Source of the DNA: Cupriavidus pauculus
Lineage (GTDB): Bacteria > Pseudomonadota > Gammaproteobacteria > Burkholderiales > Burkholderiaceae
Direction: 5' to 3'
Assembly (NCBI RefSeq): GCF_003854935.1
Contig: NZ_CP033969.1
Coordinates: forward strand, 62,001-126,000
DNA: 64,000 bases
Under the pieces are notes generated by a model that was given only the letters and a program-made list of their open reading frames with translations, was not told the DNA's origin and did no database searches. Shown here piece after piece: positions 1 to 64,000 of the stretch. Position 1 is the first letter of the stretch, and each line of letters begins with the position of its first letter. The position numbers and the translations under genes are program-made.

Positions 1-1263
1 TTCCACTTCGTCGCCCTTCTTGTACTTGCGCACGGCTTCTTCGCCCGACTCTTGCCACGACAGGTCCGACAGGTGCACCAGGCCGTCGATGCCGCCCGGC
101 AGGCCGATGAACACGCCGAAATCGGTGATCGACTTGATCTGGCCCGACAGCTTGTCGCCCTTCTTGTGGTTGCGGCTGAAATCGTCCCACGGGTTGGCCT
201 TGCACTGCTTCATGCCCAGGCTGATACGACGCTTGTCTTCGTCGATATCCAGGACCATGACCTCGACTTCGTCGCCCAGCTGGACAACCTTCGACGGGGC
301 CACGTTCTTGTTGGTCCAGTCCATTTCCGACACGTGGACCAGGCCTTCGATACCGGCTTCGATCTCGACGAACGCGCCGTAGTCGGTCAGGTTCGTGACC
401 TTGCCGAACAGGCGGGTGCCTTGCGGGTAGCGGCGCGAGATGCCCACCCACGGATCTTCGCCCAGTTGCTTCACGCCCAGCGAGACGCGGTTCTTTTCCT
501 GGTCGAACTTCAGGATCTTGGCGGTGATTTCCTGGCCAACCGACAGCACTTCGCTCGGGTGGCGGACACGGCGCCATGCCAGGTCGGTGATGTGCAGCAG
601 GCCGTCGATACCACCCAGGTCCACGAACGCGCCGTAGTCGGTGATGTTCTTGACGATACCGTTGACGATCGCGCCTTCCTTCAGCGTTTCCATCAGCTTC
701 TGGCGCTCTTCGCCCAGCGTGGCTTCCACCACGGCACGGCGCGACAGCACGACGTTGTTGCGCTTGCGGTCGAGCTTGATGACCTTGAATTCGAGGGTCT
801 TGCCTTCGTACGGCGTGGTGTCCTTGATCGGACGCACGTCGACGAGCGAACCGGGCAGGAAGGCGCGGATGCCATTGACCATGACGGTCAGGCCGCCCTT
901 GACCTTGCCGGTCACGGTACCCGAGATGATCTCGCCGTCTTCCAGCGCCTTCTCGAGGTTCAGCCACGATGCCAGGCGCTTGGCCTTGTCACGGGACAGG
1001 ATGGTGTCGCCATAGCCGTTCTCGAGCGCGTCGATGGCCACGGAGACGTAGTCGCCGGCCTGCACTTCGAGTTCGCCCTGGTCGTTCAGGAACTCCTCCA
1101 CCGGCACAAAGGCTTCGGACTTGAGGCCGGCGTTGACGACCACGAAATTGTGGTCGATGCGCACGACTTCAGCGGAAATCACTTCGCCAGCCTTCATGTT
1201 GGAGCGGGCGATCGATTCCTCGAACAGTGCGGCAAAGGATTCGTTGGTTTGCAGGTCGGACAT
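1..1263 (-). CDS. rpsA: 30S ribosomal protein S1 (partial, C-terminus outside window)
   Basis: The 421 visible residues begin [17 protein letters not shown] and contain successive S1 OB-fold repeats at about residues 21-87, 105-171, 192-260, 277-347 and a fifth from about 364 that the window edge cuts. The last repeats carry the family pattern of a short Tyr/Phe-Gly-Ala/Val-Phe-Val strand followed by GLVHVS or GLVHLS. S1 binds mRNA on the 30S subunit and assists initiation on leaders lacking a strong Shine-Dalgarno. The start is the ATG at 1263. The bases before it (GCAAACCTACGTTT on the coding strand) hold no clear Shine-Dalgarno, as is known for autoregulated rpsA genes. It lies 141 bp downstream of cmk, the classical arrangement. 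Identification is secure; only the C-terminal 130 or so residues are missing. Confidence 0.98.
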
Positions 1264-1404
1264 AAACGTAGGTTTGCAATCCGCAGTACGTTGGCCGGCG
1301 CGACGGTCGCGCACAGTCTGCCTCACGCAGCGGGGTCAGGTTGATCACCCGAACCGGACGGGTTGGGTTCCGGCACGGGCCCAGGCGGCGCCTCGTGGTT
1401 TGAA

Positions 1405-2064
1405 TCACCGCACCGCGGCGAACCACTCCAGCACCTGCGCCACCGCCTCGTCCACCGTCATTTCGGAGGTGTCCAGGCGTTGCGCGTCTTCCGCGGGACG
1501 CAGTGGCGCGGCGGCACGGGAACGATCCCGCGCGTCGCGCGCCTCGAGGTCACGCAAAAGGTCTTCGATATTAGCAGAAATTCCCTTATCAATCAATTGT
1601 TTATAGCGCCTCCGCGCGCGCGCCTCGACACTCGCGGTCAGGAACACCTTCAGGCGGGCCTCCGGGAAGATCACCGTGCCCATGTCGCGCCCGTCGGCCA
1701 CCAGCCCAGGCAGCTTGCGAAAGCCGCGCTGAAGTGCGGTCAGCGCATCACGCACCGGCTGGTGCACGGCCAGCGCCGAGGCCCGGTTGCCGATGGCCTC
1801 CTGGCGGATCAGCTGGCTGACCTCCTCGCCTTCCAGCCAGACGCGGTCCGGGCCGAACTTCACGTCCAGCCGCAGGGCGATGCGGGCCAGGGTGTCGACG
1901 TCGGCGACGTCCACGCCGGCGCGGTCACTGGCCAGGGCCACCAGGCGATAGAGCGCGCCGCTGTCGAGCAGATGGAAACCCAGCGCGTCCGCCACCTTGT
2001 GGGCGACGGTGCCCTTGCCCGACGCGGTTGGCCCATCTATCGTGATGACATCGATGATAGTCAT
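1405..2064 (-). CDS. cmk: cytidylate kinase
   Basis: This 219-residue protein phosphorylates CMP and dCMP with ATP in the cytoplasm. The N-terminus shows the family P-loop GPTASGKGT at residues 11-19, followed by a helix typical of CMP kinases, and the central lid region contains several Arg residues ([19 protein letters not shown]). Length matches the family. The ATG at 2064 has only a weak purine-rich leader (TTAAGA). The gene precedes rpsA on the same strand, the conserved cmk-rpsA pair. Upstream it is separated from aroA by a gene on the opposite strand, so it probably has its own promoter in 2065-2130, where a Fur-box-like dyad begins 42 bp from the start codon. Confidence 0.97.
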
Positions 2065-2106
2065 TCTTAATTGATATGCTAGAAACTATTGATTTTCGTT
2101 CTTAAT

Positions 2107-2121
2107 TGAGAATCGTTATCA
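2107..2121. promoter_or_regulatory. candidate Fur box (7-1-7 dyad)
   Basis: TGAGAATCGTTATCA fits the 7-1-7 Fur consensus TGATAATnATTATCA with one mismatch per half-site (2107-2113 and 2115-2121 around C2114). It lies in the divergent region between cmk (start 2064) and the DUF2061 gene (start 2209). It begins just after the second copy of an 11-bp direct repeat TTCTTAATTGA (2064-2074 and 2099-2109). Iron-dependent repression of the plus-strand gene is the simplest inference; an effect on cmk is also possible. Confidence 0.55.
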
Positions 2122-2208
2122 TTCGATCCATGGTTGCGTGGCAGCAACGCTCCCGGTCCCCACAAGACGCTGCGCAACCATTCCGACTTTCATGCGAGGC
2201 AAACGATC

Positions 2209-2445
2209 ATGGCCAAGACCCTGACCTTCGGCATCATGCACCTGGGCATCGCGTTCAGCGTGACCTACGCGCTGACCGGCAGCCTGGCCATCAGCGGTGC
2301 CATCACGTTCATCGAGCCGGCCGTCAACACGGTGGCGCACTATTTCTTCGACCGATACTGGGAACGCCGGGCGCGCCGCGCGGACGGCGGCACGCCGCGC
2401 CATGCGTCCGCCGCGCTGGCCCGCCACCGGCTGGCTGCCGCCTGA
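2209..2445 (+). CDS. DUF2061-family small membrane protein
   Basis: This is a 78-residue protein starting MAKTLTFGIMHLGIAFSV. Two closely spaced hydrophobic segments (about residues 5-24 and 26-46) surround a conserved-looking SLAISGAITFIEPAVNTVAHYFFDRYWE region, which is the hallmark of the DUF2061 family. The tail is basic and Ala/Arg-rich. The ATG at 2209 is preceded by GAGGC at a suitable distance; an upstream in-frame ATG at 2134 would add 25 non-hydrophobic residues and is less likely. The function of the family is unknown. It is the only plus-strand gene inside the minus-strand aroA-cmk-rpsA supraoperon, and a Fur-box-like site lies 87 bp upstream. Confidence 0.8.
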   Translation: MAKTLTFGIMHLGIAFSVTYALTGSLAISGAITFIEPAVNTVAHYFFDRYWERRARRADGGTPRHASAALARHRLAAA

Positions 2446-2472
2446 CACCCGCCATTGAACCGGAGCGAGCGC

Positions 2473-3786
2473 TTACCGCGCTACCCCGGCAAATACCGAG
2501 AAGTACTCCGGGAACGTCTTGGCCACGCAGCCCGGATCGTTGATCCGCACCGGCAGCGGGCCGAACGCGGCCAGCGAGAAGCACATGGCCATCCGGTGAT
2601 CATCATAGGTGCCGATGCCGTCGGCCGGCGTCCGCCATGCGTCGACAGATGCCGGCGGCGTCACCTTCAGGTAGTCGGCGCCCTCTTCCACCCCGGCCCC
2701 GAGCTTGCGCAGCTCGGCGGCCATGGCGGCGATGCGGTCGGTTTCCTTCACGCGCCAGCTTGCGATGTTGGTCAGCGTGGTCGGGCCTTCGGCGAACAGC
2801 GCCGCCACCGCCAGCGTCATCGCCGCATCGGGAATGTGGTTGCAATCGAGCTCGATGCCGTTGAGGCGGCCGTCGTCACGCTCGGTGCCGCGCACCTCGA
2901 TCCAGTTGTCGCCGGCCATCACGTTGGCGCCCATCCGGTTCAGCGCGTCGGCAAACCGCACGTCGCCCTGGATACTCGACAGCCCCACGCCCTCCACCCG
3001 CACCGGCCCGCCGCCGATGGCACCGGCGGCCAGGAAGTACGACGCGGTGGACGCGTCGCCCTCGACGTAGATCTCGCCCGGCGACCGGTATTGCGCCCGG
3101 GCCGGCAGCACAAAGCGCTCCCAGCCATGGCGCTCCACCTCGATGCCGAAGCGCGCCAGCAGGTTCAGCGTGATGTCGATGTACGGCTTGGAAATCAGCT
3201 CGCCCACCACCTCGATCTCGATGCGCCCGGACGGCGCCGCCGCCATCGGCAGCGTCATCAGCAGCGCGGTCAGGAACTGGCTGGACACATCGCCGCGCAC
3301 GCGGATCGGCGCGTCGATCTGGATGTCGGCCGGGCGAATGCGCAGCGGCGGATAGCCGGGCGTGCCAAGGTAGTCGATCGCCGCGCCCACCTGCAGCAGG
3401 CCGTCGACGAGATCGCCGATGGGCCGCTCGTGCATGCGCGGCACGCCGCTCACCGCGTAGGTGCCGCCCTGCAGTGCCAGCGCGGCGGTCAGCGGGCGGA
3501 TCGCGGTGCCCGCGTTGCCCATGAACAGGTCGGCCGCCTTGTTCGGAAAATTCCCACCCACGCCGGTCACGATGCAGTCGCCGCCCTCGCGGCGCCAGGC
3601 CACGCCCAGCACCTTGAGCGCGTCGAGCATCACGCGCGTGTCGTCCGAATCGAGCAGGTCGCGCACGCGCGTTTCGCCCTGTGCCAGCGCGGCCAGCAGC
3701 AGCACGCGGTTGGAGATGCTCTTGGAGCCGGGCAGGCGGACCGTGCCCGATGCGCGGGTCAGGGGGCCGAGGGTCAGATGTTCCAT
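2473..3786 (-). CDS. aroA: 3-phosphoshikimate 1-carboxyvinyltransferase (EPSP synthase)
   Basis: This 437-residue enzyme transfers enolpyruvate from PEP to shikimate-3-phosphate, the penultimate step to chorismate. Visible signatures are [10 protein letters not shown] at residues 18-27 (phosphate-binding Lys and Ser), the class [15 protein letters not shown] motif around residue 95, and [15 protein letters not shown] near residue 350. I chose the start [14 protein letters not shown] because it matches family length; the frame stays open about 45 codons upstream, but that part overlaps the tyrA-aroA spacer. It follows tyrA by 40 bp in the aromatic supraoperon. The unsubstituted Gly-Asn-Ala-Gly-Thr-Ala loop is the ordinary class I form. 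Confidence 0.97.
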
Positions 3787-3826
3787 GGTCTTGGCTACTT
3801 GAGCCGCCGCCCTGGGGCGACGCGCT

Positions 3827-4726
3827 TCACGGTTCGATGTTATGGGCGCCGGCACTGGCCACGCCCCACTTCTGGCGCGTCTCGCTGGCGCGCTGGAACA
3901 CCCGCTCCAGCGCGGCACCATCGCCGGACTTGATCTGCGCCTTCAGGTGGGCCAGCATCGCCTCATACGTACCGATCTCGCGCAGCAGCGCCTCCCTGTT
4001 AGCCAGGCAGATATCGCGCCACATCTCGGGCGACGACGCGGCGATGCGCGTGAAATCGCGGAACCCACCGCCGGCAAAGCCCAGCTTCAGCGCGGCGTCC
4101 TCGGCATTGGCGACCTGCGCCACCAGCGCGAACGACAGCACGTGCGGCAGGTGGCTGACCGATGCGAACACGGCGTCGTGCTGCACGGCGGACATCACGT
4201 GCACATCGGCGCCGGCCGCTTCCCACATGGCCCGCACCGCGGCCACATCAGCGCGGCTGTTTTCCTGCAGCGGGCACATCACCACCTTCTTTTCGCGGTA
4301 GAGGTCGTTCAGCGCCGCCTCCACGCCATGCTGCTCGCGCCCGGCGATGGGATGGGCCGGCACGAACTGGGCCACCTTGTCGCCCAGCGCGGTCTTGGCG
4401 GCCATGATCACGTCGGACTTGGTGCTGCCGGCATCGGTCACGATGGTGCCCGGCTGCAGGTGCGGCTCCAGCGCGTGCAGCAGCGCGAAGTTCTGGGCCA
4501 CGGGCGCGCACAGCACGATCAGGCTGGCGCCGCGCGCGGCCTCGGCCAGCGACGTGGCCGCTTCGTCGATCACGCCCAGCGCCAGCGCCTTGTCCAGCGA
4601 CGCGCCGGAGCGGCCCACGCCCACCACGGTGCCCACCACGCCGGCACGCTTGAGCGACAACGCCAGCGATCCGCCAATCAGGCCGACGCCAACAATCACA
4701 ACACGGGAAAAATGCAGAGCGGTCAC
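3827..4726 (-). CDS. tyrA: prephenate dehydrogenase
   Basis: TyrA converts prephenate to 4-hydroxyphenylpyruvate with NAD(P)+, the committed step to tyrosine. The Rossmann motif [13 protein letters not shown] sits at the very N-terminus. The substrate-site motif [11 protein letters not shown] is present near residue 130. No chorismate mutase or ACT domain is attached, so this is a monofunctional TyrA. The 299-residue form given here uses GTG at 4726 ([13 protein letters not shown]), 20 bp after the hisC stop. Further in-frame GTG codons at 4750 and 4780 would overlap hisC and add residues with no family resemblance. The start is therefore somewhat uncertain, the identity is not. Confidence 0.95.
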
Positions 4727-4746
4727 GGCTTCTGGTCGCCTCGAAT

Positions 4747-5877
4747 TCACTTCAGCGCCTGTTCGAGCGCGGCGATGCACGCGGCGTTCTCGTCAGGCAG
4801 TCCAATGGTTATGCGCAGCCACTGTGGCAGGCCATAGTTGGCCACGGGCCGCACGATCACGCCCTGTTTCAGCATGGCCAGGTTGACCCGCGCCCCGGCG
4901 CCGTCGTCGGTGCCCACGCGCACCATGACGAAGTTGCCGGACGACTTCACGTATTCCAGCCCCATGCGCTCGAACGCCGCCACCAGCTGCGCCTTGCCGG
5001 CGCGGTTCAGCTCGGCACTTTCGCGCAGGAAGCCGGCGTCGCCCAGCGCGGCCACGGCCGCGGCCTGCGCCAGGCTGTTCACGTTGAACGGCTGGCGCAC
5101 GCGGTTCAGCAGGTCGGTCAGCGGCGGCTGCGCCACGCCATAGCCCACGCGCAGGCCGGCCAGCCCGTACGCCTTCGAGAACGTGCGCGACACCATCAGG
5201 TTCGGATACTGCCGCACCCACGCCAACGACTCGTACTGCTGGTCCGGGTCGAGGTACTCGTTGTACGCCTCGTCGAGCACGACCACCACGTGGGGTGGCA
5301 CTTTCGCCAGAAACGCCGCGATCTGGTCGGCCGTGACGAAGGTCCCGGTCGGATTGTTCGGATTGGCGATGAAGACGAGCTTGGTGTCCGGCGCAATCGC
5401 CGCGGCCATCGCGTCAAGGTCATGGCCGTAGTCGCGCGACTTGACCTCGATGGCCCGCGCGCCCACTTCCTGGGTCGCCAGTGCGTAGACGGCGAACGAA
5501 TACTCGGCATAGACGATCGACTCGCCCGCCCGCACCAGCGCGTGCGCGGCCAGTTCCAGGATGTCGTTGCTGCCGTTGCCCAGCGTCAGCCACTCGGCCG
5601 GGACATCGTACTTTTCCGAAAGCGCGGCCTTCAGCGCGAAGCCGTTGCTGTCCGGGTAGCGTCCCAGGTCGCCGGCGGCGGCAGCGATGGCCTTCTGCGC
5701 CGATGCCGGCATCCCGAGCGGATTCTCGTTCGAGGCCAGCTTGACGATGCGCGCCTCGTCGAGCCCGAATTCGCGCGCGACTTCCGAAATTGGCTTTCCT
5801 GCGATGTACGGCGAAATCTTGCGGACGTAGGTCGGCCCGAAGTAGTCCGCCACGTGGGCGTTGTCCTGCTGTGCCAT
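4747..5877 (-). CDS. hisC: histidinol-phosphate / aromatic aminotransferase
   Basis: This 376-residue class I/II PLP aminotransferase starts MAQQDNAHVADYFGPTYV. The PLP-binding region reads FSKAYGLAGLRVGYG, where the Lys forms the Schiff base. The NNPTGT motif and the N-terminal LASNENPLG substrate motif are typical of HisC. In this context, between pheA and tyrA, the enzyme is generally considered a broad-specificity paralogue that transaminates aromatic keto acids or prephenate, with a second hisC in the his operon. That role is inferred from the neighbourhood. Gaps are 21 bp to pheA and 20 bp to tyrA, so the genes are surely co-transcribed. Confidence 0.95.
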   Translation of the reverse strand: MAQQDNAHVADYFGPTYVRKISPYIAGKPISEVAREFGLDEARIVKLASNENPLGMPASAQKAIAAAAGDLGRYPDSNGFALKAALSEKYDVPAEWLTLGNGSNDILELAAHALVRAGESIVYAEYSFAVYALATQEVGARAIEVKSRDYGHDLDAMAAAIAPDTKLVFIANPNNPTGTFVTADQIAAFLAKVPPHVVVVLDEAYNEYLDPDQQYESLAWVRQYPNLMVSRTFSKAYGLAGLRVGYGVAQPPLTDLLNRVRQPFNVNSLAQAAAVAALGDAGFLRESAELNRAGKAQLVAAFERMGLEYVKSSGNFVMVRVGTDDGAGARVNLAMLKQGVIVRPVANYGLPQWLRITIGLPDENAACIAALEQALK

Positions 5878-5898
5878 GGTGTCTCCTTGCTGCCGGGC

Positions 5899-7044
5899 TT
5901 ACTTGCTGGACGGGTAGGACCCGAGCACCTTCAGGTACGCGGCGTTGGCGCGCAGCGTCTGGATCGCGCGCGCCACGGCCGGCTCGTGCTGGTGGCCTTC
6001 CACGTCGACGTAGAAGTAGTACTCCCAGGCACCGCTGCGGGCCGGGCGCGACTCGAAGCGGCACATCGACACGCCGTTCTCGGCCAGCGGCGCCAGCAAC
6101 TGGTAGACCGCGCCGGCCTTGTTCGGCACCGACAGGATCATCGACGTCTGGTCGCTGCCCGACGGCTCCGTCTCATAGCGGCCGATCACGGCAAAGCGCG
6201 TGCGGTTGTGCGGATCGTCCTGGATATTGGCGCGGACGATGTGCAGGTGGTAGCGGTTGGCGGCGGTCTCGCCGGCGATGGCGGCCACGGTGGGGTCCAG
6301 GCTCGCCATGCGCGCCGCTTCGGCGTTGCTGGACACCGCCTGGCGCTCCAGGTGCGGGTAGTTGGCCGTGAGCCAGTGCTGGCACTGCGCCAGCGCCTGC
6401 GCATGGGCGCGTACCACGGTCACGCCCTGCATGTCCGGCGACGACGCCATCAGGTTGTGATGCACCTTCAGCGCAATCTCGCCGCTGATCTTCAGCGACG
6501 TCTGCAGGAACAGGTCCAGCGTGCGCGACACGGCGCCCTCGGTGGAATTCTCCACGGGCACCACGCCATATTCGACCGTGCCGGCTTCCACGGCGCGGAA
6601 GACCTCGTCGATGCTCGGCACCGGCACCCCGTGGACCTCATGCCCGAAGTGGGCATACAGCGCCTGCTCGGAGAACGTGCCGGCCGGGCCCAGGAACGCG
6701 ATCTCCAGCGGCTTCTCCAGGCCGCGGCAGGCCGACATCACCTCGCGCCAGATCGACGCGACGCTCTCGCCCAGCAGCGGGCCCGGATTGGCGCCCTGCA
6801 CCTTGCGGATCACCTGCAGCTCGCGCTCGGGGCGGAACACCGGCGCGCCGTACTTCTTCTTGACCTCGCCCACGTCCAGCGCAAGCTGGGCGCGGCGGTT
6901 CAGCAGCGCCAGCAGTTCGCGGTCCACGGCGTCGATCTGGTCGCGCAGCGGCGCCAGGTCTGCCGAGAGGGCCTGCTCCTGCGGGCTCGGGGCGGCGTTG
7001 TCGGTGTCCGGGGCCTGCGCGCCGGACTTGTCTTGCTCTGTCAT
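5899..7044 (-). CDS. pheA: bifunctional chorismate mutase / prephenate dehydratase (P-protein)
   Basis: The 381-residue protein begins MTEQDKSGAQAPDTDN with a low-complexity leader. An AroQ chorismate mutase domain follows (about 30-115, containing RDQIDAVDRELLALLNRRAQ). Next is the prephenate dehydratase domain (about 115-290), with the catalytic HNRTRFAVIG motif. The C-terminal ACT domain carries CRFESRPARSGAWEYYF, the phenylalanine-binding ESRP element. It therefore makes phenylpyruvate from chorismate and is probably feedback-inhibited by phenylalanine. The ATG at 7044 was chosen over an upstream start at 7170 because the extra residues are unrelated to the family. It sits 88 bp downstream of serC. 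Confidence 0.97.
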   Translation of the reverse strand: MTEQDKSGAQAPDTDNAAPSPQEQALSADLAPLRDQIDAVDRELLALLNRRAQLALDVGEVKKKYGAPVFRPERELQVIRKVQGANPGPLLGESVASIWREVMSACRGLEKPLEIAFLGPAGTFSEQALYAHFGHEVHGVPVPSIDEVFRAVEAGTVEYGVVPVENSTEGAVSRTLDLFLQTSLKISGEIALKVHHNLMASSPDMQGVTVVRAHAQALAQCQHWLTANYPHLERQAVSSNAEAARMASLDPTVAAIAGETAANRYHLHIVRANIQDDPHNRTRFAVIGRYETEPSGSDQTSMILSVPNKAGAVYQLLAPLAENGVSMCRFESRPARSGAWEYYFYVDVEGHQHEPAVARAIQTLRANAAYLKVLGSYPSSK

Positions 7045-7132
7045 AGGCCTATGGGCCGCGCATGGCACGGCCTCGGAAAGTCTGGGCTGTTGCCGGACCC
7101 GCGTGGCGCGCGCCCGGCAGAAAGCACCGCCG

Positions 7133-8296
7133 TCAGGCGGCGGTGCGCTCGAATTCGCGCATGAATTCAATCAGCGCGGTCACACCTTCGAGTGGCATCG
7201 CGTTGTAGATGCTGGCGCGCATGCCGCCCACGGACTTGTGGCCCTTGAGCTGTACCAGGCCGTTCGCGCGCGCCTGGGTCAGGAACGCTTCGTTGCGCGA
7301 TTCGTCGCGCAGGAAGAACGGTACGTTCATGCGCGAGCGGCTGCCGGGATCGATTTCGTTGCGGTAGAAGTCGCTCTGGTCCAGGAAGTCGTACAGCGCG
7401 CGCGCCTTGGCGATGTTGCGCTGCTCGATCGCGGCCACGCCGCCCTGGGCCTTGAGCCACTGGAACACCAGCCCCGCCACGTAGATCGCGTAGGTGGGCG
7501 GGGTGTTGTACATCGAGTCGTGCTCGTCCACCAGGCGCCAGTTGAACGCCGACGGGCAGAGCGGATGGGCAAAGCCGATCAGGTCTTCGCGCACGATGAC
7601 GATCGTCACGCCGGCCGGACCGATGTTCTTCTGGGCGCCGCCGTAGACCACCTGCACGCGCGACCAGTCGATCGGGCGCGAAAGGATGTGGCTCGACGCG
7701 TCGGCCACGACGATGCGGCCCTTGTCATGGGTGCCGGTCTGGCCGATGTCCGGGATCTCCTGAAACTCCACGCCGACGATGGTCTCGTTCGTGCACAGGT
7801 GCACGTAGGCCGCGTCGTCGGACAGCTTCCAGGTGCTGGCATCGGGAATCTTGTGCCACTTGTGGTCCTTGCTGGACGCGGCGATGTTGACTTCGCCATA
7901 GCGGCGCGCTTCCTGCTCGGTCTTGACCGACCACGTGCCGGTGACCACGAAATCGGTCTTCGGCCGCGACGCATCGACGCGATTCGCCAGGTTCAGCGGC
8001 ACGATGCCGTTCTCGCCGATGGCGCCGCCCTGCAGGAACAGGATGCGGAAATTCTTCGGCACGTGCAGCAGTTCGCGCAGGTCCGCCAGCGCCTGCTGGT
8101 GGATGCTTTCGAATTCCTTGCTGCGGTGGCTCATCTCCATCACCGACACCCCGGTGCCTCGCCACGACAGCATTTCCGCGGCGGCCTGCTGCAGGACTTC
8201 GGTCGGCAGCGCGGCCGGGCCCGGCGAGAAATTGAAGACGCGCTCGGCCAGCGATCGTTGCAGGCCGTCGAGGGCGGGATTCTGGGGATCGTTCAT
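7133..8296 (-). CDS. serC: phosphoserine aminotransferase
   Basis: SerC (387 residues) transaminates 3-phosphohydroxypyruvate to phosphoserine and also serves pyridoxal phosphate synthesis. The protein shows the typical N-terminal [12 protein letters not shown] segment, the [11 protein letters not shown] motif that carries the PLP lysine, and a C-terminal region ending [19 protein letters not shown]. The first 18 residues extend slightly beyond the usual start. No Shine-Dalgarno is visible before the ATG: the leader on the coding strand is TTTTCTTTTCCCCCTCC. That leader is directly the T-tract of a terminator-like hairpin (see the entry at 8301-8343), so translation or transcription control of this gene may be unusual. 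Confidence 0.97.
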
Positions 8297-8300
8297 GGAG

Positions 8301-8343
8301 GGGGAAAAGAAAAATGGCTGCCGGATTGCACCAGGCAGCCATT
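8301..8343 (-). terminator. intrinsic terminator-like hairpin just upstream of serC
   Basis: On the minus strand a perfect 10-bp stem AATGGCTGCC / GGCAGCCATT (8343-8334 with 8322-8313) closes an 11-base loop. It is followed at once by TTTTTCTTTT. This is a textbook intrinsic terminator for the upstream DUF2059 gene, but its T-tract ends only about 5-10 bases before the serC ATG at 8296. A second 9-bp perfect stem, GGCCTCTCC/GGAGAGGCC (8403-8411 with 8424-8432), lies between it and the DUF2059 stop and has no T-tract. Confidence 0.65.
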
Positions 8344-8441
8344 ATCGCCCAAAACCCGCGCCCCTTGGACACCAGGGCGTCCGGCGCGGACCCGGGCGGG
8401 TCGGCCTCTCCGTGCCAGGGCCCGGAGAGGCCAGCCGTCGA

Positions 8442-9008
8442 TCACTTCGCGGCGGCGGCGATTTCCTTCTCGGCGGCGTCGCGCATCGACTTGCCAACCT
8501 GCGGACCGTACTTCTGCATCATCGAGCCCCAGATTTCCTGCGTGGCCTTGCCCTGGTTCTGCATGAACTTCTGGCCCGTCGGCGACTTCAGGAACGTGGT
8601 CAGGTCCTTGATTTCCTGCGTCGTGTAGTACTTGCCGAAGGCATCGTAGTGCGCCTTGATGGCGTCCTGGCGGAAGCCGTCGGTGTTGAACGCGGTGCCC
8701 GCGCCGTCCACCATGCGCTGCACGGCGCCGTTCTTCTTGAGCTTCTCGACGGCGGCCTGCTTCTTCTTGTCGTCCATCGTCTTGTTCTCGACCAGGACCT
8801 GCTCCAGCACCAGCGGCGCTTCCTGCTTGGCGCCCTGCTGCCAGTTCTCGGCCTGACCCTTGACGGCCTGGTCGGCCTGCATGACGGACAGCAGTTCCTT
8901 GATGGCCGCGGTCTTGTCCTTGTCTTCCTGAGCGTGCGCACCTTGCGCCAGCATCATCATCGGAGCGAAAGCAGCCAGAACAGCGATACGTCGATAGGTT
9001 TTGAGCAT
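8442..9008 (-). CDS. DUF2059-domain exported protein
   Basis: This 188-residue protein has a Sec signal peptide (residues 1-26, hydrophobic core AVLAAFAPMMMLAQGAHA, probable cleavage after AHA). The mature part is charged and helical, with the DUF2059 pattern in the second half (FGKYYTTQEIKDLTTFLKSPTGQKFMQ). The family is periplasmic and of unknown function. It lies between gyrA and serC, the usual position of this family in Burkholderiales, and is probably transcribed with gyrA. A strong hairpin terminator follows it. Confidence 0.88.
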   Translation of the reverse strand: MLKTYRRIAVLAAFAPMMMLAQGAHAQEDKDKTAAIKELLSVMQADQAVKGQAENWQQGAKQEAPLVLEQVLVENKTMDDKKKQAAVEKLKKNGAVQRMVDGAGTAFNTDGFRQDAIKAHYDAFGKYYTTQEIKDLTTFLKSPTGQKFMQNQGKATQEIWGSMMQKYGPQVGKSMRDAAEKEIAAAAK

Positions 9009-9090
9009 TATGACTCCCTGGTAAATACGTCCGGTTTAGTCCGAACGGCCGTCTGGCGAGTTCCGGCCGTCGTCCCGTTGTTGCAACAAT

Positions 9091-11793
9091 TTACGAATTG
9101 GCGTCCGCGTCGGTGGCGCCCGCGCCGGTATCGCTGCCCGTGGCGGCGTCACTCGCGGCGTCCTGGGCCAGCTCGTCGTCCTCGCCGTTGCCGTTGCTGT
9201 CGGCATCGCTCTCGACGATGCGCTGCAGCCCCGACAGCTTGGTGCCTTCGTCCACGTTGATCAGCGTCACGCCCTGGGTGGCGCGGCCCATCTCGCGGAT
9301 TTCCGCCACGCGGGTGCGGATCAGCACGCCGCCCGTGGTGATCAGCATGATCTCGTCCTCGGGCGACACCAGGGCGGCGGCCACCACGCGGCCGTTGCGC
9401 TCGCTCGTCTGGATCGCAATCATGCCCTTGGTGCCGCGGCCATGTCGAGTGTATTCCGAGATCGGCGTGCGCTTGCCGTAGCCATTCTCGGTGGCGGTCA
9501 GCACGCTGCCGATGGCCGGCACGCCGTCGGCAGTTTCAGCATCGGCAGTCTCTGCCGGCGCCACGAGCATGGCGATGACGGCCTGCCCTTCGTCGAGGTT
9601 CATGCCGCGCACGCCGCGGGCCTGACGGCCCATCGGACGCACGTCGTTCTCGTCGAACCGCACGGCCTTGCCGGCGTCCGAGAACAGCATCACGTCATGC
9701 TGGCCGTCGGTGATGGCGGCACCGATCAGGAAGTCGCCCTCGTCCAGGTCCACGGCGATGATGCCGGCCTTGCGCGGGTTCGAGAAATCGGTCAGCACCG
9801 TCTTCTTGACCGTGCCGCGCGCGGTGGCCATGAACACGAAATGCTCGGCGTCGAACTGGCGCACCGGCAGGATCACATTGATCTTCTCGCCGTCGGCCAG
9901 CGGGAACATGTTGACGATTGGCCGGCCGCGCGAGTTGCGCGAGCCCTGCGGCACCTCGTAGACCTTCAGCCAGTACAGCCGGCCGCGGTTCGAGAAGCAC
10001 AGGATGTAGTCGTGGGTGTTGGCCACGAACAGCGTGTCGATCCAGTCGTCTTCCTTGGTCGCCGTGGCCAGCTTGCCGCGGCCGCCACGCTTCTGCGCAC
10101 GGTACTCGGAAATCGGCTGGCTCTTCATGTAGCCCGAGTGGGACAGCGTGACCACCATGTCCTGCGGGGTGATCAGGTCCTCCATGTCGAGCTCGGTGGC
10201 GTTCAGTTCGATCTGCGAGCGGCGGGCGTCGCCAAACTCGGCGCGGATGGCGCCCAGTTCCTCGGTGATGATCGTCGTGATGCGCTCCGGGCGCGCCAGG
10301 ATGTCCAGCAGGTCCGCGATCAGGCCCATGACCTCGCGGTACTCCTGCACGATCTTGTCCTGCTCCAGCCCCGTGAGGCGCTGGAGTCGCATTTGCAGGA
10401 TTTCCTGCGCCTGCCCGTCCGACAACCGGTACAGGCCATCCGGCTGCATGCCGAACACGGCCGGCAGGCCATCGGGACGGTAAGACGCACGGCCGCCCGC
10501 GGTGTCGCTTTCGGCACGCGACAGCATCTCGCGGACCAGGCCCGAATCCCACGGCTTGGCCATCAGTTCCTGCTTGGCCAGCGGCGGCGTCGGCGCGGCC
10601 TTGATGATCGCGATGAACTCGTCGATGTTGGCCAGCGCCACGGCCAGGCCTTCCAGCACGTGGCCGCGCTCGCGGGCCTTGCGCAGTTCGAACACCGTGC
10701 GGCGCGTCACCACTTCGCGGCGATGCGACAGAAAGGCGTCCAGCATCTGCTTCAGGTTCAGCAGGCGCGGCTGGCCGTCGACCAGCGCCACCATGTTCAT
10801 GCCGAACGTGTCCTGCAGCTGGGTGTTCTTATATAGGTTGTTCAGCACAACCTCGGGCACCTCGTTGCGCTTCAGTTCGATCACCACGCGCATGCCTGAC
10901 TTGTCAGATTCGTCGCGGATGTCCGAGATGCCCTCGATCTTCTTCTCTGTGACCAGCTCCGCGATCCGCTCCAGCAGCGTCCGCTTGTTCACCTGGTACG
11001 GCAGTTCGTCGACGATGATCGCCTGGCGCTGGCCGCGGTCGATATCCTCGAAGTGCGTGCGCGCGCGCATGACCACCCGGCCGCGGCCGGTGCGGTAGCC
11101 CTCGCGCACACCCTGGATGCCATAGATAATGCCGGCGGTCGGAAAATCGGGCGCCGGCACCAGTTCGATCAGCTCGTCGACCGTCGCCTCGGGATTACCA
11201 AGCAGATGCAGGCAGGCGTCGACGACTTCATTGAGGTTATGCGGCGGGATATTCGTGGCCATACCCACGGCAATACCCGACGAACCATTGATCAGCAAAT
11301 TCGGAATACGCGCCGGCAAAATACCCGGCTCTTTCTCCGAACCGTCATAGTTCGGTTCGAAATCGACAGTTTCCTTGTCGATATCGTGAAGCATTTCATG
11401 GGCGATCTTCGCCAGGCGGATTTCGGTATAACGCATCGCCGCGGCGTTATCCCCGTCCACCGAGCCGAAGTTACCCTGGCCGTCGACCAGCATATAACGC
11501 AGCGAGAAGTTCTGCGCCATGCGGACGATGGTGTCGTACACGGCCGTATCGCCGTGCGGGTGGTACTTACCAATCACATCACCGACGATACGGGCCGATT
11601 TCTTGTAGGCCCGGTTCCAGTCATTGTTCAGCTCATGCATCGCAAAGAGCACGCGCCGGTGCACCGGCTTCAGGCCGTCCCGGACATCGGGCAGCGCGCG
11701 CCCCACGATCACGCTCATCGCGTAATCGAGGTATGAACGGCGCATTTCCTCTTCCAGCGAGACCGGAAGAGTTTCTTTGGCGAATTGATCCAT
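9091..11793 (-). CDS. gyrA: DNA gyrase subunit A
   Basis: GyrA (900 residues) forms the breakage-reunion core of DNA gyrase with GyrB and introduces negative supercoils. The active-site tyrosine is Y122 ([10 protein letters not shown]). The quinolone-resistance region reads [12 protein letters not shown], with T83 and D87 in E. coli numbering, which this protein follows exactly here. The GyrA box QKRGGRGK, needed for DNA wrapping, is in the C-terminal beta-pinwheel. The last 50 or so residues are an acidic Asp/Ala/Gly-rich tail, as in other gyrases of this group. Start at 11793 ([17 protein letters not shown]) matches the family. It heads the minus-strand supraoperon. Confidence 0.98.
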
Positions 11794-12237
11794 TGCGGCG
11801 TGGTTTATGCGGCGGGTTTAAGCAAATAGCCCGGCATCCGGCGGCGCGGGAAGGCCCCTGCCGGCGACGGGCGAACATGGCATTCTAACACGCGCGGAAC
11901 CCCTCTCCGCCCCCGTCCGAACCGCCCCCTGCGGGGCCCGCCCGACGCGCGGCGCGCCACCCCCCGACGCCCTGCAACCCATACAGGACAAGGGTTTGCA
12001 GGCACCGCAAGAGCGATGTTGCACAAACACCACAGGCCCAAAACCACGTGGTTGAATCGAATATATTTACTTCTTAGGAAACGAGCCTTGTGGCACAATT
12101 CCCCAGCGAAGAGCCAGACATTGTTCGAAGTGGAGCATCCACCACATCGAGAATGTTATACTCCGAAGAATGTATGACTTGTTTTCGTCCATTTGCTCGC
12201 AGTAACCCTGCGGTGATCTCATCCTGAGAGGAGAAAT
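11794..12237. other. intergenic region between gyrA and the ompA-type gene (444 bp)
   Basis: This gap separates two divergent genes. The gyrA-proximal half (11880-11990) is extremely GC-rich and no clear promoter was seen on the minus strand. The ompA-proximal third is AT-richer and holds an extended -10 candidate at 12155-12162 and a perfect small inverted repeat GTGGA-GCA-TCCAC at 12130-12142. No credible coding frame was found. Confidence 0.6.
12155..12162 (+). promoter_or_regulatory. candidate extended -10 promoter for the ompA-type gene
   Basis: TGTTATACT contains a -10 hexamer TATACT (12157-12162). No good TTGACA-like -35 lies at 17 bp; instead a 5-bp inverted repeat GTGGA/TCCAC (12130-12142) covers that position and could bind an activator. 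The predicted transcript would have a leader of about 70 bases before the ATG at 12238. Confidence 0.4.
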
Positions 12238-12894
12238 ATGAAAAAATTTGCCAAGCTCGCGCTCGTTGCAGCTACCGCAGTAATGGCTGCATCCGCTCAA
12301 GCCCAGTCCGTCCCCTACGAAAAGAAGGCCGTGAACGATAACTGGGGCAACGGTACGAGCGAGTACGTGTGGAAGAATGGCACGAACGAGCTCTGCTGGC
12401 GCGACAGCTCCTGGACCCCGGCAACGGCAAACGCCCTGTGCGATGGCGCACTGGCTCCGGCCGCTGCACCGGCTCCGGCACCGACTCCGGTTGCTCCGCC
12501 GGTTGTCTCGAGCGAGAAGGTCACTTTCGCAGCTGACACCCTGTTCGACTTCGACAAGGCTGTTCTGAAGCCCGAAGGCAAGGCCAAGCTGGACGACCTG
12601 GTCTCGAAGCTGCAAGGCATCACGCTGGAAGTCATCATCGCCGTTGGCCACACCGACTCGTTCGGTTCGGACAAGTACAACGATCGCCTGTCGATCCGTC
12701 GTGCTGAATCGGTCAAGGCGTACCTGGTGAGCAAGGGCGTCGAAGCCAACCGTGTGTACACCGAAGGCAAGGGCAAGCGCCAGCTGAAGGTCGATCCGAA
12801 GTCGTGCAAGGGCAACCGCACCGCGCAGATCGCCTGCCAGCAGCCGAACCGCCGCGTGGAAGTCGAAGTGGTCGGCACCCGCAGCGCACGTTAA
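12238..12894 (+). CDS. ompA: OmpA-family outer membrane / peptidoglycan-binding protein
   Basis: The 218-residue precursor starts [23 protein letters not shown], a clear Sec signal peptide cleaved after AQA. A short N-terminal module (about 24-70) has the pattern [19 protein letters not shown]. It is followed by an Ala/Pro hinge (about 71-88) and a full OmpA C-terminal domain (about 93-213). That domain carries the peptidoglycan-binding signature [20 protein letters not shown]. There is no eight-stranded beta-barrel domain, so it is a short OmpA-like envelope protein rather than a porin. A strong Shine-Dalgarno (GAGAGGAGAAAT) precedes the ATG and a strong terminator follows 20 bp after the stop, consistent with a highly expressed monocistronic gene. 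Codon use is strikingly less extreme in GC than its neighbours, as expected for high expression. Confidence 0.92.
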
Positions 12895-12914
12895 TCGGAT
12901 CCTCTCCGATGCAG

Positions 12915-12943
12915 AAAAGCCCAGCGCAAGCTGGGCTTTTTTT
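12915..12943 (+). terminator. intrinsic terminator of the ompA-type gene
   Basis: A perfect 11-bp stem AAAAGCCCAGC/GCTGGGCTTTT (12915-12925 with 12930-12940) closes a GCAA tetraloop and runs into a T-tract that ends at 12943. Confidence 0.92.
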
Positions 12944-13052
12944 CGCCCGTCGCCAGCCGCCGGGCGGCCGGCCGCATTCGGCGCGGGCCGGTTTTTTTGG
13001 TACAGTTGCCGCAGCCTTCTCATACGACCCGCCGCGAAGACCGGCGCATACG

Positions 13053-13790
13053 ATGTCGCTTTCCACCTCCCTGACCTCTCCCGCCCCTACGGGCCGCAAC
13101 GCCGATCCCAAAGAGATCGACAAGTTCAGCGAACTGGCGCACCGCTGGTGGGACCCGAACAGCGAATTCAAGCCGCTGCACGACCTGAACCCGCTGCGGC
13201 TGGGCTGGATCGACGGCATCGCGCGGCTGGCCGGCAAGCAGGTGATTGACGTCGGCTGCGGCGGCGGCATCCTGTCCGAAAGCATGGCGCGCCTGGGCGC
13301 GACGGTGCGGGGCATCGACCTGTCCACCAAGGCGCTGAAGGTGGCCGACCTGCACAGCCTGGAATCGGGCGTGGCCGTCACCTACGAGGAAATCGCCGTG
13401 GAAGACCTGGCCGCGCGCGCGCCGGCCAGCGTGGACGTGGTGACCTGCATGGAAATGCTCGAGCACGTGCCGGACCCGCAGTCGATCGTCCGCGCCTGCA
13501 CGACGCTGGTCAAACCCGGAGGCTACGTGTTCTTCTCGACGATCAACCGCAACCTGAAGGCGTACCTGCTGGCCATCGTCGGCGCGGAATACATGCTCAA
13601 CATGCTGCCGCGCGGCACGCATGACTACGACAAGTTCATCACGCCTTCCGAAATGGCCCGCTTTGCCCGCAACGCGCGGCTGGACCTGGTCGAGATGCGC
13701 GGCATGACCTACAACCCTTTGACGCAGATCTATTCGCTGAGCCGCGACACCGACGTCAACTACATGATGGCGTTCCGGAAGGTGGCTTGA
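13053..13790 (+). CDS. ubiG: ubiquinone biosynthesis O-methyltransferase
   Basis: UbiG (245 residues) performs both O-methylations in ubiquinone synthesis using S-adenosylmethionine. The N-terminal [20 protein letters not shown] motif and the SAM-binding glycine motif [13 protein letters not shown] (about residue 65-77) are diagnostic, and [13 protein letters not shown] represents motif II. Start [10 protein letters not shown] at 13053 gives family length; the frame is open upstream, but that part overlaps the ompA-type gene. The gph start follows 2 bp after the stop, so the two genes are coupled. Confidence 0.97.
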
Positions 13791-13792
13791 CG

Positions 13793-14449
13793 ATGGCGAA
13801 GTTCGACGCGGTTTTCTTTGACCTCGATGGCACGCTGGCCGACACGGCCCCCGACCTGGCAGCAGCCGCCAACCGGCTCGTCGTCGAGCATGGCATGGCG
13901 CCGGTTGCCTACGAGAAGCTGCGCCCCGTGGCATCGCACGGCGCCCGCGGGCTGATTGGCGCGGCGTTCGGCAAGCGACCCGAGGACCCCGAATTCCCGG
14001 CCCTGCGCGATACGTTCCTGAACTACTACGAGGCCGATATCGCCGTGCATACGCGGCTGTTCGACGGCATGGACGACGTGCTGGCGAAGCTGGAGGCGGC
14101 CGGCGTGCCGTGGGGCATCGTCACGAACAAGATCGCCCGGTTCACGGTGCCGCTGGTCGCCGCCATCGGCCTGGCGCCGCGCGCCGCCGCCGTGGTCAGC
14201 GGCGACACCACGCCGCACGCCAAGCCCCACCCTGCGCCGCTGCTCCATGCGGCCGAACTGAGCGGCGTGGCGCCCGGCCGCTGCCTGTACGTCGGCGACG
14301 ACCTGCGCGACATCCAGGCCGGCAAGGCCGCCGGCATGGCCACGGTATCGGCGGCCTACGGCTACTGCGGCGACGCCGAGCCGCCCGATACCTGGGGCGC
14401 CGACTACCTGATCCATCACCCCTCGGAACTGCTTGCATTGCTGGCCTGA
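13793..14449 (+). CDS. gph: phosphoglycolate phosphatase (HAD superfamily)
   Basis: This 218-residue HAD hydrolase has motif I FFDLDGTLADTAPD (nucleophile Asp in DLDGT), motif II IVTNK, the motif III Lys in HAKPHPAPLL, and motif IV VGDDLRDI. It removes phosphate from 2-phosphoglycolate, which arises from oxidative DNA damage repair or oxygenase side reactions. Placement directly after ubiG (2-bp gap) is the conserved Burkholderiales arrangement and supports Gph over other HAD members. The ATG at 13793 was taken; a TTG at 13787 is possible. Confidence 0.92.
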   Translation: MAKFDAVFFDLDGTLADTAPDLAAAANRLVVEHGMAPVAYEKLRPVASHGARGLIGAAFGKRPEDPEFPALRDTFLNYYEADIAVHTRLFDGMDDVLAKLEAAGVPWGIVTNKIARFTVPLVAAIGLAPRAAAVVSGDTTPHAKPHPAPLLHAAELSGVAPGRCLYVGDDLRDIQAGKAAGMATVSAAYGYCGDAEPPDTWGADYLIHHPSELLALLA

Positions 14450-14537
14450 GCCCCCAGTTCAGGTCAGGGAACCCCGGCGCGCCAGCGGCGTCGAAACCGG
14501 GTACAATCCGTTTTCTTTCGCGTTTGACTACGCACTT

Positions 14538-14897
14538 GGGGCCGACCTGGTTTCGACGTGGGTTGCAAAGCAGTGGAGGGCATACCGAGGACCCGTCACC
14601 TCGTTAATCAATGGGAATGCAATAACTGCTAACGACGAACGTTACGCACTGGCAGCCTAAGGGCCGCCGTCCTCGCACTGGCTCGCTGACGGGCTAGGGT
14701 TCGCAAGAACCAGCGAGGTCATTTACGTCAGATAAGCCCCGTCGGTGTCACGACTGCGGGGACGAAAACCAAGTGACTCGCCGTAACAGAGCGTGTTCGT
14801 CCGCGATGGTGCGGTTAAATCAAATGACAGAACTAAGTATGTAGAACTCTCTGTGGAGGGCTTGCGGACGCGGGTTCGATTCCCGCCGGCTCCACCA
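14538..14897 (+). ncRNA. ssrA: transfer-messenger RNA (tmRNA, one-piece)
   Basis: The sequence begins GGGGCCGACCTGGTTTCGAC and ends CGGGTTCGATTCCCGCCGG followed by CTCCACCA. The two ends pair as a seven-base alanine-type acceptor stem with one G-U, and a T-arm (GGGTTCGATTCCC) is visible. The internal reading frame (14628-14660) encodes the tag ANDERYALAA followed by TAA. tmRNA rescues stalled ribosomes and tags the incomplete peptide for proteolysis. The 360-nt contiguous form is the one-piece type. A -10-like TACAAT at 14502-14507 lies upstream of the processed 5' end. Confidence 0.97.
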
Positions 14898-14940
14898 AAC
14901 ACACCTACCCCGGACATGCCGCACGTCCGGGGCCATGAAC

Positions 14941-14968
14941 AAACGGGCCCTTGCGGCCCGTTTTTCTT
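14941..14968 (+). terminator. intrinsic terminator downstream of ssrA
   Basis: The stem AAACGGGCC/GGCCCGTTT (14941-14949 with 14955-14963) has a 5-base loop and is followed by TTCTTT. A second perfect 8-bp hairpin CCCCGGAC/GTCCGGGG (14908-14915 with 14925-14932) lies between the tmRNA 3' end and this terminator and may help 3' processing. Confidence 0.85.
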
Positions 14969-14995
14969 TGGTCGATGCGCGGCCGGCGGCGCCGG

Positions 14996-15367
14996 TCAGT
15001 GCACCGCCGCGCCGTCCATCGGCATGCTCTGCAGCCGGGCGGCGTAGTAGCGGTCTACCGGCAGGCTCACGCCCAGGTGGCCGTACAGGTGCCGCGCGTT
15101 GTCGACCGAGCCGATCATGCCCGGCATCCACAGCCGCTGCAGGCGCGCGTGCGGTTCGCCCGAGTGGGTGGCGAACGCATCCACGCCGTATTCCTGGATT
15201 GCCTTGAACAGCACCAGGCCCACCAGGTACATGTCGCCCGTATCGAGGGCGATTTCCGCCTGCGCGGTCCAGCGCGCGGCGCGATCTTCGATTTTGTCCG
15301 CTTCGGCAAAGCGTTCCGTCATGGTCGGCATGAACGCATCGCCGGGCGGGAGAAAGGTAAAGCTCAT
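14996..15367 (-). CDS. conserved hypothetical protein
   Basis: This 123-residue protein is not recognised. It starts MSFTFLPPGDAFMPTMTERF and is soluble, helical and acidic, with no signal peptide or membrane segment. A helical stretch (MTERFAEADKIEDRAARW) is followed by a leucine-rich middle part (DMYLVGLVLFKAIQEYG). The frame is open further upstream to 15529, but the added residues are Cys/Arg-rich and look non-coding. It runs convergently with ssrA. A role cannot be assigned. Confidence 0.6.
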   Translation of the reverse strand: MSFTFLPPGDAFMPTMTERFAEADKIEDRAARWTAQAEIALDTGDMYLVGLVLFKAIQEYGVDAFATHSGEPHARLQRLWMPGMIGSVDNARHLYGHLGVSLPVDRYYAARLQSMPMDGAAVH

Positions 15368-15468
15368 CAGACGGCTCCTGACCCCGTGTCTGAACAATGA
15401 CGGCATTTTTCGCCGAAAACTGTAGAAATCGGAACCGATCCCTGCAGCTTCCGGCGAAAAAACAACAC

Positions 15469-16662
15469 TTAGCGAATCACACGCCACAATGCCGGCGTCA
15501 CGGCAGGGCTCCATCCTGCACCGCGCCACGCCGTATGGCGTTGCAGGCAGACGTAGCGCCGGCCCTGATAGGTCACGGCCTGACCGATTTCATAGGTCGG
15601 GCCTTCACGCCACGTGTCCAGCGCGCGGCCGTCGACCTGGCCCGTGGCCGCCTGTCCGCCACCGCCGGACCGGCCGCTGGCGCTGGGCGCTTCCTTGTCG
15701 ATCTCGAAGCGGTAACCGGGGTAGGACTTGCCCAGGTACACACGGTTCGCCGTGGCCGACTGCAGCGGCACGATGTTCGAGACCCCGTTGCGCGCCTGCA
15801 GTTCGCCGATGCGGAAGATCTGCGACTCCGCGTTCACCTTCTGGGCCAGCTGATAGGCCCAGGTGCGTGCCCGGGCATTGCTCGCGGTGATGGTGAGCAC
15901 ATGCTTGCCAGAGTCGCGGCCGGCGCTGTCGAGCGCGCGGAACGTCAACTTGGTACCGGCCACTAGGTCGCCCATCGCGGCCAGCGGGCCCTGGTCTTCC
16001 CAGCCGATCTCACGCACCGGCAGGCCGTCGCCCGGGAACCGCACGTCGGCACAGGCGTAGAACGCTTCCGGGCTGTCGCTACGCTGCCAGATGCTGTAGA
16101 TCACGTGGCTGCCTTTCTTGCCCTTGGGGAGCTGCACGTTCATCCGGTAGCGGCCGCCCTCCTCGGTGGCCTGCGCGCCGGTGACCGTCGCAAATTCCTC
16201 AAGATCCTGCCAGCGCAGCGGCACGCCCGGGTCCCAGTCGTCGCGGGTGATGTAGTACTTGAAGTACTGGGTGGCGTGGCGGGCCGTGGCGCGCCAGACG
16301 AACGTGTAGTCGCCGGACGCCGTCGGGACGATGGACGTCTGCGGCCAGTCCAGCCGGGCGAGGTCCAGCCCGCGGAAGCTGGCCGATCCGCCCGAGCACA
16401 GCTCGCCATCGGCGACGAATGCCTTGTGGTTGCCGGCGGCGCTGCCCTGCCGGACGCCGTTCCAGTCGTAGAACTGCTGCGCGCCGCCCACGGCCCGGGC
16501 AGCCTGGCAGGCGCCGGACTTGGGCTGTTCGGCGCCTTCGCTGTAGCAGGTCAGCACGCGGCTGGCCGGAAGTTCCATCGTGCCGTGCGCGAATGCGGTC
16601 AGCGGCGTGGCCATCGCGGCGGCTGTCGCCAGCCCCGCCAATACGGCTCTGTTGAATTGCAT
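15469..16662 (-). CDS. secreted AA10 lytic polysaccharide monooxygenase with chitin-binding C-terminus
   Basis: The 397-residue precursor has a Sec signal peptide ending LTAFA, so the mature protein begins HGTMELPASR. The N-terminal His (H26 of the precursor) is the first ligand of the copper histidine brace. The second is H129 in WRATARHATQYFKYYIT, the usual AA10 position. The oxidase domain covers about 26-215 and a linker domain about 216-335 resembles the middle module of GbpA-like proteins. The C-terminal 48 residues (from DTWREGPTYEIGQAVTYQG to PALWRVIR) have the Trp/Tyr pattern of a CBM5/12 chitin-binding module. The enzyme oxidatively cleaves chitin or cellulose outside the cell. A good Shine-Dalgarno (AAGGAAAACACC) fixes the start at 16662. 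Confidence 0.9.
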   Translation of the reverse strand: MQFNRAVLAGLATAAAMATPLTAFAHGTMELPASRVLTCYSEGAEQPKSGACQAARAVGGAQQFYDWNGVRQGSAAGNHKAFVADGELCSGGSASFRGLDLARLDWPQTSIVPTASGDYTFVWRATARHATQYFKYYITRDDWDPGVPLRWQDLEEFATVTGAQATEEGGRYRMNVQLPKGKKGSHVIYSIWQRSDSPEAFYACADVRFPGDGLPVREIGWEDQGPLAAMGDLVAGTKLTFRALDSAGRDSGKHVLTITASNARARTWAYQLAQKVNAESQIFRIGELQARNGVSNIVPLQSATANRVYLGKSYPGYRFEIDKEAPSASGRSGGGGQAATGQVDGRALDTWREGPTYEIGQAVTYQGRRYVCLQRHTAWRGAGWSPAVTPALWRVIR

Positions 16663-16867
16663 GGTGTTTTCCTTGGTTCTGCGGGTCGGGATGCCGTGCA
16701 GAAGACGGCCGCGCGATTTGAACCGCTCGCCCATGTGCGAGGAATCGGATTTTTCTGAAACCGCCCGATGCCATGCGGGCGGTCAATCCGATGACAATCC
16801 GAATCCATCGCGGCGTGCTGGCGACTGGGCGCTACAATAGGCCCGTCGTTCTCACCTTCCCGCCTTC

Positions 16868-17275
16868 ATGTCCGAACACCCCCGCTTCACCGTCAACCGG
16901 TCCATGGTCATGCTGCTGCCCGAGCAGCCGTTCCTGGACTGGATCCAGGCCGTGGATCCCGAACCCGTGCCGACGCTGACGCTCGACGACGTGCGGGACG
17001 ATGCCAGCGTCTTCCTGCTGCCCGACGAGGTGGCCGACACGTCCGAGAACGCCCTGCGCTGGGTCGAGAAGCGCTGGCAGTACTTCTTCGAATTCATGCT
17101 CGGCGAGTGGTTCGACGACTCGGTGTGGCCCGAGACCCTGACGCTCGACATGTTCCGCGAATGGTTCACCATCCGCTTCCATTCGATGGTCTGGGACATG
17201 GCGCCCGAATCGTCGATCGAGTACGAGGACTGGGACGGCGAGGACGACGACGACGCCCCGTCCGTCCTGCACTGA
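16868..17275 (+). CDS. conserved hypothetical acidic protein
   Basis: This 135-residue protein is not recognised. It starts MSEHPRFTVNRSMVMLLPEQ, is rich in Trp and acidic residues, and ends in an Asp/Glu-rich tail (DWDGEDDDDAPS). No signal peptide or membrane segment is visible. The body (about residues 60-115) contains repeated WFxxF-like aromatic helices (RWQYFFEFMLGEWFDDSVW). A -10-like TACAAT (16833-16838) precedes the gene by 30 bp and a bidirectional terminator follows the stop. It appears to be an independent cytosolic gene; its coding potential is clear from codon use, its function is not. Confidence 0.75.
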   Translation: MSEHPRFTVNRSMVMLLPEQPFLDWIQAVDPEPVPTLTLDDVRDDASVFLLPDEVADTSENALRWVEKRWQYFFEFMLGEWFDDSVWPETLTLDMFREWFTIRFHSMVWDMAPESSIEYEDWDGEDDDDAPSVLH

Positions 17276-17292
17276 GCGCCCGCACGCTCCAG

Positions 17293-17322
17293 AAAAAACG
17301 GCACGCCCAGGCGTGCCGTTTT
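17293..17322. terminator. bidirectional intrinsic terminator
   Basis: The stem AAAACGGCACGCC/GGCGTGCCGTTTT (17295-17307 with 17310-17322) has a 2-base loop, an A-run on the left and a T-run on the right. It can serve both the plus-strand gene ending at 17275 and the minus-strand gene ending at 17367. Confidence 0.88.
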
Positions 17323-17366
17323 CGTTGGCCAGGCTACCCCGGCTGGTGCGGTCGTCCGGCCGGCGG

Positions 17367-17837
17367 TCAGAGAAACCGGTCCAGGATCTTGCGGCTGGGC
17401 TTGTCTAGCGCAAGCTGGTCGCGGATCAGGTAGTGGATGCCGTGGCTGTCCGAGATCAACAGGCAGGTCCCGGTGAGCCGGCGGATGTCCTCCTCGCCGC
17501 GCAGCACGAGGTCGGTCTGGCCGCGGTCCGTCTGCACGGTCCACGTGCTCGGCGTCGCATAGGTCGACACGCCCAGAATCTTCTGAATTTCGGGCATGAA
17601 CTCGCGCGATGCCAGTTCCTCCTCGATCAGCTGGCGCGTCGGGCCCGGCAAGGCGTCGAGCCGGGGAATCCAGGCCAGTTCGTGGCCGTCGGTGCTCATC
17701 ATGCCGACGCCGTCGTCGGCCGCCGAGATCGGGAAGGCGCGCACCGGCACCACGCCCTCGTGCGGCGTGCCATCGGCCGTGGTCAGCACCAGCTTGCCGA
17801 GGCGGTTGCGGGTCAGGGTGAAATCGGGCGTCTGCAT
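17367..17837 (-). CDS. DUF1854 protein associated with cyanophycin locus
   Basis: This 156-residue protein starts MQTPDFTLTRNRLGKLVLTT and matches the DUF1854 family in my recollection: an N-terminal beta-rich part with EGVVPVRAFPISAADDGVGMMS, then RLDALPGPTRQLIEEELASREF and a C-terminal GTCLLISDSHGIHYLIRD. The same family is found next to cyanophycin synthetases and the ABC exporter in related genomes. It has no signal peptide or membrane segment. The gene follows the ABC exporter with a 22-bp gap, so the two are one transcriptional unit. Its biochemical role is unknown; an accessory or regulatory function for the exporter or for cyanophycin metabolism is only inferred from the neighbourhood. 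Confidence 0.85.
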   Translation of the reverse strand: MQTPDFTLTRNRLGKLVLTTADGTPHEGVVPVRAFPISAADDGVGMMSTDGHELAWIPRLDALPGPTRQLIEEELASREFMPEIQKILGVSTYATPSTWTVQTDRGQTDLVLRGEEDIRRLTGTCLLISDSHGIHYLIRDQLALDKPSRKILDRFL

Positions 17838-17859
17838 AGCCGTTTGCTCAAATGATCGA

Positions 17860-20160
17860 TTACTGGGCACTGACCGGCTCCGCCGTCTCGGCGCGCTCGC
17901 CCGTGCCGGGCTCGTCCGCTTCCGCGTCGACGTTGCGCGCCTGCGCCTGATACAGCTTGTAGTAGGCGCCTTCGCGCGCGAGCAATTCGTCGTGGCTGCC
18001 CACTTCGACGATCTGGCCGCGGTCCATCACCACCAGCCGGTCGGCCTTGCGCAGCGTGGACAGCCGGTGCGCGATGGCAATCGTGGTGCGGCCCTGTACG
18101 AGGTTGTCCAGCGCCTTCTGGATTTCCTTCTCCGTGGTGGTGTCCACCGACGACGTCGCCTCGTCCATGATCAGGATGCGCGGGTCGATCAGCAGCGCCC
18201 GGGCGATCGAGATGCGCTGGCGCTCGCCGCCGGACAGCGCCTGGCCGCGTTCGCCGACCAGCGAGTCATAGCCATGCGGCAGCCGCAGGATGAATTCATG
18301 GGCATGCGCCGCGCGGGCCGCCGCGATGATTTCCTCGCGCGTGGCGTCCGGCTTGCCGTAGGCGATGTTGTCCGCGATGGTGCCGAAGAACAGGAACGGC
18401 TCCTGCAGCACCAGCCCGATATTGCGACGGAACTCGGACACCGGCAGCGAGCGGATATCAACCCCGTCCACCCGGATCGCCCCCTCGGAAACGTCGTAGA
18501 AGCGGCAGATCAGGTTGACCAGCGTGCTCTTGCCCGATCCGCTGTGGCCCACCAGCCCGATCATTTCGCCGGGCGCGATCGTCAGGTCCAGGCCGCGAAT
18601 CACGGCGCGATTGCCATAGCGGAAGCCAAGGTCGCGCATTTCGATGGCGCCTCGTACATTCTCCAGATGCACGGGCTTCTGCGGCTCGGGCACGCTGGAC
18701 ACATGGTCGAGGATGTCGAAGATCCGCTTGGCGCCGGCCGCCGCCTTCTGCGTGACCGACACGATGCGGCTCATCGAGTCCAGCCGCGTGTAGAAGCGGC
18801 TGATATAGGTCAGGAATGCCACCAGCACGCCCACCGTGATCGCATTGTGGCTGACCTGCCAGATACCGAAGATCCACACCACCAGCAGGCCCACCTCGGT
18901 CAGCAGCGTGACGGTGGGCGTGAACAGCGACCACACCGCGTTGACACGGTCGTTGATGGCCAGATTGTGGCGATTGGCCTCGCGGAACCGCACGACCTCG
19001 CGCTTTTCCTGCGCGAACGCCTTGACCACGCGGATGCCCGGGATGGTGTCGGCCAGCACGTTGGTGATTTCGGACCAGATGCGGTCGATCTTCTCGAAGC
19101 CGTGGCGCAGGCGGTCGCGCACCAGGTGGATCATCCACGCGATGAACGGCAGCGGCACCAGCGTGACCAGCGCCAGCCACGGGTTGATGGAGATCAGGAT
19201 GATGGACGTCATCGCGATCATCAGCACATCGGTGGCGAAATCGAGCAGGTGCAACGACAGGAACACGCTGATGCGGTCGCTCTCGGAGCCGATCCGCGCC
19301 ATCAGGTCGCCCGTGCGCTTGCCGCCGAAGTATTCGAGCGACAGCTTCAGCAGGTGTTCGTAGGTGGTGGTGCGCAGGTCGGCGCTGATGCGCTCGGACA
19401 CGCGCGCCAGCAGGTAGGTGCGGGCCCAGCCCAGCGCCCAGGCCACCAGCGAGGCGCCGAGCAGGCCGGCCAGGTACAGCTTGACGAGGTCGTAGTCGAT
19501 CGGCAGGCCGTTCTGATAAGGAATCAGAACCTTGTCCATCAGCGGCATGGTCAGGTACGGCGGCACCAGCGTGGCGGCCGTGCCCAGCAACAGCAGCATG
19601 AAGCCGCCGGCCAGTTGCCAGCGGTACGGCCGGGCAAAGCGCCACAGCCGCAGCAGCGCCCACGTCGACGGCGGGGTCTCCAGCTCGCGGCTGCATTGCG
19701 GGCACTGTTCCTCGCCCGGCGGAATCGGCGCCTTGCAGGTGGGACAGACATCGGCATCGGGCACGGCGGCATGGCCAGTGGCGAGCGTGTCGCGGCGCGC
19801 GTCGAACTGGTCGGCCAGCCGCAATGCGTCAGGATTGTAACCAAGCGTGTAGCGCCAGCTTGCCAGCCGGATCGGGCCGTCGGCCAGCTCCAGCGTGCCC
19901 ACGCCGGCGTGGTCGCCATGGGTCAGGGTCAGGCCGGGGCCGATTTCCCAGCTTCGCAGGTCTTTTTCACCCGGGGCGCGAGAGATCAGACGACGATCCG
20001 TCACAACCAGCCACCCTTGGGTAAAATGCAGCCTTGCGTCCAGGTCCAGCATCAGCCCGGCCAGGACGGTTTCCCCGGGCAGCAGGCCGGCGCCGAGTTC
20101 GGCAGCCCAGGGACCATGCGGGCCGGGTTGGGTGGAAGCAGACGGGGAGGACTGGGTCAT
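17860..20160 (-). CDS. ABC exporter (fused permease-ATPase) with N-terminal PH-like region and zinc ribbon, cyanophycin-associated
   Basis: The protein has 766 residues. Residues 20-130 are a beta-rich region with LLPGETVLAG and WLVVTDRRLIS that resembles bacterial PH-like domains. A zinc ribbon follows (C139/C142 and C153/C156, CPTC and CPQC). The type I exporter membrane domain spans about 175-465 with six hydrophobic segments. The nucleotide-binding domain has Walker A GHSGSGKST (538-546), Q-loop Q586, signature LSGGERQ (642-648), Walker B ILIMDE (662-667, catalytic E667) and an IAHRLS H-loop. All ATPase motifs are intact. It is divergent from cphA'. Substrate unknown: the family co-occurs with cyanophycin genes, but a soluble intracellular polymer gives no obvious export substrate. 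The start at 20160 is the first ATG. Confidence 0.9.
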   Translation of the reverse strand: MTQSSPSASTQPGPHGPWAAELGAGLLPGETVLAGLMLDLDARLHFTQGWLVVTDRRLISRAPGEKDLRSWEIGPGLTLTHGDHAGVGTLELADGPIRLASWRYTLGYNPDALRLADQFDARRDTLATGHAAVPDADVCPTCKAPIPPGEEQCPQCSRELETPPSTWALLRLWRFARPYRWQLAGGFMLLLLGTAATLVPPYLTMPLMDKVLIPYQNGLPIDYDLVKLYLAGLLGASLVAWALGWARTYLLARVSERISADLRTTTYEHLLKLSLEYFGGKRTGDLMARIGSESDRISVFLSLHLLDFATDVLMIAMTSIILISINPWLALVTLVPLPFIAWMIHLVRDRLRHGFEKIDRIWSEITNVLADTIPGIRVVKAFAQEKREVVRFREANRHNLAINDRVNAVWSLFTPTVTLLTEVGLLVVWIFGIWQVSHNAITVGVLVAFLTYISRFYTRLDSMSRIVSVTQKAAAGAKRIFDILDHVSSVPEPQKPVHLENVRGAIEMRDLGFRYGNRAVIRGLDLTIAPGEMIGLVGHSGSGKSTLVNLICRFYDVSEGAIRVDGVDIRSLPVSEFRRNIGLVLQEPFLFFGTIADNIAYGKPDATREEIIAAARAAHAHEFILRLPHGYDSLVGERGQALSGGERQRISIARALLIDPRILIMDEATSSVDTTTEKEIQKALDNLVQGRTTIAIAHRLSTLRKADRLVVMDRGQIVEVGSHDELLAREGAYYKLYQAQARNVDAEADEPGTGERAETAEPVSAQ

Positions 20161-20437
20161 TGTTGGCGCAAAAAGCGATAAAAGCGCGTCCGCAAGCCCA
20201 AAAATGGATCAAATACGGACATAACTTGAAACAATTTAAGCGGTCAGCCAGGCTGGCGGCCCGCAATTTTGCCCGCAAGTATACATAACGCAAACAAGCG
20301 GGCGTCTTGGTGCGCTGCACAATGCGTTACCCGTCTCAAAAGGGATAACCGAGGGTCAACCCTGAGGCTACAGTAACGTTATTGAAAGGTTAGGCTTCCA
20401 TTTCTCGGGCACTCGCCCACTGCCTCAAGCAAATGCA

Positions 20438-23089
20438 ATGAAAAAGAAGGACATTGAGATTTTCGATGTCATGTCGCTGCGCGGCCCGAATATGTGGACA
20501 TATCGGCCGGTGCTGGAGGCATGGGTCGACATCGGCGAACTGGAGGACTTTCCGTCCAACAAGATTCCCGGTTTCTACGAACGCCTGTCGGCCTGGCTGC
20601 CCACGCTGATCGAGCACCGCTGCAGCCCTGGCGTGCGCGGCGGCTTCCTGATGCGGCTGAAGGAAGGCACCTGGCCGGGCCACATCCTGGAACACGTCAC
20701 GCTCGAACTGCAGAACCTGGCCGGCATGCCCGGCGGGTTTGGCAAGGCGCGCGAGACGCCGGTACGCGGCGTCTACAAGGTCATCGTGCGCGCCTGGCAT
20801 GAAGAGGTCACGCGCGCGGCGCTGTTCACCGCGCGCGACCTGGTCATGGCCGCCATCGAGGACCGGCCGTTCGACGTCCCCGCGGCCGTGGACCACCTGC
20901 GCCGCCTGGTCGACGAACACTGCCTGGGCCCCAGCACGGCCTGCATCGTCGACGCCGCCGACGACCGCGACATCCCGTCGATCCGGCTGTCCGACGGCAA
21001 CCTGGTGCAGCTTGGCTACGGCGCGCGCCAGCGCCGCATCTGGACGGCCGAGACCGACCGCACGAGCGCCATCGCCGAATCGATCTCGCGCGACAAGGAC
21101 CTGACCAAGACGCTGCTGGAATCGTGCGGCGTGCCGGTGCCGGAAGGCCGCATGGTCGAAAGCCCCGAGGACGCCTGGGACGCCGCCGAAAGCATCGGCG
21201 TGCCCGTGGTGGTCAAGCCCTACGACGGCAACCACGGCCGCGGCGTGTTCACGAACCTGATGACGCGCGAGGAAGTGGAAACCGCCTACGGCGTTGCCAT
21301 CGAGGAAGGCAACGGCGTGATCGTCGAGCGCTTCGTGCCCGGCAACGAGCACCGCCTGCTGATCGTCGGCGGCCGCATGGTCGCCTGCGCGATGGGCGAG
21401 ACCGCGTCGGTCGTGGGTGACGGCCGCCAGACCATCGACGAGCTGATCGAATCGCAGATCAACTCCGATCCGCGCCGTGGCAGCACCGAGGACCACCCGC
21501 TGAACCGCGTGCGGCTGGATTCGGCCGCGCGGCTGGAACTGAAGCGCCAGGGCTATGCCGATGGCAGCGCCGTGCCGCCCGAGGGCCGCACCGTGCTGAT
21601 CCAGCGCAACGGCAACGTGGCGTTCGACGTGACCGACCGCGTGCACCCCAGCGTGGCCGCGCATGCGGCGCTGGCCGCCCGCATCGTCGGGCTGGACATC
21701 GCCGGCGTGGACCTGGTGGCCGAGGACATCTCGCGTCCGCTGGCCGACCAGCGCGGCGCCATCGTCGAGGTCAACGCCGGCCCCGGCCTGCTGATGCACA
21801 TCAAACCCGCCGACGGCGAGCCGCGCCCCGTGGGCCGCGCCATCGTCGACCACCTGTTCCCGTCGCGCAACGGCGTGGACGATGACGGCCGCATCCCGGT
21901 GGTGGGCATCACCGGCACCAACGGCAAGACCGTGGTGGCCAAGCTCGTGGCGCGGCTGCTGCAGCTATCGGGCAAGCACACCGGCCTGGCCTGCAGCGAC
22001 GGCCTGTTCCTGGACCGCCGCCAGGTGGAGAAAGGCGACCTGGGCGAGCGCGCGAGCTGGGAAGCCGGCCACCGCATCCTGATGAACCGCGCGGTGGAAG
22101 CCGCGGTGTTCGAGAACGACAGCGGCATGATCCTGTCGCAGGGCCTGCCCTACGACCGCTGCCAGGTGGGCGTGGTGACCAACTTCGGCCAGCCCGACCA
22201 CCTGGGCGACTACTACGTCGAGGACGCGGACCGCATGTACAGCGTGCTGCGTACCCAGGTGGACGTGGTGCTGAAGACCGGCGCCGCCGTGCTGAACGCC
22301 GCCGACGCGCGCCTGGTCGAGATGGCCGAGCTGTGCGATGGCGACGTGATCTTCTTCGGCCTGTCCGCCGACCTGCCCGCCATCGTCGCCCATCGCGCGG
22401 CCGGCAAGCGCGCCGTATTCGTGCGCGAAGGCAAGGTGGTCATGGCCACCGGCGGCAGCGAGACCGCGCTGACCGACGTGTCGGCCATTCCGCTGACCTA
22501 CGCGGGCCGCGTCGCCTTCCAGATCGACAACGTGCTGGCCGCCGTGGCCACGGGCTGGGCGCTCGGCATCTCCAACGACCTCATCCGCGCCGGCATCGTC
22601 ACGTTCGACGTGGGCCAGGTGGACGTGCCGGGCCGCTTCACGATGTTCGAGCGCCAGGGCGCCATGGTGATCGTCGACGACGCCCACAACGCCCCCGCGC
22701 TGGAAGCGCTGGCCGCCGCGCTGGACCGCTTTCCGGCCGAGCGCCGCATGCTGGTGTTCGGCGCCGGCGTGCAGCGCCGCGACGAAGACCTGGTGCAGCA
22801 GGGCAAGGTCATCGGCAAGTCGTTCGATCGCGTGTTCCTGTGCGAGGACCACAGCGTGCGCCGCGACCTGCCCGACGCCGAGGCCCGCGCGCTGGTCAAG
22901 AAGGGCCTCTACGAAGGCCGCCGCGTGACCAAGATCATCGACGAAGGCGCGCGCCGCGCCGCGGTGGAAGCCGCGCTGTCGCAGCTTGTGGCGGGCGACC
23001 TGCTGGTCCTGCAGTGCGACGAGGGCTCCCCGGAGTCCACCGTCGAGCAGGTGCACCAGTGGATGGGCCGCAGCGGACGCCGCGCCTGA
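20438..23089 (+). CDS. cphA': cyanophycin synthetase paralogue CphA' (degenerate Mur-ligase domain, intact N-terminal HxxEH)
   Basis: CphA' (883 residues) has the full CphA layout: N-terminal domain (1-160), ATP-grasp domain (about 165-475) and Mur-ligase-like domain (about 485-870). The N-terminal domain keeps H82-I-L-E85-H86-V-T-L-E90, the HxxEH...E pattern linked to a primer-generating peptidase site in cyanobacterial CphA1. The ATP-grasp keeps VVVKPYDGNHGRG and VEVNAGPGLLMH, but the usual ANLSTGG loop is replaced by NGNVAFDV. In the Mur-like domain the P-loop is GTNGKTVV (second Thr to Val499), ETARGG is replaced by ENDSGM (559-564) and HNP by HNA (750-752). Cyanophycin is a multi-L-arginyl-poly-L-aspartate storage polymer. 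The cphA start follows 33 bp after the stop. Activity of the second ligase site is doubtful. Confidence 0.93.
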   Translation: MKKKDIEIFDVMSLRGPNMWTYRPVLEAWVDIGELEDFPSNKIPGFYERLSAWLPTLIEHRCSPGVRGGFLMRLKEGTWPGHILEHVTLELQNLAGMPGGFGKARETPVRGVYKVIVRAWHEEVTRAALFTARDLVMAAIEDRPFDVPAAVDHLRRLVDEHCLGPSTACIVDAADDRDIPSIRLSDGNLVQLGYGARQRRIWTAETDRTSAIAESISRDKDLTKTLLESCGVPVPEGRMVESPEDAWDAAESIGVPVVVKPYDGNHGRGVFTNLMTREEVETAYGVAIEEGNGVIVERFVPGNEHRLLIVGGRMVACAMGETASVVGDGRQTIDELIESQINSDPRRGSTEDHPLNRVRLDSAARLELKRQGYADGSAVPPEGRTVLIQRNGNVAFDVTDRVHPSVAAHAALAARIVGLDIAGVDLVAEDISRPLADQRGAIVEVNAGPGLLMHIKPADGEPRPVGRAIVDHLFPSRNGVDDDGRIPVVGITGTNGKTVVAKLVARLLQLSGKHTGLACSDGLFLDRRQVEKGDLGERASWEAGHRILMNRAVEAAVFENDSGMILSQGLPYDRCQVGVVTNFGQPDHLGDYYVEDADRMYSVLRTQVDVVLKTGAAVLNAADARLVEMAELCDGDVIFFGLSADLPAIVAHRAAGKRAVFVREGKVVMATGGSETALTDVSAIPLTYAGRVAFQIDNVLAAVATGWALGISNDLIRAGIVTFDVGQVDVPGRFTMFERQGAMVIVDDAHNAPALEALAAALDRFPAERRMLVFGAGVQRRDEDLVQQGKVIGKSFDRVFLCEDHSVRRDLPDAEARALVKKGLYEGRRVTKIIDEGARRAAVEAALSQLVAGDLLVLQCDEGSPESTVEQVHQWMGRSGRRA

Positions 23090-23122
23090 TCCCGGCCCGA
23101 AGAACAACGGACAAACGATTCT

Positions 23123-25702
23123 ATGGAAGTCTCTCGTATCCGGGCTCTGCGTGGCCCGAATCTCTGGTGCCGGCATACCGCCATCGAAGCCATCGTGGCC
23201 TGTTCGGACCAATCGCACCTGCTGGCCGAACTGCCCGGCTTCGAGGATCGCCTGCGGGCGCGCTTTCCGGCCATTCCGCCGATGCGCCCCGACGACGAAG
23301 CCGGCTCGCCCTCGATGGCCCACGCGCTGGAAGCCGCCGCGCTGGGCCTGCAGGCCGCCGCCGGCTGCCCGGTAACGTTCAGCCACGCCGCGCCGACGCT
23401 GGAACCGGGCACCTACCAGGTGGTGGTGCAGTACAGCGAGGAAGAAGTGGGCCGGCTGGCCTTCGAGCTGGCCGAGCAGCTTTGCCTGGCCGCGCGCGAC
23501 GACAAGCCGTTCGACCTGGACGATGCGCTGCACCGCCTGCGCGAGCTGGACGAGGACGTGCGCCTGGGGCCCAGCACCGGCTCTATCGTCTACGCCGCCG
23601 TGGCGCGCGGCATCCCGTACCGGCGCCTGACGCAGGGCTCGATGGTCCAGTTTGGCTGGGGCAGCAAGCAGCGCCGCATCCAGGCCGCCGAGACCGACAT
23701 GACCAGCGCGGTCTCGGAATCGATCGCGCAGGACAAGGAACTGACCAAGAGCCTGCTGCACGCGGCCGGCGTGCCGGTGCCACTGGGCCGGTCGGTGACC
23801 AGCGCAGAGGAAGCCTGGGCCGCCGCGCAGGAAATCAACGGCCCGGTGGTGGTCAAGCCGCGCGACGGCAACCAGGGCAAGGGCGTGGCGGTGCGCATCC
23901 GCACGCGCGAGGAAGTGATGACGGCCTATGAAGTGGCGGCCGACATCTCGTCGGACGTGCTGGTCGAGCGCTACATCCCCGGCCACGACTTCCGGCTGCT
24001 GGTCGTCGGCAAGCACCTGGTGGCCGCGGCCCGCCGCGACCCGCCGCAGGTGATTGGCGATGGCACGCACACGGTGCGCCAGCTCGTGGAGGAAGTGAAC
24101 CGCGACCCGCGCCGGGGCGAGGGCCATGCCACGTCGCTGACCAAGATCCGCTTCGACGACATCGCGCTGGCCACGCTGGCCAAGCAGGGCCTGTCCGCCG
24201 ACGCCGTGCCGGCCAAGGGCGTGCGCGTGGTGCTGCGGAACAACGCCAACCTGTCGACGGGCGGCAGCGCCACCGACGTGACCGACGACGTCCACCCGGA
24301 CATCGCCGCGCGCGCCGTGGCGGCGGCCCAGATGGTGGGGCTGGACATCTGCGGCGTGGACGCCGTGTGCGAGACGATGCTCAAGCCGTTCGAGGAACAG
24401 GCCGGCGGCATCGTCGAGGTGAACGCCGCGCCGGGGCTGCGCATGCACCTGCAGCCGTCGTACGGCAAGGGCCGCGCCGTGGGCGAGGCCATCATCTCGA
24501 CCATGTTTGCCGATGGCGACGATGGCCGCATCCCCGTGGTGGCCGTCTCGGGCACCAACGGCAAGACCACGACCGTGCGGCTGATCACCCATATCCTGGC
24601 CTCCAACGGCCTGCGCATGGGCATGACCGGCACCGACGGCGTGTACATCCAGGGTCAGCGGATCGACACCGGCGACTGCAGCGGCCCGCGCAGCGCCCGC
24701 AACGTGCTGCTGCATCCCGACGTGGACGCCGCCGTGTTCGAGACGGCCCGTGGCGGCCTGCTGCGCGAGGGCCTGGCCTTCGACCGCTGCGACGTGGCCG
24801 TGGTGACCAACGTGGGCGAAGGCGACCACCTGGGCCTGTCGTTCATCAGCACCGTCGAGGACCTGGCCGTGCTGAAGAGCGTGATCGTCCAGAACGTGGC
24901 GCCGCACGGCATGGCCGTGCTGAACGCCGCCGACCCGATGGTCGCCCGCATGGCCGACGCCTGCCCGGGGTCAGTCACGTTCTTCGCCCATGACGCCGGC
25001 CTGCCGACGATGGCGCTGCACCGCGCCCAGGGCAAGCGCGTGGTGTTCGTGGAAGGCGCCGAGATCGTGGCCACCGAAGGCGAGACCAGCGTGCGGTTTG
25101 CGCTGGCCGACATTCCGCTCACGCGCAATGGCTCGATCGGCTTCCAGGTGGAAAACGCGATGTCGTCGATCGCCGCCGCCTGGGCACTGGGCATCGACTG
25201 GAACGTGATCCGCCGCGCGCTGGCCACGTTCGTGAGCGACGCCGCCACGGCGCCGGGCCGCTTCAACGTGTTCGACTACAAGGGCGCCACGCTGATTGCC
25301 GACTACGGCCACAACCCCGACGCGATCCAGGCGCTGTGCAACGCCGTGCAGACCATGCGCTCGAACAAGCGCGTGGTGGTGATCAGCGGCGCCGGCGACC
25401 GCCGCGACGAGGACATCCGCAAGCAGACGCAGATCCTGGGCGGCGTGTTCGACGAGGTCGTGCTGTACCAGGACCAGTGCCAGCGCGGCCGCGAGGACGG
25501 CGAAGTGCTGGCGCTGCTGCGCGAGGGGCTGGTGGGCGCGCAACGCACTCGCCACACCGAGGAAATCCGCGGCGAGTACCTGGCCATCGACACGGCCCTG
25601 GCCCGCCTGCAGCCCGGCGACCTGTGCCTGATCCTGATCGACCAGGTGGAAGACGCGCTGGACCACATCGCCAGGCGCATTGCCGAAACCTCGCAGGCCT
25701 GA
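23123..25702 (+). CDS. cphA: cyanophycin synthetase CphA
   Basis: CphA (859 residues) polymerises aspartate and arginine into cyanophycin with ATP. The ATP-grasp domain (about 160-465) has VVVKPRDGNQGKG, NNANLSTGGSATD and VEVNAAPGLRMH, all canonical. The Mur-ligase domain (about 470-850) has an intact P-loop SGTNGKTTT (476-484), ETARGG (540-545), GEGDHLG and HNPDA (730-734). Both ligase sites therefore look functional. By contrast, the N-terminal domain has HALEA (67-71) where CphA1 enzymes have HxxEH, and LGLQ where they have LELQ, so the putative peptidase site is lost. It is co-transcribed with cphA'. The transcript probably ends near the palindromic repeat at 25728-25753. No cyanophycinase gene is in the window. 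Confidence 0.95.
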   Translation: MEVSRIRALRGPNLWCRHTAIEAIVACSDQSHLLAELPGFEDRLRARFPAIPPMRPDDEAGSPSMAHALEAAALGLQAAAGCPVTFSHAAPTLEPGTYQVVVQYSEEEVGRLAFELAEQLCLAARDDKPFDLDDALHRLRELDEDVRLGPSTGSIVYAAVARGIPYRRLTQGSMVQFGWGSKQRRIQAAETDMTSAVSESIAQDKELTKSLLHAAGVPVPLGRSVTSAEEAWAAAQEINGPVVVKPRDGNQGKGVAVRIRTREEVMTAYEVAADISSDVLVERYIPGHDFRLLVVGKHLVAAARRDPPQVIGDGTHTVRQLVEEVNRDPRRGEGHATSLTKIRFDDIALATLAKQGLSADAVPAKGVRVVLRNNANLSTGGSATDVTDDVHPDIAARAVAAAQMVGLDICGVDAVCETMLKPFEEQAGGIVEVNAAPGLRMHLQPSYGKGRAVGEAIISTMFADGDDGRIPVVAVSGTNGKTTTVRLITHILASNGLRMGMTGTDGVYIQGQRIDTGDCSGPRSARNVLLHPDVDAAVFETARGGLLREGLAFDRCDVAVVTNVGEGDHLGLSFISTVEDLAVLKSVIVQNVAPHGMAVLNAADPMVARMADACPGSVTFFAHDAGLPTMALHRAQGKRVVFVEGAEIVATEGETSVRFALADIPLTRNGSIGFQVENAMSSIAAAWALGIDWNVIRRALATFVSDAATAPGRFNVFDYKGATLIADYGHNPDAIQALCNAVQTMRSNKRVVVISGAGDRRDEDIRKQTQILGGVFDEVVLYQDQCQRGREDGEVLALLREGLVGAQRTRHTEEIRGEYLAIDTALARLQPGDLCLILIDQVEDALDHIARRIAETSQA

Positions 25703-25727
25703 GGACGTTCGCTACCTCTGGTTTGCG

Positions 25728-25753
25728 CCCCTCTCCCGCCCGCGGGAGAGGGG
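25728..25753. repeat. dispersed palindromic repeat (CCCCTCTCCCGC family), single copy
   Basis: A perfect 12-bp stem CCCCTCTCCCGC/GCGGGAGAGGGG (25728-25739 with 25742-25753) is preceded by GGTTTGCG. The same leader and stem occur at 55144 in the repeat array downstream of the MFS gene. It sits 25 bp after the cphA stop and may act as a transcript-end hairpin. Confidence 0.85.
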
Positions 25754-25878
25754 CCGCGGAAGCGCGCCAGCGCACCAAATCGCGCGCCAAACCCCGCATC
25801 CTGCCGGTATCACCCCCTCCCCCACACCCCCCGCCAAGCGCATAATAGGCGCCACCTTCCACGCAGGGAGACGCCTCC

Positions 25879-26361
25879 ATGACCACCCCGCAGACCATCG
25901 TCGTCACCTATATCGCCGCCACGCCGGAACAGGTCTGGCAGGCGCTGACCGACCCGGCCCAGAGCGTACGCTACTTCTTTGGGCGCCGCGTGGAATCGGA
26001 CTGGCAGCCGGGCAGCCCGTTCGTGCTGCGGATGGAGGACGGCAAGGTGGATTCGCAGGGCGTGGTGCTGGCCGCCGAGCCGCCCTACCGGCTGTCGGTG
26101 ACGTGGCGCGTGGAATGGCTGGAGGCGTTCCGCCAGCTACCCGAGGTCGTGGTCACATGGCAGGTCGACGCGCTGGGCGACGAGGCGGTGCGGCTGACGG
26201 TCAGCGAGCTGCATCAGGAGCCCGTGGACGCGCAGATCCTGCAAGGCGGCCGCAACGGCTGGCCGCTGATCCTGGCCGGGCTCAAGACGCTGCTCGAAAC
26301 GGGCCGCCCGCTCAACGTCGAGGCGCCCAAGCCGCCGCCCGCGCCCCAGCCCGCTCAGTGA
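25879..26361 (+). CDS. SRPBCC (AHSA1-like) family protein
   Basis: This 160-residue protein starts MTTPQTIVVTYIAATPEQVWQALTD and has the Bet v1/START-like SRPBCC fold pattern. The first strand leads into the AxPEQVWxALTDPxxxxxYF motif; central beta-strands (GSPFVLRMEDG, GVVLAAEPPYRLSVTWRV) precede a long C-terminal helix (GWPLILAGLKTLLETG). A Pro/Ala tail ends the protein. Such proteins bind hydrophobic ligands; the specific role is unknown. AGGGAGA precedes the ATG. The stop overlaps the stop of the convergent permease gene by 7 bp (26355-26361). Confidence 0.85.
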   Translation: MTTPQTIVVTYIAATPEQVWQALTDPAQSVRYFFGRRVESDWQPGSPFVLRMEDGKVDSQGVVLAAEPPYRLSVTWRVEWLEAFRQLPEVVVTWQVDALGDEAVRLTVSELHQEPVDAQILQGGRNGWPLILAGLKTLLETGRPLNVEAPKPPPAPQPAQ

Positions 26362-27014
26362 CGCGACGGCAGCGACAGGCGCCGCTCCATCACGTGCTGC
26401 ACGGCCGATAGCGCCGTGCTCAGGATCCAGTAGATCGCGGCGGCCGCCAGGTACAGCGGCAGCGGCTGGTAGGTCGCGGCGATGATTTCCTGCGAGGTCC
26501 GCAGCAGTTCCGTCACCGTGATCACCGACACCAGCGACGTGTCCTTGATCAGGCTGATCAGGCTGTTCGACAGGCTCGGCACCGCCAGCCGCAGCGCCTG
26601 CGGACCCACCACGAGGCGCAGCGTCTGCACGGGCGTCATCCCCAGGCTGTAGGCTGCCAGCCACTGGCCGCGCGCCACGCCCAGGATGGCGCCGCGCATG
26701 CTTTCCGACAGATACGCCCCCACGTTGAGGCTCAGCGTCAGCACGCCGGCCGGCGTGGGCTCCAGCGCGATGCCGATGCCCGGCAGCCCGTAGTAGACGA
26801 CGAAGATCTGCACCAGCAGCGGCGTGCCGCGCATGATGCTGACGTACACCCAGGCAATCCCTTTCAGAATCCTCTGATGGCCAATGCCCATCAGCGCGAC
26901 CACCATACCGATCGGGAGACCGAACGCCATCGACAGCACGGCAAACTTCAGCGTGAGCAGCGTGCCCTGCAGCAAGACGGGCAGCGAATCGATGACGAGT
27001 TGGAGCGCGGACAT
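26355..27014 (-). CDS. polar amino acid ABC transporter permease
   Basis: The 219-residue permease starts MSALQLVIDSLPVLLQGTLL and has about five membrane segments. The HisM/GlnP-type signature is present (the EAA-like loop near GMTPVQTLRLVVGPQALRLAVPSLSNSL) together with RGTPLLVQIFVVYYGLP, which is typical of polar amino acid permeases. It lies 246 bp downstream of a solute-binding protein gene of the same transport class. No ATPase gene is adjacent, so the ATP-binding subunit must be encoded elsewhere. Start chosen by family alignment; frames extending upstream are not family-like. Substrate is unassigned (cystine or another polar amino acid is possible). Confidence 0.9.
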   Translation of the reverse strand: MSALQLVIDSLPVLLQGTLLTLKFAVLSMAFGLPIGMVVALMGIGHQRILKGIAWVYVSIMRGTPLLVQIFVVYYGLPGIGIALEPTPAGVLTLSLNVGAYLSESMRGAILGVARGQWLAAYSLGMTPVQTLRLVVGPQALRLAVPSLSNSLISLIKDTSLVSVITVTELLRTSQEIIAATYQPLPLYLAAAAIYWILSTALSAVQHVMERRLSLPSRH

Positions 27015-27220
27015 GGGGCGGTTCGAATTCGACTGGGCGTGGAATGCCGCGATCATACGTGATCGGGAGCGCGGGCGGCGGCGCGGGGATAGCGCGTGGA
27101 TGGGCGCAGGAAGGGGGTGATGGGCAGGCTGCGGGAAAAACATTGGCCGGGACGCGCCCGGCCATCGGGCCAGAAGCGGCCGGACCAAGGTCCGGCGCCC
27201 CTGGCCAGGGAGGAAACGAC

Positions 27221-27243
27221 GCGCCAGAGGCGCCAGAGGCGCC
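27221..27243. repeat. short tandem 9-bp repeat
   Basis: GCGCCAGAG occurs twice in tandem plus a partial GCGCC in the spacer between the permease and the solute-binding protein gene. A perfect 8-bp hairpin GCCGGACC/GGTCCGGC (27179-27186 with 27189-27196) lies just beside it and could attenuate transcription between the two genes. Confidence 0.6.
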
Positions 27244-27260
27244 GGACGCGCTTGAGCGTG

Positions 27261-28073
27261 TTACTTGGCCGGCTTGGTCACGTCCGAGCCGAACCACTTG
27301 TTCGACAGCTTGGCCAGCGTGCCGTCGCGGCGCAGGTCGTCCAGCGCCTTGTCGATCGCGGCGGCGAACTTGGGGTTGTCCTTGCGGAACGGGATGGCGA
27401 CCTCGCTGTTGGCGCCCGGCAACACCGCGCCCGGACGCAGCGGCAGGTTGGCCTGCTTGATCAGGTAGTTGACCATCAGGCGGTCGTTCAGCGCCGCGTC
27501 CACGCGCTGGGCGGCCAGGTCGCGCAGGTACTCGGGGGCACCCGGGTAGGTCTTGACGTCGATGCCGGGCACCGACTTGGCGAGGTCGTTGTAGTTGCTG
27601 CCCAGGCTGACGCCGAGCTTGTGGCCCTTCAGCGCGTCCAGCGACGCGAATTCGCGCTTGTCGTCCTTGCGCTGGATAAGCTGGGCGGCCGAGTAGACGT
27701 ACGGCGTCGAGAAGTCGAGCACCTGCTTGCGCTGCGGGGTGACCGACACCTGGTTGACGATGATGTCGAACTTGCCGGCCTGCAGCCCGGCGATGATCGC
27801 ACTCCATTCGGTGGTCACGAACTCGGGCTTCACGCCGAGCTTGCCGGCCACGGCGCGGGCCACGTCGACGTCAAAGCCGTCCAGCTCGTTGTTGGCGCCG
27901 CGATAGCCGAACGGCGGGTAGGTTCCTTCGAGCCCGACCTTGAGCACGCCGGCCTGCTTGACGGTGTCCAGCAGGTCAGCGGCATGGGCGGCCGTGGCGG
28001 CCATGCCGGTGGCGCCGGCCACCAGTGCGGTAGCCAGCAGGGACTTGAACCAACCCGATCGAATCGTTCGCAT
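27261..28073 (-). CDS. amino acid ABC transporter substrate-binding protein
   Basis: This 270-residue periplasmic protein has a signal peptide (about 1-32, core LLATALVAGATGMAATAAHA). The mature part has the family 3 solute-binding pattern: VLKVGLEGTYPPFGYRG near the N-terminus, FDIIVNQVSVTPQRKQVLDFSTPYV in lobe 1, and a C-terminal LDDLRRDGTLAKLSNKWFG. It resembles the cystine-binding FliY/TcyJ type, which is a tentative view. It belongs with the permease encoded downstream. The 204 bp upstream include an AT-rich patch (28165-28215) likely to hold its promoter. Confidence 0.9.
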   Translation of the reverse strand: MRTIRSGWFKSLLATALVAGATGMAATAAHAADLLDTVKQAGVLKVGLEGTYPPFGYRGANNELDGFDVDVARAVAGKLGVKPEFVTTEWSAIIAGLQAGKFDIIVNQVSVTPQRKQVLDFSTPYVYSAAQLIQRKDDKREFASLDALKGHKLGVSLGSNYNDLAKSVPGIDVKTYPGAPEYLRDLAAQRVDAALNDRLMVNYLIKQANLPLRPGAVLPGANSEVAIPFRKDNPKFAAAIDKALDDLRRDGTLAKLSNKWFGSDVTKPAK

Positions 28074-28277
28074 ATCTTCTCCAGTGGAATGCGGTGGCGT
28101 TGCCGGTGCCCCTTTTGAGGGAATGCCGGCGGCTCTAGGAGCCTATAACGGGCTCAAAGGTACCGCAAATACTATCGAGGACGAAATAACGATTGGATAT
28201 GGTTATATAACTGGTTCTGCACTGCAGCCTCCGCCCGCTGGCAGGCGGAGGACGGCCGCGGCGTCAGGGACAGCGGC

Positions 28278-29186
28278 TTACTGGAACGCCTTGTCGTTCG
28301 GCTCGGCGAACAGTTGCTTCATTTCCGGCGACAGCGCGTAGTTCATGTTGATGTTGCGCGGCGGAATCGGCTGCAGGAACCACTTGGTGTACAGCTTCTC
28401 GGCCCGGCCGCTCTTCTGGATGTCGGCCACCACGCCGTCCACGAGTTGCTTGAACGACGGATCGTCCTTGCGGAACATGCAGGCGTAGTTCTCGGTCTGC
28501 AGCGGCGTGCCCGCCACCACCCAGTCGCCGGCGTTCTTGGCCTTGGTGCGCTCGCCGTACAGCAGCGGCTCGTCCATCACGAACGCGGCGGCGCGGCCCG
28601 ATTCCAGGATCAGGAACGCCTGGCCATGGTCCTTGGCGCTGGTCAGGTTCATGTTCCAGCCCTCGCCGTTCATCTTCACCAGCAGGCGCTCGCCGGTGGT
28701 GCCGGCCGTGGTGACCACGTTCTTGCCCTTGAGCTGCGGGAAGTCCGTCACGCCCGAGTCCTTCTTGGTCAGCATGCGGATGCCGTAAATGAACAGGCTG
28801 TTGGAGAAGGCCACCTGCTTCTGGCGCTCGGTGTTGTTGGTGGTGCTGCCGCACTCGATGTCGAGCGTGCCGTTCTGCATCAGCGGGATGCGGTTCTGCG
28901 ACGTGATCGGCGTCATCTTGACCTGCAGGTTCGGCATGTTCAGCGTCGACTTCACCTTGTCGACGATGGCCAGCAGGTAGTCATGGGAATAGCCCATGAC
29001 CTGGTTGCCGTCCGAGTACGAAAACGGGATCGACGATTCGCGGTAGCCCAGCGAAATCACGCCGCTGTCCTTGATCTTCTTGAGCGTGTCGCCATCGGCG
29101 GCGTGGGCGCCGGCGGCCGCGCCAGCCAGCAGGGCTGCGGCGGCCAGGCGATGGAGGGGGGTTGAACGGACAGACAGTGACTTCAT
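28278..29186 (-). CDS. gltI: glutamate/aspartate-type ABC transporter substrate-binding protein
   Basis: This 302-residue periplasmic protein has a signal peptide (core LAAAALLAGAAAGAHAAD). The mature region shows SGVISLGYRESSIPFSY, then DIECGSTTNNTERQKQVAFSNSLF, a glutamate/aspartate-binding (GltI) hallmark, and a C-terminal EKLYTKWFLQPIPPRNINMNY tail typical of that group. No gltJKL genes follow, so this is an orphan binding protein. It lies 124 bp downstream of the D-amino acid dehydrogenase gene on the same strand. Start at 29186 gives a standard signal peptide; frames further upstream are Leu/Glu repeats arising from a 9-bp tandem repeat. A hairpin at 28228-28251 without T-tract lies after the stop. 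Confidence 0.88.
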   Translation of the reverse strand: MKSLSVRSTPLHRLAAAALLAGAAAGAHAADGDTLKKIKDSGVISLGYRESSIPFSYSDGNQVMGYSHDYLLAIVDKVKSTLNMPNLQVKMTPITSQNRIPLMQNGTLDIECGSTTNNTERQKQVAFSNSLFIYGIRMLTKKDSGVTDFPQLKGKNVVTTAGTTGERLLVKMNGEGWNMNLTSAKDHGQAFLILESGRAAAFVMDEPLLYGERTKAKNAGDWVVAGTPLQTENYACMFRKDDPSFKQLVDGVVADIQKSGRAEKLYTKWFLQPIPPRNINMNYALSPEMKQLFAEPNDKAFQ

Positions 29187-29261
29187 GGTTCGCTCCTTCA
29201 AGGGGCTTGGTTTAATAGCTATCGATATCGAGGCAATCTCACTACCCAACGTACTGCGCAC

Positions 29262-29288
29262 TTCCAGCACTTCCAGCACTTCCAGCAC
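29262..29288. repeat. three tandem 9-bp repeats TTCCAGCAC
   Basis: Three perfect copies of TTCCAGCAC lie in the dadA-gltI spacer, 22 bp beyond the dadA stop. They are too short for an assigned function. Confidence 0.8.
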
Positions 29289-29310
29289 AACCCGTATTGC
29301 GCCGGCCCGG

Positions 29311-30588
29311 TCAGGCCGACACTGCACTGAAATCTTCCGTCCCGATGGCCGGCGTGCGGCCCGCCAGCCGGTCGGCCAGCAGGCCCGCGCTGCCCATGGC
29401 CAGCGTGAACCCCAGCGCGCCGTGGCCCAGGTTCAGCCAGAGCCCCGGCAGCCGCGACGGGCCGATCATCGGCAGCCCGGTCGGCGTGGCGGGGCGCAGG
29501 CCGGCCCAGGGCTGCAGCGCGTCCAGGCCGGCGCCGTTCGTCACGTTGCCGAACACGGCCCGCGTCTGCGTGACCAGCGTCTGGGCGCGCTCGCGGTCCA
29601 CCACGGCCCCGCCGCGCACGATGTCGGCCATGCCCGCCACGCGCAGCGTATTGCCGATGCGGGCGTAGACGATCTTGTTCGCGAAGTCCGTCACGCTGAT
29701 GTGCGGCGCCCGCGCCCCGTCGGCAATCGGCACCGTGATGCTGTAGCCCTTGAGCGGCCACAGCATCGGCCGGATGCCGGCGGGCCGCAGCAACGGCACG
29801 CTGCCGATGCCGCCGGAGACGATCACCACGTCGGCCGCGACATCGCCCTGGTCGGTGCGCAGGCCGGTCACGCGCTCGCCCTGCCGCCTCAGCGCCGTCA
29901 CCCGCGTGCCGAACCGCAGCGTCACGGCCCGGTTGCCTTCCAACAGGTGGGCCAGCGACACGCAGAAGCGATGGCAATCGCCCACTTCCTCGCTGGGCGT
30001 GTAGATCGCGCCGGCGATGTCGTCGCGGATGCCGGCCAGCGCCGGCTCCAGCGCCACCGTCGCGTCGCGGTCCAGCGCCTGCTGCTCGCAGCCCAGGCTC
30101 GCCTGGTAGTCCAGCAAGCGGCATGCCGAGTCGTAGGCCGCCGCGTCGCGGTGCACCACCAGCTTGCCGCGCCGCGCGAAATCAAAGCCGCCGCCCTCCT
30201 CGCGCGCCTCGGGGCGGTTCACGAAAGCCTGCATCAGGTCCCGCGAATAGAACGCCAGCCGCAGCAGCTTGCGCGTGGTGGCTTCGCTCGTCGTGGCATT
30301 GCACGCCAGCATGAACGCCATCAGCCAGCGCCACTGCCCGGCGTCCATCGACGGGCGGAAGCGCATCGGCGAGTCGCGGTCCAGCAGCCAGCCCGGCACC
30401 TTCGACAGCACGCCCGGCCCGGCCAGCGGCGCCACGTAGCTGTAGCTGAGCTGCCCGCCGTTGGCGAAACTGGTTTCCTCCCCCGGGCCGTCGTGACGCT
30501 CCACCACCGTCACCTCATGGCCGTCGTTGGCCAACCGCCACGCGGTAGTCATGCCGACCACGCCGGCGCCCACGATCGCTACCCGCAT
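29311..30588 (-). CDS. dadA: D-amino acid dehydrogenase
   Basis: This 425-residue FAD-dependent DAO-family enzyme starts MRVAIVGAGVVGMTTAWRLA (FAD-binding GAGVVG dinucleotide motif). It contains FANGGQLSYSYVAPLAGPGV, which is characteristic of DadA, and ends GHGALGFTLAMGSAGLLADRLAG. It oxidises D-amino acids to keto acids, passing electrons to the respiratory chain at the inner membrane. The divergent LysR gene starts 181 bp away and is its likely regulator. Downstream lie amino-acid uptake genes on the same strand, supporting a catabolic cluster. It may be one of several paralogues; substrate range is not predictable. Confidence 0.92.
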   Translation of the reverse strand: MRVAIVGAGVVGMTTAWRLANDGHEVTVVERHDGPGEETSFANGGQLSYSYVAPLAGPGVLSKVPGWLLDRDSPMRFRPSMDAGQWRWLMAFMLACNATTSEATTRKLLRLAFYSRDLMQAFVNRPEAREEGGGFDFARRGKLVVHRDAAAYDSACRLLDYQASLGCEQQALDRDATVALEPALAGIRDDIAGAIYTPSEEVGDCHRFCVSLAHLLEGNRAVTLRFGTRVTALRRQGERVTGLRTDQGDVAADVVIVSGGIGSVPLLRPAGIRPMLWPLKGYSITVPIADGARAPHISVTDFANKIVYARIGNTLRVAGMADIVRGGAVVDRERAQTLVTQTRAVFGNVTNGAGLDALQPWAGLRPATPTGLPMIGPSRLPGLWLNLGHGALGFTLAMGSAGLLADRLAGRTPAIGTEDFSAVSA

Positions 30589-30769
30589 CTGACTTGCCTT
30601 GCCTTCCCGTTTCGACGATGGGCCAGAGCGTAGAGCACCGGACGCGGCTTGCCCAATGCCAATACGTGCCAGAATATGTCCCCAGGCTATGGGCGCCGCC
30701 ACCCGGGTCTACCCGTAGTGCAGAGCACCATTTTTTCGCCCCATCCCCGCCCCCTTCCGCACCACAACG

Positions 30770-31723
30770 ATGCGCCTGCGCCAGATCGAGGTTTTCCGTG
30801 CCGTCATGCTGACCGGCACCGTCAGCGAGGCCGCCCGCCTGCTCCACGTCTCCCAGCCGGTGGTGACGCGGGTGCTGCAGCACGCCGAGGCGTCGCTCGG
30901 CTTTCGCCTGTTCGACCGCCAGCGCGGCAGGCTGCAGCCCACGCCCGAGGCGCAGGCGCTCTATGGCGATGTCGAAAGGCTATATGGCGAGATCGAGCGC
31001 GTGCGGCGCGTGTCCGAAAGCCTGCGCCACAAGGGCGCGGGACGGCTGCGCGTGGCCGCCACGCCCAGCCTGGCCAACCCGCTGCTGGTGCCCGCGGTGC
31101 GCCGCTTCTGCGCGCGCCATCCCGAGACGCAGGTGCAGGTGCTGACGCACCACACCAACGAGATCATGGCGGCGCTGCTGGCCAACCAGATCGACGTCGG
31201 ATTCGCGTTCTCGCCGCCGCGCCACGAGGCAATCACCAGCGCGCCGGTGGCCGCCGGCCGGATGCTGCTGGCCGTGCCGCGCACCCAGCCGCTGCCCTCG
31301 GGCGGCCGGCGCGGCACGGTGGCCATCCGCAAGGTTCTGGAGCGGCCGTTCATTGGCTATGACGACGACAGCTCGCTGGGGCTGCTGGTGCGCCAGACGC
31401 TGGCGCGCCACGCGCTGGAGCCGCATTCGACGCTGGAGGTGCAGACCTACTCGCTGGCGCTGGCGCTGGTCGATGCCGGGCTGGGCCTGACGCTGCTGGA
31501 CCAGTACACGGCGCTCAGCGCCAACCCGGCGCACGTGGCGCTGCACGACCTGCAGCCGGAACTGGCGTTCGAGATCCACATGCTGCGCGCCAGCCATCGC
31601 GGGGCGTCGAGCCTGGTCGACGACATGCAGGCCCAGTTCGCCGCCGCCGCGGCGGCGCTGGCCGCCACGCTTGGCGACCGCCTGGAGGTGCCGGCCGTGC
31701 AGTTCGAGCCGGCGCCGCGCTGA
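30770..31723 (+). CDS. LysR-family transcriptional regulator
   Basis: This 317-residue regulator has an N-terminal winged helix (RQIEVFRAVMLTGTVSEAARLLHVSQPVVTRVLQHAE, residues 4-40), a linker helix, and the two-lobed LysR substrate-binding domain (about 90-300). It is divergent from dadA, the classic layout for a LysR activator of that gene. The intergenic region contains an imperfect dyad around CAATACGTGCCAGAATATG (30658-30676), a plausible operator, though not a clean T-N11-A box. Effector unknown; an amino acid is likely. Confidence 0.93.
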   Translation: MRLRQIEVFRAVMLTGTVSEAARLLHVSQPVVTRVLQHAEASLGFRLFDRQRGRLQPTPEAQALYGDVERLYGEIERVRRVSESLRHKGAGRLRVAATPSLANPLLVPAVRRFCARHPETQVQVLTHHTNEIMAALLANQIDVGFAFSPPRHEAITSAPVAAGRMLLAVPRTQPLPSGGRRGTVAIRKVLERPFIGYDDDSSLGLLVRQTLARHALEPHSTLEVQTYSLALALVDAGLGLTLLDQYTALSANPAHVALHDLQPELAFEIHMLRASHRGASSLVDDMQAQFAAAAAALAATLGDRLEVPAVQFEPAPR

Positions 31724-31820
31724 TCCGCCCGGCGGCAGGCCCGGCGTTGCGCAGACAATTGACAGCCCACCACGCTGTGCACCATCATCGACACGCCCCG
31801 ACCGGCGCGTGAGCTTCTTT

Positions 31821-33134
31821 ATGTTCGTCCTGACCCTAGTTCTCCTGGTGCTGGCGAGCGCGTTCTTCTCGATCTCCGAGATCGCCCTGACCGCGGCCCG
31901 GCGCACCAAGCTCCAAGTCCTCTCCGAACGCGGCGACCGCCGCGCCACCAAGGTATTGCTGCTCAAGGAAGAGCCCGGCAATTTCTTCACCGTCGTCCAG
32001 ATCGGCGTGAACAGCGTGGCGATCCTGGCCGGTATCCTCGGCGAGAAGCACGTCTCCGACCTGCTGTTCGACGCCCTGCTGCCATGGCTGAGCCCCGACG
32101 TGGCCCAGCGGACGGCCAACATCGGCTCGTTCCTGGTCGTGACGCTGCTGTTCATCCAGTTTGCCGACCTGATTCCCAAGCGGGTGGCGATGACCTTCCC
32201 GGAAGCGTGCGCGGTCAACGTGATCGGTCCGATGCTGACGCTGCTGAAGGTCTTCAAGCCCGTGGTGTGGGTGTTCAACGCGGCGGCCGACGCGATGCTG
32301 AAGCTGCTGGGCATCCCGACCAAGCCCGTGGACCAGATCACCACCGAGGACATTGCCGCGATGGTCGACGCCGGCGCCGAGGCCGGCGTGCTGCACAAGC
32401 ACGAGCTGCATTTGATCGAGAACGTGTTCGAGCTGGATTCCAAGCCGATCACCGCGATCATGGCGCCGCGCGACGACGTGGTGTTCCTGACGCTCGACGA
32501 GTCCGCCGACAGCGTGCGGCGCAAGCTGGTCAACCAGCCCCACGCGCAGTACCCGGTCTGCGGCAAGACCATCGACGACGTGCTGGGCTACATGGATTCG
32601 AAAGACATCCTGCAGTTGCTGCTGGCCAACGAGAATGCGTCGGTGCTGGGCGACATCGGCAAGCACTACGACAAGAACGTGCTGGTGATTCCGGACACGC
32701 TGACGCTGTCGGAGTCACTGACACGCTTCCGCGAGATGCACGAGAGCTTTGCGGTGGTGATGAACGAGTACGGGCTGGTGGTGGGCATCGTCACGCTGGA
32801 CGACATCGTCGGGGCGCTGATGGGCGACATCCTGTACTCGGCCGAGGACGAGCAGATCGTGCGGCGCGACGCCACGTCGTGGCTGGTCGACGGCCTGACG
32901 CCGCTGGTGGACCTGAAGAAGGCGCTGGAACTGGACACGATCCCCGGCGACGACTACGTCGACACGGCCGCCGGGCTGGTCATCTACGCGCTGAAGCGGA
33001 TTCCGAAGAAATCGGAGTCGATCACCGTGGCAGGCTTTCGCTTCGAGGTGCTGGACATCGACCACCACAAGATCGACCAGTTGCTGGTGTCGCGCCTGGA
33101 GCCTGCCGGCACGGGGACGGCAAGTGGGGCGTGA
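31821..33134 (+). CDS. CorC/HlyC-type membrane protein (DUF21-CBS-transporter-associated)
   Basis: This 437-residue inner-membrane protein has an N-terminal DUF21/CNNM domain (about 1-195) with three or four hydrophobic segments, beginning MFVLTLVLLVLASAFFSIS and including FFTVVQIGVNSVAILAGILGE. A CBS pair follows (about 205-330, with IMAPRDDVVFLTLDE and FAVVMNEYGLVVGIVTLDDIVGAL). The C-terminal CorC_HlyC domain (about 345-430) ends in DHHKIDQLLVSRLEP. Family members are implicated in Mg2+ or other cation efflux. Start ATG 31821 is taken; a GTG at 31809 is possible and no strong Shine-Dalgarno helps decide. The stand-alone gene ends before the tRNA-Ser region. Confidence 0.9.
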   Translation: MFVLTLVLLVLASAFFSISEIALTAARRTKLQVLSERGDRRATKVLLLKEEPGNFFTVVQIGVNSVAILAGILGEKHVSDLLFDALLPWLSPDVAQRTANIGSFLVVTLLFIQFADLIPKRVAMTFPEACAVNVIGPMLTLLKVFKPVVWVFNAAADAMLKLLGIPTKPVDQITTEDIAAMVDAGAEAGVLHKHELHLIENVFELDSKPITAIMAPRDDVVFLTLDESADSVRRKLVNQPHAQYPVCGKTIDDVLGYMDSKDILQLLLANENASVLGDIGKHYDKNVLVIPDTLTLSESLTRFREMHESFAVVMNEYGLVVGIVTLDDIVGALMGDILYSAEDEQIVRRDATSWLVDGLTPLVDLKKALELDTIPGDDYVDTAAGLVIYALKRIPKKSESITVAGFRFEVLDIDHHKIDQLLVSRLEPAGTGTASGA

Positions 33135-33172
33135 GCCTTTGAATCCGTAAGCCCGCCAGCCGGGCGACGCCC

Positions 33173-33210
33173 AAAACAAAACCGACGCCTGTTTTCACAG
33201 TGCGTCGGTT
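33173..33210 (-). terminator. intrinsic terminator downstream of tRNA-Ser
   Basis: On the minus strand a 9-bp stem AACCGACGC/GCGTCGGTT (33210-33202 with 33188-33180) is followed by TTTTGTTTT. The same hairpin lies 45 bp after the CorC-type gene on the plus strand, where the tail is the weaker CGAGTTTT. Confidence 0.75.
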
Positions 33211-33270
33211 CGAGTTTTACTACGCTGTTTTTATCCGCCGGTGGTCGAATCAATCGGCAGCTTTTTGTTT

Positions 33271-33360
<90 letters not shown>

Positions 33361-33395
33361 GGTAACTGGGTCGTTGCGTAAGCAGCGAAACCAAG

Positions 33396-33425
33396 ATTAT
33401 AGGGACACTGCCACGCCGAGCGCAA
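33396..33425 (-). promoter_or_regulatory. sigma-70 promoter of tRNA-Ser
   Basis: On the minus strand TTGCGC (33425-33420) and TATAAT (33401-33396) are 18 bp apart, in the spacer between serS and the tRNA gene, 35 bp upstream of its 5' end. A perfect -10 with an acceptable -35 makes this the best promoter I see in the window. Confidence 0.72.
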
Positions 33426-33444
33426 GCCCCTTTTCGGAAAATTT

Positions 33445-35573
<2,129 letters not shown>

Positions 35574-35578
35574 GGACT

Positions 35579-36475
35579 TTACTTATCCGGAATCTGGTCG
35601 GCGACGACACCACCGCCGAAGTAACCAATGGAGCCAAAGATGATGCCACCAATCAGCCCCGTAATGATTGCGCCGGGCCCGGTTTCGATTCCGGCCAGAG
35701 CGCCGTAAGCGGCGCCAATCTTCATTCCTGCAATCGCCCCTCCCCATCCGCCGACCTGCTGCACAACTTCCTTGCTGATGGGCCGGATACTCTTGGTCTC
35801 GAAAGACTTCTCGGTGGCATTCCCAAGGTCATACGCAGTGAAGCCGATCCCGATCACCTGAACCACACGGGCGTACTTAACGATGGCGAGTGAAGTTGCC
35901 AGCCCGTTCTTGGTAAAAACGCCGGAGGCAGGCACGTCGGGATTCGGCCGAACCAATACCTCCTTGTCGAGATTCTCGGCGTAGTTCATGATCTTTTCGA
36001 CGCGTTTCTTGAGATGGGGATTCTGGCGGGAATACTCCTGCAGCGCGTGTCGAATCTCCTGCGTGGTCACAAGCTGGGCGCCGGCTCGCTTGGCCTTGGC
36101 TATATCGACATAAACCATCTTGCCGCGCATGCGGCTGGCCCCCTCGGGGAATTCCGTACTGGCGGAGGCATAACTCGTGATCTTCTCGAATCCCATAACA
36201 TGCTCGGCAATGGATGCTGTGGAGTATTGATTCTTGCCCCAAAGGCCGAACTTCTCGGGAAAAACCTCCCGCTGGACCTGCAAAGGAGAAAGCTCCAGTT
36301 TCTTCAGGTAAGGATCATCGATTGACGCATAGACGCGGCGGACCAGGAAACCCTGCGCACCCGGTTCATCCACAACGACAAAGACAAACATGCGAGCGGG
36401 CATCAAATGCCCGAGCACGTCGTACTGAGAGTCCTTTCTGTCGTTGGTGAGAATTTGGTAGAGGTAGCTGCTCAT
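35579..36475 (-). CDS. putative type VI secretion effector with C-terminal glycine-zipper membrane region
   Basis: This 298-residue protein starts MSSYLYQILTNDRKDSQYDV. Residues 1-190 are soluble and not recognised, with a charged helical section (KAKRAGAQLVTTQEIRHALQEYSRQNP). Residues 200-220 (VVQVIGIGFTAYDLGNATEKS) and 235-290 are hydrophobic and glycine-rich: GWGGAIAGMKIGAAYGALAGIE, then GLIGGIIFGSIGYFGGGVVA. Regular small-xxx-small spacing makes a glycine zipper, a feature of pore-forming or membrane-inserting toxins. Its start overlaps the PAAR gene stop by 4 bp (ATGA), so the two are translationally coupled. Delivery by the PAAR protein is the straightforward inference; membrane depolarisation as the toxic effect is a hypothesis. 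Confidence 0.65.
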   Translation of the reverse strand: MSSYLYQILTNDRKDSQYDVLGHLMPARMFVFVVVDEPGAQGFLVRRVYASIDDPYLKKLELSPLQVQREVFPEKFGLWGKNQYSTASIAEHVMGFEKITSYASASTEFPEGASRMRGKMVYVDIAKAKRAGAQLVTTQEIRHALQEYSRQNPHLKKRVEKIMNYAENLDKEVLVRPNPDVPASGVFTKNGLATSLAIVKYARVVQVIGIGFTAYDLGNATEKSFETKSIRPISKEVVQQVGGWGGAIAGMKIGAAYGALAGIETGPGAIITGLIGGIIFGSIGYFGGGVVADQIPDK

Positions 36476-37023
36476 GCGTGCCACCTTTTCACTGCCTCGA
36501 TGCCGATTGCGATCTCGAGGTGTTCGCAGCTTCCCGTGCATACACGCGGACAATGACCGTTCTCGTCCGTCACGCCTTTGTGAATAGTCCCGCTTTTCGT
36601 CTGGATATGGAAAGGGACACCGCAAAGAGAACGACCGTCGCCGTCCACCACCCTTACGAGTTCGTCGAAATCCCCCCTCGACTCCTCCTTCAATGGCATG
36701 CCATTGGCGGCAAATCCCATACTCGCGAGTTCGTGCGTTTCGAACGTTTGGGACATGGTGCTTTGCGAGGCAACCATGACGGGAGGAGGCGAGCAGCGGC
36801 ACGCACACAAATCACCGCTCAGGGCAGCTTCCTTGCCCATCATGTTGTATGGTCTCCTTGGACCGGCCGGAACGATTCGGCCGATACTTCGGCAAGCCGG
36901 GCACACAACCTGAGCACCTAGGAATGTCAAGGCGGTTCCCATATGGGTACAGAGGGGTAGTTCGTCTACAGCCGTGCCACCACTCGTGGACTTGTCGCCT
37001 ACTTTCAGAAAGAAACGCTGCAT
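36472..37023 (-). CDS. PAAR-domain type VI secretion spike protein
   Basis: The 183-residue protein starts MQRFFLKVGDKSTSGGTAVD. Residues 1-90 have the PAAR pattern: the GDKSTSGG start, a Gly-containing middle, VCPACRS near residue 43, and a GDLCACRCSPPPVMVAS end with Cys residues of the PAAR tip. Residues 115-180 form a second beta-rich module (VVDGDGRSLCGVPFHIQTKSG, GVTDENGHCP) like the sandwich extensions that load effectors. It caps the VgrG spike of a type VI secretion system. No tss, vgrG or hcp gene is in the window, so this is an orphan module. GAG precedes the ATG. The 7-bp inverted repeat upstream is listed separately. Confidence 0.85.
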   Translation of the reverse strand: MQRFFLKVGDKSTSGGTAVDELPLCTHMGTALTFLGAQVVCPACRSIGRIVPAGPRRPYNMMGKEAALSGDLCACRCSPPPVMVASQSTMSQTFETHELASMGFAANGMPLKEESRGDFDELVRVVDGDGRSLCGVPFHIQTKSGTIHKGVTDENGHCPRVCTGSCEHLEIAIGIEAVKRWHA

Positions 37024-37031
37024 ATCACTCT

Positions 37032-37058
37032 ACTGTCGGAATAGAGAAACGCGACAGT
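37032..37058. promoter_or_regulatory. inverted repeat upstream of the PAAR gene
   Basis: ACTGTCG (37032-37038) and CGACAGT (37052-37058) form a perfect 7-bp inverted repeat with a 13-base spacer, starting 9 bp before the PAAR start codon. It could be an operator or a leader hairpin controlling the cassette. Confidence 0.35.
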
Positions 37059-37145
37059 TATCACGGCAGCGCCAGCCCCGCCAGTCGGCAGGGACTTTGT
37101 TATTCATCTGATTGCGTTGGCTTAAAAATCGGCTCGGGCAGAACC

Positions 37146-38459
37146 TTATTTCCCCCCCGCCTCCTCGTCCCACTTCCGCAGCAAGGCGAGTTTCTCCCCG
37201 ATCTTGAGCTCCAGCCCACGGGGCACCGGTTGATACCAGTTCGGCGCGGTCATGCCGTCCGGGAGATAGGTTTCCCCGGCGGCGTAGGCATTGGGCTCGT
37301 CATGCGCATATCGGTAGGCATGGCCATATCCCAGTTCCTTCATGAGCTTGGTCGGTGCGTTCCGGAGATGGACTGGAACCGCCCGGCTCTTGTCCTGCTT
37401 GACGAACGCGCGCGCCTGGTTATAGGCGTTATAGCCGGCGTTGCTCTTGGGGGCGACGGCCAGATAGATCACCGCCTGACCCAGCGCCAGTTCGCCCTCC
37501 GGGCTGCCCAGCCGCTCGTAGGTCAGGGCTGCGTCGTTGGCGATCTGCATGGCTCGCGGATCGGCGAGGCCGATATCCTCCCAGGCCATGCGGACGATGC
37601 GCCGGGCCAGATACCGGGGGTCGGCGCCTCCGTCCAGCATGCGCGTCAACCAGTAGAGGGCGGCGTCCGGATGCGAACCTCGCACCGACTTGTGCAACGC
37701 ACTGATCTGGTCATAAAACGCGTCGCCGCCCTTGTCGAAGCGGCGCAGGTTCTCGGACAGCGCGCTGCCCAGCAGGGCCGTGTCGATGGTTGCCACGCCG
37801 GCATTGCGCGCGGCGCGCACCACGATCTCGATGTTGTTGAGCAGCTTGCGGCCGTCGCCGTCGGCCGAGCCGACGATCAGGCCCAGGGCCTCGTCGTCCC
37901 ACTGCACGCCGCCCAGTTCCTCGCTGGCGCGCAGCACGAGCTGCCGCAGTTCGGCCTCGTCCAGGCTCTTGAGCACGTAGACCGCCGCGCGCGACAGCAG
38001 CGCGCCGTTGACCTCGAACGACGGGTTCTCCGTGGTGGCGCCGATGAACACGAACAGCCCGCTTTCCACGTGCGGCAGGAAGGCGTCCTGCTGGCTCTTG
38101 TTGAACCGGTGCACCTCGTCCACGAACACCAGCGTGCGGCGGCCATGGGCGCGGTATTGCTCGGCGCGCTCCACGGCCTCGCGGATGTCCTTGACGCCCG
38201 ACAGCACGGCCGACAGCGCGATGAACTCGGCATCGAACGCGCTGGCCATCAGCCGGGCCAGCGTGGTCTTGCCCACGCCGGGCGGGCCCCAGAGGATCAT
38301 CGAATGGGGTTCGCCCGATTCGAATGCCACGCGCAGCGGCTTGCCGGCGCCCAGCAGGTGCTGCTGGCCGATGACTTCGTCGATATTGCGCGGGCGCAGC
38401 CGCTCCGCCAGCGGTTGCCGGGAACGTTCGGGAGGGTCGGAGAACAACGAATCCGCCAC
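37146..38459 (-). CDS. rarA: replication-associated recombination protein A (AAA+ ATPase)
   Basis: RarA/MgsA (437 residues) is an AAA+ clamp-loader-like ATPase that acts at stalled forks and interacts with SSB. Walker A is GPPGVGKTT (about residues 58-66), Walker B VFVDEVHRF, sensor 1 FIGATTENPSFE. The C-terminal tetramerisation domain contains DPRYLARRIVRMAWEDIGLADP. Start MADSLFSDPPERSRQPLAERLRP is the standard N-terminus. In related genomes the order ftsK-lolA-rarA-serS is kept; here the T6SS cassette separates rarA from serS, and three extra genes separate rarA from lolA. Confidence 0.97.
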   Translation of the reverse strand: MADSLFSDPPERSRQPLAERLRPRNIDEVIGQQHLLGAGKPLRVAFESGEPHSMILWGPPGVGKTTLARLMASAFDAEFIALSAVLSGVKDIREAVERAEQYRAHGRRTLVFVDEVHRFNKSQQDAFLPHVESGLFVFIGATTENPSFEVNGALLSRAAVYVLKSLDEAELRQLVLRASEELGGVQWDDEALGLIVGSADGDGRKLLNNIEIVVRAARNAGVATIDTALLGSALSENLRRFDKGGDAFYDQISALHKSVRGSHPDAALYWLTRMLDGGADPRYLARRIVRMAWEDIGLADPRAMQIANDAALTYERLGSPEGELALGQAVIYLAVAPKSNAGYNAYNQARAFVKQDKSRAVPVHLRNAPTKLMKELGYGHAYRYAHDEPNAYAAGETYLPDGMTAPNWYQPVPRGLELKIGEKLALLRKWDEEAGGK

Positions 38460-38685
38460 GGTCTGGAGCCTTTCAGTCTGGTTGCGGCCGCCGCAGCGGC
38501 GCGGAACGCCACAGTGTAGACCATCGGCCGGCGGTCACTTTTTTTGGCGTGCGGCCCTAAAGCCCGCTCCGGTTGCGCCGATAACGTCCAATGGCCCGCG
38601 TTTCATGCCCGCGGGAAGCGTCGACGCCGGCACCACGACCGGCGGCCCACTTCAGAACCATTGTTTGCGAATTTCGGGGATTTGT

Positions 38686-39369
38686 ATGCTGCGATACCGC
38701 ATGCTGATGTTCAAGCTGAACCGGCTGGCGAGCAAGAACAAGCTCAACGGCGTGGAGGAAATCTCGCTGGCCGGGCAGTTTGCCGAACTGATTGCATCGC
38801 AGGAGGAGGCCGACCAGGTCATCACGGACCTGTTCGAGCACGAGAACCCGCACGTGCGCCGTATCGGCCTGGCCGCCATCCGCCGCACGCGCCGCTACGG
38901 CGGCCGGCTGCTCCAGCCCGCGCTGCTGCGCCGGATGATGGACGTGGAAGGCTGGATCCGCCACGACGCCGTCTGGATCGTCCAGGAGGCGGACCTCGAC
39001 GGCGCCGAAGTGCGCGCCGCGCTGCGCCGCATTGCCGCCAACGTGCGGCTGCCGCAGGACGCCGTGCGCGCCAAGCAGAACCCGGCCGACGGCATGCTCC
39101 ACGCCGCCGTGCGCGCCCGCCAGTATCTGGATGTGCTGATCGCCCGCTCGGCAGCGGCCCACAACGCCGCGCTGGCCGCCGGTGGCGGGCTGGCCGGCGC
39201 CACCGACGGCAAGCCGTACGCGCAGGATTCCGTGGGCCATATCCGGGCCGTCCATCGGCAACTCCAGCGCAAGCTGGCCGGGCGCAAGCTCAAGAGCAGC
39301 ACCAAGCTGAAGTTCCGGAAGGTGGAGCCGCGCTATGCGGAGAACGACAACCGGCGCTTCCTGCTCTGA
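38686..39369 (+). CDS. hypothetical protein with HEAT-like helical repeats
   Basis: This 227-residue basic protein is not recognised. It starts MLRYRMLMFKLNRLASKNKL. Residues 35-130 have paired helices resembling HEAT repeats (NPHVRRIGLAAIRRTRRYGG; DVEGWIRHDAVWIVQEADLD; GAEVRAALRRIAANVRL). The C-terminal 40 residues are Lys/Arg-rich (RKLAGRKLKSSTKLKFRKVEP), perhaps nucleic-acid binding. No membrane segment. It runs opposite to rarA and lolA. Coding potential is supported by codon use; the HEAT assignment is tentative. Confidence 0.65.
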   Translation: MLRYRMLMFKLNRLASKNKLNGVEEISLAGQFAELIASQEEADQVITDLFEHENPHVRRIGLAAIRRTRRYGGRLLQPALLRRMMDVEGWIRHDAVWIVQEADLDGAEVRAALRRIAANVRLPQDAVRAKQNPADGMLHAAVRARQYLDVLIARSAAAHNAALAAGGGLAGATDGKPYAQDSVGHIRAVHRQLQRKLAGRKLKSSTKLKFRKVEPRYAENDNRRFLL

Positions 39370-39541
39370 GCCGGGCGCTCGATACATCACATAATGTGGC
39401 GCGCGCCGCACTGCTCCCCTGCAACGCTTTGCGGTGCGATATGAATTCTTTCGGAATTGGGGCAACCGGGCGGCCGGCGCGCCGTACCATGGCTGACGGC
39501 CGGCGCTGGTGCCGGCCTGCTACCAGAGGAGCGTCACTGCC

Positions 39542-39715
39542 ATGGCCATCACGACCCGGATGCGGAAGAAGAAGCAGTACAAGAAAGCCGTGCTGAAACT
39601 GCGCACCGCCATCAAGCGCGGCGATGCGGAAGCGATCCGCATCCGGCGCGAGAAGTTGCAGGCGCTACCCAAGCCGCGCCAGCGCTACGCGCGCGAGTCG
39701 CTGGCGTCGTCGTAA
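39542..39715 (+). CDS. small basic hypothetical protein
   Basis: This is a 57-residue protein, MAITTRMRKKKQYKKAVLKL at its start, with about 19 Lys/Arg residues and no hydrophobic segment. It is probably one or two helices binding RNA or DNA. A good Shine-Dalgarno (AGAGGAG) lies 9 bp upstream. It follows the HEAT-like gene by 172 bp on the same strand. Function unknown. The high charge, clear ribosome-binding site and third-position GC support a real gene. Confidence 0.6.
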   Translation: MAITTRMRKKKQYKKAVLKLRTAIKRGDAEAIRIRREKLQALPKPRQRYARESLASS

Positions 39716-39748
39716 CGCCACGGGCCGGGCCTGCGGGCCCGGCATGAC

Positions 39749-40201
39749 TCAGCCCTTGGCGCGATCGGTCAACGTCTGCATCGCATCGGCCGGCAACGGG
39801 CCGTGACAGCTGCGGTCGCCGTTGGGCTGGCCCACAATCAGCCAGACCTTGTCCGGCGTGGCCTTGGGATGCAGGATCCAGGCCGGGCCGCGCGTCGTGT
39901 TGCTGGCCGGCAGGTCTTCCAGCACGCCGTTGTGTGGCGATTGCAGCAGCGTCGCGCAATCGTTCTGCGCCAGCCGGGTTGCCTTCAGGAAGTCGGTGTT
40001 GCCCAGCACCTCGGGCAGCGCCGTGTCGGAGCCACGCAGGAACGCGTCGACATCGAAGCGGGCCGCGTGGTTGTGCGCGCAGGCGGACAGCACCAGCGCG
40101 GCAGCCAGCGCCCCGCCCGGCGCGGCGGCACGGCCCAGCGCGCGCAGGGTGGGCATGGCGGAAATGGCGGAAATACGGTGGAAAGCGGGGGCGTCTTTCA
40201 T
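39749..40201 (-). CDS. hypothetical lipoprotein
   Basis: The 150-residue protein has a lipoprotein signal: hydrophobic core GGALAAALVLSAC, with lipobox LSAC and the lipidated Cys at residue 41 of the long form. The mature part is about 110 residues with two further Cys (NDCATLLQ, DRSCHGPL), possibly a disulfide. It starts at 40201 in the long form; ATG 40156 (MPTLRALGRAAAPGG) gives a more normal 25-residue signal and may be the true start. It directly follows lolA, the lipoprotein carrier (18-bp gap), so both may be co-transcribed. Confidence 0.7.
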   Translation of the reverse strand: MKDAPAFHRISAISAMPTLRALGRAAAPGGALAAALVLSACAHNHAARFDVDAFLRGSDTALPEVLGNTDFLKATRLAQNDCATLLQSPHNGVLEDLPASNTTRGPAWILHPKATPDKVWLIVGQPNGDRSCHGPLPADAMQTLTDRAKG

Positions 40202-40219
40202 GGCGTGGGCGTCGGTGTC

Positions 40220-40855
40220 TTATTGCTTCATCACGTCGGCGCCCTTGGGCACCGTGAAGCGGAAGGCGTCCGCCGGCAGCGACGGGTTCTTCTGGATCCC
40301 CGTGAACGTCAGCAGCGTCGTGTTGCCAAACGCGTCGCGCAGCTCCATGGCCTCCAGGTTACCGCCCTTGAAGCCGATGCCGATGCGCTCGAACTGCGTG
40401 TCCTTCGACTTGGGCGTCAGTTCCAGCCATTCCACGCCGTCGCGCGTGGCGCCGTTCTTCACGTCGAAGTTCTTCGACAGGTCGTTGCTGCCGAACAGGA
40501 TGGCCGCCGGGCTGGAACCCAGCGCGTTGTCCAGCTTGCGCTCGGTCACCTGGTTCAGGTCCTTGTCGTAGATGTACAGCGTCTGGCCGTCGGCCTGGAG
40601 CAACTGGTCGTAGGGCTTGACGTAGCGCCACGTGAACTTGCCCGGCCGCGAGAACGCGAACGTGCCGCTGGACGTGCCGGCCACCTTGGCGTCCCCCCCC
40701 TGCCCCTTGATCTGCTTCTGCGTGAATTCGCCGCGCGCGGTCTTCACGCTGGTCACGAAGGTCTGCAACTGGTCGGTGGCGGCAGCGTGCGCGGCCGGCA
40801 CGGCGGCCAGCAGCGCCAGCGACGCGCACAGCGGCGCGAGAATGCGATGTCGCAT
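40220..40855 (-). CDS. lolA: outer-membrane lipoprotein carrier protein
   Basis: LolA (211 residues) is the periplasmic chaperone that carries lipoproteins from LolCDE to LolB. A Sec signal peptide (residues 1-24, ending AHA) precedes an 11-strand half-barrel. Family features are [37 protein letters not shown], and [17 protein letters not shown]. The order ftsK-lolA-rarA is conserved in Burkholderiales. It lies 131 bp downstream of ftsK. Confidence 0.95.
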
Positions 40856-40986
40856 GGAATCGATCCTTGTTTTTGGCGAATATCTGATAAGAGCCGACGG
40901 CCTGCCCGCAATTCCGCGACAGGCTGTGACCGGCGTAACGGTATATTACCCGTCACTTCCGGCCGCGCGCGAGGGGGCCGCGCGCG

Positions 40987-43317
40987 TCAGTCGTCGGCCG
41001 TGGCGCTGCTGCCGGCCGGCACCAGGATGTCGCGGTTGCCGTTGCCCGACATCGCCGAGACCAGCCCGGCCTTTTCCATGTCCTCCAGCAACCGCGCCGC
41101 GCGGTTGTAGCCGATGCGCAGGTGCCGCTGCACCAGCGAGATCGACGCCCGGCGGTTCTTGACCACCACCTCCACGGCCTGGTCGTAGAGCGGATCGGCC
41201 TCGCCGCCGCCCCCGCCGATGCCGGCACCGCCGCCCACGCTGTCGCCGGCGCCGTCGCCATCCACCAGCCCGCCTTCGAGGATGCCCTCGATGTAGTTGG
41301 CCTCGCCGCCCTCCTTGAGCTTCTCGACCACCCGGTGCACCTCGTCGTCAGACACGAACGCGCCATGCACGCGCACCGGCAGCCCGGTACCGGGCGCCAG
41401 GTAGAGCATGTCGCCCATGCCCAGCAGCGCCTCGGCGCCCTGCTGGTCCAGGATCGTGCGGGAATCGATCTTGCTGCTCACCTGGAACGCAATCCGCGTC
41501 GGCACGTTGGCCTTGATCAGGCCCGTGATGACGTCGACCGACGGCCGCTGCGTGGCCAGCACCAGGTGCAGGCCGGCGGCACGCGCCTTCTGCGCGATCC
41601 GGGCGATCAGTTCCTCGACCTTCTTGCCCACCACCATCATCAGGTCGGCCAGTTCGTCGATCACGATCACGATCGTCGGCAGCTTTTCCAGCGGCTCGGG
41701 CGCGTCGGGCGTCAGGCTGAACGGGTTCGGGATCTTTTCCTCGCGGGCGGCGGCCTCGTCGATCTTCTTGTTGTAGCCGGCCAGGTTGCGCACGCCCAGC
41801 TTGCTCATGAGCTTGTAGCGCCGCTCCATCTCGCCCACGGCCCAGTTCAGCGCGTTGCCGGCCTGGCGCATGTCCGTCACCACCGGGCACAGCAGGTGCG
41901 GGATGCCCTCGTAGACGCTCATTTCCAGCATCTTCGGGTCGATCAGGATCAGCCGTACCTGGTCAGCCTTGGCCTTGTAGAGCAGCGACAGGATCATCGC
42001 GTTGATGCCCACCGACTTGCCCGAGCCCGTGGTGCCGGCCACCATGCAGTGCGGCATCTTGGCCAGGTCGGCCACCATCGGCTTGCCGGCGATGTCCTTG
42101 CCCAGCGCCATGGTCAGGCTGGACGCGCTCTCGTTGTAGACGTGCGAGCCCAGGATCTCGCCCAGCCGCACCGTCTGGCGCTTCGGGTTCGGCAGCTCCA
42201 GGCCCATGTAGTTCTTGCCGGGGATGGTCTCCACCACCCGGATCGACACCAGCGACAGGCTGCGCGCCAGGTCGCGCGCCAGGTTCACCACCTGGCTGCC
42301 CTTGACGCCGGTGGCCGGCTCGATCTCGTAGCGCGTGATCACGGGGCCCGGGTAGGCGGCCACCACCTTGACCTCGACGCCGAAGTCCTTGAGCTTCTTC
42401 TCGATCAGGCGCGACGTGTATTCGAGCGTCTCGGCGCTGACCGTTTCCTGGTGGGCCGGCACCGGGTCCAGCAGCGACAGCGGGGGCAGGTCGGAGTCCT
42501 GGATATCGGCAAACAGCGGCTGCTGCTTCTCGCGCTCCACGCGCTCGTGCTTGGGCACGGCCTGCGGGCGCACGATCTGCACCGGCGCGGCTTCTTCCTG
42601 CTTCACGCGCTGGACCTCGACGGTCTCGGTGCGCTCCACCTTGGCCGCGGCGCCGATGATGCGGTCCTGCTTCTTCTCGCGGCGGGCCTTGAAGCCCATG
42701 AACAGCGTCTCGACGAACCCGCCGACATGCTCGGCCACCGACAGCCACGAGAAATGGAAGAACAGCGACAGGCCGATGGCGAACATCAGCAGCAACAGCA
42801 GCGTGGCGCCCGAGAACCCAAGCGCCACCTGGAGCCAGCCGCCGAGCAGGTCGCCCAGCACGCCGCCCGGCGCGCGGGGCAGCGCGGCGCGCAGCGGGTA
42901 CATCCGCACCGCTTCCAGCCCCATGCTGGACATCAGCGTCAGCGCAAAGCCGATCCAGCTCACCGCGGTGCTGTGCTGGGGGTCCGGCATGCGCTCGGGC
43001 AGCTCGGCGGTCAGCACGCGCCAGCCGCGCCAGCAGCGGCGCATCAGCAGCACGCTCCACCAGTACGCGGAAAAGCCGAAGACGAAGAACAGCACGTCCG
43101 CCACCCAGGCGCCCACGCGGCCGCCAAGATTATGGATATCGGACACCTGGCTGGCATGCGACCAGCCCGGGTCGGCCTTGCTGTAGCTGGCCAGCACGCA
43201 CAGGAAGCCGAGCGTCACGGCAAGCAGCAGGAACCAGCGTACCTCGCCAAGCAGCTTGCCGATGCGCGATGGAAGTGCCGAGGGGTCGGTCCGGGTAGTC
43301 GTGGTTGCGCGAGCCAT
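40987..43317 (-). CDS. ftsK: DNA translocase FtsK
   Basis: FtsK (776 residues) pumps chromosome termini through the septum and activates XerCD recombination. About four membrane segments lie in residues 25-200, a short charged linker (200-290) follows, then the alpha/beta motor with Walker [16 protein letters not shown] (about 428-442) and Walker [14 protein letters not shown]. The C-terminal gamma winged helix reads KOPS ([21 protein letters not shown]). The linker is far shorter than in E. coli, as usual in this order. trxB is divergent from it, 181 bp away. Confidence 0.96.
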
Positions 43318-43427
43318 GCGTCAGGGTCTGTACGATCGTGCGGAGTGGACGATGGCGGCCATTTTAACCTCGCCGGCCCCTATCGCCTCCATTGGAATTT
43401 GCAACAGTCGGCAAACGCCGCGCCACA

Positions 43428-44452
<1,025 letters not shown>

Positions 44453-44582
44453 GCCTGTCGACCACTGCCGGCCGGCACTGTTGCCGGCCCGGTACGCCAT
44501 GCCCATCGGGGACGCCCGCCTCGACCAGCGGCCGTCCCCGATTTCCTTATAATCAAGCCGAGCGTTTTTTGAGGTTTTTGCC

Positions 44583-45248
44583 ATGCCGCACGGCGCCAAG
44601 CCCCCTTCCAAGCGATTCGGCCTGCACGACCTGGCCACGCTGCGTGACGACCTGAAGGCCGACGCCGAGCGCCGCGAGGCCGCGCGCGTGGCCGCCGAGG
44701 CCGCCGCCCGGCGCGCCGAGGAAGAAGCCAACGTGTTCCGCGCCAGCATCGGCACGGTCAGCACCCTGCGCGACCGCAACCGCGTGCAGCCCCCGGCCAA
44801 GCGCCCGGCACCCGTCGCCATCCAGACCCAGCTCAACGACAAGGCCGTGCTGGAGGCATCGCTGTCCGACGAATTCGACGTCGAGAACCTGCTCGACATC
44901 GACGAGACCATGTCGTTCCGCCGGCCCGGCATTGGCGAGGATGTGATCAAGAAACTGCGTCGCGGCGAATGGGTGCCGCAGGACAAGGTGGACCTGCACG
45001 GCCTGCGCAGCGACGAGGCCCGCGAGGCGCTGGCCACCTTCCTGCGCCGGTCGGTGCGCAACGGGGTGCGCTGCGTGCGGGTGATCCACGGCAAGGGCAT
45101 CGGCTCGCCCGACAAGTTGCCCGTGCTCAAGGGCAAGGTCCGTAGCTGGCTGGTACAGAAAGAGGAAGTGATTGCCTTCGTCCAGGCCCGCGAGTCGCAA
45201 GGCGGCGCGGGTGCCCTGATGGTGTTGCTGCGCCAGCCCAAACCTTGA
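44583..45248 (+). CDS. Smr/MutS2-domain protein (putative endonuclease)
   Basis: The 221-residue protein has an Arg/Ala-rich helical N-terminal half (about 1-130) and a C-terminal Smr domain with DLHGLRSDEAREALATFL, VRVIHGKGIGSPDKLPVLK and the GGAGALMVLL motif near the end. Smr domains nick branched DNA or RNA. The gene follows trxB by 130 bp and precedes the TRIC gene by 4 bp. The start at 44583 lies directly behind GTTTTTGCC without a strong Shine-Dalgarno. Confidence 0.9.
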   Translation: MPHGAKPPSKRFGLHDLATLRDDLKADAERREAARVAAEAAARRAEEEANVFRASIGTVSTLRDRNRVQPPAKRPAPVAIQTQLNDKAVLEASLSDEFDVENLLDIDETMSFRRPGIGEDVIKKLRRGEWVPQDKVDLHGLRSDEAREALATFLRRSVRNGVRCVRVIHGKGIGSPDKLPVLKGKVRSWLVQKEEVIAFVQARESQGGAGALMVLLRQPKP

Positions 45249-45252
45249 ACCC

Positions 45253-45894
45253 ATGCACCTGCCGTTCGATCTGCTGATGGGGCGGCTGCCCCTGATCCTC
45301 CATGTCATGGAGATCACCGGGGTCCTTGCCTTTGCCGTGTCGGGCGTGGTGGACGCGCGCAAGCAGCGGCTGGACGCGGTGGGCACGTTCATCGTCGCCT
45401 TTGCCACCGCGTTTGGCGGCGGCACCGTCCGCGACGTGCTGCTGGACCGCCGCCCGTTCTACTGGGTCGAGCACGAGTACTACGTGCTGCTGATCTTTGC
45501 GATGTCGATCGGCGCCGCCATCGTGTTCCGCGTGGTCAGCACGGTCGCCTCGGACCGCGCCATGCTGGTGGCCGACGCCATCGGCCTGGGCCTGTTCTCC
45601 GTCACCGGCACCTCGCTGGCGCTGGTGGCGCAGATGACGCCCACCGTGGCGGTCATGATGGGCATCATCTCGGCCGTCTTTGGCGGCGTGCTGCGCGACG
45701 TGCTCTGCAACGAGCTGCCGATGATCCTGCGCGACCGCTCGCCCTACGCCACCTGCTCGTTCGTCGGCTGCTGGGTCTACGTGGGCCTGACGTGGCTGCG
45801 CGCCGACCAGGAAGTGGCCCTGCTGTCCGGCGCCCTGGTCACGATGGGCATGCGGCTGCTGTCGGTGCAGTTTGGATGGAAGTTGCCAAGCTGA
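45253..45894 (+). CDS. trimeric intracellular cation (TRIC) channel family protein
   Basis: This 213-residue inner-membrane protein has about seven hydrophobic segments in two homologous halves. Each half carries the family glycine motif: ATAFGGGTVRDVLLDRRPF and ISAVFGGVLRDVLCNELPM. This matches the UPF0126/TRIC family, K+-permeable channels in prokaryotes. The ATG is 4 bp after the Smr gene stop, so the genes are co-transcribed. A strong terminator lies 32 bp after the stop. Confidence 0.92.
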   Translation: MHLPFDLLMGRLPLILHVMEITGVLAFAVSGVVDARKQRLDAVGTFIVAFATAFGGGTVRDVLLDRRPFYWVEHEYYVLLIFAMSIGAAIVFRVVSTVASDRAMLVADAIGLGLFSVTGTSLALVAQMTPTVAVMMGIISAVFGGVLRDVLCNELPMILRDRSPYATCSFVGCWVYVGLTWLRADQEVALLSGALVTMGMRLLSVQFGWKLPS

Positions 45895-45925
45895 GTCTCC
45901 GGATGGCGGCCGGCGTAAAAACGAG

Positions 45926-45951
45926 AAAACCGGCCCGCAGGCCGGTTTTTT
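45926..45951. terminator. bidirectional intrinsic terminator
   Basis: The stem AAAACCGGCC/GGCCGGTTTT (45926-45935 with 45940-45949) has a CGCA loop and a following TT. It is flanked by A on the left, so it can end both the TRIC transcript and the convergent glnB transcript. Confidence 0.88.
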
Positions 45952-45966
45952 CTCTCAAGCCACCAC

Positions 45967-46320
<354 letters not shown>

Positions 46321-46370
46321 CTAAAGGTGTCGGAAGATGTCAGATTCTAGCCCGAAACACCACATGCCAG

Positions 46371-48473
<2,103 letters not shown>

Positions 48474-48596
48474 CGGGAAACGGATAGGCGCATTCTACGA
48501 CGCCCCGCCGCGACCCGGCGTCCGCGTCACGCTGACAACGCCAGCATCACAATGCCAATTCCGGTAGACTCGCCCGGCACCCAAGCCAACCCGTTT

Positions 48597-49787
48597 ATGA
48601 GCGATCCGCGCCCCCCATACCGCACGGACATCGTGCTGGACCTTGCCGACATCGACGCCGCCGACTGGGATGCCCTGCTGGCCGCCCAGCCCGAGCCCAC
48701 CCCGTTCCTGCGCCACGCCTTCCTGCACGCGCTGCACGCCAGCGGCAGCGCCACCGAAGACACGGGCTGGATGCCCCGCTTCCTGACGCTCTGGGTGCCC
48801 GACGGCCACGGCCCCGGCCGCGACCGGCTGGCGGCGGCCATGCCGCTCTACGCCAAGACCCACTCCTACGGCGAATACGTGTTCGACTGGGCCTGGGCCG
48901 ACGCCTATCGGCAGCACGGGCTCGATTACTACCCGAAGTGGCTCGCAGCCGTGCCGTTCACGCCGGTGCGCGGCACGCGGCTGCTGGCCGAGGACGATGC
49001 CGCGCGCGCCGTGCTGCTGCGCGTGGCGCTGGCGCTGGCGGCCGAGAGCGAGCTGTCGTCGCTGCACATCCTGTTTCCGTCCGATCACGAGGCAGACCTG
49101 ATGCAGGCGGCCGGCATGATGATGCGGCACGGCGTGCAGTTCCACTGGAGCAACCCCGGCTACGCCAGCTTCGACGCGTTCCTGGCCACGCTGTCCCAGA
49201 AGAAGCGCAAGAACATCCGCGCCGAACGCCGCCGCGTGGCCGAGGCCGGCATCACGTTCCGCCAGTTCAAGGGCCCGGCCATCGACGACGACGCCTGGAA
49301 GTTCTTCAACCGCTGCTACCGGCAGACGTACCGCGAGCATCATTCGTCGCCGTACCTGAACCTGGACTTCTTCCGCCGCATCGGCCAGGCGATGCCCGAC
49401 AACCTGCTGCTGGTGGTGGCCACGCGCGACGGCCGGGACATCGCCAGCTCGCTGCTGGTCTACGACGCCACCCCCGGCGTCAGCACGCTCTACGGCCGCT
49501 ACTGGGGCGCGCTGGAGCACCACCCCTGCCTGCATTTCGAGACGGCCTACTACCAGCCGCTGGAGTTCTGCATCGCCGAGGGCATCGCCACGTTCGAAGG
49601 CGGTGCCCAGGGCGAGCACAAGATGGCGCGCGGCTTTCTGCCCGTGGCCACGCGCTCGGCGCACTGGCTCGCCCACCCGTCCTTTGCCGATGCCGTGGAG
49701 CGCTTTCTGGAGCGCGAGCGCCACGGCATGGACGCCTATCTCGACGAACTCAACGACCGCAACCCGTTCGCCCGCACCGCGGAATAA
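48597..49787 (+). CDS. FemAB-like / GNAT-fold acyltransferase family protein
   Basis: The 396-residue cytosolic protein starts MSDPRPPYRTDIVLDLADID and matches the family of peptidoglycan-bridge-like GNAT proteins (formerly DUF482). Features are LLAAQPEPTPFLRHAFLHAL near the N-terminus, PLYAKTHSYGEYVFDWAWAD, LSQKKRKNIRAERRRV in the middle and a C-terminal GGAQGEHKMARGFLPVATRS. Substrate unknown. The frame is open far upstream (antisense of nadE); the ATG at 48597, close to the nadE divergent gap, is the sensible start. Downstream the convergent cytochrome gene ends 6 bp away. Confidence 0.88.
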   Translation: MSDPRPPYRTDIVLDLADIDAADWDALLAAQPEPTPFLRHAFLHALHASGSATEDTGWMPRFLTLWVPDGHGPGRDRLAAAMPLYAKTHSYGEYVFDWAWADAYRQHGLDYYPKWLAAVPFTPVRGTRLLAEDDAARAVLLRVALALAAESELSSLHILFPSDHEADLMQAAGMMMRHGVQFHWSNPGYASFDAFLATLSQKKRKNIRAERRRVAEAGITFRQFKGPAIDDDAWKFFNRCYRQTYREHHSSPYLNLDFFRRIGQAMPDNLLLVVATRDGRDIASSLLVYDATPGVSTLYGRYWGALEHHPCLHFETAYYQPLEFCIAEGIATFEGGAQGEHKMARGFLPVATRSAHWLAHPSFADAVERFLERERHGMDAYLDELNDRNPFARTAE

Positions 49788-49793
49788 CCCGGC

Positions 49794-50381
49794 TCAGCGC
49801 CGCGGCAGGATCCGGCGCAGCGTGTTGTCGCCCAGCATGTAGTGGTGGAACAGCGCCGCCATGGCGTGCAGGCCGATGACCAGGTAGAACGCCTTGCCGA
49901 CCATCTCGTGGATGCCGGCCAGCACGTCGCGCAGCGCCGGGTCCGGCCCGATCAGCGGCGGCACGCCGAAATGGAGCCCCGGCAGCGTCACCACGCGCCC
50001 GGCGGCATTCGACATCAGCAGGCCCAGGATCGGCTGGGCGAACAGGAACAGGTACAGCAGCCCGTGCACGGCCGCGCCGGCAAGCTGGCCGGCGCGAGGG
50101 CCGGGCTCGGGCGGCGGCGCGCCCATGATCAGGCGCCACAGCACCCGGGGAATCGCCAGCAGCAGCACCAGCACGCCCGACCACTTGTGCAGCTCCATGA
50201 CGATCATCCGCGCCGCCGTGCCGCGCTCGGCAAAGCCGCGCAGCTCGATCGTGGCGTAGGCCACGGCGACCAGCACGAACATCAGCCAGTGGAACAGGAT
50301 GGCGGTGGATTCGTAGCGGGCAAAGGCGGCCGGCGCCTGCCCGGCCGCCGGCAGGACGGCGGCGCGCGGTGGAACGGACAT
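49794..50381 (-). CDS. cybB: cytochrome b561
   Basis: This 195-residue membrane protein has four helices with haem-ligand histidines in the usual places: FHWLMFVLVAVAY, LHKWSGVLVLLLAIPRVLWRL, VHGLLYLFLFAQPILGLLM and GLHAMAALFHHYMLGDNTL. It is a CybB-type cytochrome that shuttles electrons (superoxide:ubiquinone activity in E. coli). It is preceded by an N-terminal non-hydrophobic stretch (about 25 residues). A start at 50597 would add residues that do not belong to the family. Confidence 0.9.
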   Translation of the reverse strand: MSVPPRAAVLPAAGQAPAAFARYESTAILFHWLMFVLVAVAYATIELRGFAERGTAARMIVMELHKWSGVLVLLLAIPRVLWRLIMGAPPPEPGPRAGQLAGAAVHGLLYLFLFAQPILGLLMSNAAGRVVTLPGLHFGVPPLIGPDPALRDVLAGIHEMVGKAFYLVIGLHAMAALFHHYMLGDNTLRRILPRR

Positions 50382-50464
50382 CGGAACTCCAGGTGGGTGG
50401 GGAACGGCGCACAGCTTACCGGCGGCGCCGGCCGCCCGGCCTTGCCGGAGATCATTGGCGCCAA

Positions 50465-50490
50465 TAAAAAACCCCGCCGGGCGGCGGGGC
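50465..50490 (-). terminator. intrinsic terminator of ppa
   Basis: On the minus strand GCCCCGCC pairs with GGCGGGGT around a GCCC loop and runs into TTTTTTA. It lies 26 bp beyond the ppa stop. Confidence 0.88.
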
Positions 50491-50515
50491 TTGCGGGTCC
50501 GCGACAGCGGCGCGA

Positions 50516-51043
50516 TTACTTCTTGAAGTTCGCCACGCCGTCGGTGATTTCCTTGTGGGCTTCCTCGATGCCGGCCCAGCCTTCCACCTTGACCCACTTG
50601 CCTGCTTCGAGTGCCTTGTAGTTCTCAAAGAAGTGCTTGATCTGGTCCAGCAGGTTCTGCGGCACGTCCGACAGGCCCTTCATGTGCGCCGTGGCCGGGC
50701 AAAGCTTGTCCACGGGCACGGCCACCAGCTTGGCGTCCACGCCCGACTCGTCGGTCATCTTCAGCATGCCGAGCGCACGGCAGCGCACCACGGCGCCGGC
50801 CAGGATCGGGAACGGCGTCAGCACCAGCACGTCCACCGGGTCGCCGTCGCCCGACAGCGTCTGCGGGATGAAGCCGTAGTTGGCCGGATAGCGCATGCCG
50901 GTGCCGATGAAACGGTCGACGAACAGCAGGCCGGTTTCCTTGTCGGCCTCGTACTTCACCGGATCGCTCTGGGCGGAGATCTCGATGATGACGTTGAAAT
51001 CGTTGGGCAGATCCTTGCCCGGGGAGACGAGGTTGAAGCTCAT
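50516..51043 (-). CDS. ppa: inorganic pyrophosphatase
   Basis: This 175-residue family I pyrophosphatase hydrolyses PPi with Mg2+. The signature [12 protein letters not shown] is present, with acidic metal ligands, and [17 protein letters not shown] covers the active-site loop. Start [21 protein letters not shown] is canonical. It is monocistronic, with a dedicated terminator. Confidence 0.97.
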
Positions 51044-51228
51044 GCGAGTTCTCCGAATACTTGTAGGAATGGGATGGCCGGCATTATAGCGGGTCGGCCC
51101 TGACCCCGGCCTGACAAACGGCGTGGCGCCGTGTGCCGTGCAATGCCTTGCGCGCGCGGCGGGCTGGGTGATAATGCGGCATTCCCGATTTCAGCATTTG
51201 CTCCATAACCGGAGCCGTGGAGACCCGC

Positions 51229-52665
51229 ATGCATGCCCAGCACTTCGTGGCCAACCGCCTGATCGCGCCGGATTCCGGCCTGCGCATCAAGGTGTTCGAT
51301 CCGTCCAGCGGCGAGCCGTTCGCCGAGATCGCCCGCGGCAATGCCACCGACGTCAGCGTGGCCGTGCGCGCCGCGCGCCAGGCCTTCGAGGGCGAATGGG
51401 GCGCCATGGCCCCCGCCAGCCGCGTGCGTCTGCTGAACCGCCTGGCGCTCAAGCTGATCGAGCACGAGGACGAGCTGGCCGCGCTGGAAGCGCGCGACAC
51501 CGGCAAGCCGCTGCGCCAGGCCCGCGCCGACGCACGCGCCGTGGCCCGCTATTTCGAGTTCTACGCCGGCGCGGCCGACAAGCTGCACGGCGAGACCATC
51601 CCCTACCAGACCGGCTACACCGTGCTGACCGTGCGCGAGCCGCACGGCGTGACCGGCCACATCATCCCCTGGAACTACCCGCTGCAGATCTTCGGCCGCA
51701 GCGTGGGCGCGGCGCTGGCCACCGGCAACGCCTGCGTGGTCAAGCCGGCCGAGGACGCCTGCCTGTCGATCCTGCGCGTGGCCGAGCTGGCCGCCGAGGT
51801 GGGGCTGCCCGAAGGCGCCTTGAACATCGTCACCGGCTATGGCCACGAGGCCGGCTCCGCGCTGGCACGGCACCCCGGCATCAACCACGTGTCGTTCACG
51901 GGCTCGCCGCAGACCGGCAAGCTCGTGGCGCAGCTTGCCGCCGAGAACCACGTGCCCGTGACGCTGGAACTGGGCGGCAAGTCGCCGCAGGTGGTCTTTG
52001 CCGATGCCGACCTAGACGCGCTGCTGCCGGTCGTCGTCAACGGCATCGTCCAGAACGCGGGCCAGACCTGCTCGGCCGGCAGCCGGCTGCTGGTGGAGCG
52101 CCCGGTCTACGAGGCGCTGCTGGACCGCCTGTCGGGCGTGTTCGAGGCGCTGCGCGTGGGCCCGTCGGAACTCGATCTCGAATGTGGCCCGCTGATCAGC
52201 CGCAAGCAGCAGCAGCGCGTCTGGGACTTCGTGTCCGACGCCCAGCACGCCGGCATCGCGGTGATGGCGCAGGGCCAGATCGTCGGCGAGGCGCCGGAGT
52301 CTGGCTACTACCAGGTGCCGATGCTGTTCCGCGACGTGCCGCCCCAGCACCGGCTGGCGCAGGAAGAAGTCTTCGGCCCGCTGCTGGCCGCCATGCCGTT
52401 CGACGACGAGGACGAGGCCGTGCGCCTGGCCAACGGCACGCCGTACGGCCTGGTGGCGGGCGTGTGGACGCGCGACGGGGGCCGCCAGATGCGGCTGGCG
52501 CGCAAGCTGCGCGCGGGCCAGGTGTTCATCAACAACTACGGCGCCGGCGGCGGCGTCGAGCTGCCGTTCGGCGGCACCGGCCAGTCGGGTCATGGCCGCG
52601 AGAAGGGCTTCGAGGCCCTGTACGGATTCACCACTCTAAAAACCATCGCCATTCAACATGGGTAG
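51229..52665 (+). CDS. aldehyde dehydrogenase family protein
   Basis: This 478-residue NAD(P)+-dependent dehydrogenase has the catalytic Cys in NAGQTCSAGSRLLVE, the general-base Glu in VTLELGGKSPQVVFA, and HIIPWNYPLQIFGRS for cofactor binding. It contains VSFTGSPQTGKLVA, the nucleotide loop. The ATG at 51229 was chosen because GGAG (51219-51222) lies 6 bp upstream; a GTG at 51217 is in frame. It starts a plus-strand operon with a small membrane protein, an SDR dehydrogenase and an MFS carrier. Substrate unknown; an aldehyde made by the SDR from a sugar or alcohol is plausible. Confidence 0.92.
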   Translation: MHAQHFVANRLIAPDSGLRIKVFDPSSGEPFAEIARGNATDVSVAVRAARQAFEGEWGAMAPASRVRLLNRLALKLIEHEDELAALEARDTGKPLRQARADARAVARYFEFYAGAADKLHGETIPYQTGYTVLTVREPHGVTGHIIPWNYPLQIFGRSVGAALATGNACVVKPAEDACLSILRVAELAAEVGLPEGALNIVTGYGHEAGSALARHPGINHVSFTGSPQTGKLVAQLAAENHVPVTLELGGKSPQVVFADADLDALLPVVVNGIVQNAGQTCSAGSRLLVERPVYEALLDRLSGVFEALRVGPSELDLECGPLISRKQQQRVWDFVSDAQHAGIAVMAQGQIVGEAPESGYYQVPMLFRDVPPQHRLAQEEVFGPLLAAMPFDDEDEAVRLANGTPYGLVAGVWTRDGGRQMRLARKLRAGQVFINNYGAGGGVELPFGGTGQSGHGREKGFEALYGFTTLKTIAIQHG

Positions 52666-52897
52666 CATCAACTTTCTCTCGGTCGCCTTCGCGATCTTCT
52701 TTTTCTGGATGGCGTGGCATGTGCGGCACAAGCGCGCGACCAACCCGTCGGGCATGCCCCGGCTGCAGGTGTTCAAGCGCAAGTGGGGCGACACCGTGGG
52801 CGACCGCGTGCACTGGTGCCTGTACGTGGCGCTGCCGTTCCTGCTCGGGATCATGATGGTTGCCAACGCGCTGCAAAACAAGGGCCCCTTCCACTGA
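52658..52897 (+). CDS. small two-helix membrane protein
   Basis: The 79-residue protein starts MGSINFLSVAFAIFFFWMAW and has two hydrophobic segments (about 5-20 and 52-68), separated by a basic stretch (HVRHKRATNPSGMPRLQVFKRKWGD). It is not recognised. Its start overlaps the ALDH gene by 8 bp, so translation is coupled. The short length, coupling and sensible membrane topology suggest a real small protein, perhaps a partner of the ALDH or the MFS carrier; function unknown. Confidence 0.65.
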   Translation: MGSINFLSVAFAIFFFWMAWHVRHKRATNPSGMPRLQVFKRKWGDTVGDRVHWCLYVALPFLLGIMMVANALQNKGPFH

Positions 52898-52969
52898 CAA
52901 GCAGTTCCGACGTTCCGCCCGCAGCGCGGCAACGAGACCGCGCCGGGCCTCACCAACAGGAGACAGGCA

Positions 52970-53731
52970 ATGACCAGGCTGGCTGGCAAGGTAGCGGTAG
53001 TCACGGGCGGCGGCTCGGGCTTTGGCGAAGGCATCGCGCAGACGTTTGCGCGCGAGGGCGCCGCCGTGATGGTGGCGGACCTGAACGCTGACGCCGCCGA
53101 GCGCGTGGCGGCGGCCATCCGCGACGCGGGCGGCAAGGCGGCGGCGGTGCGCGCCGACGTGTCGCGCGGCGACGATGTGGCGGCCATGCGCGACGCCACG
53201 CTGGCCGCGTTCGGCGACGTCCACTGCGTGGTCAACAACGCCGGCACCACCCATCGCAACAAGCCCATCCTCGACATCACCGAGGACGAGTTCGACCGCG
53301 TCTACGCGGTCAACGTCAAGAGCATCTACTGGGCGGCCCACCACTTCATCCCGCACTTCCGCCAGCGCGGCGGCGGCAACTTCGTCAACATCGCGTCCAC
53401 GGCCGGCGTCCGGCCCCGCCCGGGACTGGTCTGGTACAACGGCAGCAAGGGCGCGGTCATCGTCGCCAGCAAGGCCATGGCGGCCGAGCTGGGCCCGGAC
53501 AACATCCGCGTCAACTGCGTGAACCCGGTGATCGGCGCCACGGGGCTGCTGGAGCAGTTCATGGGCGTGCCCGACACACCCGAGAACCGCGCCCGCTTCC
53601 TGGCGACCATCCCGATGGGCCGCATGTCCACGCCTCAGGACGTGGCCAACGCCTGCCTGTACCTGGCGTCCGACGAGGCCGCGTTCATCACCGGCACCTG
53701 CATCGAGGTGGACGGCGGACGCTGCGTCTGA
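52970..53731 (+). CDS. SDR family oxidoreductase
   Basis: This 253-residue short-chain dehydrogenase has the cofactor motif TGGGSGFGEGIA (residues 12-23), the NNAG motif, and the catalytic Ser-Tyr-Lys triad (Ser in NIASTAG, Tyr and Lys in WYNGSKGAV). The C-terminus ends in ASDEAAFITGTCIEVDGGRCV. It resembles glucose 1-dehydrogenase or 3-oxoacyl-ACP reductase types; substrate cannot be assigned. An RBS (AGGAGA) precedes the ATG. It is the third gene of the ALDH operon. Confidence 0.93.
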   Translation: MTRLAGKVAVVTGGGSGFGEGIAQTFAREGAAVMVADLNADAAERVAAAIRDAGGKAAAVRADVSRGDDVAAMRDATLAAFGDVHCVVNNAGTTHRNKPILDITEDEFDRVYAVNVKSIYWAAHHFIPHFRQRGGGNFVNIASTAGVRPRPGLVWYNGSKGAVIVASKAMAAELGPDNIRVNCVNPVIGATGLLEQFMGVPDTPENRARFLATIPMGRMSTPQDVANACLYLASDEAAFITGTCIEVDGGRCV

Positions 53732-53808
53732 CCCGCCCTGGCGCGTGCCCCCGGGCGTGCGCCCCCCTGCAGTACCACAACGACAACCATCCCAATGAGG
53801 AGACACCG

Positions 53809-55119
53809 ATGACTTCCACCGCGGTCAACGCCGGCGCACGCGACGCCGGCTTCGAGGACGCCGTCTACCGAAAGGTCAGCTGGCGCCTGGTGCCGTTCCT
53901 GCTGCTGTGCTACGTCGTGGCCTACCTGGACCGCGTGAACGTGGGCTTTGCCAAGCTGCAGATGCTCAACGACCTGCAGTTCAGCGAGACCGTCTACGGC
54001 CTGGGCGCCGGCATCTTCTTCATCGGCTACTTCCTGTTCGAGGTGCCGAGCAACGTCATCCTGCACAAGGTGGGCGCCCGCATCTGGATCGCCCGCATCA
54101 TGATCACCTGGGGCCTGATCTCGGCGGCGATGATGTTCGTCACCACGCCGACCATGTTCTACGTGCTGCGCTTCCTGCTGGGCATTGCGGAAGCCGGCTT
54201 CTTCCCGGGCATCATCCTGTACCTGACCTACTGGTACCCGGCCAGCCGGCGCGGGCGCACCACCACGTTCTTCATGACGGCCATCGCGCTGTCGGGGGTG
54301 ATCGGCGGGCCGCTGTCGGGCTGGATCATGCAGTCGTTCGACGGCCACAACGGCTGGGCCGGCTGGCAGTGGATGTTCCTGATCGAAGGCATTCCGTCGA
54401 TTCTCGTTGGCATCTGGGTGCTGCTGTACCTGGACGACCGCATCGCCCACGCCAAATGGCTGACCCCCGACGAACGCGCGCTGCTGGCGCGCAACATCGA
54501 GGCCGAGGACCAGCACAAGGAAGACCCGCCCGTGCGGCAGGTGCTGTCCAGCCCGCGCGTCTGGCTGATGAGCGCGATCTACTTCAGCTTCGTCATGGGG
54601 CTGTACGGCGTGAGCTTCTGGCTGCCAACGATCATCAAGCAGACCGGCGTCAAGGGCACGCTGGAGGTGGGGATGCTGACGGCCATCCCCTACGGCTGCG
54701 CCGTGATCGGCATGATCCTGTTCGCCCACAGCGCCGACCGCCGCGGCGAGCGCCGCTGGCACATCGCCGTGCCCGCGCTGCTGGGCGCCCTGGGCCTGGT
54801 GCTGTCCGTGCAGTGGCACGCCGACACGACGCTGGCAATGATCGCGCTGACGCTGGCCACCATCGGCATCCTGACCACGCTGCCACTGTTCTGGAGCCTG
54901 CCCACCGCCTTCCTGGCCGGCACGGGCGCGGCCGCCGGCATCGCGCTGATCAACTCGCTGGGCAACCTGGCGGGATTCATCAGCCCCTACGCGGTCGGCT
55001 GGCTCAAGGACCTGACCCAGAGCACCGAGTCGGGCATGTACCTGCTGGCAGCCTGCATGGTGGTGGGCGCGGCGCTGGCACTGTCGGTGCCGGCGAAGAT
55101 GGTGAGTCGGCAGGGCTAG
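53809..55119 (+). CDS. MFS transporter (anion:cation symporter type)
   Basis: The 436-residue permease has 12 predicted helices. The first loop has YLDRVNVGFAKLQM, the ACS-family signature found in phthalate, tartrate and sugar-acid symporters. The periplasmic/cytoplasmic loop between helices 4 and 5 has YWYPASRRGRTTTFFMTAIA. GAGGAG precedes the ATG by 8 bp. It is the last gene of the operon with ALDH and SDR, suggesting uptake of an organic acid that the two enzymes oxidise. Substrate not determined. Confidence 0.92.
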   Translation: MTSTAVNAGARDAGFEDAVYRKVSWRLVPFLLLCYVVAYLDRVNVGFAKLQMLNDLQFSETVYGLGAGIFFIGYFLFEVPSNVILHKVGARIWIARIMITWGLISAAMMFVTTPTMFYVLRFLLGIAEAGFFPGIILYLTYWYPASRRGRTTTFFMTAIALSGVIGGPLSGWIMQSFDGHNGWAGWQWMFLIEGIPSILVGIWVLLYLDDRIAHAKWLTPDERALLARNIEAEDQHKEDPPVRQVLSSPRVWLMSAIYFSFVMGLYGVSFWLPTIIKQTGVKGTLEVGMLTAIPYGCAVIGMILFAHSADRRGERRWHIAVPALLGALGLVLSVQWHADTTLAMIALTLATIGILTTLPLFWSLPTAFLAGTGAAAGIALINSLGNLAGFISPYAVGWLKDLTQSTESGMYLLAACMVVGAALALSVPAKMVSRQG

Positions 55120-55143
55120 CGGGAGACCTGCGGCATAGCGCAG

Positions 55144-55540
55144 GTTTGCGCCCCTCTCCCGCAACGCGGGAGAGGGGCGCGAAAACCTGCCGGTGCGCTG
55201 GTCCTCTGAGACCATCCACATGCCCCATGTTTTCTCCCCTCTCCCGCAGCGCGGGAGAGGGGTCGGGAGTGAGGGCCCGGCGGTTCAACCTGCGATCCGT
55301 CGCGCATCACGCGCCTGCCCTCTCCCCCAGCCCCTCTCCCGCAACGCGGGAGAGGGGAGCGAAAACCTGCCGGTGCGCTGGCCCTCTGGGACCATCCACA
55401 TGCCCCATGTTTCTCCCCTCTCGCGCAACGCGGGAGAGGGGTCGGGGGAGAGGGCCCGGCGGTTCAACCTGCGATCCGTCGCGCATCACGCGCTGGCCCT
55501 CTCCCCCAGCCCCTCTCCCGCAAGCGGGAGAGGGGAGCGA
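55144..55540. repeat. tandem array of about 179-bp units carrying CCCCTCTCCCGC palindromes
   Basis: The 0.4-kb gap between the MFS and pilL/chpA genes (55120-55550) holds no gene. It contains 2.2 tandem copies of a roughly 179-bp unit. Five hairpins with stem CCCCTCTCCCGC/GCGGGAGAGGGG lie at 55151-55177, 55236-55262, 55331-55357, 55415-55441 (one mismatch) and 55510-55535. Between them come the same spacers in each unit, for example ACCATCCACATGCCCCATG (55211-55229 and 55391-55409) and GGCCCGGCGGTTCAACCTGC. Units differ by several substitutions. A matching single palindrome is at 25728. The array probably ends both converging transcripts. Confidence 0.88.
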
Positions 55541-55550
55541 AAGCCGGGGT

Positions 55551-58500
55551 CTACCCCTCCCCCAGCATCTGCGCCACTGATCCGGCGGTGCCGGCGGCTT
55601 TATCGCCGATCAGTTGCTGCAGTGTGCGCAGCAGTTCGTCCTCGTTGAATGGCTTGCCCAGGTACACGTTGACGCCGATCTCGGCGGCGTAGCGGCGGTG
55701 TTTTTCCGCTGTGCGCGACGTGATCATGACCAGCGGCATGCGGCTGGTGCGAGCGTCGGCGCGGACGTTGCGGGTCAGGTCGAAGCCGTCCATGTTCGGC
55801 ATCTCGATGTCGACCAGCATCGCGTCGGGCATCACTTCCTGCAGTTGACGCAGCGCGTCCACGCCGTCGCGGGCCAGCACCACCTGGTAGCCGGCGCGGG
55901 TCAGCAGGCGCTGGCTGGCCTTGCGCACCGTCAGCGAGTCGTCCACCACCATCACGGTCGGCTGCGTCATCAGGCCGGGCACCGGCACCGGCGCGCCGGC
56001 GTCGACGAACTCGGCCACCGCGCCCACCTGTCCGGCCGGCTGCGGGGCCGGCAGTGCCGGTGCGGCCGTGCCGCGCTCGCGCACCCAGCGCTGCGCCAGC
56101 ACCACGGGGTTGTAGATCAGCACGATTTCCCCGTCGCCCAGCGTGGTGGCGCCGGCAATGCCTTCCAGGCGGGCCAGGTGCGGGCCGATGTGCTTGACCA
56201 CCACTTCGCGGTTGCCCTGCACCTCGTCCACGTGCACGGCCACGCGCTCGGCGCCCGAGCGCACCACCACCACCGGCGAATACTTGCGGCCCGACGCCAT
56301 CCCGGCCGTTTCCTCCAGCAGCGCGCCGAAGTAGTAGAACGGCACCTCGGCGCCCGCCGCCGCGAAGCGGCCCGAGTTGTACGCCTCCAGCAGCGGCTTC
56401 TCGCGCAGCTGGTGGACCTGGTCGATCATGCCGCTCGGCATGGCGAACAGGCGCCCGCCCAGCGATACCAGCAGCACCTGCGTGATGGCCGTGGTCAGCG
56501 GCAGGTGCACGGTGAAGCTGGTGCCCCGGCCCGGCTCGGTCGACAGGGTGATCCGGCCGCCCAGCGCCACGGTCTCGGCGCGCACCACGTCCATGCCCAC
56601 GCCGCGCCCGGCCAGTTCCGACACCGCGTCCGCCGTCGAGAAGCCCGGCGCGAAGATCATCTCGGTCAGCCGTGCGTCGCTGGCGTCCTCGTCGGGCGCC
56701 ATCAACTGGCGCGCCACGGCGCGTTCGCGGATGCGCTGCAGGTTCAGCCCGCCGCCGTCGTCAAAGAACGTCAGCACCACCTCGTTGCCTTCCTGCTGCA
56801 CTTCCAGCGTCAGCGCGCCCGTGGCCGACTTGCCCGCCGCGCGCCGCACGTCCGCCGGCTCGATGCCGTGCACCACGGCGTTGCGGATCAGGTGCTCGAT
56901 CGGGCCGGCCATGCGGTCCAGCACCGAGCGGTCGATCTCCACCGTGCCGCCCTTGATCAGCAGCCGCACTTCCTTGCCGGTCTCGGTGGCCGACTGGCGC
57001 GCCACGCGGTACAGCCGCTCGGCCAGCGCGTCGAACTGCACCATGCGCGCCTGCATCAGCCCGCGCTGCAGTCCGCGCGTCAGCCGCGCCTGCGCCGCGA
57101 GGTCGCCCGACGCGCGGTCGAAGCCGCGCTGCAGGTTCTGCTCCACGGTCGCCACGTCGTTGACCGACTCCGCCATCATCCGCGTCAGTTCCTGAAAGCG
57201 CGTGAAGCGGTCGAATTCCAGCGGATCGAATTCCTGGTTGTGCTGCTGGTCGGCAATGCGCGACGCCATCTGCGTCTCGGCCTGGATCTCGATCTCGCGC
57301 AGCTGCATGCGCAGACGCGCGACGTTGTCGTTCAGTTCGCCCAGGTAGCTGCGCAGCGCGTCCAGCTCGCTGTCCAGCCGCGCGCGCGTGGCGCTGACTT
57401 CGCCCGCGTCGTTGATCAGCGTGTCCAGCGTGCGGGCCTGCACGCGCACCAGCGCGCGCTGGCGCTCGGCGTCGGTCTGCAGCGCGGCGGGGGCGGCCGG
57501 CATCAGCGGCGCCGACGGCACCAGCGCCTGGCCCGGTGCCGCCGGCGTCGCCAGCGCGGCGGTGCCGGGTGCTGCCGCATCGCGCGGCAACGCAGGGACG
57601 GCCGGGGCGGCCACCAGCCCGTTGACGACGTCCGCGTCGTCCAGCGGCAGCAGGCGACCGTTCTGCAGCGCGTCCACGTGCGCCAGGATGCGGTCGTACC
57701 AGGCGTACAGCCGGCCGAACAGCTCTGGCGTCACGCGCTGGCCACGTACGCTTGATTCCAGCAGCGTTTCCATCTCGTGCGCCGCCTGGCCCAGCGCCAT
57801 CGCGCCGGCCATCCGCGCACTGCCCTTGAGCGTGTGCAGCCCGCGCAGGATCAGGCCGCCGTGCTGCGCCTCGTCGGGCGCCGCCTCCCACGTCCGCACC
57901 AGCTTGCCGATATCGGGCAGCGCGCCGTGTGCCTCTTCCAGGAAAATCTCGACCAGCGCCGGATCGAGCGACGATGCGTCGGTCGACACGGCCTCCGGCA
58001 CGTCTTCCGGATCGGGCGCGCCGGGCACGACGTGCGCCACGGCGATGCCATCGTGGCGCACGGGCGTCGGCAGCGAGATGACCACCGCGTCGTGCACCGG
58101 CGTCAGCGGCGTGACCGGCGTCAGCACCGGGCCGGCCGGCGCCGACACCGGCGGCAGCGACGTGATCGGCGTCAGCTTCACGGGCGGCAGCGCCGCCGGC
58201 GGCGGCTGCACGCCCTCGTCGATCTCGGGCAGCGGCTCGGCCGCCTGGGCCTGGGTGCCGAAGAGCTGCGACACCGAGCCTTCCTGGCCCGCCGACTGCC
58301 CGGCCGGCACCACGGCGCGCGGACGCACCAGCGCCCGTTCGCCAAACGCATTCAGTTCGCGGCACAGCGCCGCGTCGCCATCGGGCCAGATGCCGGCGGC
58401 AAACTGGTGCAGCATCGCGCGCAGCCGGTCCACGGCCTGGTCCAGCAGCTTGAAATCGGCCGGATGCATGACCACCGGATGGCGGCCGAGCAGCAACAGC

Positions 58501-61500
58501 AAATGTTCCAGCGCCTCGGCAATCTCGCGCACCGGCTCCAGCCCCACCGTCGACGCGCTGCCCTGCAGCGTGTGCGCCACGCGCAGCGCCAGTTCGCTCG
58601 GGCACGGATGGTTCTCGTGCTTCCACTCCGACAGGTCGGTGGCAAACTGCCGCAGCAGGTCGTCGGCCTCCTGCAGGTAGACGTTGTAGAGCGCCAGCCC
58701 GATGCGGACCGGGCCGATCACCTTGTAGCCCTCGTCCTCGTCGGCCAGCCCGCCGGCCAGCCGGAACGGCAGTACGTTGCTTTCGTCGTCCGGGGCGGCT
58801 TCGGCTTCGGCTTCGGCCACGGGTGCCGCCACGGCTTCCGCCGCTTCCGGCGCCGCCGCCTGCGCCAGCAGCGCGTCGAGCGGATCGACCTCGGTCGCCG
58901 ATACCACCCCGCCCGGATCGCGCACCGCCTGGGCGGCGGCCATCAGCGGCGCGATGTCGCGCAGCGTCGACGGGTCGTCGCGCAGCGCCAGCGCCCATTC
59001 GCGCAGCAGGTCGTGCGCCTGCCCCAGCAGCGCCGGCAGTTCCGGCACCGGCGCGCGGCCTTCGGCGATCCACAGGTTCATCACCTGTTCCACGGCCCAG
59101 GCGGCCTCGCCGTAGCGGTTCAGGCCGACCATGCGGCTCGACCCCTTGAGCGTGTGGAACCCGCGCCGCATGCGGCTCAGCACGTCGGCGTCGGCCAGCG
59201 CGTCCAGGCCGCCGGACAGGTCGGCGGCGATATTGCCGAGCACTTCCTCGGCCTCGGACAGGAAGATGTCGAGCAGTTCGGCGTCGATGGCGGCGGCATC
59301 GGCCGGCATCGGCGCGGCGGACGGCACGGTGGCCGGCATGGCCACCGGCATCGGCTCGGCCAGCGCCACGACCATGCGCTCGGCGGCGGATTCGCTACCA
59401 GCCAGCCACGCGTGCAGCTGCGTGGTGGCCTCGCTGGCCTGCCGGCGCAGCCCGGCGTCGTCGTCGATGGCGGCCTGGTCCGACACAGCCTGCAGCGCGG
59501 CGCGCAGCCGCTGGATCTCGGGCGAATCGGCGGTGGCGGCCACGCGGATGGCGTCCATCGCGGCGCTGCGCGCCAGGCCCAGCGCGCCTTGCGGCGCCGC
59601 GTCGTGGCGGCCGGCGTCGGTCGCGTACGGGTTCTCGCTGGCCACGTCGCGCGCCTTGCGGCCGAATTCGAGCAGGTCTGCAAACGCATGCACGGCGCCC
59701 AGTTCGGCGGCGATATCGGACAGGTGCGCGATGCGCGCGCCATGGTCGACCGTCTCGCGCAGCACGCCCAGCCGCGCCAGCACCGCGCGGACGGCGGCCA
59801 GTGCCGCATCGGTCTCGCGCTCCAGGCCCTCGGGCAGCGCGGGGCTGCCGTGTACCCGTTCGATGGTGGCCAGCAGCGCGCCAAACGCCTGCGCGGCATC
59901 GTCCAGCGCGGCGCCGGCATCGGCCCGCGCCGCGTTGCGGTCATAGGTGTCCAGCCACGATTCGCCGCTATCCAGGTGCGCGCGGAGCTGCGTGACGGCC
60001 TCGGCGCGCTGCGCCTGGGCGCCCGCCGACTGGACCATTTCGGCCAGCCAGCCCGGCGCGGCGGCGTCGGGGTCCGCCACGGCGGCGGCCAGCGTCTCGC
60101 ATCGCGCGGCAAACGCTGCCGCCGAGGCATGGCCCGAGCGGCCGTGCACGCGCCACGGCATGGCCAGCGCGCGCGACAGGAACAGCGCCACGCCGCCCCG
60201 GCCCAGCGCGTCACTGGCCGGCCGCTGGCCCGCGTAGGCCGCGGCGGCGGTCAGGCACTGCTGCAGGGCGGGCTGCGCCAGCGGCATCGCCGCCTCGGCC
60301 AGCGACGCCAGCGCCAGTTCCCAGCCGGCCTGGTCGTCGGCGGCTGCCCGCTCGATGGCGGTGGCGGCGTGCTGGAGGTTGCGGGTATCGATCGGATCGA
60401 GCCAGCCGTAGTAGCGCTGGCGATAGTCGGCGCGCGCGACGATGTGCGCGGCGTCCACGCGATAAGCCTGCAGCGTGCGCGCGATATCCACGCGCAGCAC
60501 CTGCACGGCGGCCTGCGTGGCGGGCGGCAGCGTGGCGTCGGCATCGGCGGTCAGCCCGGTGCTGACCAGCAAAAAGACGGCGTCGTTCAGCAGCGCCTGC
60601 GGCACGCGCACCTGCCCTTGCAGGTACTGGCGCACCAGCAGGTGGGCGCGCGCGGCAAAGCGCTTGGCCAGCAGGTCGGACGGCAGCAGCCCGTGCGCCA
60701 GCGCGCGGAACACCATGGCCAGCGTGTGCCAGATGCCGCGGTCGGGCGTGTCAGCGGTGCGGCGCGCGTCCTGCTCGTGGTTGCGGACTTCGTCCAGCGC
60801 CACCTGCAGCGGCAGCCATGCCTCGCGCAGCAGCGACGCATCGGTGCATGGCGTAGGCAGGCGCAGCGCCTTCAACAGCGCGGCCTCGAAGCGCTGGCGC
60901 GCGCGCGTGACGGCCGTGGCCGAGCGCGTCGGCAGCACGATGCCGGGCAGCATCTGCAGCTCGTCGAGCCACAGGTCGGCCGGGTGTACGCGCTCCTCCT
61001 TCATCAGCGCCAGCGCGGCGGCATAGGGCTGGAACAGGCGCAGCGGGTCTTCGGCGTCGCCGGCCATCAGGTCGTCGACATATTCGGCCAGCGCCTGCAC
61101 GCCGGTGCGGAACACGGCCAGCGCGGGCGCGTCGGCGGCGACGGTGCCGGCGTCGATGGCCTCCAGCAGCCGGCGCAGTGCCTGGCAGTAGGCGTCCACG
61201 CCGCGCAGCCCGACGATGTGCACGGCCCCGGCGGCCTGGTGCAGGTGCTGCCCCGCCAGGCGCAGCGACGTGGTGTCGCGCGCGCCCAGCGCCTCCGGAG
61301 TCTGGCGGATTTCGTCGACGTAGTGGCCCAGTTCGGCCGCGGCGTCGTCCAGCGCGGTGCGCAGGCTCGGCGCCAGCCAGGCCAGCACGGACAGGTCGCG
61401 CTGCGGCGCGGCCGGTACGTCGGGCGCGGCCGCTTCCGGCGTGGCATGCGTGGGCGGCGCGGCCGGATCGGCCTCGTCGCTGGTGAGGATGGAATTCAGG

Positions 61501-61505
61501 GACAT
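55551..61505 (-). CDS. pilL: type IV pilus chemotaxis hybrid histidine kinase (CheA-like, multi-Hpt)
   Basis: This giant of 1984 residues starts MSLNSILTSDEADPAAPPTH. Three clear Hpt phosphotransfer sites appear: FHTLKGSSRM (about 782), AHTLQGSASTVG (about 977) and LHTLKGSARMAG (about 1223). An N-terminal region (20-150) resembles a degenerate Hpt (HLHQAAGAVHIVG). Then come a dimerisation helix, the HATPase domain (HLIRNAVVHG near 1538; GRGVGMDVVRAE), a CheW domain (TQVLLVSLGGRLFAMP) and a C-terminal receiver (VMVVDDSLTVRKASQ, phospho-Asp in MLVDIEMPNMDG). The Pro-rich segments between Hpt domains are linkers. It receives signals from PilJ and controls twitching through PilG/PilH. Known also as ChpA; Pseudomonas ChpA has more Hpt-like sites. 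Confidence 0.95.
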   Translation of the reverse strand: MSLNSILTSDEADPAAPPTHATPEAAAPDVPAAPQRDLSVLAWLAPSLRTALDDAAAELGHYVDEIRQTPEALGARDTTSLRLAGQHLHQAAGAVHIVGLRGVDAYCQALRRLLEAIDAGTVAADAPALAVFRTGVQALAEYVDDLMAGDAEDPLRLFQPYAAALALMKEERVHPADLWLDELQMLPGIVLPTRSATAVTRARQRFEAALLKALRLPTPCTDASLLREAWLPLQVALDEVRNHEQDARRTADTPDRGIWHTLAMVFRALAHGLLPSDLLAKRFAARAHLLVRQYLQGQVRVPQALLNDAVFLLVSTGLTADADATLPPATQAAVQVLRVDIARTLQAYRVDAAHIVARADYRQRYYGWLDPIDTRNLQHAATAIERAAADDQAGWELALASLAEAAMPLAQPALQQCLTAAAAYAGQRPASDALGRGGVALFLSRALAMPWRVHGRSGHASAAAFAARCETLAAAVADPDAAAPGWLAEMVQSAGAQAQRAEAVTQLRAHLDSGESWLDTYDRNAARADAGAALDDAAQAFGALLATIERVHGSPALPEGLERETDAALAAVRAVLARLGVLRETVDHGARIAHLSDIAAELGAVHAFADLLEFGRKARDVASENPYATDAGRHDAAPQGALGLARSAAMDAIRVAATADSPEIQRLRAALQAVSDQAAIDDDAGLRRQASEATTQLHAWLAGSESAAERMVVALAEPMPVAMPATVPSAAPMPADAAAIDAELLDIFLSEAEEVLGNIAADLSGGLDALADADVLSRMRRGFHTLKGSSRMVGLNRYGEAAWAVEQVMNLWIAEGRAPVPELPALLGQAHDLLREWALALRDDPSTLRDIAPLMAAAQAVRDPGGVVSATEVDPLDALLAQAAAPEAAEAVAAPVAEAEAEAAPDDESNVLPFRLAGGLADEDEGYKVIGPVRIGLALYNVYLQEADDLLRQFATDLSEWKHENHPCPSELALRVAHTLQGSASTVGLEPVREIAEALEHLLLLLGRHPVVMHPADFKLLDQAVDRLRAMLHQFAAGIWPDGDAALCRELNAFGERALVRPRAVVPAGQSAGQEGSVSQLFGTQAQAAEPLPEIDEGVQPPPAALPPVKLTPITSLPPVSAPAGPVLTPVTPLTPVHDAVVISLPTPVRHDGIAVAHVVPGAPDPEDVPEAVSTDASSLDPALVEIFLEEAHGALPDIGKLVRTWEAAPDEAQHGGLILRGLHTLKGSARMAGAMALGQAAHEMETLLESSVRGQRVTPELFGRLYAWYDRILAHVDALQNGRLLPLDDADVVNGLVAAPAVPALPRDAAAPGTAALATPAAPGQALVPSAPLMPAAPAALQTDAERQRALVRVQARTLDTLINDAGEVSATRARLDSELDALRSYLGELNDNVARLRMQLREIEIQAETQMASRIADQQHNQEFDPLEFDRFTRFQELTRMMAESVNDVATVEQNLQRGFDRASGDLAAQARLTRGLQRGLMQARMVQFDALAERLYRVARQSATETGKEVRLLIKGGTVEIDRSVLDRMAGPIEHLIRNAVVHGIEPADVRRAAGKSATGALTLEVQQEGNEVVLTFFDDGGGLNLQRIRERAVARQLMAPDEDASDARLTEMIFAPGFSTADAVSELAGRGVGMDVVRAETVALGGRITLSTEPGRGTSFTVHLPLTTAITQVLLVSLGGRLFAMPSGMIDQVHQLREKPLLEAYNSGRFAAAGAEVPFYYFGALLEETAGMASGRKYSPVVVVRSGAERVAVHVDEVQGNREVVVKHIGPHLARLEGIAGATTLGDGEIVLIYNPVVLAQRWVRERGTAAPALPAPQPAGQVGAVAEFVDAGAPVPVPGLMTQPTVMVVDDSLTVRKASQRLLTRAGYQVVLARDGVDALRQLQEVMPDAMLVDIEMPNMDGFDLTRNVRADARTSRMPLVMITSRTAEKHRRYAAEIGVNVYLGKPFNEDELLRTLQQLIGDKAAGTAGSVAQMLGEG

Positions 61506-61543
61506 GACCAGTTCCGGTGCAGCCGTCAACGTCGGGCCGGGCG

Positions 61544-63733
61544 TCAGGCGATCTTGAATCGCGACACCGAGTTACGCAGTTCCTCGGTCAGCGCGGTCAG
61601 CTGGCGCACCGACGTGGCCGTCTGGCGCGTACCGGCCGTGGTCTGCGCGGTGACCTGCAGGATGCCTTCGATGTGGTGCGCCACGTTGGTGGCCAGCCCC
61701 GCCTCGTGCGACGTCGTCTGCGCGATCTGCTCGATCAGTTCGGCAAGCTGGCGGGACACGCGGCCGATCTCGACCAGTGCCGTACCGGCGTTGTCCGACA
61801 GCCGCGCGCCTTCCACCACGCCCGCCGTGCTCTGCTCCATGGCGTGCACGGCGTCCTGGGTATCGGTCTGGATCGTGCGGATCAGCGCGCCGATCTGCTT
61901 GGTGGCCTCGCCCGAGCGTTCGGCCAGGCGCTGCACTTCTTCCGCCACCACCGAGAAGCCCCGGCCCGCCTCGCCAGCCGACGCGGCCTGGATGGCGGCG
62001 TTCAGTGCCAGCACGTTGGTCTGCTCGGTAATGTCCGAGATCAGCTCGACGATTTCGCCAATCTCCTGCGACGACTCGCCCAGGCGCTTGATCCGCTTGG
62101 ACGTTTCCTGGATCTGGTCGCGGATGTCGTTCATGCCCGCGATGGCGTTTTGCACGGCCTGCTGGCCCTGCTCGGCCGCCGCCAGCGACGCGCGCGCCAC
62201 GTTGGCCGACTCCGCCGCGCCGCGCGACACCTGGGTGATGCGGTCTGCCATCTCCACCACCGACTCGCCGGTCTGGCGGATCTGGCGCGACTGCTCCTCG
62301 GTGGTCGACGCCAGCTGCACCGACGTGTCCTGCACCTGCGACGACGCCTGCTGCACCTGCCCGGCGGTCTGCTGCACGCGGCCCACCAGTTCCTTCAGTT
62401 CTTCCACGGTGTAGTTCACCGAGTCGGCGATGGCGCCGGTGATGTCCTCGGTCACGGTGGCCTGGCGCGTCAGGTCGCCATCGGCGATGTCCTGCAGCTC
62501 GTTCATCAACTGCAGAATGGCCTTCTGGGTGGCGTCGTTGTTGCGCTTTTCCTCCAGCCGGCGCGCCTCGGCCTCGCGCTCGCGCGCCTCGGCTTCCAGC
62601 GCCCGCACGCGGGAATCGCGCAGGTACAGCGCCGCCAGCCCGGCCAGGCACAGCAGCGTGGCGATGGCCGACACGACCATGGCGCCAAACGTCCACGGGC
62701 GGTAGCGCGCGCCGTCGGCGTACATGCCCTGCAGCTGCTCCAGCTCGCCGCGCAGCGCCTCGTTGTCGTTGAAGATCTGCTGCTGGGCGCGCTTGGCGGC
62801 GATCAGGCCGGGCAGGTTCTGCAGGATCGTCTGCGTGGTCTTCTGCACCGCCTCGAAGCGCTGCGACAGCTGCTGCAGGTAGCTGCGCGTCTCGGCGTCG
62901 GACGCCGGCGCCAGGCGCAGCGCCTCGGAGCCGTTGGTCAGGCCGTCCAGCGTCTCGCGGAACGTGTTGGTGTCCTTGCCCAGCAGGAACGCGGTCTCGG
63001 GGTTCACGCCCTCGCCGGACAGGAACTCGTTCAGGTTCTTGCCCAGCCGCTGCGTCAGCATCACCAGCTGCGCGGACGCCGCCACCTCGCGGGTGTTCGA
63101 TCCCGCCTGCAGCTTGATCGCCGCCACCTGTTCGGCCGCTTCGAGCAGTTCCGGGTTCGACGCGTTGAAGATCTGCAGCGTCTGGCCGATGGTGGTCAGG
63201 ATGGGCTGCTGGGCCAGCACGTCCGCCGCGCTCTTCTCCGACCGCTTCCACGACGCAAACGCCTTTTCCAGCAGCGGCTGCGCGGCGCCCGTGGTGGCGC
63301 GCACGTGCATCTCGTCGCTGCCGTTCTGCAGCGCCAGCATGTCGGCGGTGAGCTGTTCCTTGGACTGCCGGAGCTGCTTGAACGCCTGCGCGTTGCCCAG
63401 CAGCGCCACCGGCACCGCCTTGCCCAGGCGCTGCGAGTGCATCAGCATGCTGCCGGCGATCTCGATCTGCGCCGCGCCGTTGTTGGCCTGCCGGTTATCC
63501 AGGTAGACCGAGACCAGCAGCGCCAGCAGCGACACCACCACGCCGCCGGTCAGCGCCCGCTGCTGCGCCGCGAACGGCATGCGCGCGAGCCAGCCCGTCA
63601 TGCGTTCCGCCGGCGCCCGGGCGGGACCGTTGCCCGCGCCGCGTCCGAAGAGCGACGCGCGCGGCGCGGCCGCATCGGCCGTGGCGCCGGCCGTGGCGGG
63701 GCGACGGCCCAGGCTGATCTTCTTGATACCCAT
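61544..63733 (-). CDS. pilJ: type IV pilus methyl-accepting chemotaxis protein PilJ
   Basis: PilJ (729 residues) senses surface or ligand signals for twitching motility. An N-terminal cytosolic tail (1-58) and TM1 (about 60-80) lead to a periplasmic helical sensor with two PilJ-type modules ([39 protein letters not shown]). TM2 is near 365-385, followed by HAMP and a long MCP coiled coil. The hairpin tip is [20 protein letters not shown] and [20 protein letters not shown]. The start at 63733 is given by the [13 protein letters not shown]-terminus. It lies 38 bp upstream of pilL. Confidence 0.95.
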
Positions 63734-63782
63734 AGCAACCCTCTGTTCGTTTCGTTGTTCTGTATGGTTGGCGTGGCGCCGC

Positions 63783-64000
63783 TCAGGCGCCGCCGCGGCC
63801 GGCCTGCAGGAATGCCGGGGCGTCCAGCAACTGGCGGATGTCCAGCACCTGCCAGTCGCGCCCCTCCCGGTCCGCAAAGCCGGCGCCGCGCCAGCCCTCG
63901 GGCTCGGCGCCGCCGGCCGGCGTCAGGTCCACCGCGTGGCGCAGACCCACCACGCGCGTGGCGATGATCCCGCACGCCCGTTCCACCTGGCGCGACAGCA
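63783..64000 (-). CDS. pilI: CheW-like adaptor PilI (partial, N-terminus outside window)
   Basis: The 71 visible codons end [20 protein letters not shown] and include [17 protein letters not shown], matching the C-terminal beta-strands of a CheW domain. PilI couples PilJ to the PilL kinase. Position directly upstream of pilJ (49 bp) fits the standard pilG-pilH-pilI-pilJ-pilL order. Only the C-terminal part is visible, so the assignment rests on context and the short match. Confidence 0.8.

Follow-up and report, generated by a model that had tools for sequence, protein, structure and literature searches.

Reciprocal active-site losses in two adjacent cyanophycin synthetase homologues of Cupriavidus pauculus point to a divided enzyme

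INTRODUCTION

Two adjacent genes of Cupriavidus pauculus, cphA' and cphA, encode cyanophycin synthetase homologues whose active sites have been lost in a reciprocal pattern, and together they probably constitute a subfunctionalised, two-subunit synthetase of cyanophycin or a cyanophycin-like product, with the peptidase in CphA' and the polymerase in CphA. A first-pass annotation of the window, by which we mean the whole 64,000-nucleotide stretch of DNA analysed here, had proposed that peptidase and polymerase are divided in this way. Support for the division is now strong: the residues are conserved, selection differs from domain to domain, one duplication suffices for the pair, relatives carry all sites in a single chain, and three gene pairs from another order (family f128) agree. 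The annotation's interpretation as a whole is partly supported. From these patterns we infer the catalytic activities, the supply of primers in trans, the hetero-oligomer, and the identity of the product.

An enzyme that both makes and cuts the polymer leaves the cell unable to set the balance of the two activities through protein abundance (Sharon et al., 2022; PMC9262961). In the window pair, making and cutting appear to lie on separate proteins, an arrangement that, judged by sequence, is widespread, occurring in 102 of the 300 sampled genomes of the order. The pair is thereby a clean candidate for an enzyme with three sites that has undergone subfunctionalisation. The proposed split offers testable reasons why beta-proteobacteria with cphA rarely have cyanophycinase and why two Ralstonia eutropha genes gave no detectable cyanophycin, and it provides the "cyanophycin-associated" ABC transporter with a partner set for testing.

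GENOMES, ALIGNMENTS, AND SOURCES

The genome sample comprised 300 genomes of the window's order, namely 102 with the pair, 9 with a single-chain enzyme, and 189 others. Loci from 100 of the 102 pair genomes (G005 and G160 were left out) gave the order set of 100 CphA' sequences and 99 CphA rows, aligned to SuCphA1 (PDB 7lg5; "Su" denotes its residue numbers) and classed as CphA' or CphA according to their identity with each protein of the window. At loci L055 and L109 the contig ends before any cphA. At L054, cphA is split between two open reading frames, each entered separately among the 99 CphA rows. A second set of 80 loci, with 78 CphA scored, is not independent of the order set, since the contigs of at least 6 of its 80 loci (L195, L203, L209, L240, L241, and L246) match contigs of the order set in length.

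THE LOCUS

Both open reading frames were found where the first-pass annotation had placed them. On the forward strand, cphA' (20438..23089, 883 aa) encodes an N (peptidase), a G (ATP-grasp), and a degenerate M (Mur-like) domain, and cphA (23123..25702, 859 aa), 33 nt downstream, encodes a dead N domain followed by a G and an intact M domain. Both products pass the cut-offs of the NCBIfam models PRK14016 (877 bits) and TIGR02068 (850 bits), CphA' with 1256.6 and 870 bits and CphA with 1257.2 and 966.4 bits, respectively. The conserved adjacency expected of an obligate hetero-oligomeric pair was seen at every one of the 98 loci with both genes, where cphA' precedes cphA on the same strand; the median gap is 34.5 nt, and 91 of the 98 gaps measure at most 100 nt.

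Two further genes on the reverse strand belong to this neighbourhood. One encodes a divergent ABC transporter (17863..20160; NF052233, "cyanophycin metabolism-associated ABC transporter", 1444.9 bits, cut-off 880) and the other a DUF1854 protein (17370..17870; NF052234, likewise cyanophycin metabolism-associated, 232.8 bits, cut-off 150), which is present at 92 of 100 pair loci. This wider four-gene locus had gone unremarked in the first-pass annotation.

CphA' KEEPS THE PEPTIDASE SITE AND LOSES LIGASE SITES

The N domain of CphA' (20438..20917, forward strand) carries a complete Cx19HxxEH site that is invariant across the order set (100/100) and the second set (80/80). On the same strand, C62 (20621-20623) corresponds to the third metal ligand, Su C59, and H82 (20681-20683), E85 (20690-20692), and H86 (20693-20695) correspond to Su H79, E82, and H83. 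HILEH at 82-86 and E90, the residues originally singled out, are confirmed by the alignment (E90 being Su E87), and the site also includes C62 and H60 (Su H57), which had not been listed, as well as R73. The C59/H79/E82/H83 set is complete in 100 of 100 CphA' versus 0 of 99 CphA rows in the order set, and in 80 of 80 versus 0 of 78 in the second. All residues of the inverzincin-like endo-cyanophycinase site, that is, the Cys-His-His ligands, the Glu base, H57, R70, and E87, are invariant in the 100 CphA' sequences. Because the pattern is conserved across both sets, chance is excluded as its explanation.

The G domain (20918..21886, forward strand) keeps K220, K260, H266, R306, D425, and E444 but has lost its Asp pocket, R323 and R458 being replaced by G320 and L452 (residue roles as given in PMC9427784). 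The acceptor loop, whose ANLSTGG sequence had rightly been described as altered, has a five-residue deletion after N393-V394, where SuCphA1 has S396. Throughout the order set the Asp pocket is incomplete (100/100), while every sequence has Arg309 and the ATP/Mg residues (100/100) and 98 have His267. The persistence of an ATP/Mg site in this domain was overlooked by the first-pass annotation. A subunit that was purely a peptidase would not need so invariant a site, which counts against the divided synthetase. Binding of ATP and of the chain end has probably persisted in this domain, perhaps as a structural or regulatory half-site.

The M domain (21887..23089, forward strand) is degenerate. GTNGKTV, ENDSGM, and HNA are all present as first read, and the claimed Mur-like loss holds for the R561 neighbourhood and for the DxxxRGRxxGE motif, which is absent. 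It does not extend to Su K499, T500, E558, D585, H586, R731, and H748, which are retained in the window protein as K497, T498, E559, D587, H588, R733, and H750. Among the 100 orthologues of the order set, none has all nine tested M residues, 89 lack the C-terminal M lid (fewer than half of its columns filled), and 33 keep K499, a residue kept in 61 of 80 in the second set. Given these K499 counts and the retention of most M-domain ATP residues in the window protein, Cupriavidus is where the case for an inactive M domain is weakest.

CphA KEEPS MOST POLYMERASE RESIDUES AND LOSES THE PEPTIDASE SITE

The N domain of CphA (23123..23557, forward strand) is without a peptidase site: it has M54, P56, H67, E70, A71, and G75, with proline at the metal-ligand cysteine position, and the Su R70 region is deleted. 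HALEA and LGLQ do replace HxxEH and LELQ, as had been reported. None of the 99 CphA rows, one of which is a C-terminal fragment, has a residue at Su R70. The G domain (23558..24523, forward strand) possesses the ATP/Mg residues and a complete Asp pocket (R305, N376, S378, and R440), complete also in 98 of 99 rows, the remaining row being a fragment. The M domain (24524..25702, forward strand) contains all tested catalytic residues and DxxxRGRxxGE; this motif occurs in all 97 CphA rows longer than 800 aa.

The earlier view that both ligase domains of CphA are intact stands for the Mur-like domain, where the nine-residue set is complete in 98 of 99 rows (again all except a fragment), and fails for the ATP-grasp domain, where Gln251 (23873..23875, forward strand) aligns with the catalytic His267 of SuCphA1 and TeCphA1. 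Glutamine is found in 96 of the 98 CphA rows with a residue there, and in 78 of 78 in the second set. Mutation of His267 to Ala yields the G-dead form of SuCphA1 (PMC9262961) and lowers TeCphA1 activity (PMC9427784), so the polymerase activity of CphA is not certain. A strict swap of His267 between the partners is not supported, since 94 of 98 pairs read His in CphA' and Gln in CphA, two have His in both, and two have Arg in CphA' and Gln in CphA.

SELECTION AND DESCENT

The per-domain dN/dS values of the two genes are mirror images of each other, with purifying selection on both. Across 17 Cupriavidus/Ralstonia sequences, the medians for CphA' are 0.094 (N), 0.157 (G), 0.195 (M core), and 0.324 (M lid), and those for CphA are 0.198, 0.084, 0.129, and 0.138 in the same order.

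One duplication suffices to account for the pair. A G-domain tree of 49 rows (14 CphA', 14 CphA, and 21 others; L273, L274, and the L086 pair left out) unites CphA', CphA, and L300 in one clade with support of 100/99 versus all 20 other CphA rows; CphA alone as a clade is weakly supported (77/18). The L300 protein of genome G764, an intact single chain, is sister to CphA' both in this tree (89/86) and in a quick full-length tree of 81 rows (96). Placing it outside the pair gives a better likelihood on full-length data (AU p 0.83; 79 rows, without the long-branched CphA' of L273 and L274) and a slightly worse one on the G domain (AU p 0.29).

Single-chain relatives combine what the pair divides: all 8 full-length single-chain CphA1s of the window's order have both the N site and His267, as do 17 of the 19 inspected from other groups. 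In three pairs of family f128, which come from another order, CphA' has kept the N site throughout, although none of the three shows an aligned His at position 267 (another residue stands there or the position cannot be aligned) and at least one is missing a Mg ligand. CphA has His267 in two of these three pairs whose CphA' lost it.

PROPOSED MECHANISM

The ancestor would have been a single chain with three sites, an N zinc endo-peptidase, a G site for Asp addition, and an M site for Arg addition. Following tandem duplication, CphA would have lost the N site and retained Asp and Arg addition. CphA' would have gone the other way, its N site surviving and its Asp pocket and M site disappearing. 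CphA may thus lengthen the chain, adding Asp by its G domain and Arg by its M domain, and CphA' may bind the chain and cleave it at the Cys-His-His zinc site into short segments that would serve CphA as primers.

Such primer supply in trans is possible: SuCphA1 dimers can do without added primer, polymerising somewhat less well, when the sole working N site sits on the opposite protomer (PMC9262961). In Accumulibacter, both cphA copies are reported to be evenly expressed (PMC10687191). Against the divided synthetase counts the finding that the homologous genes of R. eutropha H16, overexpressed at home or in Escherichia coli, gave no detectable cyanophycin (Adames et al., 2013, via PMC8560796; also PMC11362209). 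At the position of Trp672, which lies in the SuCphA1 tetramer interface, Trp does not figure in the top six residues of CphA' or of CphA, so the SuCphA1 assembly cannot be transferred to the pair.

CO-OCCURRING GENES AND ALTERNATIVE READINGS

Cyanophycinase (TIGR02069 above cut-off) was found in 8 of 102 pair genomes versus 9 of 9 single-chain genomes, a contrast with a Fisher p of 4.8e-9 that ignores relatedness, the nine representing two genera. With the cut-off waived, matches at any E ≤ 0.001 occur in 15 of the 102. This near absence of cyanophycinase from pair genomes had escaped the first-pass annotation. Given this and the wider four-gene locus, the peptidase may do more than make primers. 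We regard it as a tentative alternative, and one compatible with a split synthetase, that CphA' chiefly fills the role of the absent cyanophycin-degrading enzyme: the endo-peptidase of its N domain would mobilise stored polymer, and primers would be a by-product. The cyanophycinase contrast favours this, as does the published rarity of the enzyme, which 2.8% of 903 beta-proteobacterial cphA1 genomes possess (PMC10206079); a separate gene would also allow the separate regulation that expression level cannot provide in a single chain (Sharon et al., PMC9262961). However, cutting at the N site of SuCphA1 is slow and stops at pieces of about four dipeptides (PMC9262961), so a further enzyme would be needed to finish degradation, and the position of cphA' directly ahead of the polymerase gene argues for joint expression.

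It is less likely, indeed doubtful, that CphA polymerises, CphA' cuts the growing chain down into short multi-arginyl-aspartate oligomers that stay soluble, and these leave the cytoplasm by way of the ABC transporter acting together with the DUF1854 protein. All 102 pair genomes have the NF052233 transporter and none of the other 198 does (0 of 9 single-chain, 0 of 189 others), and in G190, G137, and G169 it is found elsewhere in the genome, away from the pair. Its ABC_membrane and ABC_tran domains form what we take to be an exporter-type make-up. Export would account for the near absence of cyanophycinase and for the missing polymer in R. eutropha; granules and cyanophycinase would be unneeded, and the biology of beta-proteobacterial "cyanophycin synthesis" would differ from that of cyanobacteria. 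Yet the transporter could carry another cargo, and R. eutropha may simply have been grown under non-inducing conditions.

More improbable still is a CphA2-like role, in which the G domain of CphA' would link beta-Asp-Arg dipeptides to one another and the M domain, being dispensable, was lost. CphA2 (PDB 8fxh and 7ta5) is without the M lid and the M P-loop (PMC9427784). Most CphA' orthologues are without the lid and many (67 of 100) without the P-loop lysine, and the window's own CphA' has both; the retained ATP/Mg residues, Arg309, and His267 of CphA' would also fit. But the N motif that is invariant in CphA' is absent from CphA2 (PMC9262961), and R323 and R458 are lost in CphA'. By coordinates, 8fxh matches SuCphA1 with 107 residues on 107 across the acceptor loop, where CphA' has its deletion. 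CphA' also groups with CphA in the tree, which has no CphA2 among its rows. The N motif and acceptor loop disfavour a plain CphA2 identity. Among the matches listed in one search (60 of 125 records), no CphA2 was found on plasmids.

That one gene is a decaying, functionless duplicate, as losses in both copies and the shrinking M domain of CphA' might suggest, is rejected for the set as a whole given dN/dS of 0.08-0.32 in every domain and (nearly) invariant remaining catalytic residues in each copy, alongside one gene order at all 98 loci with both genes and expression of both copies in Accumulibacter.

COMPARISON WITH KNOWN SYSTEMS

The names CphA and CphA' are presumably those of the R. eutropha H16 pair. 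R. eutropha (Cupriavidus necator) H16 has two cyanophycin synthetase homologues (Adames et al., 2013, via PMC8560796 and PMC11362209), probably the same gene pair as that of the window, judged from Cupriavidus being the window's nearest named relatives. Neither a peptidase site nor a division of labour is described for them in the cited passages of PMC8560796 and PMC11362209; the N site was reported in 2022 (PMC9262961). The Group 1 cphA cluster of activated-sludge bacteria (Farmer et al., 2023; PMC10687191) is alike in having two cphA copies, an ABC transporter, and no cphB, and is discussed as a possible composite transposon; we found no active-site comparison of the copies in its sections 3.3 and 3.4. 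The gene pair itself is already known, and we found no description of the reciprocal site division in the cited parts of this literature.

Neither protein has the N, G, and M sites together that mark a self-priming single-chain CphA1. For TmCphA1, we know of no peptidase-bearing partner. That enzyme lacks all four motif residues and needs a primer (PMC9262961), and CphA is likewise without the site. SuCphA1 has the same three domains (PDB 7lg5; Sharon et al., 2022, PMC9262961); whereas it holds all three sites in one chain, the window pair has them divided over two, with glutamine at the His267 position of CphA.

The gene pair and its relatives

The window carries two adjacent cyanophycin synthetase homologues on the forward strand, cphA' (20438-23089; an 883 aa ORF) and cphA (23123-25702; 859 aa), separated by 33 nt. 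In a profile search both products pass the NCBIfam cyanophycin synthetase cut-offs, and a genome search found no further full-length relatives in the window's genome. The closest named relatives belong to Cupriavidus, those of Cupriavidus sp. D384 and U2 being 95% identical, which is why the window's order is taken to be Burkholderiales (GTDB usage). The nearest solved structures are the CphA1 enzymes 7lg5, 7wac, 7lgm and 7lgn, followed by 8fxh and 7ta5, which we take to be CphA2.

Among 300 genomes sampled from the window's order, 111 hold relatives, namely 102 with the pair and 9 with a single-chain CphA. All but two of the 102 pair genomes supplied a locus, and the resulting 100 CphA' and 99 CphA rows were aligned to the single-chain enzyme SuCphA1 (PDB 7lg5), whose numbering is used here. 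A second set comprised 80 named loci, 78 of them with a CphA row; at least six are contigs of the first set.

Reciprocal loss of active sites

As described in PMC9262961, the N domain of SuCphA1 is a slow, primer-making zinc endo-peptidase with ligands C59, H79 and H83 and base E82; E82Q abolishes primer-free activity, TmCphA1, which is without the motif, requires primer, and D585A/H586A is an M-dead mutant of SuCphA1. In the ATP-grasp (G) domain, PMC9427784 has ATP bound by K220 and K261, Mg held by D431 and E450, the acyl-phosphate thought to be stabilised by His267 and Arg309, and an aspartate pocket formed by R323, N394, S396 and R458. ATP/Mg contacts of the Mur-like (M) domain are given as K499, T500, T522, E558, R731 and H748.

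The N site belongs to CphA'. H57, C59, R70, H79, E82, H83 and E87 are all invariant in 100/100 CphA' rows, and Cys62, the third metal ligand of the window's CphA', had escaped the first-pass annotation. C59, H79, E82 and H83 occur jointly in none of the 99 CphA rows, and R70 has no residue in any of them, one row being a C-terminal fragment. The second set repeats the division, with the N site complete in 80/80 CphA' and 0/78 CphA, and the M residue set complete in 0/80 and 78/78, respectively.

Polymerisation residues are distributed the other way. CphA holds the aspartate pocket jointly in 98/99 rows and all nine tested M residues in 98/99, the exception in each count being a fragment from L054. 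At that locus (G010, 7016-9830) cphA is split into two overlapping ORFs, possibly by a frameshift or an assembly error. The M-lid motif DxxxRGRxxGE is invariant in 97/97 CphA longer than 800 aa and not conserved among the 11 CphA' of that length; its position is presumably that of the MurE substrate-specificity motif. The ATP-grasp motifs of CphA, first taken as intact, are not fully so: Gln251 occupies the His267 position, which across the 99 rows is Gln in 96, His in 2 and without a residue in 1.

In the G domain of CphA', K220, K261, R309, D431 and E450 are each present in 100/100 rows and His267 in 98/100, the S396 position is deleted and R323 replaced by Gly or Ser in all 100, and Leu takes the place of R458 in 96. 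Because the ATP/Mg residues are retained, this domain has probably kept its binding of ATP and of the chain end, though it would not add Asp. In the M domain of CphA', K499 persists in 33/100 rows and the lid in 11/100; K499 is present in 61/80 of the second set, where many loci come from the window's close relatives. The window's CphA' is itself among the 10/100 that retain most M-domain ATP residues. Since its ATP lysine is kept, the case for an inactive M domain draws on the changed ENDSGM, HNA and RGR motifs and on lid loss elsewhere in the family.

Domain-wise selection

Mean pairwise identity among 100 CphA' is 0.648 in N, 0.672 in G and 0.466 in Mcore; among 97 CphA it is 0.598, 0.708 and 0.680, with 0.727 in Mlid. 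Median dN/dS, from 17 Cupriavidus/Ralstonia sequences (136 pairs per gene), is 0.094, 0.157, 0.195 and 0.324 for N, G, Mcore and Mlid of CphA', and 0.198, 0.084, 0.129 and 0.138 for those of CphA. The domain profiles of the two genes mirror each other, with neither gene evolving like a pseudogene.

Origin and undivided relatives

A single duplication suffices to account for the pair. In a full-length quick tree CphA' (99) and CphA (100) are each split off by a single branch. A G-domain tree of 49 rows places the two copies and L300, a single-chain relative, in one clade (100/99) against the 20 other rows, with support of 100/100 for CphA' but only 77/18 for CphA. N site and His267 occur together in 8/8 full-length single-chain proteins of the window's order and in 17/19 of those examined from elsewhere, the exceptions being L300, where an N site is combined with Gln at 267, and L269, a distant protein without an N site. 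L269 (G500:C1:110123-112216), a single relative from another family of the class, is altered at several catalytic positions, with Lys at 267 and Ala at 396. The pair genome G055 has two extra CphA copies, neither with an N site and both carrying Gln at 267; these adjoin a cyanophycinase (L312, G055:C1:5332000-5351000).

L300, also L305 (G764:C9, 6284-11782), is a single chain combining N site, aspartate pocket and M site, adjoined by ABC and DUF1854 genes as in pair loci. It possibly resembles the undivided ancestor, on a contig that stops within the gene and in a genome 8% contaminated; among 48 genomes of its order, none of the others yielded a relative.

Outside the window's order, family f128 (G377, G487 and G573) alone had the pair, in samples of 370 and 397 genomes. 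There CphA' has lost G residues (H267L and E450A in G487; H267R and R458P in G573; most G sites in G377, where the alignment is poor) and keeps its N site in 3/3, a pattern suggesting that the N site is what CphA' cannot do without.

Neighbouring genes and cyanophycinase

The order is cphA' then cphA on one strand in all 98 loci holding both, with a median gap of 34.5 nt and overlaps in 7. On the reverse strand of the window (17370-20160) lie genes for a DUF1854 protein and an ABC transporter, both labelled 'cyanophycin metabolism-associated' by NCBIfam; DUF1854 is not mentioned anywhere in the literature searched. Homologues occur in 92/100 and 93/100 loci, respectively, the transporter divergent in 87. 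Genome-wide, the transporter is present in 102/102 pair genomes and 0/198 others, the 9 single-chain genomes included. An LPMO_10/GbpA-like gene with a chitin-binding CBM5/12 domain (15472-16734, reverse strand) lies near the locus in the window, one of 2/100 pair loci with such a gene.

Cyanophycinase exceeds the cut-off in 9/9 single-chain genomes and 8/102 pair genomes (15/102 when every match with E up to 0.001 is counted), and also in 5 genomes without CphA. Three of the eight are from genus g58, and that of G055 adjoins an extra CphA copy. The model finds none in the window's genome, whose one S51-family protein has a matched stretch of 201 residues that matches no NCBIfam model. At L309, L310 and L314, single-chain CphA1 loci, a neighbouring gene resembles the Mur-like domain only, with cyanophycinase close by.

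Cutting by CphA' may serve to make primers, to mobilise the polymer, or to make short oligomers for export by the ABC transporter. Export, which we regard as unlikely, would explain both the rarity of cyanophycinase and the failure to find polymer in R. eutropha, whose strain H16 has two synthetase homologues (Adames 2013, via PMC8560796, PMC11362209); the same two sources report that overexpressing the H16 genes in R. eutropha or E. coli gave no detectable cyanophycin.

Comparison with known systems

In the most probable division of labour, CphA would elongate through its G and M sites, and the chain, held by CphA', would be cut at the N site to give more primers, likely within a putative CphA'-CphA hetero-oligomer. 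In the passages, titles and abstract openings covered, with subscription journals and preprints outside the scope, no description of such reciprocal active-site division was found; the gene pair was known before, and priority for the division is not claimable. PMC10687191 describes two evenly expressed copies of cphA in Accumulibacter, accompanied by an ABC transporter but not by cphB, and cites neighbouring copies in other non-cyanobacterial genomes back to 2007; Tetrasphaera bins are reported to carry a longer and a shorter copy in series, with cphB (section 3.4 of the same paper). Sideroxydans has adjacent 'CphA1, CphA2' (PMC5178258), and PMC10206079 notes beta-proteobacteria as missing cyanophycinase. 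Engineered SuCphA1 dimers can draw on the N site of the partner protomer, somewhat less well (PMC9262961).
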